A DNA stretch of 64,000 bases. Origin: Urinicoccus timonensis. GTDB taxonomy: Bacteria; Bacillota; Clostridia; Tissierellales; Peptoniphilaceae. A program made the translations under genes and the position numbers. Below are positions 1-64,000 of this stretch, in pieces. The stretch's first letter is position 1. Every line of letters starts with the position of its first letter. The DNA is taken from the NCBI RefSeq assembly GCF_900232945.1, contig NZ_OCTU01000001.1:809899-873898 (forward strand), read 5' to 3'. The notes beneath the pieces are model-generated. The model did not search any database, was not told the origin of the DNA, and saw only the letters and a list, made by a program, of their open reading frames with translations.

Positions 1-2978
1 TTCTTATCTTTTGTATAGATTTCTACAAGTTTTCTTACTAGAGAACCTCTTGTTAATCCTTCATAGAATTTATCGCCAATAACATCATCTTTAGCTTCAA
101 CAAATTTTGTACCATCGTAGTAGTACTTACTAATAATTGATTCGAATTTTTTTGGATCATTTTTTTCAACGTAGTTTTTGTTGTTAACAAAGATTGATGT
201 TTCATTTGTATCTACATGGATGATTCTACCATCATAAGAACCTGTACATCCAGTTGTAGGATCTGTTGTTTGGGTTTTAACTACAGCATCATTGCCATTC
301 TTGTCTTTTTTCTTGGCGTGGATAAACTTATAATTTTTGCCATCAGATTCTTTTGTTACGGTAATGTCCTTCATTGGACGACCAAACTTGTCAATGAGCA
401 TTAAGCCTTCTTTGTAGACTAAACCATCAACAATATGTCCGTCTTTAAAGACTGCATTTTCGACTCTCTTCAAGTTTTTCTTTTGATCTTCTGTTGGCTT
501 ATCTACTTTTTTTCCAGTTCCGTCAATCCAAGCTTCTTTTTCACCTTTTAATCCATCTTGATTAATCAGGTATTTAAGATCTTTGTCACCAATTTTTTGG
601 AAGATTTTATCTTCTACGATGGTTCCACCATAGGAAATGCCATCCTTGCCTTCTTCTGTGACTGTAACTTGTTTACCTTCAAAGGTTGGTGTAACTGTAG
701 GATCGGCTTCTGTTTTTCCATCTTCAGTTTTATTAGAAACATTACCTTCATAAACATCTTTTTCAGATGTATATGAAATAAGCTCATTACCACGAAGTTC
801 GTAAGTTTTTTCTTTAGTGATAACTTTTCCATCTTTAAAGTCTCCGACCTTTTCGTAAGAACCATCAGCATTCTTTTTCCAAAGGCTTTGCGCTTGATGC
901 TTATCATCACTAAGTCTTACTTGATAAGTTACTGCATCAGCTCCTGTGCCAAGTGTACCTTCAAGAACAGTTTTTGTTGCTACATCATGTGCGTTTCCAT
1001 CTCCATCAATATAACTTTTGCCATCTTTCGATTCTAAGATTACATTTGTAAGTGTTTCTTTATCGATAGCTTTTCCATCATATTTTAATGTTCCATCTTG
1101 ATCAACTTTAAACTTTTCATCCTTATTAAACTTTTGCAAGTCTAATTTTAAGGTATACGTTCCGTCACCATTGTCATGGTAGTTAAGTCCTGACTTGTGG
1201 ATAAAGTCTGCAAAGTTACCATCGAAGTTCTTTGGTGCAGTGATGGTGATGTCTACTGATGAAAGTGGAAGTGAATCTCCATTAGGTGAGTTCACAATAA
1301 CTTTATCAATGTAAGCATCTGACTTCTTAAGAATTGTAAAGAAATCAAACACCTTATCAGTATTGCCATCAACGATACCATCTTGAGTCTTTCCCGCATC
1401 AACATCTTCTTGTGGATTATCTTTATCATGACTACCGATACCACTAAGGTCTGTTTCGTTTTCGTAGCCCTTCTTAGTGATTAAGAATTTCTTTGTAACT
1501 GTTTTGGCATCTGTTCCTTCAAGCGTTAGTTCAAAGCCTTCGTGGAAGGCTGCTTTAAAGCCCTTCATATTGAACTTCAATTGAGCTATACCAAAGTTTT
1601 GGTCTGCTGTTGTTTCAAAATAATATTCACCAGTAGTCTCATCTTTTTGAAGTTCAACTGCCTTGCCATTCAAAAATACTAAATTACTTAAGCTTGGGTC
1701 TGGTACTGATACATCGCCTACATTTTTTAAGTTTTTAATTGTAAACTTAAATTTCTTTCCTTGCTCTTCTTTATCTTTATTTACTTGGAATAAAAGTTTA
1801 AAGTCTGTAGCATCAGGAATGTAGTAGGTATCATCTGTAAGTTCTTTTCCAGCTTTTCCATTATTATCTAAAGGAAATATTGATATTTCTGGACTTCCTT
1901 CAGTGTACTTTGGATCCACTTTGCCATTTTTAATTGCTTCTGTAAGATTAGTTTCTGCCTTCTTGAAAGCATCAACCAAATCTTGCAATGTTTTAGCATC
2001 TGTTGTCCGAGGATTTTCAGGATTTAGTGCATCTTCTAAAGCTTTTTTTGCATCTTCATAAGCTTTATATAGCTTCTTTGCCTCATCAGTAGAATTGTCT
2101 GCAATTCCAGGTACATAAGGTGTTTCTTGAAGTTTGTCTAATGCACCTTTCTCATCCTCATCCAACTTGCGAGGTGGTGTAAAACTTCCAACTTTTTGGT
2201 TGAAGTCATCCACTTCTTTCTGGGTTAACTTCCCTTCCTTGGCTTTCTTTTTAAGTGCTTCATATTCTGCTTGAATTTGATAGAACTCTTTTGTTCTACC
2301 TGCATCAGTAAAGCGGTCCAAGACTTCCTTGTTAAGCTTATCTGCTCCAGTTTCTTCAATCTTCTTAAAGAGCTTTTCATTGTATTCCTTTTGAAGTGCC
2401 GCTTTTTTCTTAGGATCTTTCTCAGCCTTGATTTTTCCTTGCAAGTCGCTTAAGTCTTCATCCTTTTTAGGGTCAACTTGTGGCGTTTCTTTTTTGTCTT
2501 CCGGTTTTGTACCGGTACCTTCTTTCGGATCTTCCGATTTTTTGGTCTCATTTTCGCCAACAGCTGGCTCTGTCGAGGCTGGACTTGCTTGGGCCGGTTT
2601 TACCGGACCTTCCAAGGCTTCTTCTTTTGGAGCTTGAGCTGAAGGAGCTTGAGCCGGAGGAGTTTGGTCTAGATTTTCCTTTTGTAGATCTTCCTGGCCA
2701 GTTTCCTCTTTAGTTTTGGCTACAGACTCTTCTTCCTTCGCTTCCTCAGCTTGGTCTGGGGGAAGATTTGCTTCTTCCTTTCCTTGTCCTCCCTCCGAGT
2801 TTTTAACCTCTTCTCTAGCTTGCGCTTTGGGGGATTCTTCTTGGAAAGATGACTCTGCAAGGATTCCTTCTTCCTTAGGAGCTGGAAGTGAACCATCTTG
2901 GTCTTGAGCATAGACTTGGCTTCCTGTAAATAGGGCCAGCATCAAGAATAAAACGAGTATCCTTATTTTTCGATTCAT
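1..2978 (-). CDS. Large secreted surface protein, C-terminus outside the window
   Basis: One uninterrupted reading frame of at least 992 codons runs from the ATG at 2978 to the left edge with no stop, so the protein is partial. The start follows an AAAGGAGGGG site. Residues 1-24 form a signal peptide (basic N-terminus, LVLFLMLALF core, cleavage near VYA/Q). Residues about 25-165 are a Glu/Lys/Pro/Gln/Ala-rich spacer, about 165-300 are charged and probably helical, and the rest is Lys/Asp/Gly/Thr-rich with many short DGK and DGT turns, as in beta-rich modular adhesins of anaerobic cocci. No catalytic motif was recognised. The wall anchor (LPxTG or SLH) would lie beyond the window. A role in adhesion or as a wall protein is inferred from composition only. 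Confidence 0.8.
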   Translation of the reverse strand, partial: MNRKIRILVLFLMLALFTGSQVYAQDQDGSLPAPKEEGILAESSFQEESPKAQAREEVKNSEGGQGKEEANLPPDQAEEAKEEESVAKTKEETGQEDLQKENLDQTPPAQAPSAQAPKEEALEGPVKPAQASPASTEPAVGENETKKSEDPKEGTGTKPEDKKETPQVDPKKDEDLSDLQGKIKAEKDPKKKAALQKEYNEKLFKKIEETGADKLNKEVLDRFTDAGRTKEFYQIQAEYEALKKKAKEGKLTQKEVDDFNQKVGSFTPPRKLDEDEKGALDKLQETPYVPGIADNSTDEAKKLYKAYEDAKKALEDALNPENPRTTDAKTLQDLVDAFKKAETNLTEAIKNGKVDPKYTEGSPEISIFPLDNNGKAGKELTDDTYYIPDATDFKLLFQVNKDKEEQGKKFKFTIKNLKNVGDVSVPDPSLSNLVFLNGKAVELQKDETTGEYYFETTADQNFGIAQLKFNMKGFKAAFHEGFELTLEGTDAKTVTKKFLITKKGYENETDLSGIGSHDKDNPQEDVDAGKTQDGIVDGNTDKVFDFFTILKKSDAYIDKVIVNSPNGDSLPLSSVDITITAPKNFDGNFADFIHKSGLNYHDNGDGTYTLKLDLQKFNKDEKFKVDQDGTLKYDGKAIDKETLTNVILESKDGKSYIDGDGNAHDVATKTVLEGTLGTGADAVTYQVRLSDDKHQAQSLWKKNADGSYEKVGDFKDGKVITKEKTYELRGNELISYTSEKDVYEGNVSNKTEDGKTEADPTVTPTFEGKQVTVTEEGKDGISYGGTIVEDKIFQKIGDKDLKYLINQDGLKGEKEAWIDGTGKKVDKPTEDQKKNLKRVENAVFKDGHIVDGLVYKEGLMLIDKFGRPMKDITVTKESDGKNYKFIHAKKKDKNGNDAVVKTQTTDPTTGCTGSYDGRIIHVDTNETSIFVNNKNYVEKNDPKKFESIISKYYYDGTKFVEAKDDVIGDKFYEGLTRGSLVRKLVEIYTKDK

Positions 2979-3040
2979 CTTTTTCCCCTCCTTTCTTTTT
3001 TATATTTGGAATGGTCTGGATAGACTCATCCCATAGTAAT

Positions 3041-3069
3041 ATTCTATACTTTCCATAAGCTTTTTTCAA
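3041..3069 (-). promoter_or_regulatory. Promoter of the large surface protein gene
   Basis: On the minus strand TTGAAA (3064-3069) and TAGAAT (3041-3046) are separated by exactly 17 bp, about 60 bp upstream of the ribosome binding site of the surface protein gene. It reads as a good vegetative sigma-A promoter. Confidence 0.65.
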
Positions 3070-3140
3070 CTCTTATAGACTTTTCTTTGGTTTTTTTGAA
3101 AGAATTTTAAGATAAGGTCCATTTTCCATAGATTTAAGCC

Positions 3141-3179
3141 ACAAAAAAAGCAAGGAAGGGAATTCCCTTTCTTGCTTTT
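3141..3179 (-). terminator. Rho-independent terminator of the CmpB-like gene
   Basis: A stem of about 15 bp (AAGCAAG..GGGAATTCCC..CTTGCTT) overlaps the stop codon of the CmpB-like gene. On the minus strand it is followed by seven T residues, so it ends that transcript before the surface protein gene. Confidence 0.75.
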
Positions 3180-4113
3180 AATGGATTTCTTCTAAATTCA
3201 AGCGCCGGCGTCGGCGGTTGAGGATTTCTTTTTTGTCCTGGATTTCTTTCTTCAAGGCCTGGACAGCTTCTGGGTCTTGGCCGCTTTCCAAGAGGCCAAT
3301 GAGGTCTCCTTGTCTTTGGATGATTTGGGTTTTTAAGAGGTTGGTCGGTTCCAGGTCGGCCTTGAGTTGGGCTTTTTCTAGGTCGATGTTTTCTTCAATG
3401 GCTTCTTTGATCCGCTTGCTTTCCAGGTCAAATTCTCTGAGTTTGGCCTTAATCCGGTCGGTCCGGTATTTTACATCAGGGTAGGCATTGATGAAACGAT
3501 GGTAGAGGATGTTTTTATTGGTTACCAGGACTTTCATTTCTTGGCGAATTTCCTGGGTGTTGTCGGCCTTGGATCCTTCTACATTGACCCTAACCAGTTT
3601 CATGACGAAGTAGGACATCAAGAGGTCCACCAGCATGACCAGGACAATGCAAAGGGCCAGGCCTTGTTTCCAAACCAGGGGCATCAAGGCCAAGCCGTCC
3701 ATGATCCAGGGTTTAAAGACCCGGTCTATGGCCAGGCCTCCCAGGCCAAAAAGAACCAGGTTGCCAATCCAAATTCTCCCGTTGAGGTTCATGGGTCGGT
3801 TGCTATAGTCCCACCATCTAGCGTGGTAGTGGGCTTCTAAAAAGTAGGAAACCAGGTATTCCACCAGGCCACAGACTAGGAGGGAGACTAGGAAGACAAA
3901 GGCCAGGGAATGTTCTTGTTCTTGGAAGTTTTGGGTCACCAGGATAATGAGGACAGACCCCAGGCCGTAGATGGGGCAATAGGGTCCTATTAGGAAGCCC
4001 CGGTTGACGAAGCGACCAAAGTCTATGAATTTTAAGCTGACTTCTATCATCCAACCCAGGACTGAAAAGACAAAAAAGAGGAAGATAAGGTTGATGAGGC
4101 TTTCAGATAGCAT
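3178..4113 (-). CDS. CmpB-type putative ABC-transporter (type IV) membrane protein
   Basis: This 311-residue protein has about five hydrophobic segments in residues 5-185, including the FSVLGWMIEVS start and the GFLIGPYCPIYGLG stretch typical of the PF06541 CmpB/putative ABC-transporter type IV family. Residues about 190-311 form a charged, probably coiled-coil cytoplasmic tail ending in an Arg-rich RRRRRLNLEE segment, longer than in many relatives. The biochemical role of the family is poorly defined; the transporter label comes from the family name. It appears to be a single-gene transcript, with a terminator at its stop and a separate inverted repeat upstream. Confidence 0.75.
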   Translation of the reverse strand: MLSESLINLIFLFFVFSVLGWMIEVSLKFIDFGRFVNRGFLIGPYCPIYGLGSVLIILVTQNFQEQEHSLAFVFLVSLLVCGLVEYLVSYFLEAHYHARWWDYSNRPMNLNGRIWIGNLVLFGLGGLAIDRVFKPWIMDGLALMPLVWKQGLALCIVLVMLVDLLMSYFVMKLVRVNVEGSKADNTQEIRQEMKVLVTNKNILYHRFINAYPDVKYRTDRIKAKLREFDLESKRIKEAIEENIDLEKAQLKADLEPTNLLKTQIIQRQGDLIGLLESGQDPEAVQALKKEIQDKKEILNRRRRRLNLEEIH

Positions 4114-4132
4114 ATTTTTCTCCTTGGAATCT

Positions 4133-4164
4133 GCCCTATCCTTGGTCTTTTCTTGGGATAGGGC
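4133..4164 (-). repeat. Inverted repeat upstream of the CmpB-like gene
   Basis: GCCCTATCC (4133-4141) pairs with GGATAGGGC (4156-4164) around a 14-nt loop. It sits just upstream of the CmpB-like start, in its probable leader. It lacks a T-run on either strand, so a terminator is unlikely and a leader structure or operator is possible. Confidence 0.4.
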
Positions 4165-4178
4165 TTATGGATAGAAGA

Positions 4179-4208
4179 ATCGACATGGAGCCTAGGCTCC
4201 ATGTCGAT
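4179..4208 (-). terminator. Perfect palindrome after hppA, probable terminator
   Basis: A perfect 30-bp palindrome (ATCGACATGGAGCCT and its complement) lies 32 bp past the hppA stop. The following minus-strand sequence TCTTCTAT is only moderately T-rich, so it is either a modest terminator or an mRNA 3'-end stabiliser. Confidence 0.55.
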
Positions 4209-4239
4209 TTCAATTTACTTTATAGTCTCTGGGTCTTTC

Positions 4240-6237
4240 TTATAAGAGGATTCCTCCAAAGCTAATGAATAGGGGTGCAAAGACTAGAGATACAACGGTG
4301 ATTAATTTAATTAGGATGTTTAGGGATGGACCAGAGGTATCTTTAAAGGGGTCACCTACTGTATCGCCTGTTACGGCTGCCTTATGGGCTACAGTTCCTT
4401 TTCCTCCATGGGCTCCACCTTCGATGTATTTCTTTGCATTATCCCAAGCTCCACCGGCGTTGGACATAAAGATGGCCATAAGAACCCCTGTAACTAGGGC
4501 TCCGGCTTGGAGGCCACCCAGGGCTTCTGTACCGATTAAGACACCTACTAGGATTGGAACGATTACGGCAATCATTCCGGGAACGATCATTTCCTTTAGG
4601 GCTGCCCCGGTGGAAATGTCTACGCATTTTGCGTATTCGGGTTCTGCTTTTCCTTCCATGATGCCGGGGATTTCTTTGAATTGACGACGAACTTCGTCAA
4701 TCATGGCTCCGGCAGCGTTTCCTACTGCAGACATGGTTAGGGCTGAGAAGGCGAAGGGTAGCATCCCTCCGATGAAGGTTCCGGCAATAACAGCTGGTTT
4801 GGAAATATCGATTCCTGTCAAACCGGTGGTTTGGATGTAGGATACGAATAGGGATAGGGCTGTTAGGGCTGCGGACCCAATGGCAAATCCCTTACCAATG
4901 GCTGCTGTGGTGTTTCCAACTGAGTCTAGGGAGTCGGTAATTTCACGTACTTCTTCTGGTAGTTCGCACATTTCGGCAATTCCACCGGCATTGTCGGCAA
5001 TGGGGCCGTAGGCATCTACAGCAATGGTGGATGCAGTGGTGGCCAGCATTCCTACTGCGGCTAGGGCGATTCCATAAAGGCCGTCAATGGCTTCTATTGA
5101 CCCACCGGATAGGTTGTAGGCCAGGATGATTCCTATGGCTAGAACAATGATGGGGCCTACTGTGGACATCATCCCAACGGATAGGCCGGCGATGATGTTG
5201 GTGGAGTCTCCAGTAACGGATTCTTCAGCAATGTGGCGAACAGGTTTGTATTGGTCTGATGTGTAGTATTCTGTAATTTTAGAAATAATCAAGCCTACGC
5301 AAACTCCTACGATAACTGGAATGAAGAATTTCAAGTTTCCGAAGAAGTGGTTGGCTAAGATAGCTGATGCGATAATGGTGATGATACTGGCAATGTAGGT
5401 TCCCATGTTCAGGGCTTTTTGTGGGTTTTTGTCTCCACGGACGAAGAACATGGATACTACGGAAGCTAGGATCCCTACTGCTGCAATGGCAATCCCGTAG
5501 GATACACCGGCTTCAGCGTGGGACACAACACCTAGGGTGATAACGGACAAAAGGGCTCCTACATAGGATTCGAATAGGTCGGCTCCCATTCCGGCAACGT
5601 CCCCTACGTTGTCTCCAACGTTATCGGCAATAACGGCTGGGTTTCTTGGGTCGTCTTCTGGGATTCCTGCTTCAACCTTTCCTACAAGGTCGGCTCCAAC
5701 GTCGGCTGCCTTGGTGTAGATTCCTCCACCTACCCGGGCAAATAGGGCGATGGATGAAGCTCCTAGGGAAAATCCGGTAATGATGTTTGCATCTTGGAAG
5801 ATATAATATAAGATACTAATTCCGATAATTCCAAGTCCAACAACGCAAAGTCCCATAACTGCACCACCTGAAAAGGCGATGTCTAGGGCTTTTCCCATTC
5901 CGTGTTGGTGGGCTGCATTGGCTGTACGAACGTTTGCCTTTGTGGCTACGTTCATGCCGATATAACCTGCACAAACACTAAATAGGGCTCCAATTAAAAA
6001 GCAAATAGCTGTTTTAAAGGAAATACCAATACCTAGGATAATAAATAAAGCGATAACGAAAATAATAAGAGATCGGTATTCTCTTTTTAAGAATGCCATT
6101 GCTCCATCGTGGATGTGACCGGAGATTTCTTTCATCCGGTCGCTGCCTTCGTCTTGCTTGCCTACAAAGGATGCCTTGTATAGGGCAAAGACGAGAGCAA
6201 TTACACCCACTATGGCTGCAATAATTAAAATGTTCAT
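4240..6237 (-). CDS. hppA: Membrane-bound ion-translocating pyrophosphatase, K+-dependent type
   Basis: A 665-residue integral membrane protein that hydrolyses cytoplasmic pyrophosphate and pumps ions outward. About 16 hydrophobic segments are present. The substrate-binding block has the family signature [18 protein letters not shown], followed by [19 protein letters not shown]. The [10 protein letters not shown] segment carries Ala where K+-independent enzymes have Lys, pointing to the K+-dependent subfamily. The Glu in DLFESYVGA sits one helical turn earlier than in plant H+-pumps, a placement known from Na+-pumping relatives, so Na+ transport is possible but not provable here. The ATG follows a GGGGAG site, 26 bp after secG. 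Confidence 0.95.
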
Positions 6238-6263
6238 AGTTTACTCCCCTCTGAAATATTTAC

Positions 6264-6488
6264 TTACAATGCTGCAACTGCAATTATTGAAACCATCATA
6301 ATAATGGATGCAATCAAGGTTGTTTTTTCAAGCATTTGCTTGCGGCTTGTCCCTGTATGGGATCCCCAGGATGAATCGCCAGATCCGTCCAAGGTACCTA
6401 AGCCTGCTTGCTTAGATTCTTGTAACATAACAGCTACGATGACAACCAAACATGAAATTGCAACAATAACAGATAATACTGTACGCAT
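6264..6488 (-). CDS. secG: Preprotein translocase subunit SecG
   Basis: A 74-residue protein with two membrane segments (about residues 3-22 and 54-73) joined by a Gly/Ser-rich loop containing GLGTLDGSGDSSWG, the usual SecG layout. It is the small accessory subunit of the SecYEG channel and assists SecA-driven export. The ATG at 6488 is preferred over an upstream in-frame start because it directly follows a GAGGAGGTCACT site and encodes the normal family length. It is probably cotranscribed with hppA; secY itself lies in the ribosomal superoperon of this window. Confidence 0.93.
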   Translation of the reverse strand: MRTVLSVIVAISCLVVIVAVMLQESKQAGLGTLDGSGDSSWGSHTGTSRKQMLEKTTLIASIIMMVSIIAVAAL

Positions 6489-6520
6489 AGTGACCTCCTC
6501 TACTACTTCATAATATATTG

Positions 6521-6549
6521 ATTCTATCATATTTATACGGCTAATTCAA
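6521..6549 (-). promoter_or_regulatory. Promoter of secG-hppA
   Basis: TTGAAT (6544-6549), a 17-bp spacer ending in TGA, and TAGAAT (6521-6526) on the minus strand form an extended -10 promoter about 30 bp before the secG ribosome binding site. Confidence 0.6.
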
Positions 6550-6550
6550 C

Positions 6551-6571
6551 AAAAAGCTGGCCTAGCTTTTG
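6551..6571 (-). terminator. Short terminator of the DMT exporter gene
   Basis: On the minus strand AAAAGCT-AGGCC-AGCTTTTTG gives a 7-bp stem with a T-run, overlapping the stop codon of the DMT gene. The stem is short, so termination may be incomplete. Confidence 0.5.
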
Positions 6572-7518
6572 GATTTTCTTGGATTCTTTTCCCCCTGGAA
6601 GGCCCTGGCAAAAAGCCGGGGTTTTTTCCAAAATTCATCGGGCAAACTCATCAAGACCACCCCGGTAAAAATTAAGACCATGCCCAAGAGGTCTGTCATA
6701 GAAAAGACTTCTTTTAGCCAAAAGATACTAAAGATGGTGGAAAAAACGCACTCGCTTAGACCCAGCAAGGAAGCAATGGTGGGGCCTACGATTTTTTGGC
6801 TGGCCAGGTAAAGGCTAAAGGGAACCACTGTCCCAAATATAATGCAATAGAGGCTGGCCAGGAGGGTAAATCCTCCCAGGTCCGGCAGGGGTTCTTGTCT
6901 TAAAATACAGACCAGGACCATAAAGAGTCCCCCGATGACCATGGCCCAGCCAGCGACAATTTTTGTGGGATAGCGCAGGGTCAATTTCAGGGGGGCGATG
7001 TTACTGACGGTATAGCCCAACATGGAGATAAGTCCTGTTAGGAGGGTGATGCCCGAAATTTGGAGTTGGCCAAAGTCCCCTTTGGTTAAGAGGAGGACGA
7101 CTCCAATCACTGTTAGGACCAGGGCAATCCAGGTCATTTTTTGGGGCGGCACCTTCATAAAGACGGCTGCATAAAAAATCACCAGGAAGATCCCACAGTA
7201 TTGCAAGAGGCAGGCTGTGGGAGGGTTGGAATAAAAGATACAGGCATAGAGGGCAAATTGCATGACAAAAAGTCCAAAGATCCCATAGATGGCCAGCCAA
7301 ACCAGGTTGGACTTGGTCTTGAGGATGTCAAAAACATCCTGGTCAAAGGCCTGGGTCAGACCTAAGAGCAGGGCTCCACCAAAAAGCAGCCGCATGGTAG
7401 TAAGGCCTGCTGGACTGACATTGCTATTGTGAAAGAGGTAGGCTCCCATATTGCCATTTAACCCCCACAAGAGGGAGGTAAAAAGGATGTAGATGATGTT
7501 TTTTTGTTTCAGCGTCAT
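6562..7518 (-). CDS. EamA/DMT-family transporter
   Basis: A 318-residue protein with ten hydrophobic segments arranged as two EamA repeats (about residues 8-140 and 155-295), typical of drug/metabolite exporters. The first repeat includes SLLWGLNGNMGAYLF and the second TVSNIAPLKL; GTVVPFSLYLASQKIVGPTIAS resembles the conserved end of RhaT/EamA proteins. The substrate cannot be deduced. Its ATG overlaps the stop of a 40-codon ORF by 4 nt (ATGA), suggesting translational coupling. Confidence 0.88.
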   Translation of the reverse strand: MTLKQKNIIYILFTSLLWGLNGNMGAYLFHNSNVSPAGLTTMRLLFGGALLLGLTQAFDQDVFDILKTKSNLVWLAIYGIFGLFVMQFALYACIFYSNPPTACLLQYCGIFLVIFYAAVFMKVPPQKMTWIALVLTVIGVVLLLTKGDFGQLQISGITLLTGLISMLGYTVSNIAPLKLTLRYPTKIVAGWAMVIGGLFMVLVCILRQEPLPDLGGFTLLASLYCIIFGTVVPFSLYLASQKIVGPTIASLLGLSECVFSTIFSIFWLKEVFSMTDLLGMVLIFTGVVLMSLPDEFWKKPRLFARAFQGEKNPRKSKS

Positions 7519-7637
7519 CGTCCCTTGCCTCCTTTTCTAAGGAGCTCTACTAGCTTTCTTGCTTTATGTAAGGAATCAGTATTTTTCCAGGCTAGGGCCA
7601 GCAAGCCCGGGCCAGATCGATTTATTTTATCGTCCAT
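7515..7637 (-). CDS. Small 40-residue ORF coupled to the DMT exporter
   Basis: An ATG at 7637 preceded by AAAGGAAAGGG opens a 40-codon frame whose TGA overlaps the ATG of the DMT gene (ATGA). The product starts MDDKINRSGPGLLALAW and ends in a basic, probably helical segment (HKARKLVELLRKGGKGR). It has no recognised family. It may be a true small protein, or a leader peptide whose translation couples initiation of the transporter. Good ribosome binding site and overlap support it; length gives little statistical support. Confidence 0.45.
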   Translation of the reverse strand: MDDKINRSGPGLLALAWKNTDSLHKARKLVELLRKGGKGR

Positions 7638-7712
7638 ATCCCTTTCCTTTCTCTTTTTTGCTCCTTTTATTGTAGTGGTTTTTCCTCTGGATTACAATAC
7701 TTTGTCGGGATT

Positions 7713-7740
7713 GAAAAAAAGAACCTGCCAGGCAGGTCCC
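7713..7740 (-). terminator. Terminator of the ribosomal superoperon
   Basis: On the minus strand GACCTGCC-TGGCAGGTTC forms a GC-rich stem followed by seven T residues, 23 bp after the rplQ stop. It closes the S10-spc-alpha transcript. Confidence 0.85.
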
Positions 7741-7762
7741 TTATCTTTTCTATGATTGAATT

Positions 7763-8104
7763 TTAAACTAATTCAATAATTGCCATTTCAGCAGAGTCTC
7801 CACGACGTGGTCCCATTTTTAAGACCCGAGTGTATCCACCATTGCGGTCTGCGTATTTTGGCGCAATTTCTTCAAAAAGTTTTGTCACAACATCTTCATC
7901 ATAAATATATGCTAAGGCTTGGCGTCTTGCATGTAAGTCGCCACGTTTACCTAAGGTAATCATTTTATCAACAAGACGACGTGTTTCTTTGGCTCGGGTT
8001 ACGGTTGTTGTAACTCGTCCTTCTGCAAGTACGTCTGTTGTTAGGTTCCGAAGCATAGCTTTACGATGGGCTGTTGGACGACCTAGTTTTCTAAGTGTTG
8101 CCAT
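7763..8104 (-). CDS. rplQ: Large-subunit ribosomal protein L17
   Basis: 113 residues, normal length for L17. The N-terminal [20 protein letters not shown] block and [20 protein letters not shown] near the C-terminus are family hallmarks. It is the last gene of the superoperon, 10 bp after rpoA, and is followed by the terminator. The protein binds 23S rRNA near the exit tunnel. Confidence 0.98.
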
Positions 8105-8114
8105 GATTTCCCCC

Positions 8115-9062
8115 TTACTCTTCCGATTCTTTTAAGGATAGTCCTAAATCTTCTAGTTTATTTTGGACTTCTTCTAGGGATTTTTTCCCCAGGTTTCTGA
8201 CCTTCATCATATCTTCTTCTGTTCTTTGTGTAAGTTCTTCTACAGTATTGATGTTTGCTCTTTTCAAGCAATTGAAACTACGCACAGAAAGGTCTAGTTC
8301 TTCTACAGTCATTTCAAGAACTTTTTCTTTTTGGTCTTCTTCTTTTTCCACCATAATGTTGACGTCATTGACATGGTCCGTTAGGCCTATAAATAGGTTT
8401 AGATGTTCTGTTAGGACCTTGGCTGCCAAGGAAACTGCCTCGTCAGCCGGCATGGATCCATCGGTTTCTACATCTAAAATTAAACGGTCGTAGTCTGTCC
8501 TTTGACCAACTCTTGTATTTTCTACCTTCCAGTTGACTCTGCGAATTGGGGTGTAGTTGGAGTCAATGGGGATGACCCCGATTTGTGTGACTTCATCTTT
8601 TTTCAATTCGCTGGGTTCGTAGCCACGACCTCTTTCAACGGTTAGGTCCATAAAGACGTTGGCATCTTCGTTTAAGGTTGCAATGTGGTGGTCTGGATTG
8701 ATAATTTCAACATCAATACCCGTTTGAATATCTCCTGCCAGTAGTTCGCCTTCTCCTGTCTTTTCAATGGTAATATGGACAGGTTCGTCGATATGAGATT
8801 TTAAGACAATTTCTTTAATGTTTAGAATTAATTCCGGTACGTCTTCTAATACTCCTGGAATCGTAGCAAATTCATGTTCTACTCCTCGGATGTTAATAAA
8901 AGAAACTGCGGCTCCTGGCAATGAGGACAAGAGGACCCTTCTTAAGGAATTTCCAATGGTGATTCCGTATCCGCTTTCTAAGGGTTCTACGACGAACCGA
9001 CCCATTTTTCCATCTTCACTTAAGCTTTTTATTTCAATGTCCGGTTTTTCAATCTCTAACAC
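8115..9062 (-). CDS. rpoA: RNA polymerase alpha subunit
   Basis: 315 residues with the assembly domain (about 1-230, including [14 protein letters not shown]) and the C-terminal DNA/activator-binding domain (about 250-310, [16 protein letters not shown] and [12 protein letters not shown]). The start is GTG at 9062, nine bases after AAAGGAGGG. It lies between rpsK and rplQ; rpsD, which commonly separates rpsK and rpoA in Firmicutes, is absent here. Confidence 0.98.
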
Positions 9063-9100
9063 TATTGCTCGCCCTCCTTTACGGGTATTCTACAACACAA

Positions 9101-9493
9101 TTAAACGCGACGACGTTTTGGTGGTCTACAACCATTGTGTGGAATCGGTGTGACATCTTTAATCATGGTTACTTCAAGTCCTGATGCTTGAAGTGAACGG
9201 ATTGCTGCTTCACGCCCAGATCCAGGTCCTTTTACGAAGACTTCTACGGATTTTAATCCGTGTTCTTTTGCTTTTTCAGCTGCTTCTTGAGCTGCTTCTT
9301 GGGCTGCGAATGGAGTGGACTTACGTGATCCACGGAAGCCTAGTTGTCCTGCAGATGCCCAGGAAATAACATTGCCACTAACATCGGTTAGGGTAACCAT
9401 TGTATTGTTGAAAGTCGAAGCAATATGAGCTTGACCTTTTTCGATATTTTTACGAGCACGACGACGTGTTCTTGTGGTTTTTTGTTTAGCCAA
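9101..9493 (-). CDS. rpsK: Small-subunit ribosomal protein S11
   Basis: 130 residues, full length. Recognisable segments are [39 protein letters not shown] and the C-terminal [13 protein letters not shown] tail. S11 sits on the 30S platform near the mRNA Shine-Dalgarno helix. It is 15 bp after rpsM and 38 bp before rpoA. Confidence 0.98.
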
Positions 9494-9508
9494 TCTTACT
9501 TCTCCTTC

Positions 9509-9871
9509 CTATTTTTTCTTTGCTACTAGTTTCTTAGGACCCTTGCGAGTTCTAGCATTGGTCTTGGTCTTTTGTCCACGTACTGGAAGTCCACGACGGT
9601 GACGAATACCACGGTAGCAGTTGATTTCACGTAGACGCTTGATGTTCATTGCCACGTCTCTACGTAAGTCCCCTTCTACTGTGTAATGATCGATTTCATC
9701 ACGTAAAGCTGCTTCTTCAGCTTCTGTTAAGTCTTTTACACGTGTATTGTAGTCAATTCCAGTTTTATCTAGAATTTCTTGTGCTGTGGAGCGTCCAATC
9801 CCGAAGATATAGGTCAGGCCAATTTCCACTCTTTTTTCTCTGGGTAAGTCAATACCTGCAATTCTTGCCAT
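9509..9871 (-). CDS. rpsM: Small-subunit ribosomal protein S13
   Basis: 120 residues. The N-terminus [22 protein letters not shown] and the [19 protein letters not shown] tail are typical. S13 contacts the 30S head and the 50S subunit. It lies directly after rpmJ in the conserved infA-rpmJ-rpsM-rpsK order, with GGAGGTG before the start. Confidence 0.98.
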
Positions 9872-9886
9872 GAGTGTTACACCTCC

Positions 9887-10000
9887 TTAACCTTGTCTTT
9901 GTTTATGTTTTGGGTTCTCACAGATAACCATGATGCGACCCTTTCTCTTAATAATCTTACATTTTTCACACATCTTTTTTACAGATGGTCTTACCTTCAT
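9887..10000 (-). CDS. rpmJ: Large-subunit ribosomal protein L36
   Basis: A 37-residue ORF in the correct place between infA and rpsM. It has the zinc-binding set Cys11, Cys14, Cys27, His32, so it is the zinc-containing form of L36. The sequence [15 protein letters not shown] is diagnostic. The ATG at 10000 follows AAGGAGGGATACA, and the stop is contiguous with the rpsM ribosome binding site. Confidence 0.97.
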
Positions 10001-10014
10001 TGTATCCCTCCTTG

Positions 10015-10233
10015 TTACTTGTTACGCCAAGTAATTCTACCTCTGCTTAAATCATAAGGAGATAACTCTACGGTTACACGATCTCCTGGTAAGATACGGA
10101 TATAGTTCATACGTAGTTTCCCGGAGATATGTGCTAGAATTTCATATCCATTTTCCAACTCTACTTTAAAGTTGGTGTTGGGTAGGGCATCGGTTACGAT
10201 ACCTTCTACTTCTATGACATCATCTTTTGCCAA
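10015..10233 (-). CDS. infA: Translation initiation factor IF-1
   Basis: 72 residues, exactly the usual size. A single S1/OB fold with [35 protein letters not shown] and [13 protein letters not shown]. It blocks the ribosomal A site during initiation. It is 2 bp after the KOW-domain gene, so the two are cotranslated. Confidence 0.98.
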
Positions 10234-10235
10234 AT

Positions 10236-10505
10236 TTAAACCCTCCTTGGTTCATTGAATGCTTTTAATGCTTTACGAATCTTACTATCGTTTAGTCCTT
10301 CTTGGTCAAGGTCCACCCATTGCTTTAAGATTTGCACATGTTGGATCTTCTTTTTTTTCGGCTTGGCTAGTTTTCTTAGCTTGCCGTCCACTAGAAGTAC
10401 ATAGGTCTTGTCCACAACTTCCAGAACAAGAAAGTATCGATCTTTATCTCTTCCAGCTAAAGATCGTACCACTTGTCCTTGCTGAATCTCGCTTGTGGTT
10501 TGCAT
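10236..10505 (-). CDS. KOW-domain RNA-binding protein (COG2163, L14e-like)
   Basis: An 89-residue protein with an N-terminal KOW motif ([22 protein letters not shown]) and a basic middle [16 protein letters not shown]. Proteins of this type are found in clostridial spc operons next to infA and resemble archaeal/eukaryotic L14e; ribosome or rRNA association is inferred. Here it directly follows adk. The methionine aminopeptidase gene map, which usually lies between adk and this gene, is absent. Confidence 0.85.
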
Positions 10506-10509
10506 TGGC

Positions 10510-11151
10510 TTAAGCCAATCCCTTTACTATTTGATCAAATACTTGGTCAATGTCTTGGGACCCATCGATGTTTAAAAGTAAGCCTTGGGCTCTGTAGTAG
10601 TCAATGAGAGGGGATGTTTGTTCTTTGTAAACCTTGATGCGGTTTTCCACTGTTTCTTTTGTGTCATCCGCTCTTTGGATCAATTGTCCTCCATCTACAT
10701 CACAGATGTCTTCTTCTTTGGGAGGGTTGTTTTTAACATGGTAGGTTGCTCCGCAGGATTTGCAAATTCTACGGCCGACTGCCCGTTCAACTAAGAGATT
10801 TTCGTCTACTTCCATGTTCACAACTCGATCTAATTGAATGCCCATTTTTTTCAGTTGAGCGTCTAAGGCCACAGCTTGGGCTACTGTTCTTGGAAATCCG
10901 TCTAACAAAAATCCATTTTCACAGTCTTTACGAGTTAAACGATCTTGAACTAGGGCTACAACTAAATGGTCTGGTACCAAATCTCCTTGGTCCATATATT
11001 TTTTTGCTTCCAGTCCTAAATCCGTTTCTTCTTTAATATTTTCTCTTAAAATATCTCCTGTTGAGATATGTGGAATTTGATACTTTTTAATAATTGATTC
11101 TGCTTGGGTGCCCTTTCCAGCTCCTGGTGGGCCTACAATAATAAGTCGCAT
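10510..11151 (-). CDS. adk: Adenylate kinase, zinc-containing long-lid type
   Basis: 213 residues. P-loop GPPGAGKGTQ at 7-16, the DGFPRT motif near 84-89 and a long lid with Cys130, Cys133, Cys150 and Asp153, the Cys3-Asp zinc site seen in many Gram-positive enzymes. It interconverts ATP+AMP and 2 ADP. It lies 9 bp after secY in the spc operon. Confidence 0.97.
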   Translation of the reverse strand: MRLIIVGPPGAGKGTQAESIIKKYQIPHISTGDILRENIKEETDLGLEAKKYMDQGDLVPDHLVVALVQDRLTRKDCENGFLLDGFPRTVAQAVALDAQLKKMGIQLDRVVNMEVDENLLVERAVGRRICKSCGATYHVKNNPPKEEDICDVDGGQLIQRADDTKETVENRIKVYKEQTSPLIDYYRAQGLLLNIDGSQDIDQVFDQIVKGLA

Positions 11152-11160
11152 GAGTTCCTC

Positions 11161-12441
11161 CTATTTTAAAAATCCTCGGTAGTGTCTCATTAGCATTTGT
11201 TGTTCAATAACTCGACCTGTTTCAAGAATAACTCCCACTACGATGATCATGCTCGTTCCACCAAAGTTAAAGCTCATTCCACTGGCTTTTGTTAAAAAGT
11301 AGGGAAGAACGGCTAGGATGGATAGGGCAATCCCACCTGGGAAAACTAAGCGGTTTACTGTCCGACTTAAATAATCACTGGTAGACCGGCCAGGACGGAT
11401 ACCTGGAATAAATCCACCGTTTTGTTGTAAGTTCTTGGAATATTCCACTGTGTTGAATTGGATGGTGGTATAGAAGAAAGTAAAGAAGACAATTAAGACG
11501 ATGGTCAAAATTGAATAGATACTTAAGCCCAACCAATTTCCTCCTGGTGAGAACCACTTGTCTACAAAGGCTGCGAAACCAGAATTCGGTCTAAAGAGCG
11601 CAATGGTTTGTGGCATGGCCATGATGGAGTTTGCAAAGATAATCGGCATAACCCCACTCATAAGAACCTTGATGGGAATATGGGTGGATTGTCCACCGTA
11701 CATTTTCCGACCTACAACGCGTTTTGCATATTGAACTGGAATCCGACGTTCTCCTTCGTTTAAGGTTACAACGAAGAATACGATGGCCAGGGCAATAATT
11801 ATAAATAGAATCAAAAAGATAACGGATGCTTTACCTGCCATAACAGCTACGACAGACCTGTAAATATCTGCTGGGAATCGAGATACGATACCGGCAAAGA
11901 TAATTAATGAAATTCCGTTTCCTATGCCGTGTTCTGTAATTAATTCGCCAATCCAAATTAAGAAACAAGAACCAGCCACGATAGATAATACAACGACTAG
12001 GTTTTCTAAGAATCCATTTGCTAAGACAGCTTGAGAAAAAGCACCATAAACATAGCCCAATGCTGTAACTAAAGCTAGAACTACAGATAGATATCTTGTG
12101 TATTTTGCAATTTTTTTACGGCCCGTTTCACCTTCCTTGGAAAGTGCTTCTAGGCTTGGAATTGCAATGGTCAACAGTTGCAGAACGATTGATGCGGTAA
12201 TGTAGGGATAGATGTTTGCAGCGAAAATCGTAAACCGACTGACTGCTCCCCCTGCCATTAAATCTAAAAATCCGAACAAACTACTTTGTCCATGAGATAA
12301 TAGGTTCGCAATATATGCTCTATCTACAAAGGGCACCGGAATGTTTGCGCCAATGCGATAGACTACCAGCATTAAAAGAGTAAAAATCATCTTTTTTCGA
12401 ATTTCCGGTACTTTCCACGCATCTCTGACAGTCTGCAACAT
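11161..12441 (-). CDS. secY: Preprotein translocase subunit SecY
   Basis: 426 residues with ten predicted membrane helices, the main pore subunit of the Sec channel. Family marks include the N-terminal VYRIGANIPVPFVD, the plug/lateral gate region, GERRIPVQYAKR in the cytoplasmic loop and PGIRPGRST near helix 8. Its ATG overlaps the rplO stop by 1 nt (TAATG), indicating coupling. Confidence 0.98.
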   Translation of the reverse strand: MLQTVRDAWKVPEIRKKMIFTLLMLVVYRIGANIPVPFVDRAYIANLLSHGQSSLFGFLDLMAGGAVSRFTIFAANIYPYITASIVLQLLTIAIPSLEALSKEGETGRKKIAKYTRYLSVVLALVTALGYVYGAFSQAVLANGFLENLVVVLSIVAGSCFLIWIGELITEHGIGNGISLIIFAGIVSRFPADIYRSVVAVMAGKASVIFLILFIIIALAIVFFVVTLNEGERRIPVQYAKRVVGRKMYGGQSTHIPIKVLMSGVMPIIFANSIMAMPQTIALFRPNSGFAAFVDKWFSPGGNWLGLSIYSILTIVLIVFFTFFYTTIQFNTVEYSKNLQQNGGFIPGIRPGRSTSDYLSRTVNRLVFPGGIALSILAVLPYFLTKASGMSFNFGGTSMIIVVGVILETGRVIEQQMLMRHYRGFLK

Positions 12442-12890
12442 TAGATCACCTCAGCCTTTCCTCCAGCCGCTTCAATCTTTTCACTTGCAGATTTTGTAAA
12501 GTGAGCTGCTTGAACAGTTACTTTTACAGTTAAGTCTCCGTTACCTAGGACTCTTAAGCCGTCTTTGGCCTTGTTCTTGTTAACAAGTCCTCTTTCAGCT
12601 AGGCTATCCAAGTTAACTGTATCTCCATCTTTAAAGCAATTTAATGTAGAAACATTAATTTGTGCAAATTGTTTACTAAGGTTGTTTGTAAAACCGCGTT
12701 TCGGCAAACGACGGAACAATGGCATTTGGCCCCCTTCAAATCCTGGGCGTACGCCACCACCGGAGCGTGCATTTTGACCCTTGTGACCACGTCCTGATGT
12801 TTTTCCTGTACCAGATCCAGGTCCTCGGCCTACACGTTTTTTTGCCTTAACACCGCCACCTTCTGCTGGGTGTAAGTCATGTAATTTCAT
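12441..12890 (-). CDS. rplO: Large-subunit ribosomal protein L15
   Basis: 149 residues: [11 protein letters not shown] start, then a Gly/Arg-rich stretch ([19 protein letters not shown]) and the central [18 protein letters not shown] motif. Two adjacent ATGs exist; the second (12890) is chosen because it is 6 rather than 3 nt from GGAGG and gives the standard N-terminus. It is followed by secY with a 1-nt overlap. Confidence 0.97.
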
Positions 12891-12901
12891 CATGCACCTC
12901 C

Positions 12902-13078
12902 TTAATCCACGATTTCTACCATATAGTCAATGGCATTGATCATACCTCTAACTTGAGGTGTGTCTTGTTTTTCTAAGACTTGGCCTACTTTTGAAAAGCC
13001 AAGAGCTTTTACTGTTTTTTTATGCTTGCTTGTGCGTCCAATAGGGCTTTTAATCAATTTGATTTTAATTGTTTCCAT
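12902..13078 (-). CDS. rpmD: Large-subunit ribosomal protein L30
   Basis: A 58-residue ORF between rpsE and rplO. Its sequence begins [15 protein letters not shown] and ends with [14 protein letters not shown], matching bacterial L30. The ATG at 13078 follows AAGGGGGTTCATCA. It is small, which is why it is easily missed. Confidence 0.96.
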
Positions 13079-13090
13079 TGATGAACCCCC

Positions 13091-13597
13091 TTATCCTAAA
13101 ATTTCTTCTACACTCTTACCACGAAGTTTTGCTACATCTTCTGCAGTTTTTAAGCGTGTAAGAGCATCCATTGTTGCATTAACGGTATTTCTAGGATTGT
13201 TTGAGCCAATGTTTTTGGTACGAATATCAGAAATTCCAGCTAATTCACACACAGCCCGCACTGCTCCACCGGCGATAACTCCGGTACCAGGCGCTGCTGG
13301 TTTTAAAAATACTTTTCCAGCTCCAGACACTCCATAAATTTCGTGAGGAATTGATGAGTCTAGTAAGCTTACTGAAACAAGATTTTTACGAGCGTCTTGT
13401 GCTGCCTTGCGGATTGCTTCAGGAACTTCTAAGGCTTTTCCTGTACCAATGCCCACGTGACCATTGTGGTCACCTACTGCTACTAAGGCGCTGAAACGGA
13501 AGTTCCGTCCACCTTTTACAACCTTAGCTACACGGCTAATGGACACAACGCGTTCTTCTAAATCTAATTCACCTGCGTCTATTTTAGTACGTCTCAA
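13091..13597 (-). CDS. rpsE: Small-subunit ribosomal protein S5, TTG start
   Basis: 168 residues from a TTG codon at 13597, seven bases after AAAGGAGGG. A longer frame opens further upstream but would overlap rplR by 38 nt and has no ribosome binding site. Motifs: [22 protein letters not shown] in the double-stranded RNA-binding domain and [18 protein letters not shown]5 lies near the mRNA entry and affects decoding accuracy. Confidence 0.95.
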
Positions 13598-13613
13598 GAA
13601 TTTCCCTCCTTTA

Positions 13614-13976
13614 TTAGAATTTAAGTCCGGCTTCTCTTGCTGCTTCAGCAAGGGCTGCTATACGTCCGTGATAGATGTAACCTGACCGGTCGAAAACTGC
13701 TTCTTCGATTCCCTTTTCCTTAGCACGTTCTGCAATTAAGGTTCCTACTGCTTTTGCAGCGTCCATATTCTTTGTGCTGTCTAGTTCTAGGGTTTTATCT
13801 AAAGTAGATGCTTGAGCAAGTGTGTGACCAGCTACATCATCAATTAATTGCGCATAGATGTGTGCATCGGAACGATAAACAGAAAGTCTTGGCTTTTCGC
13901 TTGTTCCTGAGACTTTATTTCTAACTCGGGCATGGCGTTTTTTACGGTTCGCATTCCGATCTATCTTTTTAATCAT
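13614..13976 (-). CDS. rplR: Large-subunit ribosomal protein L18
   Basis: 120 residues. The N-terminal basic stretch and [23 protein letters not shown] are typical, as is [24 protein letters not shown] at the end. L18 binds 5S rRNA. It lies between rplF and rpsE in standard order. Confidence 0.98.
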
Positions 13977-13990
13977 AAAATCTCTCCTTT

Positions 13991-14530
13991 CTATTTACCT
14001 GTCTTACCAACTTTACGACGGATGTGTTCGTCTACATATTTGATTCCCTTACCCTTGTATGGTTCTGGGCTACGGAAGCTACGAATGTAGGCTGCATATG
14101 CGCCGACTTTTTGCTTGTCTGCACCTGAAATGGTAATTTTGTTTGCAGATGGAACTTCTACAGTAATTCCTTCTGGTGCGTCTAATTCTAAAGGATGTGA
14201 AAATCCTAATGTTAAGGATAACTTGTTGCCATTTTTAGCAGCACGGTATCCAGTTCCAACGATTTCAAGTTCTTTTTGATATCCATTGGCTACGCCCTCA
14301 ACCATGTTCGCTACTAGGGAGCGACTTAGGCCGTGACTTGCTCTGGTGTTCTTTTTATCGTCACTTCTTTGAATGATAATTTGGTTATCTTCTTGGCTGA
14401 TCTCCATGTGTGGATCGATGGCTTGTGTTAAAGTACCCTTTGGACCTTTGACTTCAACCACGTTGTCTGGAGAAATAGTGACGGTTACACCGCTTGGAAT
14501 ATCAATTGGTTTTTTTCCAATTCTAGACAT
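13991..14530 (-). CDS. rplF: Large-subunit ribosomal protein L6
   Basis: 179 residues with two related domains and the C-terminal signature [26 protein letters not shown]6 binds helix 97 of 23S rRNA near the factor-binding site. The ATG follows AGGAGGTGTAGAT. Confidence 0.98.
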
Positions 14531-14546
14531 ATCTACACCTCCTAGA

Positions 14547-14942
14547 CTACCATACGTAACATACTACTTCGCCACCAATGCCTTCTTTGCGGCATTCTTT
14601 GTCTGTTAAAAGACCCTTTGATGTTGAAATAATTGCTGTTCCTAAACCACCTAGTACCTTGGGTACATCGCCAGCTTTTGCGTAAACACGCAAGCCTGGT
14701 TTAGAGATTCTTTTGATTCCAGAGATTACTTTTTCTCCTTCATCACTGTATTTTAAAGTTATTCTTAAAACATTTTGCTTGTTATCTTCGATAAGTTCAA
14801 CGTTTTTAATATAACCTTCTCTTAATAAAATATCCGAAATTCCTTTTTTCACATTTGAGCTTGGCACATCCACTGTTGCGTGTTTTGCATGAGCTCCATT
14901 GCGAATTCTTGTAAGCATATCTGCTATAGGATCTGTCATCAT
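14547..14942 (-). CDS. rpsH: Small-subunit ribosomal protein S8
   Basis: 131 residues. [15 protein letters not shown] at the start and the C-terminal [22 protein letters not shown] are diagnostic. S8 binds 16S rRNA helix 21 and in many bacteria represses its own operon. The first of two ATGs is kept, 7 nt from AGGAGG. Confidence 0.98.
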
Positions 14943-14960
14943 AGCACTTCCTCCTTTCGG

Positions 14961-15146
14961 TTACCAGCTGGCCTTACGAACGCCAGGGATTTCCCCACGA
15001 TAGGCCAACTTTCTGAAGCATATGCGACAAATGCCATACTTACGAAGTACCGCATGAGGTCTTCCACAAATGCTACAACGTGTATAGGCTCTTGTTGAAT
15101 ATTTCGGTTTTCTTTTTTGCTTTGCAATCATAGATTTTTTTGCCAC
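14961..15146 (-). CDS. rpsZ: Small-subunit ribosomal protein S14, zinc (type Z) form
   Basis: 61 residues with the CxxC...CxxC zinc site Cys24, Cys27, Cys40, Cys43, which marks the short zinc-binding S14 of Gram-positive bacteria. The ending [11 protein letters not shown] is typical. It sits between rplE and rpsH. Confidence 0.97.
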
Positions 15147-15157
15147 AAGATACCTCC

Positions 15158-15703
15158 TTATTCCTTCGTAAATGGCATTCCCATTTTTTCTAGGAACACC
15201 TTGGCTTCTTCGTCTGTTTCAGCTGTTGTAACAATTACAACATTCATGCCGCGTAAGGCATCTACTTCGTCGTATTCAATTTCAGGGAAGATTAATTGTT
15301 CTTTGATCCCTAAAGAGTAGTTTCCACGACCGTCAAAAGCTGTCTTGCTAATTCCACGGAAGTCACGGACCCGAGGAAGAGCAACATTCATTAGCTTGTC
15401 TAGGAAATCATACATTTTTTGACCACGAAGGGTTACCTTACAACCAATTTTTTGGCCTTCTCTTAATTTAAAGTTCGCAATTGATTTTTTTGCTTGAGTA
15501 ACTAGAGGAGCTTGGCCTGTAATGGTTCTTAGGTCTTTTACAGCTGATTCTAAAGCTTTTGGATTTTCTTTTGCTTCACCAACACCAATGTTTACAATAA
15601 TCTTTTCAAGTTTTGGAACTTGCATAACATTCTTGTATTCAAATGTGTCCATTAGGAAGCCTTTTACTTCTCCATCATATTTATCTTTTAATCTGGATTC
15701 CAT
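15158..15703 (-). CDS. rplE: Large-subunit ribosomal protein L5
   Basis: 181 residues. Segments [47 protein letters not shown] and [15 protein letters not shown] are family marks. L5 binds 5S rRNA and contacts the P-site tRNA. Confidence 0.98.
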
Positions 15704-15713
15704 TTCAGCCTCC

Positions 15714-16025
15714 TTACTTGTCTATCTTCGTACCAGCGGGACGCATAATACGAACTTTTTTACCATCTTCGATTTGATATCCAACCCGTACACCTTTTTT
15801 GGATTTTGCATCATAGTACATAACATTGGATACGTGGATGGGTGCTTCTGATTTTTTAATTCCACCAGGTTCTTGTGGTCCGCGTGGTTTAATATGGCGA
15901 GTTACCATGTTCACGCCTTCAACAATAACCCTATCTTCTTTAGGAAGCACTCTTTTAACTTTTCCGGTTTTACCACGATCTTTTCCGGAGATTACAATAA
16001 CTGTATCGTCTGTTTTAATTTTCAA
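15714..16025 (-). CDS. rplX: Large-subunit ribosomal protein L24
   Basis: 103 residues with a KOW motif in [22 protein letters not shown] near the N-terminus and [14 protein letters not shown]24 is an assembly initiator of the 50S subunit. It lies 10 bp before rplE. Confidence 0.98.
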
Positions 16026-16036
16026 TGCGACACCTC

Positions 16037-16405
16037 CTAGAGTACTTCTGGAGCCAAGGAAATGATCTTCATAAAGTTATCTCCACGAAGTTCACGAGTA
16101 ACTGGCCCAAAGATACGAGTTCCTACAGGACTTTTATCTTCTTTTATAATAACAGCTGCGTTGTCATCAAAGCGGATATAGCTTCCATCTGGACGACGGA
16201 TACCCTTTGTTGAACGGACAATAACTGCCTTAACTACTTGTCCTTTTTTCACAACTCCACCTGGAATTGCATGCTTTACACTGCATACAACAACATCACC
16301 AATGTTGGCAATGCGGCGGTTTGTTCCACCAAGGACTTTAATAACTAAGAGTTCTCTTGCACCGGAGTTATCAGCAACGCGCATTCTAGATTCTTGTTGT
16401 AACAT
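16037..16405 (-). CDS. rplN: Large-subunit ribosomal protein L14
   Basis: 122 residues, the usual size. [36 protein letters not shown] and the end [15 protein letters not shown] identify it. L14 contributes to the intersubunit bridge with 16S rRNA. Confidence 0.98.
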
Positions 16406-16428
16406 ACAAACCTCCTTATCAAAAAAAC

Positions 16429-16683
16429 TTACTTAGCTCGTTCAAGGATTTCAACAAGTCTCCACCGTTTGTCCTTGGACAGGGGTCTTGTTTCCATCAA
16501 ACGAACGCGATCACCTATTTTAGCTGTATTTTCTTCATCATGAGCCTTGAATTTAGACGTCTTTTTGAAGCGTTTACCATAAATAGGATGTGTCTTAAAG
16601 GTTGTGGTTGATACAACAATTGTTTTATCCATTTTATCGGAGACAACAATTCCTGAAATAACTTTTCTTGCGTTTCTTTCCAT
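16429..16683 (-). CDS. rpsQ: Small-subunit ribosomal protein S17
   Basis: 84 residues. [21 protein letters not shown] and the OB-fold segment [20 protein letters not shown] are typical. S17 binds the 5' domain of 16S rRNA. It lies 3 bp after rpmC. Confidence 0.98.
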
Positions 16684-16686
16684 TGA

Positions 16687-16893
16687 TTATGCCTCCTTCC
16701 CTAAATCAAGCTCACGTTCTCTAAGAATGGTTTTAACACGAGCGATATCTTTTTTTACTAGGCGAATCGAAGATGAATTATCCAATTGACCTGTTGCTAA
16801 TTGAAAGCGTAGGTTGAACAGTTCATTCTTAAGTTCTGCTACCTTGTTGGTTAATTCTTCTGTTGACAATTGGCGAATTTCCTTAACTTTCAC
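16687..16893 (-). CDS. rpmC: Large-subunit ribosomal protein L29, GTG start
   Basis: 68 residues from a GTG at 16893, giving the usual N-terminus [14 protein letters not shown]. The GTG lies 5 nt after a GGATGGTGA sequence that matches the anti-Shine-Dalgarno end well; ATG codons further upstream would add a non-conserved extension inside rplP. The frame overlaps the rplP stop by 11 nt. L29 sits by the exit tunnel and helps dock trigger factor and SRP. Confidence 0.88.
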
Positions 16894-17320
16894 TTGATTC
16901 ACCATCCTTTTCTTCATAACGAGCCACGAAACGTGTTTTGATTGGAAGCTTGTTGGATGCTAAACGCATTGCTTCACGAGCAGTTTCTTCACTAACTCCA
17001 CTCATTTCAAATAAAACACGACCTGGCTTTACTACACTGACCCAGTAAGATGGAGCCCCTTTACCTGAACCCATCCGAGTTTCAGCTGGCTTTTCAGTAA
17101 CTGGTTTGTCTGGGAAAATTTTAATCCAAATGTTCCCACCACGACGGATGTACCGAGTCATTGCACGACGGGCAGCTTCTATTTGGTTCGAGGTGATCCA
17201 AGAAGGTTCCAAGGCTTGGATGCCGTAATCACCGTATGTTAAGGTATTACCGCGACTGGCATTGCCCTTCATTCTGCCTCGATGAACACGACGATATTTC
17301 ACTCTTTTTGGCATTAACAT
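16883..17320 (-). CDS. rplP: Large-subunit ribosomal protein L16
   Basis: 145 residues. [35 protein letters not shown] and [19 protein letters not shown] are classic L16 segments. L16 completes the A-site region of the peptidyl transferase centre. The first ATG, 8 nt after GGAAGGAG, adds Met-Leu to the standard start. Confidence 0.98.
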
Positions 17321-17341
17321 AAGCGTCTCTCCTTCCTTGGA

Positions 17342-18106
17342 TTATGCATGATCCCTATCTTGAGGTCTTCTGTTGTTTGAAGGCCTACGACGGTTTCTGC
17401 GATCCTTATTATCTCTCTTATCACGGTCAAAACCGCGTTTGTTATCACGACGATTGTTTGGTCTATTTCCTTTAAATTCAGGAAGAACTTCTCCCTTATA
17501 GAGCCAAACTTTTACCCCGATCTTACCATAGGTAGTATCTGCTTCAGCAAATCCATAGTCAATATCTGCACGAAGGGTTTGTAGAGGAATCGTTCCTTCA
17601 CTGTAACCTTCAGTACGAGCCATGTCTGCTCCACCTAAACGACCGGAAACAGAAGTTTTGATTCCCTTAGCTCCTAAACGCATGGTGCGTTGGATGGCTT
17701 GTTTCATAGCACGACGGAATGAAACTCTGCGTTCTAGGGAAAAAGCAATGTTTTCTGCAACAAGTTGAGCATCCATATCTGGAGTCTTAACTTCTTCAAC
17801 ATTGACAACCACACTTCTCTTGGTTCTTTTTTCTAATTCTGCTCTTAATTCTTCAACACCTGCTCCCCCGCGGCCAATGACCATACCAGGTTTTGCAGTG
17901 TAAACTGTTACTTTTACTTTATTCGCAGCACGTTCAATTTGAATATTGGAGATTCCAGCTTGGAAAAGAGATTCTTTCACGTATTTGCGAATTTTATTAT
18001 CTTCTAATAAAAGTTCCCCGAAGTCTTTGCTTTTTGCATACCATTTGGAGTCCCAATCTTTGATGACGCCAACTCTAAGTCCCTTCGGATTTACTTTTTG
18101 ACCCAT
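17342..18106 (-). CDS. rpsC: Small-subunit ribosomal protein S3 with basic tail
   Basis: 254 residues. KH domain with [17 protein letters not shown] and the C-terminal domain with [19 protein letters not shown] and [19 protein letters not shown]. After about residue 210 there is an Arg/Asn/Asp/Lys-rich, probably disordered tail of some 45 residues, which makes the protein longer than the common 210-230. S3 lines the mRNA entry tunnel. Confidence 0.97.
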
Positions 18107-18119
18107 GTCTAAACCCCCT

Positions 18120-18455
18120 TTATTCTCGCTCTGCTACAACTACGCCGATGTGGCTACTTCTCTTTAAGATAGGATATGCCATCCCTTTAGCCTTTGGGCG
18201 AAAACGCTTCATTGTAGGGCCATCATTGGCATAAGCTTCTTTTACATAAAGATCTGCACGATCTAAGCTTAAGTTGTTTTCTGCGTTTGCAACAGCAGAT
18301 TTTAATACCTTATATAATTCTTTTGCCCCACGTTTTGTAGTAAATTCTAATTTTGCCAGTGCTTCATCAACTTGAAGCCCACGAATTTCATTACAGATGA
18401 ATTGAACTTTTAGTGGGGAAATACGAACATATTTTGCAATAGCTTTTGCTTCCAT
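18120..18455 (-). CDS. rplV: Large-subunit ribosomal protein L22
   Basis: 111 residues. [20 protein letters not shown] and the C-terminal loop region [21 protein letters not shown] identify it. Its hairpin lines the exit tunnel and is a macrolide-resistance position. Confidence 0.98.
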
Positions 18456-18465
18456 TTTTCCCTCC

Positions 18466-18744
18466 TTATTTTACCGTAGTAGACTTATCAGCAGTGTGGC
18501 CACGGAAAGTTCTAGTTAGTACGAATTCACCTAATTTATGACCAACCATATCTTCTGTGATATATACAGGCACATGTTTACGACCATCGTGTACAGCAAT
18601 AGTGTGAGATACCATTTCTGGGAAGATGGTGGAACGACGTGACCATGTCTTAATAACTTTCTTTTCGTTTTTTTCGTTTAAAGCGTCAACCTTTTTTAAT
18701 AGATGTTCATCTGCAAAAGGTCCTTTTTTTAATGAACGACTCAT
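18466..18744 (-). CDS. rpsS: Small-subunit ribosomal protein S19
   Basis: 92 residues. [40 protein letters not shown] and [16 protein letters not shown] are diagnostic. S19 forms part of the 30S head with S13. It follows rplB by 17 bp. Confidence 0.98.
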
Positions 18745-18761
18745 GGATATCCTCCTCTCAA

Positions 18762-19592
18762 CTATTTCTTACGACGACGTACAATATACATGTCGGATTT
18801 TTTATTCTTCTTACGTGTTTTTAAGCCTAGAGCTTTTTTACCCCATGGTGTCATTGGAGATGGACGACCAATTGGTGTTCTACCTTCCCCACCACCATGT
18901 GGATGGTCTACCGGGTTCATAGCGGATCCACGTACATGTGGACGAACGCCCATGTGACGTTTACGACCGGCCTTACCAAGGGTGATTAATTCGTTGGATA
19001 CATTTCCAACTTGTCCAACAGTCGCCCGGCATTCAATGCTGACACGACGGTATTCACCAGAGGGAAGACGAAGGTTGGCATACTTGCCTTCCTTTGCTGT
19101 TAATTGAGCACTTGTTCCTGCAGAACGTGCTAATTGACCACCCTTGCCTGGGATTAATTCAATGTTGTGAACAACAGTACCTACTGGGATGTCCTTTAAT
19201 TTAAGAGCATTTCCCACCTTGATATCTGCTTCTTCTCCGGATTCAATTTCATCTCCTACCTTTAAACCAACAGGTTGTAGGATGTATCTTTTTTCTCCGT
19301 CTGCATAGTTAATAAGAGCAATGTAGGCTGTTCTGTTTGGATCGTATTCAATGGTAGCAACACGTCCTGGGATGCCATCCTTGTTTCTCTTAAAGTCAAT
19401 GATACGGTATTTTTTTCTTGCTCCACCACCGCGGTGTCTGCTAGTGATACGACCATGTGCGTTACGGCCAGAATGTTTATTTAATGAAACAACAAGAGAT
19501 TTTTCAGGTTTATTGGTAGTAATCTCTTCAAATGTTGAAACAGTCATTTCTCTACGAGCAGGAGTGGTGGGTTTAAACCCTCTAATCGCCAT
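18762..19592 (-). CDS. rplB: Large-subunit ribosomal protein L2
   Basis: 276 residues, normal length. [47 protein letters not shown] (in part) and the functionally important [14 protein letters not shown] segment are present. L2 is required for peptidyl transferase assembly and subunit joining. Confidence 0.98.
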
Positions 19593-19609
19593 TTGAATTC
19601 CTCCTTATC

Positions 19610-19900
19610 TTATTGCATACCTTCGAAAAACTCGATGGAGTTGGAGTCTTCCGTCAACTTCACAATGGCTTTTTTCCAAGCTGGTCTACGGCCTTGGTTA
19701 GCTCCTTGACGCTTCATTTTGCCACGCATGTTCATGGTATTGACACGTTCAACTGTCACATCGAAAATTTGCTCAATTGCCTTTTTGATTTCAGACTTGT
19801 TTGCTCCACGAGCAACAACAAAGGTGTATTTTCCTTGTTCCATATCGTCCATACTTTTTTCAGTAACCAAGGGACGAATAATAATATCATGCACGTTCAT
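19610..19900 (-). CDS. rplW: Large-subunit ribosomal protein L23
   Basis: 96 residues. [21 protein letters not shown], the conserved [12 protein letters not shown] and [13 protein letters not shown] identify it. L23 is the docking site for trigger factor and SRP at the tunnel exit. It lies 2 bp after rplD. Confidence 0.98.
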
Positions 19901-19902
19901 GA

Positions 19903-20523
19903 TTAGTACACCTCCTGAATTTTATTTAATGCTTCTTGATCAAGAATCAAAGAATCATATTTCAATAAATCATATACATTGATGCTTTGGATATTTAAAA
20001 CCTTAACTCCAGCAATGTTTTTCGCTGCACGAGCAACGCTTTCGTTGCCTTCTCCTACTAGGATTAAGGATTTTTTAGCAGCATTTAAAGCCTTAAGGGC
20101 TTGAGCCATTGCTTTAGTCTTTGCTTCTTCAAGTTTTAAAGCATCTACAAGAATTAGTTCATTTTCTTGAACTTTAGAAGTTAAAACACTTCTTAAAGCA
20201 AGTCTTTTAACCTTCTTAGGTGTTGTATAGGAATAATCTCTTGGCTTTGGTGCAAAAACAACACCGCCACCCTTCCATTGTGGAGAGCGGATGGATCCTT
20301 GACGAGCACGTCCAGTTCCTTTTTGTCTCCAAGGTTTGCGTCCACCGCCACGAACTTCAGCACGTGTTTTAGCTGATTGGGTTCCTTGACGACGGTTTGC
20401 CAATATATTTTTAACTACTAAATATACTGCATGTTCATTCACTTCAACGTCAAAAATGTCCTTTTTTAACTCAACTTCTTGGATGGACTTGCCTTCCATA
20501 TTGAGCATTTGAATTTTAGGCAT
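19903..20523 (-). CDS. rplD: Large-subunit ribosomal protein L4
   Basis: 206 residues. The extended loop has [21 protein letters not shown] and [22 protein letters not shown]. In some bacteria L4 represses the S10 operon through the mRNA leader; the structured leader upstream of rpsJ would be a candidate target. Confidence 0.98.
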
Positions 20524-20545
20524 ATTCGGTTCCTCCTTCCAAGCT

Positions 20546-21178
20546 TTATTCTACGTTTTTAACAGTTTCTTTAACTGCTACAAGACCTTTTTTAGGGCCT
20601 GGGATTGCACCTTTAACAAGAAGGACGCCAGTTTCTACATCAACGCGAATAACTTCTAAGTTTTGAACAGTTACTCTTTCGTTGCCCATCTTTCCTGCCA
20701 TGCGATGGCCTTTCCAAACCTTGCCTGGATATGAAGCTGCCCCCATACCACCTGGCATACGGTGGAATTTAGAACCGTGTGTTTCACGACCCCGACCAAA
20801 GTGGTGGCGTTTAATAACACCAGCTGTTCCCTTACCCTTGCTTGTTCCGGTAACATCAACCTTGTCTCCGGCTGCAAAGATGTCTACTTTAATTTCATCG
20901 CCAACATTGTAGCTGTCTACATCGTCTGTTCTGAATTCTCTTAAGTGTTTGCGGTAGTCAACACCGGCCTTGTCAAAGTGGCCCTTCATTGGCTTGTTGA
21001 CCTTTTTTTCTTTTACAGCACCAGATGCAACTTGGATTGCATTGTAACCATCTGTTTCAACAGTTTTCTTTTGAACTACAATTTGTGGTTCCATTTCAAT
21101 GACTGTTACAGGTACTACTGTGCCGTTTTCATCAAAAAGCTGGGTCATTCCTAGCTTTTTGCCAATCATGTACTTCAT
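20546..21178 (-). CDS. rplC: Large-subunit ribosomal protein L3
   Basis: 210 residues from the ATG at 21178, which follows AGGAGGTGCAGGAA and gives the standard [15 protein letters not shown] start; a longer upstream frame lacks a site. [20 protein letters not shown] is the conserved central loop reaching the peptidyl transferase centre. L3 starts 50S assembly with L24. Confidence 0.97.
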
Positions 21179-21242
21179 TTCCTGCACCTCCTGAGTGATA
21201 GCGGATTGCCTAGGCAATCATAACCAAAGATATTTATGAAAT

Positions 21243-21554
21243 TTATAATTTTATTTCAATATCTACGCCTGCAGGTAGATTTAATTTCATTAAAGAATCT
21301 ACCGTTTTTTGATTTGGATTTGTAATGTCGATTAAGCGTTTGTGGGTTCTTTGTTCAAACTGTTCCCGACTATCCTTATGTTTGTGAACTGAACGTAAAA
21401 TAGTGATAACCTCTTTGTCTGTTGGAAGAGGGATTGGGCCGGATACTTGTGCTCCTGTGGCCTTGGAAGCCTCTACTATACGTTTAGCTGAATTGTCTAA
21501 AACCTCATGATCATAGGCTTTAAGACGGATACGAATTTTTTGTTTCTTTGACAT
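21243..21554 (-). CDS. rpsJ: Small-subunit ribosomal protein S10
   Basis: 103 residues. [23 protein letters not shown] and [35 protein letters not shown] are diagnostic segments. S10 is part of the 30S head and also acts in transcription antitermination with NusB. It is the first gene of the superoperon, after a leader of about 190 nt. Confidence 0.98.
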
Positions 21555-21594
21555 AATTCTCCTCCTAAAGTATTTGCTTTGCGAGAAGGGGTCC

Positions 21595-21620
21595 CATACA
21601 CCCAGCCGGGTGTATCATCT
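21595..21620 (-). promoter_or_regulatory. Hairpin in the rpsJ leader
   Basis: ATACACCC-GGCT-GGGTGTAT forms an 8-bp stem about 45 nt before the rpsJ start, downstream of the attenuator-like structure. It could be an anti-terminator partner or a ribosomal-protein binding hairpin. Confidence 0.45.
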
Positions 21621-21628
21621 CTTCCGAA

Positions 21629-21688
21629 ATAAAAAAGGGATCCTTCGCAGAAGATCATGTCTTCTACTTCTCCACAATAATTCCCTTA
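21629..21688 (-). promoter_or_regulatory. Attenuator-like terminator in the superoperon leader
   Basis: On the minus strand AAGGGAAT pairs with ATCCCTT, enclosing an inner hairpin GAAGA-CATGA-TCTTC, and is followed directly by a TTTTTT run, all between the promoter and rpsJ. This arrangement fits transcription attenuation of the ribosomal operon, possibly sensed by a ribosomal protein such as L4; the effector is not shown by sequence. Confidence 0.55.
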
Positions 21689-21750
21689 AGTGACCTTGGC
21701 CCTCAAGCAACCTATTGCTTCTTCGCAATGTCAATTAATCATACCCTAGT

Positions 21751-21779
21751 AGTATAGTTGAATATACAAGTTATTTCAA
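21751..21779 (-). promoter_or_regulatory. Main promoter of the S10-spc-alpha superoperon
   Basis: TTGAAA (21774-21779), exactly 17 bp, then TATACT (21751-21756) on the minus strand. This near-consensus sigma-A promoter starts a leader of about 190 nt before rpsJ. The 311-nt stretch 21555-21865 holds only this promoter, the leader structures and the pyk 3' inverted repeat. Confidence 0.8.
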
Positions 21780-21832
21780 GGGTATTTTCAAAAAAAGATA
21801 AAAGTTTTTTATTTTTGAACAATGTATTTTAT

Positions 21833-21862
21833 TTTGGGGCCAAGTTTTCTTGACCCCAAGTT
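21833..21862 (-). terminator. Inverted repeat at the end of pyk
   Basis: CTTGGGGTCAAG-AAAA-CTTGGCCCCAA gives a strong 11-bp stem just after the pyk stop, but the following minus-strand sequence is A-rich rather than T-rich. It may protect the 3' end or be a weak terminator. Confidence 0.4.
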
Positions 21863-21865
21863 TGA

Positions 21866-23614
21866 TTATAGGTCTACCTTGCCGGCAAAGACTTGTCCTG
21901 TTGTGGCATTCACAGTGACAATTTGCCCGTTTTCTAGTTTTTCATCCAGGTCTTTTAGGGCCACGATGGTGGGGATTCCCAAGTCAAGACCCAGGACTGC
22001 AGAAGGACTGGTGAGACCCTCTTCTTGAGATAAAAGTCCTCCTGCCCTTTGGATATAGGCTGCCAGGTCTTTATGGCAAGCTTTTATAGCTATAATATCT
22101 CCATCTTGGAAGTTGGCTTCAAAATATTCTAGGTCTTGGGTGAAAATCACTTTTCCAACAGCCTTGCCTCCTCCAATGCCTTGGCCCTTGGTCAAGGTAT
22201 GGGCTACAGACAGGACCTGGATCATGTTGGTGGTGCCACTGACCCCTACTGGTAGACCGGCTGTCAGAACTACCAAGTCCCCTTCTTTAATGAAGGATTC
22301 TTCCAGGGCCCTTCTTACGGCTGTCGATAAAACCTCGTCTGTTGAGGATCCATAGGGGGCCTCCAGGGCAAAGACACCAAAGTCTAGGGCGCACTGCCTT
22401 TGGACTTGGGGGCTAGTGGTAACAGCAATAATGGGTACCCGGGGGTGGAATTTAGAAATGGCCCGGCTGGTATAGCCACTGGATGTGGCTGTAATAATGG
22501 CCTTGGCTCCCAGGTCCCGGGCTATGATACAGGTGGATTGACTAATGGCATGGGTGGTGTTGGTCCGACCCTTGGGCTTGGCCTTGAGGCTCTTGTCATA
22601 GTCCATGTATTCTTCTGTCCGGATGGCAATCCGGTTCATAGTGGTTACAGCCAGGATGGGATATTTGCCTGAAGCCGTTTCTCCCGAAAGCATAATAGCT
22701 GAAGTCCCATCCAGGATGGCATTGGCTACGTCTGTCACCTCAGCCCGGGTGGGTCTGGGGTTACGAATCATGGAGTCCAGCATCTGGGTTGCCGTAATAA
22801 CAGGCTTACTGGCATCAATGCACTTTTGGATGAGGGTTTTTTGTACCAGGGGAACTTCTTCCGGATCAATTTCTACCCCCATGTCTCCCCGGGCAATCAT
22901 AATTCCATCGGAAGCCTGGATAATGGCATCCATGTTTTCCACACCCTCCTTGGATTCAATTTTTGAAATCAAACGGATGTGGGCTCCCCCATGGTCCTCC
23001 AGGACCTGGCGAATGGCATAAACATCTTCTGCCTTTCGAATAAAGGAAGGGGCTATAAAGTCCACCTCCTCTTGGATGCCAAATTGAATGTCTTCCTTGT
23101 CCTTGGCTGTCAGAGATTCCAGCTTTAATTTGACCCCAGGAAGGTTGACTCCCTTATGGTCTTCTAGTTTTCCTTCATTTAATACAATGGTTTTAATGAG
23201 GTCCTTGCTTTTTTCAATGACCCTTAAGTCCACCAGGCCATCATCAATGAGGATATGGTCTCCCACCTGGATGTCCTGGGAAAGATTTTTATAGCTGATG
23301 CTAACCCCTTTTTGGTCTCCCAGGCGGTCATCCATGTAGAGGTTAAAACGGTCCCCTACTTCCAGCTGGCAAGATCCTCCTTGGAAGTTACCAAGACGGA
23401 TTTCTGGTCCCTTGGTATCCAAGAGGATGGCAATGGGCTTATTTAATTCTTCTCTTAGGACCTTGACCTTCCGGATCATTTCCCGGTGTTGGTCATGGTC
23501 TCCATGGGAAAAGTTTAAACGGCAGACATTGACTCCGTTTAAAAAGAGCTCTTTTAAGACTTCAGGGCTGGAAGATGCCGGTCCCAAAGTGGCCACAATT
23601 TTTGTTTTCTTCAT
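21866..23614 (-). CDS. pyk: Pyruvate kinase with extra C-terminal domain
   Basis: 582 residues. The catalytic core (1-470) has TKIVATLGPASSSPEVL, LLDTKGPEIRLGNF, ISKIESKEGVENMDAI and IMIARGDMGVEI; it makes pyruvate and ATP from PEP and ADP. Residues about 475-582 are the extra PEP-utiliser-like mobile domain found in Bacillus-type enzymes. In related domains a TSH motif carries the His; here the sequence reads LTSPSAV with Pro537, so phosphotransfer through this domain is not expected. It follows pfkA by 15 bp. Confidence 0.96.
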   Translation of the reverse strand: MKKTKIVATLGPASSSPEVLKELFLNGVNVCRLNFSHGDHDQHREMIRKVKVLREELNKPIAILLDTKGPEIRLGNFQGGSCQLEVGDRFNLYMDDRLGDQKGVSISYKNLSQDIQVGDHILIDDGLVDLRVIEKSKDLIKTIVLNEGKLEDHKGVNLPGVKLKLESLTAKDKEDIQFGIQEEVDFIAPSFIRKAEDVYAIRQVLEDHGGAHIRLISKIESKEGVENMDAIIQASDGIMIARGDMGVEIDPEEVPLVQKTLIQKCIDASKPVITATQMLDSMIRNPRPTRAEVTDVANAILDGTSAIMLSGETASGKYPILAVTTMNRIAIRTEEYMDYDKSLKAKPKGRTNTTHAISQSTCIIARDLGAKAIITATSSGYTSRAISKFHPRVPIIAVTTSPQVQRQCALDFGVFALEAPYGSSTDEVLSTAVRRALEESFIKEGDLVVLTAGLPVGVSGTTNMIQVLSVAHTLTKGQGIGGGKAVGKVIFTQDLEYFEANFQDGDIIAIKACHKDLAAYIQRAGGLLSQEEGLTSPSAVLGLDLGIPTIVALKDLDEKLENGQIVTVNATTGQVFAGKVDL

Positions 23615-23629
23615 TATATATATAACCTC

Positions 23630-24589
23630 CTAGATGGACACCATTTGTAATTCTTGGTAGAGGGTTTGAGAAAAAGCCTTCTTAACCTCCAAAGCCTCTT
23701 CCAGGTCAAAAACCTGGGCCCGGTTATTTTTAAATCCCATAGCCAGGGCTCCCTTGGCTTCTTCCAGGGCCAAGACACCTTGGGCCCCAAGATTGGTCGC
23801 CATAATCCGGTCAGAGATGTTGGGGCTTCCTCCCCTTTGGACATAGCCTAAAATAGTCACCTTGGTTTCCACATCGGTTTGGTTTTGAATTTCCTTGGCT
23901 AGTTTATAGGGGTCCTTAATGCCTTCGGTTTGGAGGATAATGTGGTGCCTCTTGCCCCGTTTTTTTCCTCTTAAGATTTTTTGGATAATCTGGTCTAAGG
24001 AGGCTTCTTCTTCAGGGACAATGATGCTTTCTGCCCCACCACTAATACCGGCATAAAGGGCTAGGTCTCCACAGGTCCTCCCCATGACTTCAATAATATG
24101 TCCCCGGTCATGGGAGGAGGAGGTGTCTCGGATCCGTCCAATGGCTTCTGTGATGGTCTCAACTGCGGTAAAAAAACCGATGGTGTAGTCTGTATAGCCC
24201 AGGTCATTGTCAATGGTGCAGGGGATGCCTAAGACATCCACCCCTTCCTCTGCCAGGGCCAGGGCACCCTTGAAACTTCCGTCTCCTCCCAGGACAATGA
24301 CCTTGTCAATGCCATGTTGGTCCAAGACTTTTAAGGCTTTTTTTCTTCCTTCTTCCTTCTCAAAGGCAGGACAACGACTGGTTCCTAAAATGGTGCCTCC
24401 CCGGTGGATAATATCTGCCACAGAGGATAGACCCAGGAGCTTAATTTCATCATCTACCAGGCCCTGGTAGCCCGAATAAATTCCCAGGGGCTCATGACCA
24501 CGATAGATGGCTGTTCTTACCACAGACCGTATGGCCGCATTCATACCGGGAGAATCTCCACCACTTGTCAATATCCCAATCCGACTCAT
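23630..24589 (-). CDS. pfkA: ATP-dependent 6-phosphofructokinase
   Basis: 319 residues, standard bacterial size. ATP-binding GGDSPGMNAAIR (about 10-21), the GGDGSFKGA block near 102 and the catalytic TIDNDL segment near 125 are present, with MGRTCGDLALYAGISGGAES forming the fructose-6-phosphate site. It commits sugar to glycolysis. The dnaE-pfkA-pyk order, with 8 and 15 bp gaps, is a conserved Firmicute arrangement. Confidence 0.97.
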   Translation of the reverse strand: MSRIGILTSGGDSPGMNAAIRSVVRTAIYRGHEPLGIYSGYQGLVDDEIKLLGLSSVADIIHRGGTILGTSRCPAFEKEEGRKKALKVLDQHGIDKVIVLGGDGSFKGALALAEEGVDVLGIPCTIDNDLGYTDYTIGFFTAVETITEAIGRIRDTSSSHDRGHIIEVMGRTCGDLALYAGISGGAESIIVPEEEASLDQIIQKILRGKKRGKRHHIILQTEGIKDPYKLAKEIQNQTDVETKVTILGYVQRGGSPNISDRIMATNLGAQGVLALEEAKGALAMGFKNNRAQVFDLEEALEVKKAFSQTLYQELQMVSI

Positions 24590-24597
24590 CTTTCCTC

Positions 24598-27500
24598 CTA
24601 TTTCACAACAACATTATCTTCAACTTTATAATATTTACCCAATTCCTGAGTGAAGTCTTCTAATTTTTCCAAGTTAATGTTGGATCCTTGGTCTAGTCCC
24701 AGGGCTCTTCCTTCTTTTTGCCCGTAAAGGACCACATTGGACTGGCCAGGATATTTTTTACAAAGGGTCTGGACTTGCCGGATGGTTCCCTCTTCTAGGT
24801 CAGGAAGGCGCAAATAGACTTTTTGGTCAGACATTTGCATAAGGGGACTCAGGTCTCGGACCAAGAGCTTCAGTTCGTTTTTTTCATCCATTTGGAGCCG
24901 TCCTCGGACCAGGACTACAGCATCGTCTTGGATAAGTTTTTGGTAGCCCTCATAGGTAGAGGGGAAAAAGACACATTCCAGGCTTCCAGCCAGGTCTTCC
25001 AATTGACCAAAGGCCATGAGTTTGTTCTTTTTAGTAATCAGGGTCTTTACCTGGCTCAAAAGACCACCCAGCCGGACCGGAAGTCCATCCAGGTTGTCTT
25101 CTCCCTGGGCCATTTCCAAGAGTTCGGCAATGCTATGGCTGGTCCAGGTCTTTAAAGATTGCTTATAGGCATCCAGGGGGTGGCCAGAAACATAAATTCC
25201 CAGGACCTCCCTTTCCATGTTCAAGAGATCCTTGCTGGGAAATTCCTTGATCTTGGGAAGGTCCTCCTTGGTCTCATCTTCCATATCGAAGAGGGAAGTT
25301 TGGCCCTTGATGTTTCGTTTGCTTTGGTCATGGACCGCCGACAGCATGGATTCATAGCAGGCCATGTACTGGGCCCGGTTGCCTCCTAGGCTGGCCAGGG
25401 CTCCACCCCGAATGAGGTTTTCCAAGGCCTTGCGGTTGATCCCCCCACTCTCTTCTTCCTCGGTTCTTTCCAGAAGGTCGGTTAGGCTGGTGTAGGGGCC
25501 TTTTTCCCGTCCATGTACAATGGATTCAATCACATTGGTCCCTACATTTTTAATCCCCCTTAAGCCATAGCGGATCTTGCCCTGGCTCACGGTAAATTTT
25601 TCAAAACTTTCATTGACATCGGGAGGGAGAATTTCTATGCCCAGCCGGTTACATTCTTCAATATAGAGGGCCATCTGGGTGGAATTATTCATAAAAGAAG
25701 AAATTTGCGCCGCCATAAATTCCACAGGATAATAATATTTTAAATAGGCCGTCCGATAGGCTACAACGGCATAGGCCACAGAATGAGACTTGTTAAAGGC
25801 GTAGTTGGCAAAGTCAATCATAAGGTCGTAGATTTGGTTGGCACTTTTTTCGTCCACTCCCCGACGGATGGCTCCATCCACCAAGACTTGGTCTCCTTGG
25901 CTTTGACCATAGATAAAGTTTTGCCGTTCTTCTTCCATGACCTTCATCTTTTTCTTACTCATGGCCCGACGGACCAGGTCTGCCCTTCCCAGGGAGTAGC
26001 CTCCGATTTTTTGGACAATTTCCATGACCTGTTCTTGGTAGACGATACAACCATAGGTAACATTTAAGATGGGTTCTAACTTGTCATGGAGGTAGGAAAT
26101 TTGGTCTGGGTCGTGTTTAGACCGGCAGAATTTTGGAATTTGGTCCATGGGTCCCGGCCGGTAGAGGGAGTTGGCTGCCACCAAGTCTTCAAATTGGTTG
26201 GGCCTAAGTTCCTTTAAAAAACTCCGCATACCGGGCTTTTCAAATTGAAAGACTCCCAGGGTGTTGCCCTTGGCAAACATGTCCAAGACCTTGGGGTCAT
26301 TGTAGTCCAACTTAGAAAGGTCAATGTCCACCCCATGATTTTCCTTAATGAGGTTTAGGGCATCCCGGATTACCGTCAGGGTTCTGAGACCCAAAAAGTC
26401 CATCTTTAAGAGGCCCAGCTCTTCTAGCTCAATCATGTTAAACTGGGTGGCGATAATGTCTCCATTCCGAGTCAGGGGCACCACGTCATTTAGGGGCTCC
26501 TTGGAAATCACAACTCCGGCTGCATGGGTGGAGGTATGTCGGGGTAGGCCTTCCACCAGTCTGGAAAGGTCAATCAGTTCTTTAACCTGGCTATCTTGGT
26601 CCATTTCTCTTTTCAAGTCCTCAGACAGGTCCAGGGCCCTTTCAATGGTCATGTTTAATTGGTTGGGGATGAGTTTGGCAATATAGTCCACCCGGCCATA
26701 GGGTAGGTCCATCACCCGGCCCACGTCCCGGATGGCTCCCCGGGCCCCCATGGTACCAAAGGTAACAATTTGGGCTACATGGTCCTTACCATACTTTTCC
26801 GTTACATAGTCTATGACTTCTTCCCGGCGTTCATAGCAAAAGTCGATATCAATATCTGGCATGGACACCCGTTCAGGGTTTAAAAAGCGTTCAAAGAGCA
26901 GGTCAAACTTCAAGGGGTCTACGTCGATAATTTTTAAGGCGTAAGAAACAATGGACCCAGCTGCCGATCCCCGGCCCGGCCCTACCATAATCTTATTTTC
27001 CTTGGCAAAGCGGATAAAGTCCCAGACAATTAAAAAATAATCGGTATAGCCCATGGAGTTGATGGTATCCAACTCGTATTCCACCCGGTCCAGGATTTCT
27101 TGGCTTAAGACCTGGTATCTTTCCTCCAAACCTTGGAAGGTCAGTTCTCTTAAATAGTCCACATTGGTCTTACCCTCTGGCAGGGTAAAGCTGGGTAGGT
27201 GGAGCTGGTGGAAGGTCAGGGTCACATTACAGCGCTGGGCAATTTTTACTGTATTTTCCAGGGCCTGGCCATCATCAGGAAAGAGGTCAGCCATTTCTTC
27301 CGGGCTTTTTAGGTAAAATTCGTCACTGGGAAACTTCATCCTATCTTCATCTGCCAGGGTGGTTCCCGTTTGGATACACAAGAGGGCATCATGGGCCTTG
27401 GCGTCTTCCTTGTAAAGATAGTGGGAGTCATTGCTGGCAATAAGCCCCAAGCCCGTTTCCATGGAGAGTTTTCTCAAATATTGGTTGACCTTTTTTTGCT

Positions 27501-28041
27501 GGGGCATGCCATGGTCCTGGAGCTCCAAGAAAAAAGAATCCGGTCCAAAAATCTCCTTGTATTCTTCTGCTACTTCCTTAGCCTTTTGGTATTGGTCCTG
27601 GAGGAGGTATTGTTGGACCTCCCCACCCAGGCAGGCAGAAGTGGCAATGAGGCCCTCTGCATGTTGGGCCAAGACCTCCTTATCAATACGAGGCTTGTAG
27701 TAAAAGCCGTCTACAAAGCCAAAGGACACCAGCTTCATCAGATTTTGATAGCCCACTTGGTTTTCTGCCAAGAGGATGAGGTGGTAGCGCCTTTGCCTGG
27801 GGTCTCGGTCCTTCAAGGACCCATTGACCAGGTAGACCTCGCAGCCCAGGATGGGTTTAATCCCCTCTTCCATACAGGCCTTGTAAAAGGCCACAGCCCC
27901 GTACATATTGCCATGGTCTGTCAAGGCCAGGGCATCCATGCCAAGTTCCTTGGCCCTTTTGGCCAATTGGCTAATCCGGGCAGACCCGTCTAAAAGACTG
28001 TATTCACTATGGACATGTAGGTGGACAAAAGACGTCTTCAT
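24598..28041 (-). CDS. dnaE: DNA polymerase III alpha subunit (DnaE)
   Basis: 1147 residues. N-terminal PHP domain (about 1-210) with HLHVHSEYSLLDG and LTDHGNMYG intact; palm with GPGRGSAAGSIVSYAL and catalytic PDIDIDF; thumb/fingers with RPGPMDQIPKF; C-terminal OB fold around 985-1070. This is the DnaE type rather than PolC, which Firmicutes also carry and which is not in this window. The start ATG follows AGAAAGG, weaker than at neighbours. Confidence 0.97.
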   Translation of the reverse strand: MKTSFVHLHVHSEYSLLDGSARISQLAKRAKELGMDALALTDHGNMYGAVAFYKACMEEGIKPILGCEVYLVNGSLKDRDPRQRRYHLILLAENQVGYQNLMKLVSFGFVDGFYYKPRIDKEVLAQHAEGLIATSACLGGEVQQYLLQDQYQKAKEVAEEYKEIFGPDSFFLELQDHGMPQQKKVNQYLRKLSMETGLGLIASNDSHYLYKEDAKAHDALLCIQTGTTLADEDRMKFPSDEFYLKSPEEMADLFPDDGQALENTVKIAQRCNVTLTFHQLHLPSFTLPEGKTNVDYLRELTFQGLEERYQVLSQEILDRVEYELDTINSMGYTDYFLIVWDFIRFAKENKIMVGPGRGSAAGSIVSYALKIIDVDPLKFDLLFERFLNPERVSMPDIDIDFCYERREEVIDYVTEKYGKDHVAQIVTFGTMGARGAIRDVGRVMDLPYGRVDYIAKLIPNQLNMTIERALDLSEDLKREMDQDSQVKELIDLSRLVEGLPRHTSTHAAGVVISKEPLNDVVPLTRNGDIIATQFNMIELEELGLLKMDFLGLRTLTVIRDALNLIKENHGVDIDLSKLDYNDPKVLDMFAKGNTLGVFQFEKPGMRSFLKELRPNQFEDLVAANSLYRPGPMDQIPKFCRSKHDPDQISYLHDKLEPILNVTYGCIVYQEQVMEIVQKIGGYSLGRADLVRRAMSKKKMKVMEEERQNFIYGQSQGDQVLVDGAIRRGVDEKSANQIYDLMIDFANYAFNKSHSVAYAVVAYRTAYLKYYYPVEFMAAQISSFMNNSTQMALYIEECNRLGIEILPPDVNESFEKFTVSQGKIRYGLRGIKNVGTNVIESIVHGREKGPYTSLTDLLERTEEEESGGINRKALENLIRGGALASLGGNRAQYMACYESMLSAVHDQSKRNIKGQTSLFDMEDETKEDLPKIKEFPSKDLLNMEREVLGIYVSGHPLDAYKQSLKTWTSHSIAELLEMAQGEDNLDGLPVRLGGLLSQVKTLITKKNKLMAFGQLEDLAGSLECVFFPSTYEGYQKLIQDDAVVLVRGRLQMDEKNELKLLVRDLSPLMQMSDQKVYLRLPDLEEGTIRQVQTLCKKYPGQSNVVLYGQKEGRALGLDQGSNINLEKLEDFTQELGKYYKVEDNVVVK

Positions 28042-28054
28042 AATTAAACCTTTC

Positions 28055-28093
28055 TAAAATAAAAGAGTTTTAACAGTCCCCCATTAAAACTCT
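28055..28093 (-). terminator. Terminator between the HPr gene and dnaE
   Basis: AGAGTTTTAA pairs with TTAAAACTCT across a 10-nt loop and is followed on the minus strand by TTTTATTTT. It lies 6 bp after the HPr stop and ends the murB-HPr cluster. Confidence 0.7.
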
Positions 28094-28098
28094 CCGAA

Positions 28099-28362
28099 TT
28101 ACATTTCAAAATTATCTTCAATTAATTTTGCCAGACTCTCGACAGCCTCGACTTCATCTGGTCCATCTGCTTGGATGGTTATTTTTTCACCACTATAGGC
28201 TCCTAAGGACATGATTCCTATGATACTTTTCCCATTGACAGTATCTCCGTGAGCCTTTAAGTTAATATCGGAAGAAAATCCATTGGCGCATCGAACAAAA
28301 ATCGCTGCCGCTCTTGCATGAAGTCCTTCTTTATTTTGTAATGTCATTTCTTTTTCTTTCAC
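28099..28362 (-). CDS. HPr-family phosphocarrier protein
   Basis: 87 residues. EGLHARAAA contains the phosphoryl-accepting His15, and GKSIIGIMSLGAYSG holds Ser46, the HPr kinase site, so both sites of true HPr are kept (Crh proteins lack His15). It could serve sugar PTS transport or regulation. The start is GTG at 28362, six nt after AGAGGTGA, overlapping the whiA stop by 4 nt. No HprK or enzyme I gene is present in the window, so whether this is PTS HPr or a regulatory paralogue is open. Confidence 0.9.
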   Translation of the reverse strand: MKEKEMTLQNKEGLHARAAAIFVRCANGFSSDINLKAHGDTVNGKSIIGIMSLGAYSGEKITIQADGPDEVEAVESLAKLIEDNFEM

Positions 28363-29309
28363 TTATTCTCACCTCTTAGTTTGTTCGCAATTGATTGAAT
28401 CTTCTTTAAACGATGACTCACACCACTCTTTCCCACTGTGGGATGCATCTTTTCCCCCAATTCCTTTAAACTCGAACTCGGGTTTGAAAGGCGGATTCTG
28501 GCAACTTCTTCCAGAGAATCCGGGAGTTTATCCAAGCCTATTCTTTCTTCAATAAGCTTGATGTCTTTGATTTGCCCTAAAGCGGCATTTATGGTCTTGG
28601 ACAGGTTGGCCGTTTCGCAATTGACAAGTCGGTTAACTTGGTTCCGCATATCCTTCATGACACGTACATCTTCAAAAGCTAGAACCCCTTGGTTGGACCC
28701 CATTAAGCTAAGTAAGTCTGAAATCATTTCAGCTTCTTTTAAGTAGACTATATACTCTTCTTTTCTTTTAGCTATGCTTGCTTTTAAATGAACAGTTGAC
28801 AGTAAAGACTGGATGGACTGAGCGAAAAGGCTTTGACTTGTAATAAATTCCATATGATAGGTCTTAGATGGGTTGGACAGGGTCCCGGATCCTAAAAAGG
28901 CACCCCTTAGAAAGGCTCTCTTTAAAGAGTCTGTTCTTACCAAGTAGGGGTCAATCTCATAATTGGGCATAAATACGTTTTCATTTTTTAGGAATTTTAT
29001 GTCATCTAAAAAGACCCTGGATAGGTCGTAGTCTTCCAATTGAATGTGGTAGACATTCTTTTTCTTTAATTGCTGGCTCTTTCGAACTTCAACTGTAATA
29101 TGGTCATGATATAGAGCTTTTAAAAATGAAAAAATCCGTCTTGAAGTTGCCGCATTTTCCGTTGTAAAAGACAGGCAATACTTTTGGTTGCCTAAAAAGT
29201 GAATCCGGCCACACATGGGCATAAAGCCAGCCAACTCACTTATCATCTCTTGCATGTCCTCAACCTTGACCCGGGCAATTTCATCTTTAATATCTGTTGA
29301 AAAGCTCAT
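28359..29309 (-). CDS. whiA: WhiA DNA-binding regulator
   Basis: 316 residues from the ATG at 29309, which follows AAGGTGGTGATAAG; an upstream in-frame start has no site. Residues 1-190 form the degenerate LAGLIDADG homing-endonuclease-like domain (RAFLRGAFLGSGTL) and about 220-305 the helix-turn-helix (SLEEVARIRLSNPSSSLKELGEKM). In Firmicutes WhiA influences cell division and chromosome segregation. It lies in the conserved rapZ-yvcK-whiA-HPr group but has its own promoter. Confidence 0.95.
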   Translation of the reverse strand: MSFSTDIKDEIARVKVEDMQEMISELAGFMPMCGRIHFLGNQKYCLSFTTENAATSRRIFSFLKALYHDHITVEVRKSQQLKKKNVYHIQLEDYDLSRVFLDDIKFLKNENVFMPNYEIDPYLVRTDSLKRAFLRGAFLGSGTLSNPSKTYHMEFITSQSLFAQSIQSLLSTVHLKASIAKRKEEYIVYLKEAEMISDLLSLMGSNQGVLAFEDVRVMKDMRNQVNRLVNCETANLSKTINAALGQIKDIKLIEERIGLDKLPDSLEEVARIRLSNPSSSLKELGEKMHPTVGKSGVSHRLKKIQSIANKLRGENK

Positions 29310-29346
29310 CTTATCACCACCTTTGGATTTAAGAATTGCTATTGAT

Positions 29347-29375
29347 ATTATACTATAAGGCCTTGATTCTTTCAA
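29347..29375 (-). promoter_or_regulatory. Consensus promoter of whiA-HPr
   Basis: TTGAAA (29370-29375), 17 bp, TATAAT (29347-29352) on the minus strand, about 38 bp before the whiA start codon. It gives whiA and the HPr gene expression independent of murB-rapZ-yvcK. Confidence 0.75.
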
Positions 29376-29435
29376 TGGAAATTTCCTAAATTCCCCTTAA
29401 AAAGGGACCTTCTTCCTAGAAAATCACAAATCTGT

Positions 29436-30404
29436 TTAGGGGGCTAAGAATTCTTTTAGGGCCTGGTCTACAGTGGAAATCTTATGACGGGCAAAACCTT
29501 GGCTTTGGTCTAAAAAATCTCCCGTCACTAGGACCAGCCCCTCTTTTTCCAGGGTCTGTCTTTCCTCTCTTTCCAGGAAGATTTGCTCTGCCCTGTTCTT
29601 ACCCTGGTAACTGGCCTTAAGGGTTTCAGATAGGGGGGTCTTATTGACCAGGCAGGCATCTAAAAGGCCCGGATAACTATGGGCTTCCAGAGCTCGAATG
29701 TGGTCTGTCAGGCTGTAGCCGTCCGTTTCTCCTGGCTGGGTCATGATGTTCATCAAGAGGATCTTCTTGGCCTTGGACTTTTTTAAGGACTTGGCCACTC
29801 CATCTACCAGGAGGTTGGGAATGACCGAAGTATAAAGAGAGCCCGGTCCCAAGACAATGGCATCAGCATCCAAGAGGATTTTTTCGCAGTGGTAAAACAT
29901 CTTGGCCCCACCGGGAAAAAGCTCCATCCGGTCAATATGGGTTTTTTGCTTCAGGGCAACCTTGGGAATGGCAGATTCTCCAATACACCTTTCCCCATTG
30001 GCAAAACGGGCCACCAGGTGGTTTTTATCCAGGGTCACAGGCAGGACCTGGCCGGAAACCTTCAGGACCTGGCTCAGCTCTTCCACTGCCTGTTCAAAAC
30101 TCCCATACATATCGGACATGGTGGCAATTAAGAGGTTGCCGAAGTTTTGCCCCTTCAGGGGACCTTGTTTGTAACGGTAGTTAATGAGTTTGCTCATGGT
30201 GGGCTCTGTGTTGGCCAGGGCAATCAAGCAATTTCGCAAGTCTCCTGGGGGCAAAAGTCCCCACTGGGACCGGATCATCCCAGACCCTCCCCCATCATCC
30301 GTCATGGTGACAATGGCTGAAAGGTCATAGTCCCGGTGCTTGAGACCTCGAAGGATGTGGCTGATGCCAGACCCTCCCCCTATAAAGCAGACTTTTTTCT
30401 TCAT
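29436..30404 (-). CDS. yvcK: YvcK/CofD-family gluconeogenesis factor
   Basis: About 322 residues. The N-terminal FIGGGSGISHILRGL and TDDGGGSGMIR segments, the GDLRNCLIALA block and the later GPGSLYTSVIPNLL motif define the YvcK branch of the CofD family. In Bacillus the protein binds UDP-sugars and affects cell wall synthesis on gluconeogenic carbon. The ATG at 30404, five nt after AGGTGA, is preferred to a GTG inside the site. It starts 1 nt after the rapZ stop. Confidence 0.93.
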   Translation of the reverse strand: MKKKVCFIGGGSGISHILRGLKHRDYDLSAIVTMTDDGGGSGMIRSQWGLLPPGDLRNCLIALANTEPTMSKLINYRYKQGPLKGQNFGNLLIATMSDMYGSFEQAVEELSQVLKVSGQVLPVTLDKNHLVARFANGERCIGESAIPKVALKQKTHIDRMELFPGGAKMFYHCEKILLDADAIVLGPGSLYTSVIPNLLVDGVAKSLKKSKAKKILLMNIMTQPGETDGYSLTDHIRALEAHSYPGLLDACLVNKTPLSETLKASYQGKNRAEQIFLEREERQTLEKEGLVLVTGDFLDQSQGFARHKISTVDQALKEFLAP

Positions 30405-30405
30405 G

Positions 30406-31254
30406 TCAATCACCTGATTCCATGTCCCGGTGGCGGGTTTGAATCAAGAGGTCCAATTTTTCCAACCTCTTGGCTAGAGCCTCTGTCATGGCCACAGACC
30501 GGTGGAAACCTCCGGTACAACCCAGGCCAATCACCAGCTGCCTCTTGCCCTCTTCTATGTAGTGGGGAATCAAAAAGACAAACAAGTCATAGAGCCTGTC
30601 TAAAAATTCTTGACTTTGGGCCTTGGATAGGACAAAGTCTTGAGTTTCCTTGTTTAGACCATTTAGCTTTTTCAATTCTGGGATATAGTAGGGGTTGGGT
30701 AAGAAGCGGACATCAAAAATAATGTCTGCATCTTGCAAAATCCCATACTTAAAGCCAAAGCTATTAATGGTCACCCGGAGCTTAGCCTGGTCCTTGCTGG
30801 CCAGTTCCTGGGTCAAGCGTTGCTTGAATTGGTTGGTAGACAAGTTGGAGGTGTCAATGACAATATCGGCTTGGTTTTTAATATTTTCCAGCTCTTGCCT
30901 TTCCTTGCGGTAGCCTTCCACAATGGAATCTCCCAGGGGATGGGGGCGTCTCCTTTCCTTATAGCGGGCCACAATGACATCCTCGCTGGCCGACAAGAAG
31001 AGGATGGACACCTTGATCTTCTTGTCCTTGGCTTTTTCAATGGCCTGGGGCAGGTTGGAGAAAAAGACCCCACCCCGGGTATCCATAACCACGGCCACCT
31101 TGTGGATTTTTGGAGATTCAATGGCCAGGTCGATAAATTTTTCTAAAAGAGAGGGAGGGAGGTTGTCCATGGAAAAATAGCCCAGGTCCTCCACTACGTC
31201 CAAGGCCACGCTTTTTCCTGCCCCACTATAACCGGTAATGACTAAAATTTCCAT
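30406..31254 (-). CDS. rapZ: RNase adapter / nucleotide-binding protein RapZ
   Basis: 282 residues. Walker A GYSGAGKS at 8-15, DLGYFSMDNLPPSLL, and the C-terminal domain with FLPNPYYIPELK and IGLGCTGGFHRSVAM. RapZ (YvcJ in Bacillus) is a nucleotide-binding protein; in enterobacteria it controls amino-sugar supply by guiding RNase E. It lies 8 bp after murB, consistent with a cell-envelope role. Confidence 0.95.
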   Translation of the reverse strand: MEILVITGYSGAGKSVALDVVEDLGYFSMDNLPPSLLEKFIDLAIESPKIHKVAVVMDTRGGVFFSNLPQAIEKAKDKKIKVSILFLSASEDVIVARYKERRRPHPLGDSIVEGYRKERQELENIKNQADIVIDTSNLSTNQFKQRLTQELASKDQAKLRVTINSFGFKYGILQDADIIFDVRFLPNPYYIPELKKLNGLNKETQDFVLSKAQSQEFLDRLYDLFVFLIPHYIEEGKRQLVIGLGCTGGFHRSVAMTEALAKRLEKLDLLIQTRHRDMESGD

Positions 31255-31262
31255 AGCTCCTC

Positions 31263-32156
31263 CTATCTTCCTAAGACCTTGACTTCTGTCTCCAGGTCTA
31301 CTCCGAACTGGTCTTTTACCAACTTTTGTACTGTTTCAATAAGTTCCACCACAGCCTGGGTTGTGGCCCCATCCTTGTTGATGACAAAGCCACAGTGTTT
31401 TTGGCTCACCTGGGCTCCCCGGTGGTAGAGACCTCGACAGCCCGCCTGGTCAATAAGTTGACCGGCATAGTGGCCCGGGGGTCTTTTAAATGTGGACCCA
31501 GCTGAGGGGTATTCCAGGGGTTGCTTGTTTAGGCGCCTTTGCCAAAGGTCCTCCATCTTGTCTTGAATCTTTACAGGATCTCCCTTTTCCAGGGCAAAGC
31601 TGGCCCAAAGGACAATGTCTTTTTCCTCTTGGACCCGACTATGCCGGTAGGCAAAGTCCATCTCCTCATTAGAAAGAACCTTGACCTGGCCTTGACGGGT
31701 CATAAGGCAGACTTCCTTAACTGCTTGAACGCATTCCCCATCATAGGCCCCTGCATTCATGGTAATGGCTCCCCCCACAGATCCGGGAATGCCATGGGCA
31801 AATTCCAAACCTTCCAGGGAAAGGTCCAGGGCAAATTCTGCCAGGTCCTTTAGGCTGGCCCCGGAGTAGGCCCGGATGGTCTTTTGGTCAATCTTTTCTA
31901 TTTTTTCAAAGGCCTGGCCCATGTGGATGATGACTCCATCCAGACCCTGGTCACTAATAATTAAATTGGTCCCCTTGCCCAGAACCATCCAGGGCAGGGA
32001 TTCTTCTTTACAAAGACGAATGATTTCTTGAATTTCATCAGGGCTTTGGGGCTCAATAAAAACATCCACCGGTCCGCCCAGGCGGAAGCTGGTGTGATTT
32101 TTCATGGGCTCCTGGTAGCTCACTTGACTAAATTTTGAAAATAGGTCCTTTTCCAT
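31263..32156 (-). CDS. murB: UDP-N-acetylenolpyruvoylglucosamine reductase
   Basis: 297 residues. FAD domain with SFRLGGPVDVFIEP, VLGKGTNLIISDQGLDGV and HGIPGSVGGAITMNAGAYDG; substrate domain with YRHSRVQ and PSAGSTFKRPPGHYAG. It reduces UDP-GlcNAc-enolpyruvate to UDP-MurNAc with NADPH, a committed step of peptidoglycan synthesis. It is first gene of the murB-rapZ-yvcK unit and divergent from the APC permease. Confidence 0.97.
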   Translation of the reverse strand: MEKDLFSKFSQVSYQEPMKNHTSFRLGGPVDVFIEPQSPDEIQEIIRLCKEESLPWMVLGKGTNLIISDQGLDGVIIHMGQAFEKIEKIDQKTIRAYSGASLKDLAEFALDLSLEGLEFAHGIPGSVGGAITMNAGAYDGECVQAVKEVCLMTRQGQVKVLSNEEMDFAYRHSRVQEEKDIVLWASFALEKGDPVKIQDKMEDLWQRRLNKQPLEYPSAGSTFKRPPGHYAGQLIDQAGCRGLYHRGAQVSQKHCGFVINKDGATTQAVVELIETVQKLVKDQFGVDLETEVKVLGR

Positions 32157-32172
32157 AATTCACCTCTACTTT

Positions 32173-32178
32173 ATTATA
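32173..32178 (-). promoter_or_regulatory. Putative -10 element of murB
   Basis: A perfect TATAAT on the minus strand lies 17 bp before the murB start codon, without a clear -35 hexamer. Its position makes a very short leader. Tentative. Confidence 0.35.
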
Positions 32179-32220
32179 CTCTATCCCTGGCAAGAATCCT
32201 AGATTTAAAGTTCTAATCTG

Positions 32221-32249
32221 TTGAAAAACCAAGCCTGAAAGCCTATAAT
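32221..32249 (+). promoter_or_regulatory. Consensus promoter of the APC permease-larB unit
   Basis: TTGAAA (32221-32226), 17 bp, TATAAT (32244-32249), 22 bp before the TTGGAGG ribosome binding site of the permease. Strong sigma-A type. Confidence 0.75.
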
Positions 32250-32281
32250 AGATAGTATTAAACTTTACTATTGGAGGAACT

Positions 32282-33655
32282 ATGAAGGAAACATCAAATT
32301 ATCAAGCCTATGGTCTGACCACAGTGATTACCATGATTGTGGGAATTGTTGTAGGTTCAGGAATCTTTTTTAAAGCCGATGACATTCTCATTGCCACTGG
32401 AGGCAGTTTTAAGCTGGGCCTGGTCATCCTGGTCCTAGGAGCTATGGGGATTATCTTTGGCTCTCTTAGTCTATCCCAGTTGGCCTTGGATAACCAAGAC
32501 AGTGGTGGAGCCATGTCCTATTTTGAGGACACCTGGAACCCATCCATTGCATCGGGCTTTGGCCTCTTTCAACTTGTTATGTACCTTCCCAGCGTCCCTG
32601 CTGTGGTGGCCTGGGCTGGAGCTCTATATACCTTTATGATCTTGGGCATCCCCTCTAGTCTGGAGATGGAAGTAGGCCTAGGTTTGGTCTACCTCACGGC
32701 CTTTTGTCTTTTAAATGCCCTGCGACGGATTTGGGGAGGTTACCTACAAAACCTATCCACCTTTGTCAAGTTAGTCCCCCTCTTCCTCATTGCCCTAGCT
32801 GGGATTTTCCTAGGCAAGGGAAGCCTGCCCTTGCCGGCTGGTGTGACTCCTGTAGAGCCCTCCAAGCAAGGGGTGAGCTTTCTCGCTGCCCTGGCTCCCA
32901 TGGCCTTTTCCTATGATGGTTGGATCATTTCTACCACCATTGTTCCTGAGGTAAAAAATCCCAAGAAGAATGTTCCCTTGGCCTTAATCCTATCTCCTCT
33001 TTTGATTTTATTCATCTACATCCTCTACTTTACAGGGGTTGTCCACTATGCAGGGGAAAGTTTTATCCTCACCATGGGAGATGCCACCATCAATTCCATT
33101 TCCATGGACCTTCTAGGGCCCATTGGAGGAAAGGTCTTAATGATCTTTGTCTTGATTTCCGTTCTAGGTGTCTTAAATGGAATCTGCCTAGGAGGAATCC
33201 GGATGCCCCAAGCCCTGGCCCAAAGGGGTATCCTTCCTAAGAGGATGGAAGAACTCCACCCCCGCTATCAAATCAACTTACGGTCTAGCTTGGCCTTCTA
33301 CCTCCTAACCCTCTTTTGGATGGGCCTCCATTATCTTATTTTGAAATTCAACCTCCTGGGAGGTCGGGATGCCAGTGAAATCGCCATTGTTTTTTCCTAT
33401 GCATCCTATATTCTCCTCTATATTCGTTTGATCCAAGGCTATCTCAAGGGTCAATACAAGAGTTTTTTCCGGAACTTTTTTGCTCCCATTATGGCCACCC
33501 TGGCTGCCTTTTTAATGATTTGGGGAGCCTTGATGTCTAGTCCTTTTTATGTCCTAGCCTTTTTACTCCTAAACACCCTGGTCTTTATTTTGGGAACAAA
33601 GCTCTACAAGGAGGATAGTAATGAACGAGTCACAAGTCAAAAAGATCATCAGTGA
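32282..33655 (+). CDS. APC-family amino acid permease
   Basis: 457 residues with about 12 hydrophobic segments. The first helix IVGIVVGSGIFFKADD carries the GSGIF-type motif that binds the amino-acid backbone in APC transporters, and FSYDGWIISTTIVPEVKNPKKNVP is the conserved region after helix 6. The substrate cannot be assigned. The C-terminal 35 nt overlap the start of larB, suggesting translational coupling. Confidence 0.9.
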   Translation: MKETSNYQAYGLTTVITMIVGIVVGSGIFFKADDILIATGGSFKLGLVILVLGAMGIIFGSLSLSQLALDNQDSGGAMSYFEDTWNPSIASGFGLFQLVMYLPSVPAVVAWAGALYTFMILGIPSSLEMEVGLGLVYLTAFCLLNALRRIWGGYLQNLSTFVKLVPLFLIALAGIFLGKGSLPLPAGVTPVEPSKQGVSFLAALAPMAFSYDGWIISTTIVPEVKNPKKNVPLALILSPLLILFIYILYFTGVVHYAGESFILTMGDATINSISMDLLGPIGGKVLMIFVLISVLGVLNGICLGGIRMPQALAQRGILPKRMEELHPRYQINLRSSLAFYLLTLFWMGLHYLILKFNLLGGRDASEIAIVFSYASYILLYIRLIQGYLKGQYKSFFRNFFAPIMATLAAFLMIWGALMSSPFYVLAFLLLNTLVFILGTKLYKEDSNERVTSQKDHQ

Positions 33656-34358
33656 TTGCCTGGCTGGGCAACTTTCTCTAGATGAAGCCAGTAGCCAGGT
33701 CCTAGGTGTCCTGAAGTTAAAAGATGCCCAGGTGGACCTGGACCGGAAAGACCGGTGTGGTTTCCAAGAAGTTATCTACGGCAAGTCCAAGACCATCCCC
33801 CAGGTGGTGGAGATTTTAGGCGCTATGGCCCAAAGGGGTCTGGACAATATCTTGGTTACCAAGGCCTCAGCCCAAATGGGCCAGGTCCTGGTAGAAAAAT
33901 TTGCTGGCTCCTATGACTCTGCTGGCCAAATCTACCACTATGGGTCCTACCCTCCAGCCCAGGCCCAAGCCACCCTCCTCTGCGCCGGAACTTCAGACCT
34001 CCCTATTGCCCAAGAGTGCTTGGTCACCCTAAAGGCGATGGGCGTTTCCTGTAACTTTATCAAGGATGTAGGCGTAGCAGGAATCCACCGGCTTTTAAAC
34101 TACCAGGATGACCTGGCCCGGTCCAAGGTGGTCATTGTCATTGCTGGTATGGAAGGAGCCCTACTTTCCGTGGTAGGTGGTCTGGTGAAGTGCCCTCTCA
34201 TTGGGGTTCCTACCAGTGTGGGTTATGGGGCCAGCTTCCAAGGCTTGGCGGCTCTTTTATCCATGCTCAATTCCTGTGCAACCGGCTCGGCTGTTGTCAA
34301 TATTGACAATGGCTTTGGGGCAGCCGTCTTAGCCAGTCGAATCCTTCAAATCCACTAG
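33621..34358 (+). CDS. larB: LarB-type nickel-pincer cofactor carboxylase (PurE-related)
   Basis: 245 residues; ATG follows AAGGAGGATAGTA inside the permease gene. The N-terminal region LDRKDRCGFQEVIYGKSKT and the C-terminal PurE-like domain (about 115-245, GTSDLPIAQEC, GMEGALLSVVGGLVKCPLIGVPTSVGYG) match LarB. LarB carboxylates nicotinic acid adenine dinucleotide, the first step to the nickel-pincer nucleotide of lactate racemase. larC, larE and larA are not in this window. A related PurE-like carboxylase of other function cannot be excluded. Confidence 0.88.
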   Translation: MNESQVKKIISDCLAGQLSLDEASSQVLGVLKLKDAQVDLDRKDRCGFQEVIYGKSKTIPQVVEILGAMAQRGLDNILVTKASAQMGQVLVEKFAGSYDSAGQIYHYGSYPPAQAQATLLCAGTSDLPIAQECLVTLKAMGVSCNFIKDVGVAGIHRLLNYQDDLARSKVVIVIAGMEGALLSVVGGLVKCPLIGVPTSVGYGASFQGLAALLSMLNSCATGSAVVNIDNGFGAAVLASRILQIH

Positions 34359-34368
34359 AAATAAAAAG

Positions 34369-34401
34369 GAAGTAGACCTCTTTCAGTCTACTTCTTTTTT
34401 T
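34369..34401 (+). terminator. Terminator after larB
   Basis: GAAGTAGAC-CTCTTTCA-GTCTACTTC then seven T residues. The distal arm overlaps the last codons of recR on the other strand, so the two convergent transcripts share it. Confidence 0.75.
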
Positions 34402-34994
34402 ATTTCTACTCGATTTTCCAGGGCCGTTCCTACCGTTACGGCATCATAATATTCCATATCTCCCCCAACGGGCAGGCCGTAGGAGATCCGGGTACACTTA
34501 ATCCCCATGGGTTGGATGAGCTGGGCTAAATATAGGGCCGTCAGCTGCCCATCCTGGGTAGGATTGGTAGCCAGGATTACCTCTTGAAAATCATGGTCTC
34601 CCAGCCGGGTTAAGAGTTCAGGAATGGTGAGCTCATGGGGCCCCAGTCCCTTTTGAGGGGCAATGACTCCGTGAAGAACATGGTAGTAGCCGTTGAACTT
34701 ACCAGTTTTTTCCATGGTTACTACATCTTTTGGATGTTCCACCACACAGAGGATAGACCCATCTCTTTTAGGGTTGGCGCAAATTTCGCAAGGGTCTTGG
34801 TCTGAATAGTTGGAACAAAGAGAGCATTTTTTTGTCTCCCTCTTGGCTGTCAAAATGGCCTGGGCCAAATTTTCCACATCTTTTTCCTCCTGGTCCAGGA
34901 GGTAGTAGGTCAACCTTTGGGCTGTCTTTCGGCCAATCCCAGGAAGTCTGGACAGTTCATAGACCAGACTTTCGATGGGTTGTTGCCCCTTCAT
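34383..34994 (-). CDS. recR: Recombination protein RecR
   Basis: 203 residues. Helix-hairpin-helix LSRLPGIGRKTAQRL, zinc site Cys57, Cys60, Cys69, Cys72, and a Toprim domain beginning CVVEHPKDVVTME. RecR acts with RecO/RecF to load RecA at gapped DNA. It overlaps ybaB by 1 nt in the conserved dnaX-ybaB-recR order. Confidence 0.97.
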   Translation of the reverse strand: MKGQQPIESLVYELSRLPGIGRKTAQRLTYYLLDQEEKDVENLAQAILTAKRETKKCSLCSNYSDQDPCEICANPKRDGSILCVVEHPKDVVTMEKTGKFNGYYHVLHGVIAPQKGLGPHELTIPELLTRLGDHDFQEVILATNPTQDGQLTALYLAQLIQPMGIKCTRISYGLPVGGDMEYYDAVTVGTALENRVEIKKEVD

Positions 34995-35329
34995 TAAAAC
35001 ATCCCCGGTATGTTTAGACCACCTGTCATCTTTTGGTAGGCTTCTTGGGACTTGTCGTCCACTTTTCGCAGGGCTTCATTGACAGCAGCTAGAACCAAGT
35101 CTTCCAAGGTTTCTACATCATCTGGGTCTACAACTTCCTTGTCAATATGGATTTCCAAAACTTCCTTTTCCCCATTGACTTTGGCTGTAACAACTCCTCC
35201 ACCGGAAGATGCCTCCACAACAGATTCCTTGAGTTCGTTTTGCATTTCTTCCATTTGCTTTTGCAGCTTTTGTACCTGCTTCATCATATTTTTGTTGTTT
35301 CCCATGCCGGGAAATCCACCACGTGCCAT
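34994..35329 (-). CDS. YbaB/EbfC nucleoid-associated protein
   Basis: 111 residues. A Met/Gly-rich start ([27 protein letters not shown]) is followed by [18 protein letters not shown] and [21 protein letters not shown], the conserved YbaB core. It forms DNA-binding dimers. It lies 11 bp after dnaX and overlaps recR by one base. Confidence 0.95.
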
Positions 35330-35340
35330 TTCTTTCCTCC

Positions 35341-36984
35341 TTATTTTTTCTCTACAAGGTCTTGGCCAAAAAAGTCCACGACCTCGTTCTTTTTATCTTT
35401 TTCTTGGTCTTCTTTTAAATGAATGGATACCTGAACCTCTTCCTCCAAAACTTTTTGGAAGGCCTCTGTAATCAAGTGGAGATTTTCCTGGCTGGATAAA
35501 TTTCGCACATGAAATTGGAAGTTGGGTTCAAAGACCAGCTGGACCTTCTTTCCTTCCTTATAGGCCTTGGCATCTTTTAAGAGGGCATAGATGGTAATCT
35601 TTCCATAGTCCTTACAATAGTCCTTGACCTCATTAAAAAGATCCATATCGATTTCTTGACCTGGCTTCTGGTCCTGTTTCCCTATTATACCATGTTCTTG
35701 GTCTTCCTTAAAGGAGGGAGATTTTTCCTCTTTTGGGGCCTTTGGAGGCCTTTCTTGGCCAGGATCTTTTTCTTCTTCAGGGACCTCTTTTTTCTTATCT
35801 TGAGGGGCCTGAGTTTTTTCAGTTGGGTCTTGAGTTTTTTGAGGAGCTTCCTGGATTTTCTCTGGCTTGGGCCTTGGCTCTAGGTCTTGGTCCAAGGCCT
35901 TGGCTGAAGGAGTCTTTTCTTGGGGTCTAGCCTGACTCCCAAAGGCCAGGTAGGCATCCATAAAGCCAATCTCTACAGCCAGAAGGGGGTCCTTGGAATA
36001 ACGCAGGGTCTGGACGGTTTCTTCCAGGGCATGCATGGCTTGAAGCCAGGAGGCCAGCTGGAAGTCTTCCAGGTAGTCCTTGTCTGGCTTGAGGCCGGAT
36101 TGGACTTGGACCACCAGGTCCTTCATCTGGTAAAGGAGGTCCATAAGGAGTCTTTCCAAGTCTCGCCCATCCTTGTAGGCTTGGTTGAGAACAGAAACGA
36201 AGGAAAAGGTCCGGTCTTTAACCAGGTCTCTTAAGACCTGGTCTATAAGGTCATCTTCTACCAAGCCCAGGCTGTCTTGGACTTGGGCTAGAGTTAAATG
36301 CTTGTCCAGGTAGAGACACTGCTCTAAAAGAGAGAGGGCATCCCGCATGGCTCCCTGGCTATGCCGGGCAATCAAGGCCAGGGCCTCCTGGTCTGCTGAC
36401 TTGCCTTCTTTTTCCAAGATTCCTTCCATACCTTGGATAAGGGTATCTTGGTCCAAGCGGCGGAATTGAAACCTCTGGCAGCGAGACCGGATGGTAGCCG
36501 GGATTTTTTCCAGCTCTGTTGTGGCCAGGATAAAAATCAAGTGCTTGGGAGGTTCTTCCAAAATCTTTAAGAGGGCATTAAAGGCCCCCTTACTCAGCAT
36601 ATGTACTTCATCTATGATGTAGACCTTATAGCGACCAATTCCCGGAGGATAGACTACTCTTTCCTTTAATTCCCGGATGTCGTCCACTCCATTGTTGGAA
36701 GCGGCATCCATTTCTACCACATCCATCATCCGGTCTTCCAGGATGAGTTTACAGTTTTCACACTCATTACAGGGGTTGCCATCTATAGGATGAAGGCAAT
36801 TGACGGCCCGAGAAAAAATCTTTGCCGCCGAAGTCTTGCCGGTTCCCCGACTTCCCGAAAATAAATAGGCATGGCTGGTTTGGCCCTGGATGATTTGATT
36901 TTTTAAGGGTATGGTCACCTGCTTTTGGCCTAGAAGCTCATCAAAAGTCTTGGACCGATACTTACGATATAGCGCTTGATACAT
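35341..36984 (-). CDS. dnaX: DNA polymerase III gamma/tau subunit
   Basis: 547 residues. AAA+ domain with [13 protein letters not shown], the zinc module [16 protein letters not shown], Walker [12 protein letters not shown] and the [13 protein letters not shown] arginine-finger region; domain III to about 345; a Pro/Glu/Lys/Gln-rich linker of about 355-440; then a C-terminal tau-like domain ([26 protein letters not shown]). It is the clamp-loader motor. An A6 run at 35788-35793 in the linker could permit a -1 slip with immediate stop. Confidence 0.95.
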
Positions 36985-37004
36985 TTTATCCCACCTTTTT
37001 TATT

Positions 37005-37013
37005 ATTATATCA
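37005..37013 (-). promoter_or_regulatory. Extended -10 promoter of dnaX-ybaB-recR
   Basis: TGATATAAT on the minus strand, 20 bp before the dnaX start codon and ending in a short AAAAAAGGTGGG leader. No good -35 at 17 bp; the TGn extension may compensate. Confidence 0.55.
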
Positions 37014-37145
37014 AATCTTGACCTTGGATAGAAAGTTACTTTCGTCAAAAATTTTTAACTAAATTTACACCTAATTTTCACATTCTTAAGTTAAACTATA
37101 GCTGTCAATGAAAATGACGTATAACTATTAGGAGGTATTTTAGAA

Positions 37146-37436
37146 ATGAAAACATTACGTAAAGTATTAGCTGTTGCTTCTGTTGGAGCTTTAATGATCG
37201 GTGCTGTTGCTTGTGGTAACAAACCAGCTAACAACGCTGCTAACGCTGCTAACAACGCTCAAAACGCTGCTGTAGAAGCTAACCAAGCTGCTACTAACGC
37301 TGCTGCTGAAGCTAACAAAGAAGCTACTGAAGCTAACAAAGCTGCTGCTGAAGCTAACCAAGCTAAAGAAGACGCTGCTAACGCTCAAAACGCTGCTAAC
37401 GCTGCTGAAGCTGAAGCAACTAACGCTGCTAACTAA
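37146..37436 (+). CDS. Small Ala/Asn-rich lipoprotein
   Basis: 96 residues: signal peptide and lipobox GAVAC with Cys at position 23, then about 70 residues made almost only of Ala, Asn, Glu, Gln, Lys and Thr in repeating EANKEA/EANQA-type units. The pattern predicts a long amphipathic helix or coiled coil, similar in style (not necessarily in origin) to Lpp-type lipoproteins. Codon use is extreme (GCT, AAC, GAA), as in very highly expressed genes, with an AGGAGG site and its own terminator. A weak TTTTCA-16 bp-TATAGC promoter lies at 37075-37102. Function unknown. Confidence 0.85.
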   Translation: MKTLRKVLAVASVGALMIGAVACGNKPANNAANAANNAQNAAVEANQAATNAAAEANKEATEANKAAAEANQAKEDAANAQNAANAAEAEATNAAN

Positions 37437-37464
37437 TCTTAGCTGCTGATTTAACTTTTAAATC

Positions 37465-37501
37465 AAAAAGAAAAGCTCCGGAAACCCGGGGCTTTTCTTT
37501 T
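37465..37501 (+). terminator. Terminator of the Ala/Asn lipoprotein gene
   Basis: AAGAAAAGCTCCGG-AAA-CCCGGGGCTTTTCTTTT forms a strong GC-cored stem with a T-rich tail, 30 bp after the stop. Confidence 0.8.
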
Positions 37502-37529
37502 GTTTATCCGTCAATTTACAGGATTTTTA

Positions 37530-37538
37530 TGTTATAAT
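37530..37538 (+). promoter_or_regulatory. Extended -10 promoter of the zinc-ribbon gene
   Basis: TGTTATAAT (TGn plus perfect TATAAT) about 40 bp before the AAGGAGGGG site of the zinc-ribbon gene; the -35 region is poor. Confidence 0.55.
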
Positions 37539-37593
37539 AAAAATGTTATAGCAGCTTGATAAGCTATAGACTAAATAAACAAGGAGGGGCTTT

Positions 37594-39282
37594 ATGTATT
37601 GTATCAATTGCGGTGAAAAACTCGTTGATGGAGCAAAATTTTGCCACCGCTGCGGAACAAAGCAACCTTTTATACCTCACTCTTCCACAAGATCCTACCC
37701 TCCCGTTCGAGATGAAGATATTAAGAGAGAAAAACCTCTAGACGGGCCTAGATCTATTGAAGAAACCATGCATTCCACTAGTGATTTAGTTGATTTAATC
37801 CAACAAGTGGACGAAAAAATAAATATAGACCTTACCCTGCATTCCCGGGACCAAGGTGAAGAAAATCCAAATTTTATTGGCCCCAAAAAGCCAAAAGATC
37901 TTAGCCCTCAACCCACCGGTAAGACCCAACCTGTGACTAAAATTGACCAAGATTTAGAAGAAGCCAAGAGTCTAGACCCTAAAGAAGAAAAAATAGAGTC
38001 TTCAGAACCTCCGGCTAAGGAAAAGGCCAAGGACCCATCCCAAGGCTTTGTCAATAAGCTCAAGGCCGGCTGGCAAAAATTCATCCATGAAGAAGATGAT
38101 GAGTACAGTATCTTTTCTGCCCTGAAGAATAAGTCCACTCCCCAAGAAGATATCCAACGCAATATCAGCGATGCAGAAAAACTTCCCATGGAAACCATTG
38201 AACAAAAAGCCAGTCCAGAATCCATTGACTTTAGCAAGGATGCTGACCTCTTAGAGGAAATAGTGGTCAACAAGAAAATTGACCAGAAAAAAATCGCCGA
38301 CCTCAAGAAGTCTGAACTGGAAAATAAGGAAAGATTGAAAAAAATCCGTCAAAGGAACCTCCAATTAAAGCCCAAAGAGTCCGATGACTACATCTTCTAT
38401 CCAGATTCCTTTGACCATATGGATTTTGATAATATGGAAAAATTAGAAGAAGACGACCTATCCAAGTCTCAAAAAATCGTCTTTACTCCGGAAAGCTTGG
38501 AAGAAGAATCCTTTGCCGACAAGGCCAAGGCCTCTCTCAAGGGTCTTTTTGCCGGCAAGGCCAAGTCTCCTAAAGACCGGCCCAAGAAAAAGGAAACTTC
38601 CTTCCTGGACCAATTCAAAATCAAAAAAGCAGACAAGGACCTTTTGAAAGAAGATTCCTTAGAGGATGAGATTTCTTCTAGCCCTCAAAATTCTATCAAA
38701 AAGGCCCCTGTTAAGAACGAAAAAATTGATAATTATATGGAAAAGGTCCATGACCGGATTTATGATGGACTGGAAAAACTCCATGCCACTGGTCAAAAGG
38801 GAGTCCTCTTCCTGGCCATTATCGGTTTGGTTTTTTGCCTACTACCTGTAGCCCTGGTGGGCCGGTCCTTTTCAGCCATTATCTATGGTATTTTAAAGGT
38901 CCTAATTACAGCTTTTATCTTCCATACAGCCCACAAGGTTGCTTTTAGGTCTGTTCGAATCCAGGTTTCTAAGCCCCTACAAAACCTAGGCTGCCTGGCC
39001 AACTGGACCCTTTGCCAAGTAGTCCTGGCCATCCTCTTTCTCCTCTACCCCCGGCAAGCCACCCTGGGCTTTAACATGCTGGGAGCCTTGACTCCGACCA
39101 TCTGGGCAACCCTGATTTATTATTGTATCACCTGCCTTTTTGCCCAAGGTCTCTTATGGCACCGACTCAAAGGCCTTGCTAAGGTCCAATTTTTAGGTTG
39201 GTATGCCATTAGCTTTATCACCCTGGATTTAATTTCAAAGTTGATTTGGATTTTATTAAACTTTATCCTATCCTTCAGCTAA
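37594..39282 (+). CDS. Zinc-ribbon protein with charged linker and C-terminal membrane domain
   Basis: 562 residues. Cys3, Cys6, Cys17 and Cys20 (CINCG...CHRCG) form an N-terminal zinc ribbon. Residues about 30-395 are charged and low in complexity (Lys, Asp, Glu, Ser, Pro), probably disordered, with repeated KAK/PKD-type stretches. From about 405 to the end there are four to five hydrophobic helices. The layout resembles other zinc-ribbon plus membrane-domain proteins of Firmicutes that have no known activity. It has its own promoter and terminator. No function is proposed. Confidence 0.85.
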   Translation: MYCINCGEKLVDGAKFCHRCGTKQPFIPHSSTRSYPPVRDEDIKREKPLDGPRSIEETMHSTSDLVDLIQQVDEKINIDLTLHSRDQGEENPNFIGPKKPKDLSPQPTGKTQPVTKIDQDLEEAKSLDPKEEKIESSEPPAKEKAKDPSQGFVNKLKAGWQKFIHEEDDEYSIFSALKNKSTPQEDIQRNISDAEKLPMETIEQKASPESIDFSKDADLLEEIVVNKKIDQKKIADLKKSELENKERLKKIRQRNLQLKPKESDDYIFYPDSFDHMDFDNMEKLEEDDLSKSQKIVFTPESLEEESFADKAKASLKGLFAGKAKSPKDRPKKKETSFLDQFKIKKADKDLLKEDSLEDEISSSPQNSIKKAPVKNEKIDNYMEKVHDRIYDGLEKLHATGQKGVLFLAIIGLVFCLLPVALVGRSFSAIIYGILKVLITAFIFHTAHKVAFRSVRIQVSKPLQNLGCLANWTLCQVVLAILFLLYPRQATLGFNMLGALTPTIWATLIYYCITCLFAQGLLWHRLKGLAKVQFLGWYAISFITLDLISKLIWILLNFILSFS

Positions 39283-39283
39283 A

Positions 39284-39306
39284 AAAGAGCCTTCGGGCTC
39301 TTTTTC
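39284..39306 (+). terminator. Terminator of the zinc-ribbon gene
   Basis: AAAAGAGCC-TTCG-GGCTCTTTTT, a 9-bp stem with a UUCG-type tetraloop and T-run, directly after the stop. Confidence 0.85.
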
Positions 39307-39316
39307 TGCTTCCAGC

Positions 39317-39345
39317 TTGTCAATTTACCACTTTTGCTTTAAGAT
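39317..39345 (+). promoter_or_regulatory. Promoter of nadK
   Basis: TTGTCA (39317-39322), 17 bp, TAAGAT (39340-39345), 32 bp before the AAAGGAG site of nadK. Confidence 0.5.
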
Positions 39346-39389
39346 TATAAAAGAATCTACTATTTATTTTATGAATAAAGGAGCTTATT

Positions 39390-40196
39390 TTGACACAAGA
39401 GTCTATTGTAAATATTATTTCCAATTCAAACTATGAGTCCCGCCGGGTCACCAAAAGACTCATGGAAAAATTAAAAAATTTAAATTTTGTCCCCAGCCTG
39501 GACTTTAACCAAGATGCCGTTTTAACTATTGTCGTGGGAGGAGACGGGGCCTTTATCAAGGCAGTAAACAAAACCGCCTTTTCCAGTATCCCCGTTGTGG
39601 GCATCAATACGGGGCACCTGGGCTTTTACCAGGAAATCATCCCGGATCAATTGGACGACTTCCTAAAAGCCTATGTAGAGGGCAACTATATGATTGAAGA
39701 ACTCAGCCTTATTGGGGCCGAGGTCTTTACAAAAAACCGAAGCTTCTACCTGACGGCCCTGAACGAAATTGTCGTCAAGGCTCAGCACTCCAAGGTCATC
39801 CATCTCAACCTCTTTTTAAACCGCAACCATGTGGAAAAATTTTCCGGAGATGGGATGTTGGTGGCCACCCCTTCCGGATCTACAGGCTACAACTTTTCTG
39901 CTGGAGGGTCCCTAATTTACCCCACCATGGAAGTCCTGGAAATCACCCCCCTAAACCCCCTTACCTCCTCCGCCTACCGGAGCCTGTCCAATTCCATTGT
40001 CATTCCTGGAGACATTATCACAACCATTGTCCCGGAACGCCGCTACACCAATAGCTCCCTACTGGTGGTAGATGGAGTGGAATATACCTACCGGCAGTTG
40101 CGAAAAATCAACATCCGGATGAGTAAGAGAAAGATCCAACGGATTACCCTAAATAAGGACAATTATTGGACCAACCTCAAGTCCAAGTTCCTATAA
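39390..40196 (+). CDS. nadK: NAD kinase, TTG start
   Basis: 268 residues. GGDG at 50-53 (VVGGDGAFIKAV), GINTGHLGFYQ, the LNEIVVK motif and SGDGMLVATPSGSTGYNFSAGG define the family. It phosphorylates NAD to NADP. The start is TTG at 39390 after AAAGGAGCTTATT; the nearby ATG at 39371 is in another frame that stops early. Confidence 0.94.
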   Translation: MTQESIVNIISNSNYESRRVTKRLMEKLKNLNFVPSLDFNQDAVLTIVVGGDGAFIKAVNKTAFSSIPVVGINTGHLGFYQEIIPDQLDDFLKAYVEGNYMIEELSLIGAEVFTKNRSFYLTALNEIVVKAQHSKVIHLNLFLNRNHVEKFSGDGMLVATPSGSTGYNFSAGGSLIYPTMEVLEITPLNPLTSSAYRSLSNSIVIPGDIITTIVPERRYTNSSLLVVDGVEYTYRQLRKINIRMSKRKIQRITLNKDNYWTNLKSKFL

Positions 40197-40230
40197 AAAA
40201 GCTTGTGGAGATATCTCCACAAGCTTTTTT
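40195..40230. terminator. Bidirectional terminator between nadK and the ABC permease
   Basis: A perfect 18-bp inverted repeat AAAAAAGCTTGTGGAGAT with its complement, bounded by A6 and T6, works on both strands. It ends nadK (+) and the ABC transporter operon (-). Confidence 0.85.
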
Positions 40231-40251
40231 GTTGGCAATTTTTCATGATTT

Positions 40252-40950
40252 CTATTCATAACTTAAAAACTTCTTGGAAAGGTATAAAAAGAGGACAACC
40301 TCTCCCAAAGCAAAAAGAATTAAAAGGGCTAAATCATGGGCATTTATATACCTGAAGTTGTTGGATTCAATGGCCAAAAAGCTCAGGCCAATTACTTTTA
40401 GAGACCTATAGGCTGTGGCAAAGCCCAGCATGGTAAAGGCACTGGATAAGAGAACGATGATTCCAAAGGACCGAATCCTTATGGCCAGGGCTCCAAAAAT
40501 TCCTATAATGGGCAGGGACAAAAAGATGCTCATGAAGATATAGTAAATATACATATTGAAGTTTATACTGGCAAAATTTCCTATATACCGCCCAGCTAGA
40601 TAAAACAAGACCAAAAAATAGACTTGGCAAAGACTTATGATGATCAGGGCTAAAAGAAACTTGGCCAAGACAAAGGCCATATTTTTCTTGGGGCTTAAAC
40701 GGATAAATTTCAACCCGGCCCTGTGCTCTACTGACCATAGGCTGGCGATGACAATGGCCACCAAGGGAATAAAGAAAAAGGAAAAGTAAAATAGGCTAAC
40801 CTGGGTCCAGAGACTTTGCCACTGGTGGGTCAGACTTTCCCTATTGCCCATATAGTTTACCAGGCCAAAGACATTGGCTAGTAGAGGGATAATCAGACTT
40901 GCCAGTAAAATATTTACAAATTTTATTTTTTTTAATTCTAACTTTAACAT
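40252..40950 (-). CDS. ABC transporter permease, lantibiotic-immunity type (second)
   Basis: 232 residues from the ATG at 40950, which follows AGGAGGAAAC; an upstream in-frame codon would overlap the preceding permease. Six hydrophobic segments, with a short charged N-terminus LKLELKKIK and the loop SVEHRAGLKFIRLSPKKN typical of ABC-2 permeases of the SpaE/MutE/BcrB group. It would form the membrane part with the other permease and the ATPase encoded upstream. Confidence 0.82.
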   Translation of the reverse strand: MLKLELKKIKFVNILLASLIIPLLANVFGLVNYMGNRESLTHQWQSLWTQVSLFYFSFFFIPLVAIVIASLWSVEHRAGLKFIRLSPKKNMAFVLAKFLLALIIISLCQVYFLVLFYLAGRYIGNFASINFNMYIYYIFMSIFLSLPIIGIFGALAIRIRSFGIIVLLSSAFTMLGFATAYRSLKVIGLSFLAIESNNFRYINAHDLALLILFALGEVVLFLYLSKKFLSYE

Positions 40951-40958
40951 GTTTCCTC

Positions 40959-41711
40959 CTAGTCTTTCCATAGCCGGTAGAACTTCATTGTCCTTAAATA
41001 AGCCAAGCTAGTAGTTAAAAGGACCAGGGCTATGATCAGGGTATAAAAGTTTAACGGGTTTAAAACTTGGACAAATCGGTCCCCCTCTTTGACATAGGAA
41101 AGGTTCATAAGGCTGGCCATCCAAGCAAAGGGGTTGATATAGGTTAAAATTTTAGAGGTCAGCATGGAAATAATTCCGGTCAACCCTCCTATAATGGAAA
41201 GAAAGGACAGGGTGTAGACTTTTTTTGCCTTCATTTCCACTATCATAAAAAAGCCCAAGAAAAATAAATTGACCATTAGGGCCGATAGGTTTACCAGCCC
41301 AAATCTTAGGGCCAGCCCACCGGTCATATGGAAATAGTCTGACCTCCTGGCCAGGACCAAGAAGACCAGGGCCTCAATGATTTGCAATAAAAGCAACCTG
41401 AAAGACAGGTTTTTAAATTTATCCAGGAGAATGGAGTTGACCCTTTCTCCAAGGATGATCTGCATCTGCCACATCTTATTTTTTTCTTCAATCTCAATGA
41501 CTTTTTTTACAAGAGAGGAGATTAAAATGGGATTGGCCAATAAGGAGATAAATAAATAGCTGTCCAGGATATAAGCCAGGGGATACTTGCCCTGTAAAAA
41601 AGATTGGGAAAAACTGACCCCTGCCACCATAAAGGTTTGGGCGAAAAATACCAGGACAATTAAGAAGTTGATTCCCAGTCTCTTGCATTTTTTTCTTTCT
41701 AACTTTCCCAT
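40959..41711 (-). CDS. ABC transporter permease, lantibiotic-immunity type (first)
   Basis: 250 residues, about six membrane segments. Start one base after the ATPase stop. The cytoplasmic loop KVIEIEEKNKMWQMQIILGER resembles the E-x-R-x-x-x-W region common in ABC-2 permeases of this group. Paired permeases with one ATPase match LanFEG-type peptide-resistance transporters; the actual substrate is unknown. Confidence 0.82.
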   Translation of the reverse strand: MGKLERKKCKRLGINFLIVLVFFAQTFMVAGVSFSQSFLQGKYPLAYILDSYLFISLLANPILISSLVKKVIEIEEKNKMWQMQIILGERVNSILLDKFKNLSFRLLLLQIIEALVFLVLARRSDYFHMTGGLALRFGLVNLSALMVNLFFLGFFMIVEMKAKKVYTLSFLSIIGGLTGIISMLTSKILTYINPFAWMASLMNLSYVKEGDRFVQVLNPLNFYTLIIALVLLTTSLAYLRTMKFYRLWKD

Positions 41712-41712
41712 A

Positions 41713-42606
41713 CTAAGACCTGCTCTCTTGGATAAATAGCTTTTCCAGACTTTCCTTTTCTTCCTCTATCCTATAGATGTCCAGCTTGCCATGTAAAAAA
41801 TTCACCATATCTGCAATCTCTTGGTTGGACATCTTACCCAAAATAATCTTTTCCCCCCTGGTCCTGTCTTCAGGAAGGTCTAAAAGGTCCAGGGCTCTTT
41901 TGTTGTCCGATGTCATTAGGGAGATAAAGGGGGGATGGAGCCGCCTATAACCTTCCAAGCTCCCATTATAGGTCAATTTTCCATCCTTCAGAATACCTAT
42001 GTGGCTGGAAATTTTTTCGATTTCATCCAGGATATGAGAAGAAATCAGGATGCTGGTTGAGGTGTTTTTGACGATATCCTTAAACAAGTTTCTCATTTCT
42101 TCAATCCCTTGAGGGTCTAGGCCATTAATGGGCTCATCCAAGATTAGGAGCTTGGGATTTCCAATTAAGGCCATGGCTATGCCCAGCCTTTGCTTCATGC
42201 CTAAGGAATATTCCCGGGCCTTCTTTTTGCCCAAGTTTTTGAGGCCTACAAGGTCTAAGGTCTTTGAAATTTCTTCCTTGGGAATCCCCTTGAGTTGGCA
42301 GATGATTTCCAAGTTTTCATAACCTGTGAGGTGGTCGTAAAAGGATGGGTTTTCAATTAAGGCCCCCAGGTTCTTGTTCAAGTCTTTTTGATTTTTAGGG
42401 CCTACTTCCTGGCCAAAAACCTTAATGACCCCCTCATCTTTTTTCACAAGGCCCAGGACCAGCTTCATGAGGGTGGACTTGCCGGCTCCATTTTTACCTA
42501 TGAGGCCATAAATAGCCCCTTCTTGAATGTCTAAAGAGTCGATATCTAAGACTTTTTTCTTCTTGTAGGATTTTTTCAAATTTTTTATTTCCAATATTTT
42601 TTCCAT
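41713..42606 (-). CDS. ABC transporter ATPase, BcrA/LanF type
   Basis: 297 residues from the ATG at 42606 (seven nt after AGGAGG). Walker A GKNGAGKS at 37-44, signature YSLGMKQRLGIAMAL, Walker B LLILDEPINGLDP and switch His in SSHILDE. The Q-loop region ALIENPSFYDHLTGYENL resembles bacitracin/lantibiotic resistance ATPases. Encoded with two permeases and divergent from a two-component system, it probably exports or expels a cell-envelope-active peptide. Confidence 0.9.
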   Translation of the reverse strand: MEKILEIKNLKKSYKKKKVLDIDSLDIQEGAIYGLIGKNGAGKSTLMKLVLGLVKKDEGVIKVFGQEVGPKNQKDLNKNLGALIENPSFYDHLTGYENLEIICQLKGIPKEEISKTLDLVGLKNLGKKKAREYSLGMKQRLGIAMALIGNPKLLILDEPINGLDPQGIEEMRNLFKDIVKNTSTSILISSHILDEIEKISSHIGILKDGKLTYNGSLEGYRRLHPPFISLMTSDNKRALDLLDLPEDRTRGEKIILGKMSNQEIADMVNFLHGKLDIYRIEEEKESLEKLFIQESRS

Positions 42607-42733
42607 AATCATTCCTCCTAAAGCTAGGATACCAGGCCTAGATAAAAATACTCTTTATCCAAGGTCACTTTTACATCACAAAGACAAATAAATGAAAAGA
42701 CTGGTGTATAATAAGCTTAATAGGGGGGTTTAA

Positions 42734-43429
42734 ATGGACTTTAGAAAAAATTTTTCCATCCTAATTGTAGATGATGAAAAAAGCTTGTTGGACAATTTAT
42801 ACCAGTTTTTAAAGGCTAAGGGCTTTAAAAAGGTTTATACGGCCAAAAATTTGGAGGAATCCAGGTTTAAATTGGAAAACTTTAAAATTGACCTTATCGT
42901 TTTAGACCTAATGCTTCCAGATGGCAGTGGTTTTGACCTCTTAAGGGAGGTTCGGCAAACTTCTGATCTAGCGGTCATCATCCTGTCTGCCTTAGATGGG
43001 ATTGATGACCGGAAAGAAGGCTTTGAAAACAAGGCCGATGACTACCTAGTCAAGCCCTTCTTCCCAGATGAACTCCTCTGGAGGATTGATGCCGTTTTAA
43101 GAAGGAGCAAAAAAATAAGGACCCAAGAAAAAATATCCTTAGGTCCTGTGGTTTTCGATAAGTCCAGGGGGGTCCTGGAAAAAAATGGCCAGGAAATTGC
43201 CCTAACGGCCAAACAGTTTAAAATCCTGGACTACCTCTGTCAAAATATCAATCAAATCGTTTCAATTGACCGGATTCTAGACAATGTTTGGGAGGACTCT
43301 TATGGCTACGAGAATACCCTTATCACACACATCTATCGGCTCCGGGAAAAGCTAGAGGACAATCCCAGGGACCCTAAAATCCTAATTACCATAAAGGGTC
43401 TCGGTTATAAGCTTGTTAAAGAGGACTAG
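42734..43429 (+). CDS. OmpR-family response regulator
   Basis: 231 residues. Receiver domain 1-120 with Asp13/Asp14, phospho-acceptor Asp58, and the DYLVKPF Lys near 107; winged-helix DNA-binding domain about 130-229 with LTAKQFKILDYLCQN and ENTLITHIYRLREKLE. A TATAAT lies at 42707-42712. It ends 2 bp before the kinase gene. Divergent from the ABC operon, it probably controls that operon through the 127-bp intergenic region. Confidence 0.92.
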   Translation: MDFRKNFSILIVDDEKSLLDNLYQFLKAKGFKKVYTAKNLEESRFKLENFKIDLIVLDLMLPDGSGFDLLREVRQTSDLAVIILSALDGIDDRKEGFENKADDYLVKPFFPDELLWRIDAVLRRSKKIRTQEKISLGPVVFDKSRGVLEKNGQEIALTAKQFKILDYLCQNINQIVSIDRILDNVWEDSYGYENTLITHIYRLREKLEDNPRDPKILITIKGLGYKLVKED

Positions 43430-43431
43430 TC

Positions 43432-44727
43432 ATGTTTAATTATATTTTAAAAAGGTTTAAAAAAATTGTTCTTAGGATTTTACTTTTACTCTTTTTCCTA
43501 GTCTGTCTACTGGTGATCTTCCTCTATTTAAACTACAGGTTAACTTATGACTATACAAATCCTGATGATGTTTTTTCTTATGTGGAAAAGAATAAAAGCA
43601 CCCACTATCTCAATGAAAAAAACAAAAAGTTTTTACAAGAAAGGGGCATTTGGTCCATAAGGCTGGACCGGGATGGCCGGGTTGTGGAAAGTTTTCATAA
43701 GCCCCAAGAAGTGAAAGACCAGTTCGACCTTACAGATGTTGCACGGTTCACCCGGTTTTATTTGGCTGACTACCCTGTATTTACCTACATTGTAGGGGAT
43801 GGGCTAATCCTCTTTGCCTACCCCAAAAATTCTTTGGATAAGTTTCCCTTTAATTATTATAGTTACAAAAACCTTATTTTTAATTTAGAGATGGTTATCG
43901 TCTTTATACTTTTATTTTTACTCTTTGTCTATATCATCTATAGGGTTGATATTAAAAATATCTTTAAAAATATCCTTCCTCTTCAAAGAGCAATCGATAA
44001 GCTTTATGAAGAGGACTATGAAAGGTTAAATGAAGATGGAGAATTAAAGGACCTGGCTATTTCCATAAATAAGGCCAATGAAAAATATCATAATTTAAAA
44101 GAAGCTCAAGATAAGTGGATTCGTGGCTTAAGTCATGATGTGAGAACTCCTCTGGCAAAAATTTCCTGGGAAGTCAGCAAGGAAAATAAGGAAGACCTTG
44201 ATACAAAAAATATTCAAGACCAAGTTTTAAAAATTTCAACTATCCTGGAGGGCTTAAACCTCACCCTGTCTCTTTCTAAGCTGGATAAAGAAAGTTTTAC
44301 AGAAGAAAACCCCTTAAAAGTCATTCGAAAACTCATTGTGGACAAGCTTAATGAAAAACCCACCAGGGAAATTATTTTTGAAAATAAGATCAACAATCCA
44401 AATCTAAGGATTAAAATGGACCCCAACTTATTTTATAGGATGCTGGAAAATATTTTAAAAAACGCTCTTAGCTATACAGAGGAGCAAATTAGGGTTACAA
44501 TTTCAGACCCTGAGAATAAACTAATCATCAAGATATCAGACCAAGGTAAGGGAATATCGGAAGATGTCATTGATAAAATTAATAGGGAAGATTTGACCAA
44601 TGTGACAAGACATGGTTTGGGCATCTTGATTTCCAAGCAAATAGCCCAATTACACGGCGGGGACTTTGTCATAGAAAACCAAGACCCCGGCCTCCAAGTG
44701 TCCTTTCTCTTTAACCATGTCTATTGA
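43432..44727 (+). CDS. Sensor histidine kinase
   Basis: 431 residues. Two membrane helices (about 11-34 and 148-170) bracket an extracellular sensor of about 110 residues with no recognised fold. HisKA has His235 in LSHDVRTPLAKI; the ATPase domain has MLENILKNALSYT (N box), DQGKGIS (G1) and GLGILISKQI (G2). The extracellular loop is larger than in BceS-like intramembrane kinases, so sensing may be direct. Confidence 0.92.
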   Translation: MFNYILKRFKKIVLRILLLLFFLVCLLVIFLYLNYRLTYDYTNPDDVFSYVEKNKSTHYLNEKNKKFLQERGIWSIRLDRDGRVVESFHKPQEVKDQFDLTDVARFTRFYLADYPVFTYIVGDGLILFAYPKNSLDKFPFNYYSYKNLIFNLEMVIVFILLFLLFVYIIYRVDIKNIFKNILPLQRAIDKLYEEDYERLNEDGELKDLAISINKANEKYHNLKEAQDKWIRGLSHDVRTPLAKISWEVSKENKEDLDTKNIQDQVLKISTILEGLNLTLSLSKLDKESFTEENPLKVIRKLIVDKLNEKPTREIIFENKINNPNLRIKMDPNLFYRMLENILKNALSYTEEQIRVTISDPENKLIIKISDQGKGISEDVIDKINREDLTNVTRHGLGILISKQIAQLHGGDFVIENQDPGLQVSFLFNHVY

Positions 44728-44747
44728 AATTCCCCCTGCAATAACCA

Positions 44748-44790
44748 TAAAAAGACCGAAGAGATTCTTAAATTCTCTCCGGTCTTTGAT
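44748..44790. terminator. Bidirectional terminator between the kinase and hom
   Basis: AAAGACCG-A-AGAGA / TCTCT-C-CGGTCTTT. On the minus strand it ends in TTTTTAT (hom), on the plus strand in TTTGATTTATTTT (kinase). Confidence 0.7.
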
Positions 44791-44815
44791 TTATTTTCCA
44801 TAAACTTTGATCTTC

Positions 44816-45997
44816 TTACAGGATCCGGGCAAAAAAGACTCCGGCTCCGGCCTCTCTCAGGTCTCCAATTTTTTCCACCAGGTCTTGACGGAAGACTTCC
44901 TTGGTCAGGATGCCTTGGCCTTCTTCCAGGTCCAGTCTTTCTAAGACCCAGTCCTCCGGCAGGTTGTAGCCTTTGTCCAGGGAGACATAGTAGCTGGCCC
45001 GGATATTGTTTTGGCTGGTCCCTTGGGCCTGACCAAAGGCAAAAGCTCTCTCCTTGCTATTGGCAATTTCCATCAGGTCACAGACAATGGCATTGCCTGT
45101 AGGGTATTTACCGGCTCCCGGCCCAATAAAGGTCAATTGACCCACAAAGTCTCCGTGAAGACCCAGGGCATTGATTTCTCTATCTACTCCGTACAAGGGG
45201 TGGTTTAAGTCCATTAGGGCAGGTTCCACCAAGAGGCTGTAAGCTTCCTCTTGCCTTTTAAAGCTAGCCAGGAGTTTGACCTTTAAGCCCTTTTTCTTGA
45301 AATAGTTGATGTCTCGAACTTGGATTTTGGAAATCCCCTCCAAGGCCACCTGGTCTTCCAAGACAGGAAAGCCCAGGGCCAAGGAGGAAACAATAACCAG
45401 CTTGCGCATGGTGTCTAGGCCCTCTACATCATCTGTGGGGTCTGCTTCAGCAAAACCCAGGTCTTGGGCCTTTTTCAGGGTCTCTTGGTAGGACCAACCC
45501 TTTGTTAACATATTGGTCAGGATATAGTTACAGGTCCCGTTAAAGATCCCTTCAATGGAATCAATCTTATTGAGGTTGGCCTGGGCCTTCAGGGGGGTAA
45601 TGACGGGAATACCTCCGCCTACTGCTGCTTCATAGAGGAAGTGGACCCCATTTTTCTTGGCCAGGCTTGTGAGTTCTTCCAGGTGGAGACTCACTACCGC
45701 CTTGTTGGCTGTTACAACATGCTTTTTCCTCTCCAGGGCCTCCTTCATAAAGGCAAAGCCCTGGGCCTTGGCTCCTGTCACTTCCACAATGCAGGAAATT
45801 TCTTCATTATCTAAGATTTCTTGGTAGTCTGTAGTGACCAGGTCCTTGTCCAGACCACACCGGTCTACTTCCTTGGGCAAGACCAGAACTTTGGCTACTT
45901 GAATTCCCCCTAGGTCCTCCAAGGTCTCTTTTCTTGCCTGGAGAATGTCATAGGTCCCCCGGCCTACAGTTCCAAAACCTAAAATAGCAATTTTCAT
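44816..45997 (-). CDS. hom: Homoserine dehydrogenase
   Basis: 393 residues from the ATG at 45997, after AGGAGGACCT. NAD-binding GFGTVGRGTYD (about 7-17), the catalytic region GIFNGTCNYILTNM and GFAEADPTDDVEGLD with the active-site acidic residues. It reduces aspartate semialdehyde to homoserine for Thr and Met synthesis. The C-terminal part after ASYYVSLD resembles a short or degenerate ACT regulatory domain. It is 8 bp after asd. Confidence 0.95.
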   Translation of the reverse strand: MKIAILGFGTVGRGTYDILQARKETLEDLGGIQVAKVLVLPKEVDRCGLDKDLVTTDYQEILDNEEISCIVEVTGAKAQGFAFMKEALERKKHVVTANKAVVSLHLEELTSLAKKNGVHFLYEAAVGGGIPVITPLKAQANLNKIDSIEGIFNGTCNYILTNMLTKGWSYQETLKKAQDLGFAEADPTDDVEGLDTMRKLVIVSSLALGFPVLEDQVALEGISKIQVRDINYFKKKGLKVKLLASFKRQEEAYSLLVEPALMDLNHPLYGVDREINALGLHGDFVGQLTFIGPGAGKYPTGNAIVCDLMEIANSKERAFAFGQAQGTSQNNIRASYYVSLDKGYNLPEDWVLERLDLEEGQGILTKEVFRQDLVEKIGDLREAGAGVFFARIL

Positions 45998-46005
45998 AGG
46001 TCCTC

Positions 46006-46995
46006 CTAGGCCAACTTGGCTACTTTTTCTAAAATTTGAATGGTATTTAAGGCAGCACCCTTGCGGATATTGTCTGCTGTACACCATAGGTTCAAGCCGT
46101 TTTCAATGGATTCGTCCCGGCGGATCCGGCCCACAAAGACCTCATCCTTGCCCTCTGTATAGAGGTTCATGGGGTAGATTTTCTTGGCTGGGTCATCTTG
46201 GACTACCAGGCCTGGGAAGTCTTCCAGAACCTTGTAGACTTGGTCCAGACTAAAGGGTTTTTTGGTTTCGATATTAATGGACACGGCATGGGCAAATTTT
46301 ACAGGAACCCGGACGGCAGTGGCTGTAATGGCCAGACTGTCATCTCCTAAGATTTTGCGGGTTTCGTTGATCATCTTCATTTCTTCCTTGGTATAGCCAT
46401 TGTCCAAAAACTTGTCGATATGGGGCAAGAGGTTAAAGGCAATGGGATAGGGGTAGGTTGTAGGTTCCTTGCCCTTGAGGCCCTCTTCTAAGTCCCTTAG
46501 TCCCCCTACTCCACTACCGGAGGTGGATTGGTAGGTGGAGTAGATAATCCGTTTAATACCAAAAGCATCGTAGATGGGCTTTAGGGGAATGACGGATTGG
46601 ATGGTGGAACAGTTGGGACTGGCTATAATCTTGTCCTCTGGTCGGATGGTATCCAGGTTGATTTCCGGTACTACCAGGGGTTTGTCTGGGTCCATACGGA
46701 AATAGGAGGAGTTGTCAATGCATACAATCCCTTCTTGGGCTGCCAAGGGCAAAAATTTTGCCGCTAGGTCCCCATCCAGGGCTGATAGGACATAGTCCAA
46801 GTTCCCTGCCTTGATAGACTCTTCACTTAACTCTTGAATAACTAACTTTTGTCCCCGATAGTCAATTTCTTGGCCTTTAGACCGGCTAGAAGCAAAAACC
46901 TCCACTTGGACATCCTTAAAGGATTCTCTGTCTTCCAATATTTTCAACATGGTTTGGCCTACCAAACCTGTTGCTCCAAAAATTCCTAGTTTCAT
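46006..46995 (-). CDS. asd: Aspartate-semialdehyde dehydrogenase
   Basis: 329 residues from the ATG at 46995, after AAAGGAGGTCAT. GATGLVGQ (about 8-15) binds NADP; ASPNCST holds catalytic Cys129; HAVSINIE and RDESIENGLNLWCTADNIRKGAA are conserved C-terminal segments. It makes aspartate semialdehyde, shared by the Lys, Thr and Met pathways. A TATAAT lies at 47036-47041 on the minus strand; no lysine riboswitch or T-box was seen in the short leader. Confidence 0.95.
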   Translation of the reverse strand: MKLGIFGATGLVGQTMLKILEDRESFKDVQVEVFASSRSKGQEIDYRGQKLVIQELSEESIKAGNLDYVLSALDGDLAAKFLPLAAQEGIVCIDNSSYFRMDPDKPLVVPEINLDTIRPEDKIIASPNCSTIQSVIPLKPIYDAFGIKRIIYSTYQSTSGSGVGGLRDLEEGLKGKEPTTYPYPIAFNLLPHIDKFLDNGYTKEEMKMINETRKILGDDSLAITATAVRVPVKFAHAVSINIETKKPFSLDQVYKVLEDFPGLVVQDDPAKKIYPMNLYTEGKDEVFVGRIRRDESIENGLNLWCTADNIRKGAALNTIQILEKVAKLA

Positions 46996-47076
46996 ATGAC
47001 CTCCTTTATTCAATCATGATTCTTTCTCGCAACAAATTATATAGATAGTCTACATGAATAGAGAAAATTTCGCAAG

Positions 47077-47107
47077 TAAAAGGGTCCCCAGCTCAGGCTA
47101 GGGACCT
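47077..47107 (-). terminator. Terminator of the GNAT gene
   Basis: GGTCCC-TAGC / GCT-GGGGACC hairpin followed on the minus strand by CTTTTAC, just after the GNAT stop. Confidence 0.6.
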
Positions 47108-47112
47108 CTTTT

Positions 47113-47682
47113 TTATTTTTTGTATTTTCCAATGGTCTTTTGGATTTCCTGGTAGATCAAATAGGGTTCATGGTCTTCCTTTAAAATGTCCATATAGAGG
47201 GTATCATAATAGTCCCCTGCCAGGTAACGAGACTGCCTCCAGCGGCCAATTTCTTGGAAGCCACACTTCTTATAGAGGGCCTGGGCCCGGTGGTTAAAGG
47301 TAAAACAAGTTAGGGAAATGGAATGTAAATTTAAAAGGTAAAAACCATAGTCCAGAACCAGGTTGATAATATCATAGCCTAAGCCCTTAGACCGAGCCTC
47401 TTCCTGGCCAATCATAATTCCTAAAACTGCCCGGCGGTTTACCAGGTCAATATCAAACAATTCCACCAGGCCAATGAGCTTACCCTGGTAGTCTACGGCA
47501 AACTGCCTCTTGTCTTCGGATTTTTTGAAATAGTCCCTTTCATCATCGGCTGTATAAAGCCCCGGCATAGACCCTGTAAAGAGGGAGGCTTCAAAGTCGT
47601 TCATAAAGCGGACAAAGTCATCCATGTCTTGGTCAAAGACAGGCCTTAAAGAAACCTGTTTCCCCTTAAATTTTTCAATCAT
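47113..47682 (-). CDS. GNAT-family N-acetyltransferase (RimJ/RimL-like)
   Basis: 189 residues. The AcCoA-binding region is around EEARSKGLGYDIINLVLDYGF, and the end NHRAQALYKKCGFQEIGRWR is typical of COG1670 acetyltransferases. The acceptor, an amine of a protein, antibiotic or polyamine, cannot be predicted. It lies 2 bp after the PIN/TRAM gene, so it belongs to the CarD-led transcript. Confidence 0.88.
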   Translation of the reverse strand: MIEKFKGKQVSLRPVFDQDMDDFVRFMNDFEASLFTGSMPGLYTADDERDYFKKSEDKRQFAVDYQGKLIGLVELFDIDLVNRRAVLGIMIGQEEARSKGLGYDIINLVLDYGFYLLNLHSISLTCFTFNHRAQALYKKCGFQEIGRWRQSRYLAGDYYDTLYMDILKEDHEPYLIYQEIQKTIGKYKK

Positions 47683-47684
47683 TC

Positions 47685-48782
47685 CTATCCATCCTTTCGC
47701 TTGGCAAAAATCATCTTCCCAGCTGAAGTTTGTAAGATGCTGGTCACTGTTACAGAAAGTCTTTGGCCAATAAGGTCCCGGCCATTTTCTACTACAACCA
47801 TGGTTCCATCATCCAGGTAGGCCACCCCTTGGTGGGCTTCAGTCCCCCCCTTGAGGATGGTGACAAGAAGGTCCTCGCCACTTAAGACAACAGGTCTTAG
47901 GGCATTGGCCAGGTCATTGATATTTAAGACATCCAGACCTTGGACATTGGCTACCTTGTTGAGGTTGTAGTCGTTGGTCATAATCTTAGCATTTAAAACC
48001 TTGGCCAGTTTTAAGAGCTTGGAATCTACTTCTGGGATTTCCTTAAAGTCCTGGTCTGAAATGACAATCTTAGGCAGGGGATGGTCCTGCATCTGTTTTA
48101 AGATGTCCAGACCCCGACGCCCCCGGGCTCTTTTGGAGGCATCCTGGGAGTCGGCAATGTGTTGGAGTTCCTCCAAGACAAAGACCGGCACCACCAGGGG
48201 ACCTTCTATAAAGCCTGTTTGGGAAATATCCAAGATTCGTCCATCAATTAAGACACTGGTGTCTAAGACCTTGGCATCTTCCAACTTATCCTTTTTCGTC
48301 ATGAAGCCATCAATCTTTGGCAGGCTGAGCTCGGTTATCCGCTTGGACAATTCAGCCTTGCGGTGGCCCAAAAGTTGATAGCCCACATAGGCAAAAATTA
48401 CATGGATAAAAATACTTAAAATCCCCCCGACATAGGGAATTTGGTCAATGGGCCTGGAGACCAAAAAGGCCACTACAAGGCCCAGGATAATCCCTGTAAA
48501 ACCTAACAAGAGGTCAGACAAGGGCATATCGGCCAATTGTTTTTCGATGAAAGCCATGAATTGTTCTAACAGCCAGACTGCCTTGGGGTATAATAAATAA
48601 AATATAAGTGCAAATAAAAGAATCAATCCCACAGTCATGATTTCGATGAAATGAGGCAAAGAAATTTCAAGGATGAAATTTAAATTCTTTAAGCCTACAG
48701 CGATTAGAATACCAATCCCAGCTCCCAGTAGCGTGAATAAAAATCGAAAAATTCGCGCTAACCATTTTTTGCTTTGGTTCAT
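47685..48782 (-). CDS. YacL-like membrane-anchored PIN/TRAM protein
   Basis: 365 residues. Four membrane helices in about 1-140, a PIN nuclease-like domain (about 165-285) with acidic residues in VLDTSVLIDGRILD and IMTNDYNLNKVA, and a C-terminal TRAM RNA-binding domain (GGTEAHQGVAYLDDGTMVVVENG). The family (Bacillus YacL) is an integral membrane protein of uncertain RNase activity, commonly beside carD as here. Confidence 0.92.
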   Translation of the reverse strand: MNQSKKWLARIFRFLFTLLGAGIGILIAVGLKNLNFILEISLPHFIEIMTVGLILLFALIFYLLYPKAVWLLEQFMAFIEKQLADMPLSDLLLGFTGIILGLVVAFLVSRPIDQIPYVGGILSIFIHVIFAYVGYQLLGHRKAELSKRITELSLPKIDGFMTKKDKLEDAKVLDTSVLIDGRILDISQTGFIEGPLVVPVFVLEELQHIADSQDASKRARGRRGLDILKQMQDHPLPKIVISDQDFKEIPEVDSKLLKLAKVLNAKIMTNDYNLNKVANVQGLDVLNINDLANALRPVVLSGEDLLVTILKGGTEAHQGVAYLDDGTMVVVENGRDLIGQRLSVTVTSILQTSAGKMIFAKRKDG

Positions 48783-48806
48783 ACTCCCTCCTTAAATAAA
48801 AAATGG

Positions 48807-49295
48807 TTATTGGTTGGAAAAAATGGCGTGGTCAATTAAATCAGACAATTCCTCTTCATCCTTGCCATAGACCAAAATCATTTCAGAAATGATGATTTGC
48901 TTGGCATTGTTTAGCATCTTCCTTTCCCCAGTGGATAGGCTCTTTTCGTGGTCTAAGATTTCTAAACATAGGACGACCTTGGCAATCTCTTCAATATCCC
49001 CACTTTTAATCCGGTCCATATTGTAACGGTAGCGGCGGTTCCAATTTTTGGGCAACTTGCTTTCGTCTTCTTGGGTGAAAATTTTAAAAACTTGATCCAT
49101 TTCCTCCTTAGATAGGATTTCTCGAACTCCCAGTTTTTTCATTTGCTTGACAGGGACCATTACATTCATATGATTTGCCGGCATCTTCAATATGTAATAC
49201 TCCTGGACTTCCCCCAAGACTTCCTTTTTCTCGATATCCTCAATCACTCCTGCACCATGAATGGGATAAACGACCTTATCGCCAATTGAAAACAT
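48807..49295 (-). CDS. CarD/CdnL-family transcription regulator
   Basis: 162 residues. The N-terminal RNA polymerase-interacting domain (about 1-65) with FSIGDKVVYPIHGAGVIEDIE, and a helical C-terminal DNA-binding part (RRYRYNMDRIKSGDIEEIAKV). CarD proteins stabilise RNA polymerase open complexes, often at rRNA promoters. The gene starts an operon with the YacL-like and GNAT genes and has two likely promoters. Confidence 0.93.
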   Translation of the reverse strand: MFSIGDKVVYPIHGAGVIEDIEKKEVLGEVQEYYILKMPANHMNVMVPVKQMKKLGVREILSKEEMDQVFKIFTQEDESKLPKNWNRRYRYNMDRIKSGDIEEIAKVVLCLEILDHEKSLSTGERKMLNNAKQIIISEMILVYGKDEEELSDLIDHAIFSNQ

Positions 49296-49331
49296 GCTAC
49301 ACCTCCATTTTCACAACAATAACCTATGTAT

Positions 49332-49340
49332 AGTATAGCA
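49332..49340 (-). promoter_or_regulatory. Proximal promoter of carD (extended -10)
   Basis: TGCTATACT on the minus strand, 37 bp upstream of the carD start codon; the -35 region is not clear. Confidence 0.5.
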
Positions 49341-49366
49341 TAATTGGAAAATAAAATAAACATTTT

Positions 49367-49395
49367 ACATTATCATAGTCTACTTATTATGTCAA
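49367..49395 (-). promoter_or_regulatory. Distal promoter of carD
   Basis: TTGACA (49390-49395), a 17-bp spacer ending in TGA, TAATGT (49367-49372) on the minus strand. With the proximal -10 it makes a tandem promoter. Confidence 0.6.
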
Positions 49396-49432
49396 CTCTC
49401 TATAGAGATTTTTCTTTCTTGACCTAAACTTC

Positions 49433-49475
49433 GAGAAAAAAGAAAGGAACAGGTTACTTTCCTGTTCCTCTTTCT
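49433..49475 (-). terminator. Terminator of the DUF1232 gene
   Basis: AGAAAG-AGGAACAGG / CCTGTTCC-TTTCT stem overlapping the end of the gene, followed on the minus strand by TTTTTCTC. Confidence 0.75.
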
Positions 49476-49852
49476 ATCTTGAGCCAATCTTCATATCGGT
49501 CCAATTCATCTTCAATTTTGTGGAGAATTTTGAAAAATACTGCCACATCATCTAAAAAACCCACTCCCAGAAGAAAGTCCGGAATGAGGTCTACGGGGTT
49601 TAAGAGGTAGAGAATCCCCACCACAATCAAAACAAGATTTTTCTTTTTAACCCCCTTGTAGCGTCCCTGGGTCCAATCCAATAGGAGCTTTACCATTAGG
49701 ATTGATTGGTGACCCAAGACTTTAAAAGATCCCTCTTGACTCAAAGTTTCTAAAGACTTGTTGGCAAGTTTTAGGAGTCTTCCCTTTTTTCCCAGTAAAA
49801 ACAGGGCCTTTGGAGCTAGGTTTTTATAAATTTTATCAAAATTTACTTTCAT
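49454..49852 (-). CDS. DUF1232 (YkvA-like) membrane protein
   Basis: 132 residues from the ATG at 49852, five nt after GGAGG. The core NPVDLIPDFLLGVGFLDDVAV is the DUF1232 signature, with a hydrophobic helix just before it (LVLIVVGILYLL). The family has no settled function. It follows the first mgtE by about 50 bp in the same direction and may be cotranscribed. Confidence 0.88.
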   Translation of the reverse strand: MKVNFDKIYKNLAPKALFLLGKKGRLLKLANKSLETLSQEGSFKVLGHQSILMVKLLLDWTQGRYKGVKKKNLVLIVVGILYLLNPVDLIPDFLLGVGFLDDVAVFFKILHKIEDELDRYEDWLKIERGTGK

Positions 49853-49901
49853 TAGCACCTCCTATATTGAATTTTTACCCTCAATTAGGAAGCTTTAATC
49901 A

Positions 49902-51257
49902 TCAGGCAATCTGGGATAGGATTAGGCCAGCTAGGTTGAAGTAGACCACTAGAACCAGAGCATCTATAATGGTGGTAATAATGGCGGCACTCATTAGGGC
50001 CGGGTCAAATCCTAGTTTTTTCATCAAAATGGGTAGACCTGCCCCTAGAAGTTTGGATAGGATAATGGTGACAATCATAGTCAAGGTCACCAGGACACTC
50101 ACTCCCAGGTCTGTTCCTAAGATCATCAGGCGGACAAAGTTGACCAAGGATAGGATGACTCCTACCACCAGACCCACTCGTCCCTCCTTCCACATGATGT
50201 AAAAGACGTCTTTGAGTTCAATTTCTCCAGTTGCCAATCCCCGGATGACCACAGTGGTGGATTGGGACCCTGTATTTCCTCCTGTCCCGGTAATCATAGG
50301 GATAAAGGAAGTCAGGATGATGTATTTGGCAATAATGGGGTTATAGTGCTTGATAATCCCGGCAGAAATGGTTCCGGAAATCATGAGGATTAAGAGCCAG
50401 GGAATCCGGTTTTTTGCCAGGGACCAGGCACTTTCATCCAGGTAGTCCATGTCGGAGTCTCCCCCGATCCCTACCATCCTATGGAAGTTTTCCGTATCCA
50501 AGTCTTCAATGATTTCCAGGATATCATCAAAGGTAATGATCCCAGTTAAGCGGTGCTCCTTGTCCACTACAGGCAGGGCCAGGTAGTCGTATTTTTGGAA
50601 GCGGTCGGCCACTTCCTCAATGGGGTCCAAGGTTTTGACATAGATAACGTCTGTTGTCATCATATCTTCCACCAAGGTATCATCATCAGCCACCACCAAT
50701 TCTCTTAAGGACACAAAGCCCAGGAGGGTGTTTTTTTCATCTACCACATAACAGGTATAGACGATTTCTGAATCCTCGCCATTTTCCCGAATAAACTTCA
50801 TGGACTCTTCCACTGTCCATTCGGGTTTCAGGGCCAGGTACTCGATGGTCATTTCTGCCCCAGCTGTTCCTGCTGGATACATTAAAAACTCGTTGATTTG
50901 CCGTCTTTCTTCCGGACTGGCTGCTGCCAAAACCTTGGTGACGATTTCAGCAGGGACTTCTTCCAAGAGGTCAATCATGTCGTCAAAATAGAGTTCTTCC
51001 ATGATATCGAGTATTTCTTGGTCTGTTATGGCATCAATGAGTTGGAGTTGTTGGGAGTGGTTGAGGTAGGTAAAGACATCAATGGCCTTGTCTTTTGGCA
51101 ACATTCGGTAGATAAGGATGGCATCTGTGGTATCCAGGTCTTCAATAATCTCTGCCAAGTCTGCTTCATTCATCCGGCTGATTTCTTCTTTGATGGCCAC
51201 CATGTCTTTTTCTTCAATCATATGTTTTAAGTGTTCTAATTGTCTATTGTCTTCCAT
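49902..51257 (-). CDS. mgtE: Magnesium transporter MgtE (paralogue 1)
   Basis: 451 residues. N-terminal superhelical domain (about 1-130, YLNHSQQLQLIDAITDQEI), tandem CBS domains (about 135-260, MMTTDVIYVKTLDPIEEVADRF), a plug helix and five membrane helices with TGGNTGSQSTTVVIRGLATGEI, the ion-pore region. MgtE is a Mg2+-gated Mg2+ channel. It lies 10 bp after a paralogue of the same layout. No M-box riboswitch precedes the pair. Confidence 0.95.
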   Translation of the reverse strand: MEDNRQLEHLKHMIEEKDMVAIKEEISRMNEADLAEIIEDLDTTDAILIYRMLPKDKAIDVFTYLNHSQQLQLIDAITDQEILDIMEELYFDDMIDLLEEVPAEIVTKVLAAASPEERRQINEFLMYPAGTAGAEMTIEYLALKPEWTVEESMKFIRENGEDSEIVYTCYVVDEKNTLLGFVSLRELVVADDDTLVEDMMTTDVIYVKTLDPIEEVADRFQKYDYLALPVVDKEHRLTGIITFDDILEIIEDLDTENFHRMVGIGGDSDMDYLDESAWSLAKNRIPWLLILMISGTISAGIIKHYNPIIAKYIILTSFIPMITGTGGNTGSQSTTVVIRGLATGEIELKDVFYIMWKEGRVGLVVGVILSLVNFVRLMILGTDLGVSVLVTLTMIVTIILSKLLGAGLPILMKKLGFDPALMSAAIITTIIDALVLVVYFNLAGLILSQIA

Positions 51258-51267
51258 GCTCTCTCTC

Positions 51268-52614
51268 CTAGTATAAGATCAAGTTTGCCAGGCCAAAATA
51301 GATAATTAAGGCACAGGAGTCAATAACGGTCGATATAAAAGAGCTGGCCATTAGGGCAGGGTCGAAGCCGAGTTTTTTCACCACAATGGGTAAAAAAGCT
51401 CCCATGATCTTGGACAGTTCCACCACACAGAGAATGGTTAGGCTCACTAGGAGGCTGATTAAAAAACTTTCCTTCACCAGGAAGAAAAGGCGGATAAAGT
51501 TGACAAAGCCTAGGGCCAGGCCTGCAATAAGGCCAACTTTTCCTTCTTTAAAGACAACCTTCCATATATCACTGATCTTAATGTCCCCCGTAGCCAGGGC
51601 CCGGATAACCATTGTCGAGGACTGAGACCCCGTATTTCCCCCAGTGTCAGACAACATGGGGATAAAGGATGTCAGGATAATAAAGTCTTGAATAATCCAA
51701 TTATAGCGGTTGATAATTCCTGAAGTCAGGGTGGCTGAAATCATTAAGATCAAGAGCCAGGGTAGGCGGTTTTTGGCCAAAGACCACACTGTCTCTTCCA
51801 TGTAGTCCTTCTTGGAAGGCTCAATAGCAGCCATCCTGTGGAAGTCTTCTGTGGTTTCTTCCGTCATGACGTCCATGATGTCGTCTACGGTAATGATCCC
51901 TATGAGCCGGTGCTCTTGGTCTACTACTGGCAAGGCCAGGTAACCGTACTTATTAAATTTATCGGCAACATCTTCCTGGTCATCCAAGGTCTCTACAGAA
52001 ATAACATCATCGATCATGATATCTTCAATCTTGGCCTGGGGATTTTCCGTTACCAATTGTCGTAGGGAGACAAAACCCAGTAGTTTTTGATACTTATTTT
52101 TTACATAACAGGTATAGACCGTTTCCTTGGTCATCCCGATTTGCTTGATGTATTCCAGAGCTTGGCCTACTGACCATTCAGGCTTCAAGTCTACATATTC
52201 GGTGGTCATAATGGACCCGGCAGAGTCCTCCGGATACATTAAAAATTCATTAATAATCTTTCTTTCTTTTAAGGGGGTTTGTGCCAGAACTTTATTGACA
52301 AAGGATGCAGGCATTTCCTCTAAAAGGTCAATCATATCATCAAAGTAGAGGTCGTTTAAAATGGACTCCAATTCTTCATCAGTCATGGACGTAATCAAGA
52401 GCCGACGTTGGTAGGGGGTCATATAGGCAAAGACATCAATGGACAGGTCCTTGGGCATCATACGGAATATGAGCAGGGTATCTCTTTCGTCAAAAGATTC
52501 CAAAAGTTCTGCCAAATCAGCCCCATTCATCGATTCGACTTCTTGTTTTAAGGTTTGTAGGTCCTTACTTTCAATTAAATGAGCAAAATATTTTGCTTGG
52601 CGTTCTAAATCCAT
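51268..52614 (-). CDS. mgtE: Magnesium transporter MgtE (paralogue 2)
   Basis: 448 residues from the ATG at 52614 after AGGAGGAAGC; an earlier in-frame start has no site. Same domains as the neighbour: N domain, CBS pair (IEDIMIDDVISVETLDDQEDVADKF) and membrane domain with SDTGGNTGSQSSTMVIRALATGDI. The conserved pore motif differs slightly at its first residues (SDTGG versus TGTGG). It is the first gene of the mgtE pair. Confidence 0.95.
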   Translation of the reverse strand: MDLERQAKYFAHLIESKDLQTLKQEVESMNGADLAELLESFDERDTLLIFRMMPKDLSIDVFAYMTPYQRRLLITSMTDEELESILNDLYFDDMIDLLEEMPASFVNKVLAQTPLKERKIINEFLMYPEDSAGSIMTTEYVDLKPEWSVGQALEYIKQIGMTKETVYTCYVKNKYQKLLGFVSLRQLVTENPQAKIEDIMIDDVISVETLDDQEDVADKFNKYGYLALPVVDQEHRLIGIITVDDIMDVMTEETTEDFHRMAAIEPSKKDYMEETVWSLAKNRLPWLLILMISATLTSGIINRYNWIIQDFIILTSFIPMLSDTGGNTGSQSSTMVIRALATGDIKISDIWKVVFKEGKVGLIAGLALGFVNFIRLFFLVKESFLISLLVSLTILCVVELSKIMGAFLPIVVKKLGFDPALMASSFISTVIDSCALIIYFGLANLILY

Positions 52615-52640
52615 GCTTCCTCCTTTCTTGTCTCCTCTTG

Positions 52641-52649
52641 ATTGTATCA
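52641..52649 (-). promoter_or_regulatory. Extended -10 promoter of the mgtE pair
   Basis: TGATACAAT on the minus strand, 27 bp before the mgtE2 start codon, immediately downstream of the telA terminator. Confidence 0.5.
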
Positions 52650-52663
52650 TACTTGACCCCATG

Positions 52664-52687
52664 AAAAAAAGCCTCCGAGAGGCTTTT
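52664..52687 (-). terminator. Terminator of xpaC-telA
   Basis: AAAAGCCTC-TCG-GAGGCTTTT with seven T residues on the minus strand, next to the telA stop. Confidence 0.85.
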
Positions 52688-52688
52688 C

Positions 52689-53807
52689 TTACTTATCTTG
52701 GGCTACATCCAAAAGACCCCGTTTCAGTTCTTTTTCCAATTCTTGCAATTGGACACTGGCTTGGGCTCTTTGGGCTGCTCCATCCCGACTAATTTGACGA
52801 ATTTCCTGGATGGCTGTAATGAGTTGGTCGTTGGTGTACTTAATGGTGTCTATATCAATAATAGCTCTTTGGGAGGCCTTGGCTGTTTCAATAGAGGACA
52901 TTTTTAAGGTCTCCGCATTTTTCTTTAGGAGGTCATTGGTCAGGTCTGTAACTTCCTTTTGGGCTTGGGCTGCCCGGCCGGTATGGAGGGCTCCCAGGGC
53001 CAGGACCATTTGGCTCTTCCAAAGAGGGATGGTATTGATAATAGTGGATTGGAGCTTTTCCACCATGACAGTATCTCCGGATTGGACCAGGCGAATTTGG
53101 GGGGCCATTTGCAGGCTTACCATCCGGGTCAGGTCCAGGTCGTGGAGCTTTTTTTCAAAACGGTCAATAGAAGACCGAAAATCTTGGGCTTTTTGGGCAT
53201 CAATAGGGAGTTTACTTTCCAGGGCCTTGGCTTCCAGGGCCGGAAGCTCTTGGCTCTTGGCCTTTTCCAGACGTTTTTCTCCAGCCTGGATATACATGGT
53301 CAATTCCTTGTAGTAGGAGAGGTTGAGGTCATACATTTGGTCCAGGGTAGAGATATCTTTTAAAAGTTGAATTTGGTGGCCTTCCAGGCTCTTGGCAATC
53401 TGGTCTACATTGGCCTGGGCCTTGTTATACTTGGTCTTTAAACCATCTACCTTGTTTTTGGACTTTTGGAATAGACCTGCCAGGCCCTTTTTTTCCTCTT
53501 GGTCAAAGTTTTTTAGCTCCAGGACTACAGAGGAGATTAGGTCGCCCACCTCTCCCAGGTCTTTTGTCCGGATGGTCTTTAAGGTTTCCTCGGAAAATTG
53601 AGCAATTTGTCCCTGGGCTCCTGCCCCGTATTCTAGGATAGTAGCTGTATTGCTTAGGTCAATTTTTTCCGCAAACTCTTCCACCTGTCTCTCTTCTTCT
53701 GGGGTCAAGTGGATGTCTTTAAATTTTTCTTCTTGGGGGGCTTCCTGGACCAGTTTGGGAGCTTGGGGCCCTTGGTCTAGGGTGAGTTCAATTTTTCTTT
53801 CGTCCAT
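52689..53807 (-). CDS. TelA-family (toxic anion resistance) protein
   Basis: 372 residues, almost entirely helical and rich in Gln, Lys and Glu. Family marks are the central SLQMAPQIRLVQSGDTVMVEKLQ region and WKSQMVLALGALHTGRAAQAQKEVTDLTNDLLKKNAE. TelA/YceH proteins are linked with tellurite or cell-envelope stress resistance, mechanism unknown. It is 1 bp after the XpaC-like gene, the same pairing as in Bacillus. Confidence 0.9.
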   Translation of the reverse strand: MDERKIELTLDQGPQAPKLVQEAPQEEKFKDIHLTPEEERQVEEFAEKIDLSNTATILEYGAGAQGQIAQFSEETLKTIRTKDLGEVGDLISSVVLELKNFDQEEKKGLAGLFQKSKNKVDGLKTKYNKAQANVDQIAKSLEGHQIQLLKDISTLDQMYDLNLSYYKELTMYIQAGEKRLEKAKSQELPALEAKALESKLPIDAQKAQDFRSSIDRFEKKLHDLDLTRMVSLQMAPQIRLVQSGDTVMVEKLQSTIINTIPLWKSQMVLALGALHTGRAAQAQKEVTDLTNDLLKKNAETLKMSSIETAKASQRAIIDIDTIKYTNDQLITAIQEIRQISRDGAAQRAQASVQLQELEKELKRGLLDVAQDK

Positions 53808-53808
53808 T

Positions 53809-54846
53809 TTATTCCTCCAATGTAAAATCTCGGTCTATAAGTCCGTCTTGTTTCATTAAATTTCTTAAGACACTAACTTCAGAAAGGCTATCCCTGGCCA
53901 TGGCTCCTCCCAGCTTGTCTAAGAGTTCTTCAAAGGCCTGGTTCATTTGCCCAAAGGCCTCTTCTAATTCTCCCAAGGCCTGGCTTGATTGGTTGAGGTC
54001 TTGGCTTTCTTGCAAGAGGAGATAGCGGTTCATCAGGTCTGCCAGGCTAGGCAGGTAGTAGCTATTAAACTTGGTCAGGGATTTTTTATTTTCAGGATAC
54101 TGGTCTACATGCTTGTAAATCCGCTCAATCGTAGTAATCAAGGGCAAGACCTTGTCCTGGGCTTGGGGTCTTAATTGGGGGTAGGTTTTTTTTATGGACC
54201 CAAAGGCCTCCTTGCCCTGGCTGTCATCCGGATTGCTGGGGTTTTCCAATTCCTCTTTTTGGACTTTTCCCAAGGTCTGGGCCTGCTTTTTGTAGAGAAG
54301 GTAGGTTGGGTAGTCCAGGATAAAGAGTTGGCCATCTTCTACAATTTGCGCCTCCTTAAAGGTGTTGTCTTGGATAAAGCTGGTCAGGTCTTTTTGGGCC
54401 ACTTCCAGGGGAACTCCGGCAATTCGAGCCATTTCATCCAACTTACCCACAGTCCCACTTCCCAGGGCCCGGATATATTTTTCCAGGCGGATCTTGGCTT
54501 TTTTATAGTAGGAAGACCGGTAGATTAAGAAGGCACTGGCCAGGGTAAAGAGGGCAAAAATCACTAGATAGGGTAGGTCTCTTATCTGGCCTGTCAAGAC
54601 TTCAAATAAAAAACTGATTGTTGTGATCCCCGATGAGACTCCCCCTACTAAGCCTAAAATCAGGTAAAGATCCCTCTTTGCTTCCACTCTTGGATTTTTT
54701 TCCACCAACTTGGGGTCTTTGGCTGGAATAAGCTTTTGACTGTCCTTCCAGCCTTGGAGAAAGCTACTTAGGCCTGAAGAGGCCTTCTTCCCCACACTAT
54801 TAAATATCTCATCCATGCTTTGGCCTATGGTTTTCTTCTCCTTCAT
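53809..54846 (-). CDS. XpaC-like membrane protein
   Basis: 345 residues. Two hydrophobic helices at about 56-75 and 85-105, preceded by a Lys-rich cytoplasmic N-terminus and followed by a long helical cytoplasmic region. This fits the XpaC (5-bromo-4-chloroindolyl phosphate hydrolysis) family, which occurs with telA genes. The enzymatic name is historical; activity is not established. ATG follows AAGGGGGGAGAAG. Confidence 0.85.
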   Translation of the reverse strand: MKEKKTIGQSMDEIFNSVGKKASSGLSSFLQGWKDSQKLIPAKDPKLVEKNPRVEAKRDLYLILGLVGGVSSGITTISFLFEVLTGQIRDLPYLVIFALFTLASAFLIYRSSYYKKAKIRLEKYIRALGSGTVGKLDEMARIAGVPLEVAQKDLTSFIQDNTFKEAQIVEDGQLFILDYPTYLLYKKQAQTLGKVQKEELENPSNPDDSQGKEAFGSIKKTYPQLRPQAQDKVLPLITTIERIYKHVDQYPENKKSLTKFNSYYLPSLADLMNRYLLLQESQDLNQSSQALGELEEAFGQMNQAFEELLDKLGGAMARDSLSEVSVLRNLMKQDGLIDRDFTLEE

Positions 54847-54869
54847 CTTCTCCCCCCTTAAGTAATTTT

Positions 54870-54898
54870 ATCGTAACACAAAAATATAGCTCTTTCAA
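54870..54898 (-). promoter_or_regulatory. Promoter of xpaC-telA
   Basis: TTGAAA (54893-54898), 17-bp spacer ending in TGT, TACGAT (54870-54875) on the minus strand. Confidence 0.65.
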
Positions 54899-54989
54899 CG
54901 GAAGAATCTTAAGCTTTGGACTAAAGAACTTAAGATATTTCTAATCTTTTCTTAAGATTCCCCGACTTCATTTTTTTGACACATTTTTG

Positions 54990-54998
54990 TGCTATACT
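54990..54998 (+). promoter_or_regulatory. Extended -10 promoter of the DUF1002 gene
   Basis: TGCTATACT, 15 bp before the GAAAGGGG site region. A perfect TTGACA at 54976-54981 is only 11 bp away, too close to be its -35. Confidence 0.45.
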
Positions 54999-55029
54999 CT
55001 AGACATAAAATGAGAAAGGGGTTTATAGA

Positions 55030-55911
55030 ATGAAAAAAACATATACGCTTTTGGCCCTGGTTTTGTGCCTGGCCATGCTTCCCTTTACAGCCCTAGCTAA
55101 AGAGGGAGCCACCCTGGTAACCCTGGGGGAAGACCTGACTCCCCGGGAAAAGGAAGCTATTTTGAAAGAATTGGATCCACCGGAAGATGCCGACTATGTC
55201 ACCGTATCCAATAAGGAAGAATACGACTATTTAGGAGATGTTCTACCAGCTAAAAACATTGGTAACAAGGCCATTTCCTGCGCCATTGTCCGCTACACAC
55301 CAGAAGGATCTGGCATCCATGTTAAACTTAGCCCCCTGGTTAAGGTGATTAAAGAAGATGCCTACCGCAACGCCTTGATTACAGCAGGGATTAAGGATGC
55401 CGACATCTATGTCACAGCTCCCGGCAATGTGTCCGGATCTGCTGCCCTAACAGGCCTCTTCAAGAGCTATGAAAAAAAGACTGGCCAAAAAATTCCGGAA
55501 GATGTAAAAAAAGTAGCCAATAAGGAAATGGTGGTTACCTCCAGTCTAACCGAGGAAGTTGGAGAAGACCAGGCCAATGACTTTATGAACAGCGTCAAGG
55601 TCCAAATGGCTGAAAAAATGCCCCAAAATGAAGCAGAAGTCCGAGACATCATCCAAAATATTGAAAACCAATACAATATCAACCTGTCTGAAGGCCAAAA
55701 GACCCAAGTGGTCAACCTCTTTAACGACATGAAAAACACAAATATTGACTGGGACAATATTAAGGAGCAAGCTGGAAAGTATTCCCAAAAAGCCAAGGAC
55801 TATATCAATAGCGAGGAAGGACAAGAAAATCTTAAGAAGGCCAAGGGGCTTTTACAGCGCTTTATTGATTGGATCTTCTCCCTTTTTGACAAGTCCAGCC
55901 AAGAGGGCTAA
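55030..55911 (+). CDS. Secreted DUF1002 protein
   Basis: 293 residues. Signal peptide 1-23 (LLALVLCLAMLPFTALA). Residues about 25-230 match DUF1002 (YpuA-like): LGEDLTPREKEAILKELD, VTVSNKEEYDYLG, AISCAIVRYTPEGSGIHVKL and the helical SAALTGLFKSYEKKTG. The C-terminal 60 residues are helical and end in LQRFIDWIFSLFDK. The family is extracytoplasmic with no known activity. Confidence 0.88.
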   Translation: MKKTYTLLALVLCLAMLPFTALAKEGATLVTLGEDLTPREKEAILKELDPPEDADYVTVSNKEEYDYLGDVLPAKNIGNKAISCAIVRYTPEGSGIHVKLSPLVKVIKEDAYRNALITAGIKDADIYVTAPGNVSGSAALTGLFKSYEKKTGQKIPEDVKKVANKEMVVTSSLTEEVGEDQANDFMNSVKVQMAEKMPQNEAEVRDIIQNIENQYNINLSEGQKTQVVNLFNDMKNTNIDWDNIKEQAGKYSQKAKDYINSEEGQENLKKAKGLLQRFIDWIFSLFDKSSQEG

Positions 55912-55912
55912 C

Positions 55913-55942
55913 TTGACGATAAGGGAGTCTTTATTGTACAAT
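55913..55942 (+). promoter_or_regulatory. Promoter of the DUF1858 gene
   Basis: TTGACG (55913-55918), 18 bp, TACAAT (55937-55942), just before the TTAAGGAGG site. Confidence 0.6.
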
Positions 55943-55977
55943 AGTCCTATAGAAAAAATGAACTTAAGGAGGATCTT

Positions 55978-56160
55978 ATGATTACAAAAGATACATTAAT
56001 TGGCGATTTAATCCGTCAAAAACCAGAAGCAGTTCCGATTTTAATGAGCTTTGGCATGGGCTGTGTAGGTTGCCCATCCAGTCAAATGGAATCCATTGAA
56101 GAAGCTGCCATGGTTCATGGCTTTGACTGCCAAAAGATTTTAGAAGAATTAAATAAGTAA
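55978..56160 (+). CDS. DUF1858 small redox-type protein
   Basis: 60 residues. The pattern DTLIGDLIRQKPEAVPILMSFGMGCVGCPSSQMESIEEA is typical, with Cys29 and Cys32 in a CxxC and a further Cys51. Members are found in anaerobes, alone or fused to hybrid-cluster or redox enzymes, and may bind an Fe-S cluster or form a disulfide. It has its own promoter and terminator. Confidence 0.92.
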   Translation: MITKDTLIGDLIRQKPEAVPILMSFGMGCVGCPSSQMESIEEAAMVHGFDCQKILEELNK

Positions 56161-56166
56161 GCTGGA

Positions 56167-56192
56167 GGGGCGATGAAAATCGTCCCTTTTTC
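56167..56192 (+). terminator. Terminator of the DUF1858 gene
   Basis: GGGGCGAT-GAAA-ATCGTCCC followed by six T residues. Confidence 0.8.
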
Positions 56193-56250
56193 CGACTTAT
56201 TTTACATTTAAAGTCCTTGGATTTCTCACAGGTCCAGGGAAGGAGGTTCT

Positions 56251-56874
56251 ATGAATAAACAAGTAAGATACTTTCTTATGATCATTGCCCTGGCCCTAGT
56301 CAGCTTTGTGGTTACAAATGTCTTGGGCACTGCCAATAAAAAGCGGAATAGCCAGGTAGACGGAGTCAAATTAATCGTCCAAGTATCCAAAGACCAACGC
56401 AAGCCCATTGTTAGGACCTATAAAAAGTCGGTCTATGACGGTCTATCCACCCTGGAAGTGGCCAAAATCTATGAGGAAATTTCTGGTAAAAGAGAAGGAG
56501 ACCTGCCCTGCATTGACTTGCTGGAAGACCCCAAGGTTTATTTTTCCTTTAAAAAAGATGACCAGCCCGTCCAAGCCCAAGACATCCGCCTGGAAGTTCT
56601 GGCTGAAAATTATAATTATCGGGAAAAAGAAAAAGCCAAAAAAATTAAAGGTCAATTGGAGAAGCTCAACGACAAGACCTGCACCTTCCAATCCCGCCGC
56701 TTCACCACTCAATATGAAAAGTACTTTATGGAAGAATTGGTTTTTAAGCTCAGCTACCGTATTGATGGGGTGGAATATTTCTCTACCTTTAGCTGCCTCC
56801 AAAGCAACGTCTCAGATGGGACAGATTTTTCCAAGAATGAAGAGTTAGCCCAACCCAAAGAAGCTGACAAGTAA
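56251..56874 (+). CDS. Membrane-anchored protein of unknown function
   Basis: 207 residues. One hydrophobic helix at about 7-26 acts as signal anchor; the rest is outside and charged. Two Cys (in LPCIDLL and KTCTFQ) plus one in FSCLQ could form a disulfide. The part ELVFKLSYRIDGVEYFSTFSC looks like beta strands of a small domain. I do not recognise a family. ATG follows AAGGAGG. Confidence 0.75.
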   Translation: MNKQVRYFLMIIALALVSFVVTNVLGTANKKRNSQVDGVKLIVQVSKDQRKPIVRTYKKSVYDGLSTLEVAKIYEEISGKREGDLPCIDLLEDPKVYFSFKKDDQPVQAQDIRLEVLAENYNYREKEKAKKIKGQLEKLNDKTCTFQSRRFTTQYEKYFMEELVFKLSYRIDGVEYFSTFSCLQSNVSDGTDFSKNEELAQPKEADK

Positions 56875-56881
56875 AGTATGT

Positions 56882-56906
56882 AAAAAGAGCCCTAGGGCTC
56901 TTTTTT
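56882..56906 (+). terminator. Terminator of the unknown membrane-anchored protein
   Basis: AAAAAGAGCCC/GGGCTCTTTTTT, an 11-bp perfect stem with T-run. Confidence 0.85.
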
Positions 56907-56957
56907 ATATCTTGGTTTTTTACTTGAGGCCAGCCAATCAGCACGAAGGCTTAAATG

Positions 56958-57003
56958 AAAGATAAACAGCCCTCTTGATTAATCAAGAGGGCTGTTTATC
57001 TTT
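56958..57003. terminator. 23-bp perfect palindrome, shared terminator
   Basis: A perfect inverted repeat of 23 bp per arm (centre GATTAATC) lies between convergent genes, with TTTATCTTTC on either strand. It most likely terminates the ECF S-component gene on the minus strand and backs up the plus-strand terminator at 56882-56906. Confidence 0.65.
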
Positions 57004-57094
57004 CTTATTCTTGCCGAATATAGGTCTGCTCTTTAGTTCTTTTTATTAGCCAAAGTCATTCCCTCTAGCAGTAAAGATGGAAGAGATCTATGAC

Positions 57095-57814
57095 CTATGA
57101 CTTATCATTTAAAAGTCCATATTTTTTTTGAACTCGTTGTATTTTTTCTAAAAAGGGTTCTCCAAAGAAAAACAAAAAGCCAAAAGTTCCCAACCCATGA
57201 ATTAAGTCAAAGGGAAGACCTTGAGCATAGGAAACTAGAATCATATCCCAAGTTACATGATCATAAAAACTAATAATCGATATGGGATTCATTATAGACC
57301 CAAATAGGCAAAAGATGGAAAGAAATCCATAAATCCCCATACCCCACTTAGTCTTAGGGATTTTAAACTTCTGAAAAAGAATTCCGGAAAAAAAACCAAT
57401 TAGGCCAAAAGAAAACATCTGCCAGGGAGTCATGGGCCCTTGGCCAAAAGAGAAATTAGATACAAAAGCAATCATAGCTCCTACAACAAAACCCGACTGA
57501 GGACCTAGAGCGATTCCACTCACAATAGTGACGGCAGCTACCGGCTTAACTTGGGGAATCCAAAAAAAAGCCATCCGTCCAGCTACACCTATAGCCGACA
57601 GCCCTGCAATTAAAATTAACTCCCTTGTCCTAATTCCTCTCCTCTCAAATAAAAGTAGAAATGGTACCGTAGTTAAAAGTAACATTAGTAGACTAATAAA
57701 AATATACTTTCGGTCATTTAGCACTGTCATTCCAAATATAAGAAGAGCAGGAATAATAATTAGAATAATAAGACCACTTATTCTAGCAAGTTTTTTATTC
57801 CTTTCTTGAGACAT
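57095..57814 (-). CDS. ECF transporter S-component (substrate-binding membrane protein)
   Basis: 239 residues with about six hydrophobic helices and the S-component style segments LIAGLSAIGVAGRMAFFWIPQVKPVAAV and GPQSGFVVGAMIAFVSNFSFG, followed by GPMTPWQMFSFGLIGFFSG. S-components bind the vitamin and dock on EcfT. The neighbours (transcobalamin-like halves) favour a cobamide, as for CbrT-type S-components, but the ligand is not shown by sequence. It follows the DUF4430 gene after 196 nt. Confidence 0.85.
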   Translation of the reverse strand: MSQERNKKLARISGLIILIIIPALLIFGMTVLNDRKYIFISLLMLLLTTVPFLLLFERRGIRTRELILIAGLSAIGVAGRMAFFWIPQVKPVAAVTIVSGIALGPQSGFVVGAMIAFVSNFSFGQGPMTPWQMFSFGLIGFFSGILFQKFKIPKTKWGMGIYGFLSIFCLFGSIMNPISIISFYDHVTWDMILVSYAQGLPFDLIHGLGTFGFLFFFGEPFLEKIQRVQKKYGLLNDKS

Positions 57815-58010
57815 TCCAACCTCCTGCGTTCAAGCTTTTAATGATTTGCAAATACTCCATCTTTTGATTTTCAATACTGCTAGCATTTCCCCAAAAATCA
57901 ATGTGATATCTGTTTTTCTGATTCTTATAGATAACTACCTCTAACTAGGATTCTTTTCTTCCGAATAATTTTATATCCTTCCTATGAAATACTTTTATTC
58001 TATCTAAGGT
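57815..58010 (-). other. Spacer with protein-like open frame
   Basis: This 196-nt gap before the S-component gene carries a frame of 49 codons without a stop that ends 15 nt inside the next gene and reads like protein (VVIYKNQKNRYHIDFWGN... NAGGWNV). It lacks a good start: the only ATG gives 21 residues. It could be a leader peptide, a gene remnant or chance. No B12-box or riboswitch core was seen. Confidence 0.3.
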
Positions 58011-59159
58011 CTATTTTACCATAGAATTATCTCCAACATCTCTACCTAAATCACAAGTATAGACCCATTCAATCTGGTCACCAGCTTTCACTTGATAACG
58101 AGAGCATCCATAATTTGGGAACCAGCCATTTACTTTGTACATCCAACCAGAAAGTTCTCCACAGTCAAACTCATAGAGGTTATGGATTCCCATGACATAG
58201 GCAGAATTATAAGCTGGAGTAAAATTGGCCTCCATATGGATTTTTCTCGCCTTGGTTTCTCGACCTAAAACATCAAATACTGATTCTCCTGGATGAAAGT
58301 TCACTTGGGTCGGTGGTAAAATAAGTCCATCTACTGGCAAAACATCAATCTTATCCATGTCGAAATGGTCCATATTTTGTAAAATTGTATCACATCGAAT
58401 GGACAGGGTACAAGTTTCTAGCCGATCTTCTTTTTCCACACTTCCCGGTTCCACTGGCTTGGGTCTTCCAGCTGGTGTTGGGTCTGTTAGGTACTTGTCC
58501 TTCTTCCCTTTGGAACTCTGGGCAATAGCCTCTTGTTTTAATCTCTTATCTTCTTGGTCTTTCTTGGCCCTTTCTTCCGGACTAACTTTTGCCTGCTCTT
58601 GCATTGCCTTTTGTTTTAACTCTTCCTTGTTTTTTGGAGTAGCTATAGGCTGACTGGCCTGAGGACTTTCTTGACCAGGTTTAGGGTTTGCCTGGTCTTT
58701 TTTGGGCAAGAGTTTAATCTCCTTATAGGCCCTCGTTTGATCTTCCTTGGCTGTTCCACAAATAGTAAGGCTTTGGGCATTTTCACTAGCTCCCACTTGT
58801 AAGAGACCTGCTTCTGAGATCACTGTATCTTCCTTATGAGGACTGGTAATTTCCCAAAGGATACTGGGGTCGTAGTCTCCCTCTCCTTCAATTTGTGCCG
58901 TAAACTGAGCCTGGCTCCCTATCTCTACCTCTTCCTTATCAACAAGGATAGTCAAGTTTTTTATCTTCCCTTTACCTGTCAAGGCATGTAGATCCTTGTT
59001 CTCTTGTTCTTTAAGTTGAGAGACCTTTTCCGCATCAGCCGTCCGATTATCCGGACGTAAAAAATCACTATTATAAATAAATGCAAAAATCAGAAGAACC
59101 CCTAGGGCCACCAGCCCTAGGGTTTTTTGTTTCTTGGTCAAATTTTGGAAAGCCTTCAT
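58011..59159 (-). CDS. Membrane-anchored DUF4430 (transcobalamin C-terminal-like) protein
   Basis: 382 residues. One membrane anchor at about 11-29, an Ig-like/BIG2-type domain at about 62-152 (LTILVDKEEVEIGSQAQFTA), a Lys/Gln/Glu/Pro-rich linker of about 155-245, and a C-terminal DUF4430 domain (about 275-375) with FHPGESVFDVLGRETKARKI, CGELSGWMYKVNGWFPNYGC and GDQIEWVYTCDLGRD. DUF4430 corresponds to the small beta domain of animal transcobalamin. Its ATG overlaps the stop of the SLH barrel gene by one base (TAATG). Confidence 0.88.
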   Translation of the reverse strand: MKAFQNLTKKQKTLGLVALGVLLIFAFIYNSDFLRPDNRTADAEKVSQLKEQENKDLHALTGKGKIKNLTILVDKEEVEIGSQAQFTAQIEGEGDYDPSILWEITSPHKEDTVISEAGLLQVGASENAQSLTICGTAKEDQTRAYKEIKLLPKKDQANPKPGQESPQASQPIATPKNKEELKQKAMQEQAKVSPEERAKKDQEDKRLKQEAIAQSSKGKKDKYLTDPTPAGRPKPVEPGSVEKEDRLETCTLSIRCDTILQNMDHFDMDKIDVLPVDGLILPPTQVNFHPGESVFDVLGRETKARKIHMEANFTPAYNSAYVMGIHNLYEFDCGELSGWMYKVNGWFPNYGCSRYQVKAGDQIEWVYTCDLGRDVGDNSMVK

Positions 59160-60715
59160 TATTTTACTCCAGCCAAACGGTTAATCATTTGAACGCCTTC
59201 AGCACGGTTAATATTGGATAAAGGAGCCAATCCTTCAGGACGTCCCTTGACAATTCCCTTTTCTACCATCAAAGCTGCAGAGGGTTTTGCCCAATCAGCT
59301 ATTTGGTTTATGTCCCTAAATTGTTTCAGACTTTCTTCATTTCCCTTGGCTTGGGGTAGAGCTCGAGCAAGCATGGACATAGCTTCTTGACGAGTAATAT
59401 TTGCATTGGGATCAAAATTCCCATCTCCTCGTCCTTTGATGATACCTTGGGCTGTAGCAATAGAAATTGCTTTTCCATACCATTCACTTCCCCTAACGTC
59501 CTTGAAGCTTGAAGGGCTTTCCTTTTCTGATTTTAAATTCAGTCCTCGAACTAACCCTACAGCAAATTCCCCTCGAGTAATGTCCTTATTCGGTGTAAAA
59601 GCCTTACTACCATTAGCTATACCATAGCCCTTAGTCTTTTGAATCAAGGCTTCTGCCCAGTGGCCCTGAATATCTGTAAATCCTTGGTTTCCACTGACAA
59701 CTCCCGTATTCCCCTTAAGACCTCCATCTTGCTTCATATCAAAAAGGGCCGGCTTCTTTTCCTCAAATCGCTTTAGGGCAACTAGGGCTTCCATGGCTTG
59801 GTCTGTCCCCATTCCATTGGCGCTTGTTTCTGTTTGTACATGCTTGAAACCGCCTTGAGGAGCCTTGTAGGTTAAAAGTGCATCTACAACAGATTGTTTC
59901 CTTCCATTGGCATCACTTTTTACAAAACGATGGTCTTTGGCTGGATCAATGCCCAAGCTTGTTAAGGCAATAATGGTTTGGGCAGAAGATTCTGAATTTT
60001 CAGCTCCCATTGTTTGGTAACCACCTGTGGGAAGTTGCATGTCTGACAAGGCTTGAACGCCCCGGTCAATAGCTGCCTTTACCTTTGGTTGATTTCTATA
60101 GGGAACCAAAGAATAAAGAGCCATCGCCGTCATATCCGGATCAGCCTTTTCTCCCATAAGATTCCATCCACCACCGTTTACTTCCCGTCTTAAAATTTCT
60201 TCTACCATTCGTTCTCTAGAGTTTTGGTCTGCACTTGAATCAATTTTTGATAGTTCATAACCCTTGGTATCTAGGGCAATTAGCGCCCAAATAGGCCCGT
60301 TCAGACCTTGTTTTAAGACATTTTTAAAATTGGACAGAGGTTTTACCAGGTCGTAGCCGGCTACATTCCTTGGATCCTTTCCAATAGCTGTTAAGGCGCA
60401 AATAATTCTGGAATATTCCGTAAACTTATTCTTAGATAAGTCTCCATTTTTGCTCTTTACTGCTTCTTCTACCCTCTTGTAGTAGCCTTCATAATAACCG
60501 GCCGGTACAGGTTCTCCACTTCGGGCTAGAGATAGAACTGTCCATTCTCCAGCCATAGTACCAAATTCTGGTGCATCCACTGTGGTGTACAAAAACCTTG
60601 CTGTTTCCTTTACTTCCTTATCTGCCCGAGATGCTGCAAAAACAGGTCCCGTGGTCATGGAAAGTAATAAAACAAGGGCTAAAAGGCAACTTAACTTCTG
60701 CTGTATTTTTTTCAT
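59159..60715 (-). CDS. Secreted prenyltransferase-repeat (alpha/alpha barrel) protein with three SLH repeats
   Basis: 518 residues. Signal peptide 1-28 (LSCLLALVLLLSMTTGPVFA). Residues about 35-330 carry terpene-cyclase/prenyltransferase-like repeats: GGGWNLMGEKADPDMTAMALYSL, GGYQTMGAENSESSAQTIIALTSL and GGFKHVQTETSANGMGTDQAMEALVAL. About 346-518 hold three SLH repeats (FTDIQGHWAE, FKDVRGSEWYGKAISIA, FRDINQIADWAKPSA) that bind secondary wall polymer. Without a prenyl-enzyme active site, a ligand-binding barrel as in transcobalamin is the better reading. It overlaps ecfA by 4 nt (ATGA). Confidence 0.9.
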   Translation of the reverse strand: MKKIQQKLSCLLALVLLLSMTTGPVFAASRADKEVKETARFLYTTVDAPEFGTMAGEWTVLSLARSGEPVPAGYYEGYYKRVEEAVKSKNGDLSKNKFTEYSRIICALTAIGKDPRNVAGYDLVKPLSNFKNVLKQGLNGPIWALIALDTKGYELSKIDSSADQNSRERMVEEILRREVNGGGWNLMGEKADPDMTAMALYSLVPYRNQPKVKAAIDRGVQALSDMQLPTGGYQTMGAENSESSAQTIIALTSLGIDPAKDHRFVKSDANGRKQSVVDALLTYKAPQGGFKHVQTETSANGMGTDQAMEALVALKRFEEKKPALFDMKQDGGLKGNTGVVSGNQGFTDIQGHWAEALIQKTKGYGIANGSKAFTPNKDITRGEFAVGLVRGLNLKSEKESPSSFKDVRGSEWYGKAISIATAQGIIKGRGDGNFDPNANITRQEAMSMLARALPQAKGNEESLKQFRDINQIADWAKPSAALMVEKGIVKGRPEGLAPLSNINRAEGVQMINRLAGVK

Positions 60716-62349
60716 TTTCTTTCTCCTTCTTGGTTAATCTCTTCAATTGCATCTTCAATGGTAACTATGTTCAGATTTTCCTTGCGAAAAATTTTATTAG
60801 CTGCTGTTGTATAAAAGTGATTCCCTGAAAAAAATTCTCGACTAGGTCCTTGGCTGATGCACTCTCCATTAAAAAACAAACTACATTGTTGGGCTGTTTC
60901 TGCACAAAATTCCACATCGTGGCTGACCATTAAAACAGTCCCTCCTCTTTTTACATAGCGGTCTAGTATTTCCTTAAATTTCAACTTAAATTGACCATCC
61001 ATCCCTTTAGTAGGCTCATCTAAAAGTAAAATCCTTGGCTTTTTTAAAAGAATCTTAGCCAAGGCCAGACGTTCCATCTCTCCCCCACTTAAATCAAAGG
61101 GGTGGTGGTTTAAAATCTTTTCCAAGTCAAATTCTTCAATAATTTCTTGTATTTCTTCCTGGTCCCTGGACATTTCTTCCAGTTCTTCCCGGGCACTTTT
61201 AAATACAAAGAGGGCTTTTGGATGTTGGGGTACCAGGGCAATATCCCTATTTATCTCACCCTTTTTGCGCTTCTTTTCCCCGTCATAAACTTTTCCTCGG
61301 CTGGCCTCTTCTACTCCGGAAATTAACTTCAACATGGTAGACTTTCCAGCCCCATTTCCTCCCAAAATTCCATGGATTTCTCCAGGATTTAGCGTGAAAT
61401 TCAATCCCTTTAAAATATCCGGTCCTTCTTTTTTATAGCGGAAATAAATATTTTTTAAGGTCAGTATGGGCGATTTTTCCTGCCCTTCTTCTTGAGGTTT
61501 TGCTTCCGAGGGTCGGGGCCCCTCTTTTAATTTAGGCCGACTCCTTAAAGCCTCTCCAACAGTTAAAGGAACCTCCCCCTGCCAGTCACTCTTAACATAA
61601 ATTTGGGCCGGTGCCGGTAAGGATTCTAAAATGGGTTTGGGCTCTCGTTTCATCTCTCGAACGAAGTCTCTGGGATTCCCATCAAAGGCAATGGATCCAT
61701 TTTCTAAAAATAAAATTCTTTCTGCCAAGGCATAAGGCTCCGTCAATCGGTGCTCACTGACTAAAATAGTAATTCCCAGTTCCTGACAAACCCGATTTAA
61801 GCCTTGAAAAAATTCTAATGAGGCAATGGGGTCCAACATAGCCGTCGGTTCATCCAAGAGCAAAAGCTTCGGTTGCATACAAAGAATAGATGCCAGGTTT
61901 ACCATTTGGAGCTGGCCACCTGATAAGTCCGTTACCTTTTTTAAAAACCAAGACTCCATTCCAAAAAAACTGGCAATTTCTCCAACTCGTAGCCGCATGG
62001 TTTCCTGGTCTAATCCCAAAGATTCCAAGCCAAAGGCCAATTCATGCCAGACCTTATCTGTTACAATTTGATTTTGAGGATCTTGTTGAACAAAGCCAAT
62101 ACCTGATGCATCTTCTCTTAAATCCAAGTCTTGGATATTTTTATTATTGTAAACAATCCTCCCCTTCTTTTCTCCAAAAGCAGCTAAACTCTTCTTACAC
62201 TGCCTTAAAAGGGTCGTCTTCCCGGAAGCCGATAAGCCTGTTAAGAGGACAAACTCTCCTTCCTTTAAAGAAAAATTTACATCTTTTAAAATCCAGTTGT
62301 CTCCTTCAGGATATTTAAATGAAAAATGATCTACCTTGAGTATTTCCAC
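60712..62349 (-). CDS. ECF transporter double ATPase (EcfA1-EcfA2 fusion)
   Basis: 545 residues with two ABC domains. First: Walker A GLSASGKT at 38-45, LSGGQLQMVNLA, LLLLDEPTAMLDP. A Pro/Glu-rich linker around 265-300. Second: GGNGAGKST, LSGGEMERLALA, ILLLDEPTKGMDG and switch MVSHDVEF. ECF systems usually have two separate ATPases; the fusion gives a 1:1 pair. Start is GTG at 62349 after GGAGGAATACCA, overlapping ecfT by 19 nt. Confidence 0.92.
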   Translation of the reverse strand: MEILKVDHFSFKYPEGDNWILKDVNFSLKEGEFVLLTGLSASGKTTLLRQCKKSLAAFGEKKGRIVYNNKNIQDLDLREDASGIGFVQQDPQNQIVTDKVWHELAFGLESLGLDQETMRLRVGEIASFFGMESWFLKKVTDLSGGQLQMVNLASILCMQPKLLLLDEPTAMLDPIASLEFFQGLNRVCQELGITILVSEHRLTEPYALAERILFLENGSIAFDGNPRDFVREMKREPKPILESLPAPAQIYVKSDWQGEVPLTVGEALRSRPKLKEGPRPSEAKPQEEGQEKSPILTLKNIYFRYKKEGPDILKGLNFTLNPGEIHGILGGNGAGKSTMLKLISGVEEASRGKVYDGEKKRKKGEINRDIALVPQHPKALFVFKSAREELEEMSRDQEEIQEIIEEFDLEKILNHHPFDLSGGEMERLALAKILLKKPRILLLDEPTKGMDGQFKLKFKEILDRYVKRGGTVLMVSHDVEFCAETAQQCSLFFNGECISQGPSREFFSGNHFYTTAANKIFRKENLNIVTIEDAIEEINQEGERK

Positions 62350-63212
62350 TGGTATTCCTCCACAAGCGATAAAATAACCGGCATAAATGCCAGAACAACA
62401 AATACAAAGAAAGCTACTAGGGAAAACCCATCGACCTTGGCAATTTTCACAGTTGGATAAATAACCATTTTAAACCTTCGAAAATATGCAGCTAAGATAC
62501 AAAGAACACTCCCTAAGAGGACCGAACCTAAAAGAACATAATCTCGCCTCTCCATTCTAAAGAGAGCAAAATGCGTTCTCCCCTCTAGTCCATGACCTCT
62601 AGCCTTCATAGAATCTGCCGTCTCAATACTAGATTCCAAGGACCAAGTAACAAAAATCGAAAAAATCTTCAAGGCATTTTTAAAGCGACGAAGAAGAGAT
62701 CCTTGACTCATATCCTCTCCAATTCCCTTTCGACAAGCATAGATGGTCCGGATCCGCTCCTTATACAGAGGGACAAACCGCAAAACCATGGAAAAAATTA
62801 AAGATAGGGAAGGTAAAATCCGGCCAAATAAATATAAGATTCTATCCGAAGTCATAACCCGGTTGTGACAGGAAAACCAAAGAATCATAGTCGTAAACAT
62901 AAGCCCTGCTGATAAGCCAAAGAGGAGAGATTCCAAGGTCAAGGGATTTCCATTGGGAAAATACCAAAGAATAGTCGCCCCCTGATGGATCAAAATAGGG
63001 TTTAAAATAGTAATAAAAAGACCTGTCGATATAGCCATCACTAGTGTTTTCCAACTTTTTTGAAAGCCCACTTGGACCAAAAGATAGGACAAGGCCCCTA
63101 GAAAACTAGCCCCTTGAACCACAGGATGGCGTAAAAACATGGTGAAGGCTAGAATAAAGAGAAAAAATAGCCCCTGGCCCCAGGGATTGTAATCCTTAAA
63201 AAAATCAGTCAT
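62331..63212 (-). CDS. ECF transporter transmembrane component EcfT
   Basis: 293 residues with five or more hydrophobic helices. The cytoplasmic coupling part has ADSMKARGHGLEGRTHFALF, containing the Ala-Arg-Gly motif that contacts the ATPases. EcfT links the S-component to the ATPase pair. ATG at 63212 lies six nt after AAAGG; a TTG just before it is less likely. Confidence 0.88.
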   Translation of the reverse strand: MTDFFKDYNPWGQGLFFLFILAFTMFLRHPVVQGASFLGALSYLLVQVGFQKSWKTLVMAISTGLFITILNPILIHQGATILWYFPNGNPLTLESLLFGLSAGLMFTTMILWFSCHNRVMTSDRILYLFGRILPSLSLIFSMVLRFVPLYKERIRTIYACRKGIGEDMSQGSLLRRFKNALKIFSIFVTWSLESSIETADSMKARGHGLEGRTHFALFRMERRDYVLLGSVLLGSVLCILAAYFRRFKMVIYPTVKIAKVDGFSLVAFFVFVVLAFMPVILSLVEEYQWKYSR

Positions 63213-63298
63213 CAAAATCCTTTCAAATAAAAAACAAACTGCCGGAAAGTTAACGTAAAATATCTCTAATCTGTGTTATCCGTTGCACCCCCTCTTCC

Positions 63299-63688
63299 TC
63301 AAATAATTTCAAAAGCTTCCAAGTTTAGAGAAGGTGGAATAATAATTGGTGTATCAATTAACTCTTTGGTCATAGTTCCTATTAGGAAAGATAGGAGATT
63401 GGCTGCCTGGGAACACAAGTCATAGGATAAGTTCTTCGCCTCTTGAATTGCTAGATCTTGAACAAAATCCACCTGAATCACTTGGTTGACTTGACAAGTA
63501 AAAAGAGCCCGCGGTTCAGGAACCACATCAGTGGAAAGATGGTAGAGATAAGTTTTAGTCCCCTCCACCTTTTCCACTCTTGCCTTATGAGATACATTGA
63601 TATTTAAAGGCTTACTCCGGTCTGGAATTTTATCCAAAACCTGTCCTGAAAAGCCCTTTAATTGAACGCTTAACTTTTCAATCTCCAT
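63299..63688 (-). CDS. SecB-like small protein
   Basis: 129 residues from the ATG at 63688, after AAGGAGGAAAAG. The strand pattern EIEKLSVQLKGFSGQVLDKIP, the region RALFTCQVNQVIQVDFVQDL and the end ELIDTPIIIPPSLNLEAFEII resemble the SecB fold, whose C-terminal part typically ends in a PPLNL..NFDAL-type segment. Gram-positive SecB-like proteins act as chaperones or in toxin-antitoxin-chaperone sets; no toxin gene is present here. It leads the ECF operon 86 bp before ecfT. The family call is tentative. Confidence 0.5.
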   Translation of the reverse strand: MEIEKLSVQLKGFSGQVLDKIPDRSKPLNINVSHKARVEKVEGTKTYLYHLSTDVVPEPRALFTCQVNQVIQVDFVQDLAIQEAKNLSYDLCSQAANLLSFLIGTMTKELIDTPIIIPPSLNLEAFEII

Positions 63689-63704
63689 CTTTTCCTCCTT
63701 TTTA

Positions 63705-63741
63705 GCAAAGAACACTTGGATAAACCTAAGTGCTCTTTGCT
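63705..63741. repeat. Hairpin in the leader of the ECF operon
   Basis: GCAAAGAGCACTT-AGGTTTATCC-AAGTGTTCTTTGC, a nearly perfect 13-bp stem just before the ribosome binding site of the SecB-like gene. On the plus strand it is followed by TTTTTC. On the minus strand it may terminate the upstream SLH gene weakly or act as a leader structure. A second smaller hairpin AAGTAAG/CTTACTT lies at 63764-63785. Confidence 0.45.
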
Positions 63742-63803
63742 TTTTCTATAAGTCCCTAACTGGTCCAAGTAAGATTATCTCCTTACTTAAACTCATCTAC
63801 CTA

Positions 63804-64000
63804 CTAGTTATTCATAGTGTAAATGACTTGAGCAAATTCTGCCCGGGTAAGGGTCTTGTTTGGTGCAAAGTTCCCCTTGTCTTGTCCTTTAAAGATGCCG
63901 GCTTCTGTCATTTTTCTTACGGCTTCTTTGGCCCATGGGCTAATTTGTTCTTGGTCTTTATAGGTTTGTGCCTGGTTTTTATCTTCCAGTTTTCCTTGTT
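63804..64000 (-). CDS. SLH-domain protein, C-terminal fragment
   Basis: Reading on the minus strand from the right edge, 65 codons are open to TAG at 63804. The residues ISPWAKEAVRKMTEAGIFKGQ and FAPNKTLTRAEFAQVIYTMNN are a complete SLH repeat, preceded by part of another or a linker. The N-terminus lies beyond the window. It is a second wall-anchored protein directly upstream of the ECF operon. Confidence 0.85.
   Translation of the reverse strand, partial: QGKLEDKNQAQTYKDQEQISPWAKEAVRKMTEAGIFKGQDKGNFAPNKTLTRAEFAQVIYTMNN

Follow-up and report, generated by a model that had tools for sequence, protein, structure and literature searches.

At 57095..63688, the window (the whole stretch of 64,000 nucleotides that was analysed) carries a run of genes on the minus strand. 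The first of these (63299..63688) is an open reading frame whose likely start, an ATG at 63688, is preceded by a ribosome-binding-site-like sequence; it encodes a small protein with no membrane segment and no family in Pfam or NCBIfam, relatives of which occur at loci L001, L002, L003 and L070. It is followed by a separate EcfT gene (62331..63215, with a likely ATG at 63212), a fused EcfA–EcfA' ATPase gene (60712..62349; GTG start, 545 residues), the gene for a wall-anchored α/α-toroid protein (59159..60715), that for a membrane-anchored DUF4430 protein (58011..59159) and an S-component gene (57095..57814). The EcfT and ATPase genes overlap by 19 bases, and base 59159 is common to the stop of the toroid gene and the start of the DUF4430 gene, in agreement with the one-base overlap given in the first-pass annotation. 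The fused EcfA/EcfT pair of that annotation is absent: the fusion joins two ATPase halves, and EcfT has a gene of its own. Downstream of the S-component gene, a minus-strand hairpin (56953..57004) is read as a probable transcription terminator, the Rfam match to Plastid-psbA-3 at this position being taken as a spurious hairpin match.

The host of the module is a human-associated bacterium. Its closest genome is that of Urinicoccus massiliensis, whose DUF4430 protein is 99% identical to that of the window; strain FC2 served as the twin genome for comparison. Upstream of the module, the sequence at 63804..64000 (minus strand) codes for the C-terminal portion of a large SLH surface protein whose gene runs on past the window. 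Its twin is an open reading frame of 2438 residues (G001:C13:263182-270498), located in the same gene run as the module, with SLH, FIVAR and Big_2 domains and a DUF4430 match just under the cut-off. Nitrogenase-like genes were considered as part of the module and rejected, as they are absent from the window; they are full-length in just two of 148 sampled genomes (G001 and G002).

The EcfT and the two ATPases of a CbrT-type ECF transporter are all encoded. In the fused ATPase the Walker A and LSGG motifs each occur twice; the protein has two ABC_tran stretches and matches TIGR04520, also in two stretches, with 297 bits (cut-off 315). EcfT, with six membrane segments, matched no Pfam or NCBIfam model at E 0.1 or better, and aligns with EcfT chains in the PDB (5d3m_D, the best, at E 5.3e-8; 4hzu_T; 4huq_T). 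The adjacent S-component gene reported in the first-pass annotation is indeed present, its product matching the general and riboflavin S families of Pfam (PF12822, E 2.8e-7; PF07155, E 1.3e-6) and, weakly and below the cut-offs, lying near the folate and riboflavin S families of NCBIfam. Its sole clear relative in the PDB is CbrT (PDB code 6FNP chain A, 182 residues; phmmer E 2.4e-7; distinct in sequence from the EcfT of 6FNP), and with a profile of 55 sequences this match reached E 4.2e-16, the next S component (4hzu_S) following at 0.28. The homology to CbrT covers residues 63–233, a core preceded by two extra N-terminal membrane helices. In 34 of the 66 related loci with an S match, the S component sits in the same long open reading frame as the fused ATPases.

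The toroid protein starts with a hydrophobic signal segment and carries three SLH domains (residues ∼346–512; PF00395, E 1.2e-32) that match Sap SLH structures at E 8e-19, confirming it as the SLH-anchored wall protein that had been proposed. The toroid region itself (∼34–330) matches PF00432 at E 5e-4 only, under the cut-off of that model, and its assignment draws support from relatives and from their models: the window protein is homologous to P0002 (165 of 453 residues identical across toroid and SLH), and the toroid fold is present in AlphaFold models of two-domain relatives. Structure comparison of these models places the toroid shape nearest to terpene cyclases. The 50 matches listed by VIA-align are mainly toroid enzymes with no transcobalamin among them, an absence that excludes nothing.

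The DUF4430 protein (PF14478, E 4.5e-17) is, as previously annotated, anchored in the membrane, by one N-terminal segment (residues 16–34), which is followed by a weak Ig-like region (72–141), a charged linker and an SLBB domain (∼281–377) of the transcobalamin β type. Alignment of the DUF4430 sequences revealed near-invariant columns in 63–65 aligned rows, with tyrosines 470 and 474 kept in 97–98% of 63–64 rows, and in a modelled relative a helix (447–457) is followed by two strands (462–467 and 472–478). The SLBB domain thus has a hairpin insert after the helix that bears a conserved aromatic residue. The modelled relative superimposes on the human transcobalamin β domain (PDB codes 5no0 and 5np4) with TMt values of 0.74 and 0.73, respectively, and PDB sequence searches found no sequence link between DUF4430 and transcobalamin. 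Many of the best-matching segments begin near residue 220 and show 60–73% identity over the DUF4430 part.

Conservation of this arrangement was analysed in 80 related loci, with up to 10 kb upstream scanned. In 69 of the 80, the DUF4430 gene is preceded by a toroid open reading frame whose end lies no more than 1.5 kb away, the median gap between the neighbours being 21 bases, and this adjacency is more than chance; our script found no DUF4430 open reading frame in two loci. Toroid, DUF4430, EcfT, double ATPase and S component are all present in 56 of the 80. In a second sample of 30 genomes chosen by DUF4430 score alone, 23 have a CbrT-like S gene no more than 20 kb downstream and 20 a same-strand riboswitch no more than 25 kb upstream.

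A cobalamin-class riboswitch lies upstream on the same strand in 57 of the 80 loci, compared with about 0.5 of 80 expected by chance (a figure extrapolated from 71 genomes), and in 56 of these 57 no opposing open reading frame of more than 300 bases intervenes. A scan of 56 loci against all of Rfam gave no other riboswitch class at the cut-off. The remaining 24 rest on contig coordinates, the mapping of which is ambiguous for fragmented genomes; loci from fragmented genomes were rescanned directly, and five coordinate-mapped loci with a mapped riboswitch (L002, L004, L015, L034 and L047) all gave the same places on rescanning. One check suggested in the first-pass annotation was whether the gene pair recurs next to cobalamin S components or B12 riboswitches, and both are found; the consistent neighbourhood with non-cobamide S components that would have spoken against it was not seen in the related loci. 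The 64,000 nt of the window contain no cobalamin riboswitch according to Rfam. The linkage is observed in the twin genome, where a riboswitch at C13:279076-279258 heads the same-strand run that ends in this module; it precedes the DUF4430 domain by 21.4 kb and lies beyond the span of the window. In the L001, L002 and L004 genomes, DUF4430 occurs at 15 places, of which 14 follow a same-strand cobalamin riboswitch at a distance of 2.5–21.4 kb. A riboswitch may control the genes of the window through such a long run.

Both halves occur naturally in a single chain. At L049 they form one protein encoded behind a riboswitch and before EcfT, and at least 18 of 120 listed proteins (the L049-chain query included) carry DUF4430 and span at least 89% of the L049 chain. 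Relatives such as P0001 and P0003 combine the two domains that the window encodes in two genes; P0002 joins toroid, SLH and DUF4430, P0088 has the toroid and DUF4430 in swapped order, and the linker between the domains varies widely in length, amounting to a few residues in some chains. For AlphaFold models of two such two-domain relatives of the window's genes, calculated without ligand, the top 15 PDB matches from Foldseek are transcobalamin, intrinsic factor and haptocorrin, with both domains aligned. Superposition of the two ligand-free models on these carriers across both domains gives r.m.s.d. values of 16–22 Å. Natural fusions support the earlier proposal of joint action by the two halves. 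The two models do not adopt the closed arrangement of transcobalamin.

These observations lead us to propose, with a probability of about 0.86, that the module is a cobamide capture-and-import system in which both surface proteins take part. Homology of the S component to CbrT and the cobalamin riboswitches near the loci indicate that the ligand class, as first suggested, is very probably cobamide. The SLH-anchored toroid in the wall would supply one half of a transcobalamin-like binder, and the β-grasp (DUF4430/SLBB) domain, encoded by the separate adjacent gene and tethered just outside the membrane, the other. Together they would bind corrinoids and pass them to the CbrT-type S component, from which the EcfT/EcfA–EcfA' unit would drive them across the membrane; the riboswitch would shut expression when B12 is plentiful. 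That the halves close jointly round the ligand seems to us somewhat favoured. In the large SLH proteins encoded upstream in the same run there appear to be additional toroid and DUF4430 domains, and these proteins probably act as outer collectors. More tentatively, this would amount to a wall-to-membrane relay of transcobalamin-like binders in Bacillota, in which giant SLH collectors with complete toroid/DUF4430 pairs precede a clamp made of two pieces; this clamp would open and close over the space between wall and membrane and load a dedicated CbrT importer.

The same importer might operate with no single clamp, DUF4430 alone serving the S component as its binding protein, with the SLH toroid an independent collector or retention protein in the wall. 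The human transcobalamin β domain has structures of its own, both apo and with cyanocobalamin (5no0 and 5np4), the DUF4430 part is strongly conserved (60–73% identity), linker lengths vary widely, the closed arrangement is not seen in the modelled fused chains and, according to the part of Burroughs et al. (2007; PMC1796856) considered here, different extracellular SLBB proteins may complex together. We nevertheless regard this arrangement as somewhat unlikely, given that two-domain chains are common, occur in swapped order and may have linkers of a few residues, and that the two genes adjoin in 69 of 80 loci with a median gap of 21 bases.

Two other explanations concern the compound that is imported. 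Precursors or degradation products of corrinoids (cobinamide, cobyrinate derivatives) might be taken up for salvage with a partial corrin pathway instead of complete cobamides, an explanation that overlaps with the main reading and that we consider unlikely. CbrT is reported to transport cobalamin and cobinamide (PMC5997447), CbrUVT is glossed as 'cobyrinate diamide uptake' in the relevant passage of a review, CbiC was detected in seven of 14 genomes tested and an AP_endonuc_2-type gene, maybe CbiR-like, occurs in seven of 80 loci (Pfam check: the L004 copy), whereas the animal carriers most alike in fold were solved with cobalamin bound. Import of another compound altogether, e.g. a different tetrapyrrole, a terpenoid or a glycan, with the transcobalamin likeness reflecting shared folds only, appears very improbable: toroids are widely used folds, here nearest to terpene cyclases, and Pfam and NCBIfam (the latter below its cut-offs) place the S component near general, riboflavin and folate families, but CbrT is its sole clear PDB relative, the riboswitches found near the module are all of the cobalamin class and the best two-domain fold matches are the animal B12 carriers.

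The capture-and-import system proposed here resembles animal transcobalamin, intrinsic factor and haptocorrin in combining an α/α toroid with a β-grasp domain that has a hairpin insert after its helix; it differs in having two genes with separate anchors (SLH in the wall, a segment in the membrane), and sequence similarity to the animal carriers is below detection in PDB searches. The animal carriers probably derive from these same two domains. With ECF-CbrT of Lactobacillus delbrueckii (6FNP; PMC5997447) it shares a homologous EcfT and an S component homologous over residues 63–233; compared with the account in the accessible part of that paper, which mentions no capture partner, it has dedicated importer genes in one run, fused ATPases, two extra N-terminal S-component helices and surface capture proteins. 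CbrUVT, a predicted B12 ECF transporter in metabolic reconstructions (PMC8123684), is probably the same importer half, and the section describing it does not mention capture proteins. The idea of B12 scavenging is itself already known, as CbrT is biochemically: toroid and SLBB surface proteins in CbiO-/CbiQ-like operons were predicted to scavenge B12 or its precursors (Burroughs et al., 2007; PMC1796856). The pertinent sections of that paper do not name an S component or a wall/membrane split of toroid and SLBB, and its text contains neither the word riboswitch nor the word S-layer. They describe such bacteria as usually lacking key B12-synthesis enzymes, in contrast to the CbiC found in half (7/14) of the genomes here; B12 auxotrophy is not supported as an explanation, since the twin genome has CbiC. 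The new feature would be a transcobalamin-like pair divided between wall and membrane and coupled to a CbrT-type importer of its own.

Capture of scarce B12 outside the thick wall of Gram-positive bacteria is poorly known. In Bacteroides, BtuG surface lipoproteins capture B12 at the surface ahead of the transporter, in a Gram-negative outer membrane and with a fold that probably differs from those of the window proteins. For Gram-positive uptake, the corresponding part of a 2020 review lists BtuFCD homologues and the CbrT-type ECF transporter only. If the proposal is correct, a large family named 'DUF4430' or 'S-layer homology domain-containing protein' belongs to cobamide capture; a fused-chain query scored against 8000 candidates reached E 1e-20 or better with 7571 of them, many over one half only. 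DUF4430 would gain a function and the CbrT family a capture partner, and the relay, if it exists, might be what bacteria have in place of the haptocorrin–intrinsic factor–transcobalamin chain, a parallel that we put forward with reserve. On the main proposal, the module would also be a new contender where organisms compete for B12, and would offer a model, in bacteria, of how the human B12 carriers arose.

The gene run at 57095-63688 is almost certainly a cobamide importer (probability roughly 0.95). All its genes lie on the minus strand and, in order from 63688 to 57095, encode a small protein, EcfT, a fused EcfA-EcfA' ATPase, a toroid (an α/α barrel) anchored by SLH domains, a membrane-anchored DUF4430 protein and the S component, the substrate-binding part of the ECF importer. 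The first-pass annotation, which proposed a two-piece transcobalamin-like capture module at this site, had the gene content right, but the fusion that it assigned to EcfT and EcfA is that of EcfA with EcfA', EcfT being a separate gene. The EcfT and ATPase genes overlap by 19 bases, the ATPase and toroid genes by 4, and base 59159 is common to the toroid and DUF4430 genes; the S gene alone is set off, by a gap of 196 bases, and a hairpin lies 3' of it. The small gene (63299-63688, minus strand), which precedes the importer genes and belongs to no known family, is also found at L001, L002, L003 and, distantly, L070 among the DUF4430-gene loci of relatives. Close to the module, the opposite strand encodes a DUF1002 protein (55030-55911; E = 1.6e-71), and the window also contains two tandem genes at 49902-52662, of 451 and 464 residues, which we take to resemble MgtE-type magnesium transporters.

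A search of all PDB sequences with the S component (57095-57814) gave 6fnp_A (E = 2.4e-7) and no other match below E 1.9; with a 55-sequence profile, 6fnp_A scored 4.2e-16 and the next hit, the S component of another ECF complex (4hzu_S), 0.28. The data statement for 6FNP identifies it as the B12 transporter ECF-CbrT (PMC5997447). Chain A (182 residues) is labelled 'membrane protein' and was taken as CbrT because the EcfT of 6FNP has a different sequence. CbrT was demonstrated as a B12 transporter in 2018; the relevant parts of that paper report transport of cobalamin and cobinamide by ECF-CbrT, without competition from hemin (PMC5997447), and metabolic reconstructions include CbrUVT as a predicted transporter of B12 (PMC8123684). 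The window protein has two extra N-terminal membrane helices ahead of the CbrT-aligned part, a region likewise conserved in the 55-row alignment. At 34 of the 66 loci with an S match (L005, L044 and others) the S component lies within an ORF of more than 500 residues, apparently through fusion to the double ATPase in an unusual one-chain EcfA-EcfA'-S arrangement, the domains of which were checked in L005.

The related loci analysed are the 80 best among 244 confirmed relatives. In 57 of them the upstream DNA (up to 10 kb) contains a same-strand cobalamin-class riboswitch, and in 56 of these 57 no opposing ORF of more than 300 bases intervenes; given how many riboswitches the 71 genomes searched contain and how large these genomes are, 0.44 would be expected by chance, or about 0.5 scaled to 80. 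All of Rfam was scanned directly at 56 of the 80 loci, the other 24 being covered by coordinates from a whole-genome riboswitch search. The direct scans returned cobalamin riboswitches (of the Rfam AdoCbl type in L024), tRNA and rRNA above cut-off, and no TPP, FMN, preQ1 or other riboswitch class at these loci. Eleven of the 23 loci lacking an upstream riboswitch have less than 10 kb of upstream sequence; in the remaining 12, a riboswitch is present farther upstream at L001 and L032 and downstream at L006 and L080. A second sample was chosen regardless of riboswitches: a DUF4430 match occurs in 63 of 148 genomes from the class, and the 35 top-scoring of these, minus five already used, gave the 30 searched. 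A same-strand riboswitch was present within 25 kb upstream in 20 of the 30, and 23 have a CbrT-like S gene no more than 20 kb downstream. In at least five of the ten genomes without a riboswitch the match is no more than 10 kb from the start of its contig, two (G197 and G110) have more than 30 kb of upstream sequence and one (G144) gave no match at all. In G182 and G121 the best DUF4430 and S places are on separate contigs, each 3-4 kb downstream of a cobalamin riboswitch of its own.

In the twin genome, Urinicoccus massiliensis FC2, the counterpart of the module (L001) is 99% (DUF4430), 98% (toroid), 98% (EcfT) and 100% (S) identical to that in the window. The run there extends upstream past the window edge with three large SLH proteins of 2438, 1066 and 1664 residues, the 1066-residue protein combining toroid-like, Big_3, DUF4430 and SLH domains, and beyond these genes lies a same-strand cobalamin riboswitch (contig C13:279076-279258, 109.8 bits). 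The sole opposing ORF listed between riboswitch and module is of 67 residues. Since 21.4 kb separates the riboswitch from the DUF4430 domain, the proposed control of the module by it would require a long transcript. The stretch upstream of this riboswitch (C13:279651-291957) contains another cobalamin riboswitch and, after it, genes for more large proteins, with two places matching DUF4430. In the second module copy of the same genome (L003) a riboswitch (L003:4074-4255) immediately precedes the small gene, and in L002 and L004 one immediately precedes EcfT (34.6 and 65.9 bits, respectively).

Enzyme genes accompany some related modules. Nitrogenase-like genes, absent from the window copy, lie between DUF4430 and S at L003:11140-14554 (C13:1065056-1068470 of the twin genome) and L002:11162-14564. 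One of the two genes encodes a NifH-NifD fusion of 723-724 residues (best NCBIfam profiles CfbC and NifH) and the other a NifD/K-like protein (best profile DPOR BchB), all below cut-off; full-length relatives occur in only two of 148 sampled genomes. A nitrogenase-like tetrapyrrole reductase encoded in a module with a B12 riboswitch could have a corrinoid as its substrate. Mutually related TIM-barrel genes are found in or near the module at seven of the 80 loci (L004:11195-12175, L006, L009, L012, L014, L058 and L060, of which L009 and L012 share a genome); at L004 the gene encodes an AP_endonuc_2 protein. This superfamily includes CbiR, an enzyme of cobamide remodelling (PMC7733943), so these genes may be CbiR-like.

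At 69 of the 80 loci the DUF4430 gene is preceded by a toroid ORF that stops no more than 1.5 kb before it, with a median gap of 21 bases (30 or fewer in 39 of the 69), and all five parts (toroid, DUF4430, EcfT, double ATPase and S) occur together at 56 of the 80. At L049 both halves are held in one 539-residue chain with a lipoprotein-like start, encoded 3' of a cobalamin riboswitch and 5' of EcfT. Among the best 120 of 7571 matches to this chain, 18 (query included) have a DUF4430 domain and align over at least 89% of its length. One single-chain relative (P0002) consists of toroid, two SLH domains and DUF4430, and another (P0088) has the reversed order, DUF4430 and then toroid. Latilactobacillus curvatus has the same order with an LPXTG anchor replacing SLH; no cobalamin riboswitch was found in the 12 kb stretch around its module.

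Burroughs et al. (2007; PMC1796856) reported bacterial proteins that combine a transcobalamin-like SLBB domain with a toroid and are encoded in operons alongside CbiO- and CbiQ-like genes; they suggested that such proteins scavenge B12 and that the animal carriers have a bacterial origin. The open-access literature searched yielded no paper joining toroid/SLBB scavenging with CbrT transport and, judged by title, no paper naming DUF4430 that deals with bacterial B12 uptake.

In the most likely mode of action, low B12 would lead the riboswitch to permit expression of the run, placing toroid- and DUF4430-bearing SLH proteins in the wall and the DUF4430 protein on the membrane. A corrinoid would be caught by one or both halves, whose cooperation in binding we regard as somewhat favoured; a relay that includes the large proteins is a more tentative proposal. 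The ligand would then pass to the CbrT-like S component, which would topple within the ECF complex, as in the toppled state described for ECF-CbrT, and release the corrinoid inside the cell.
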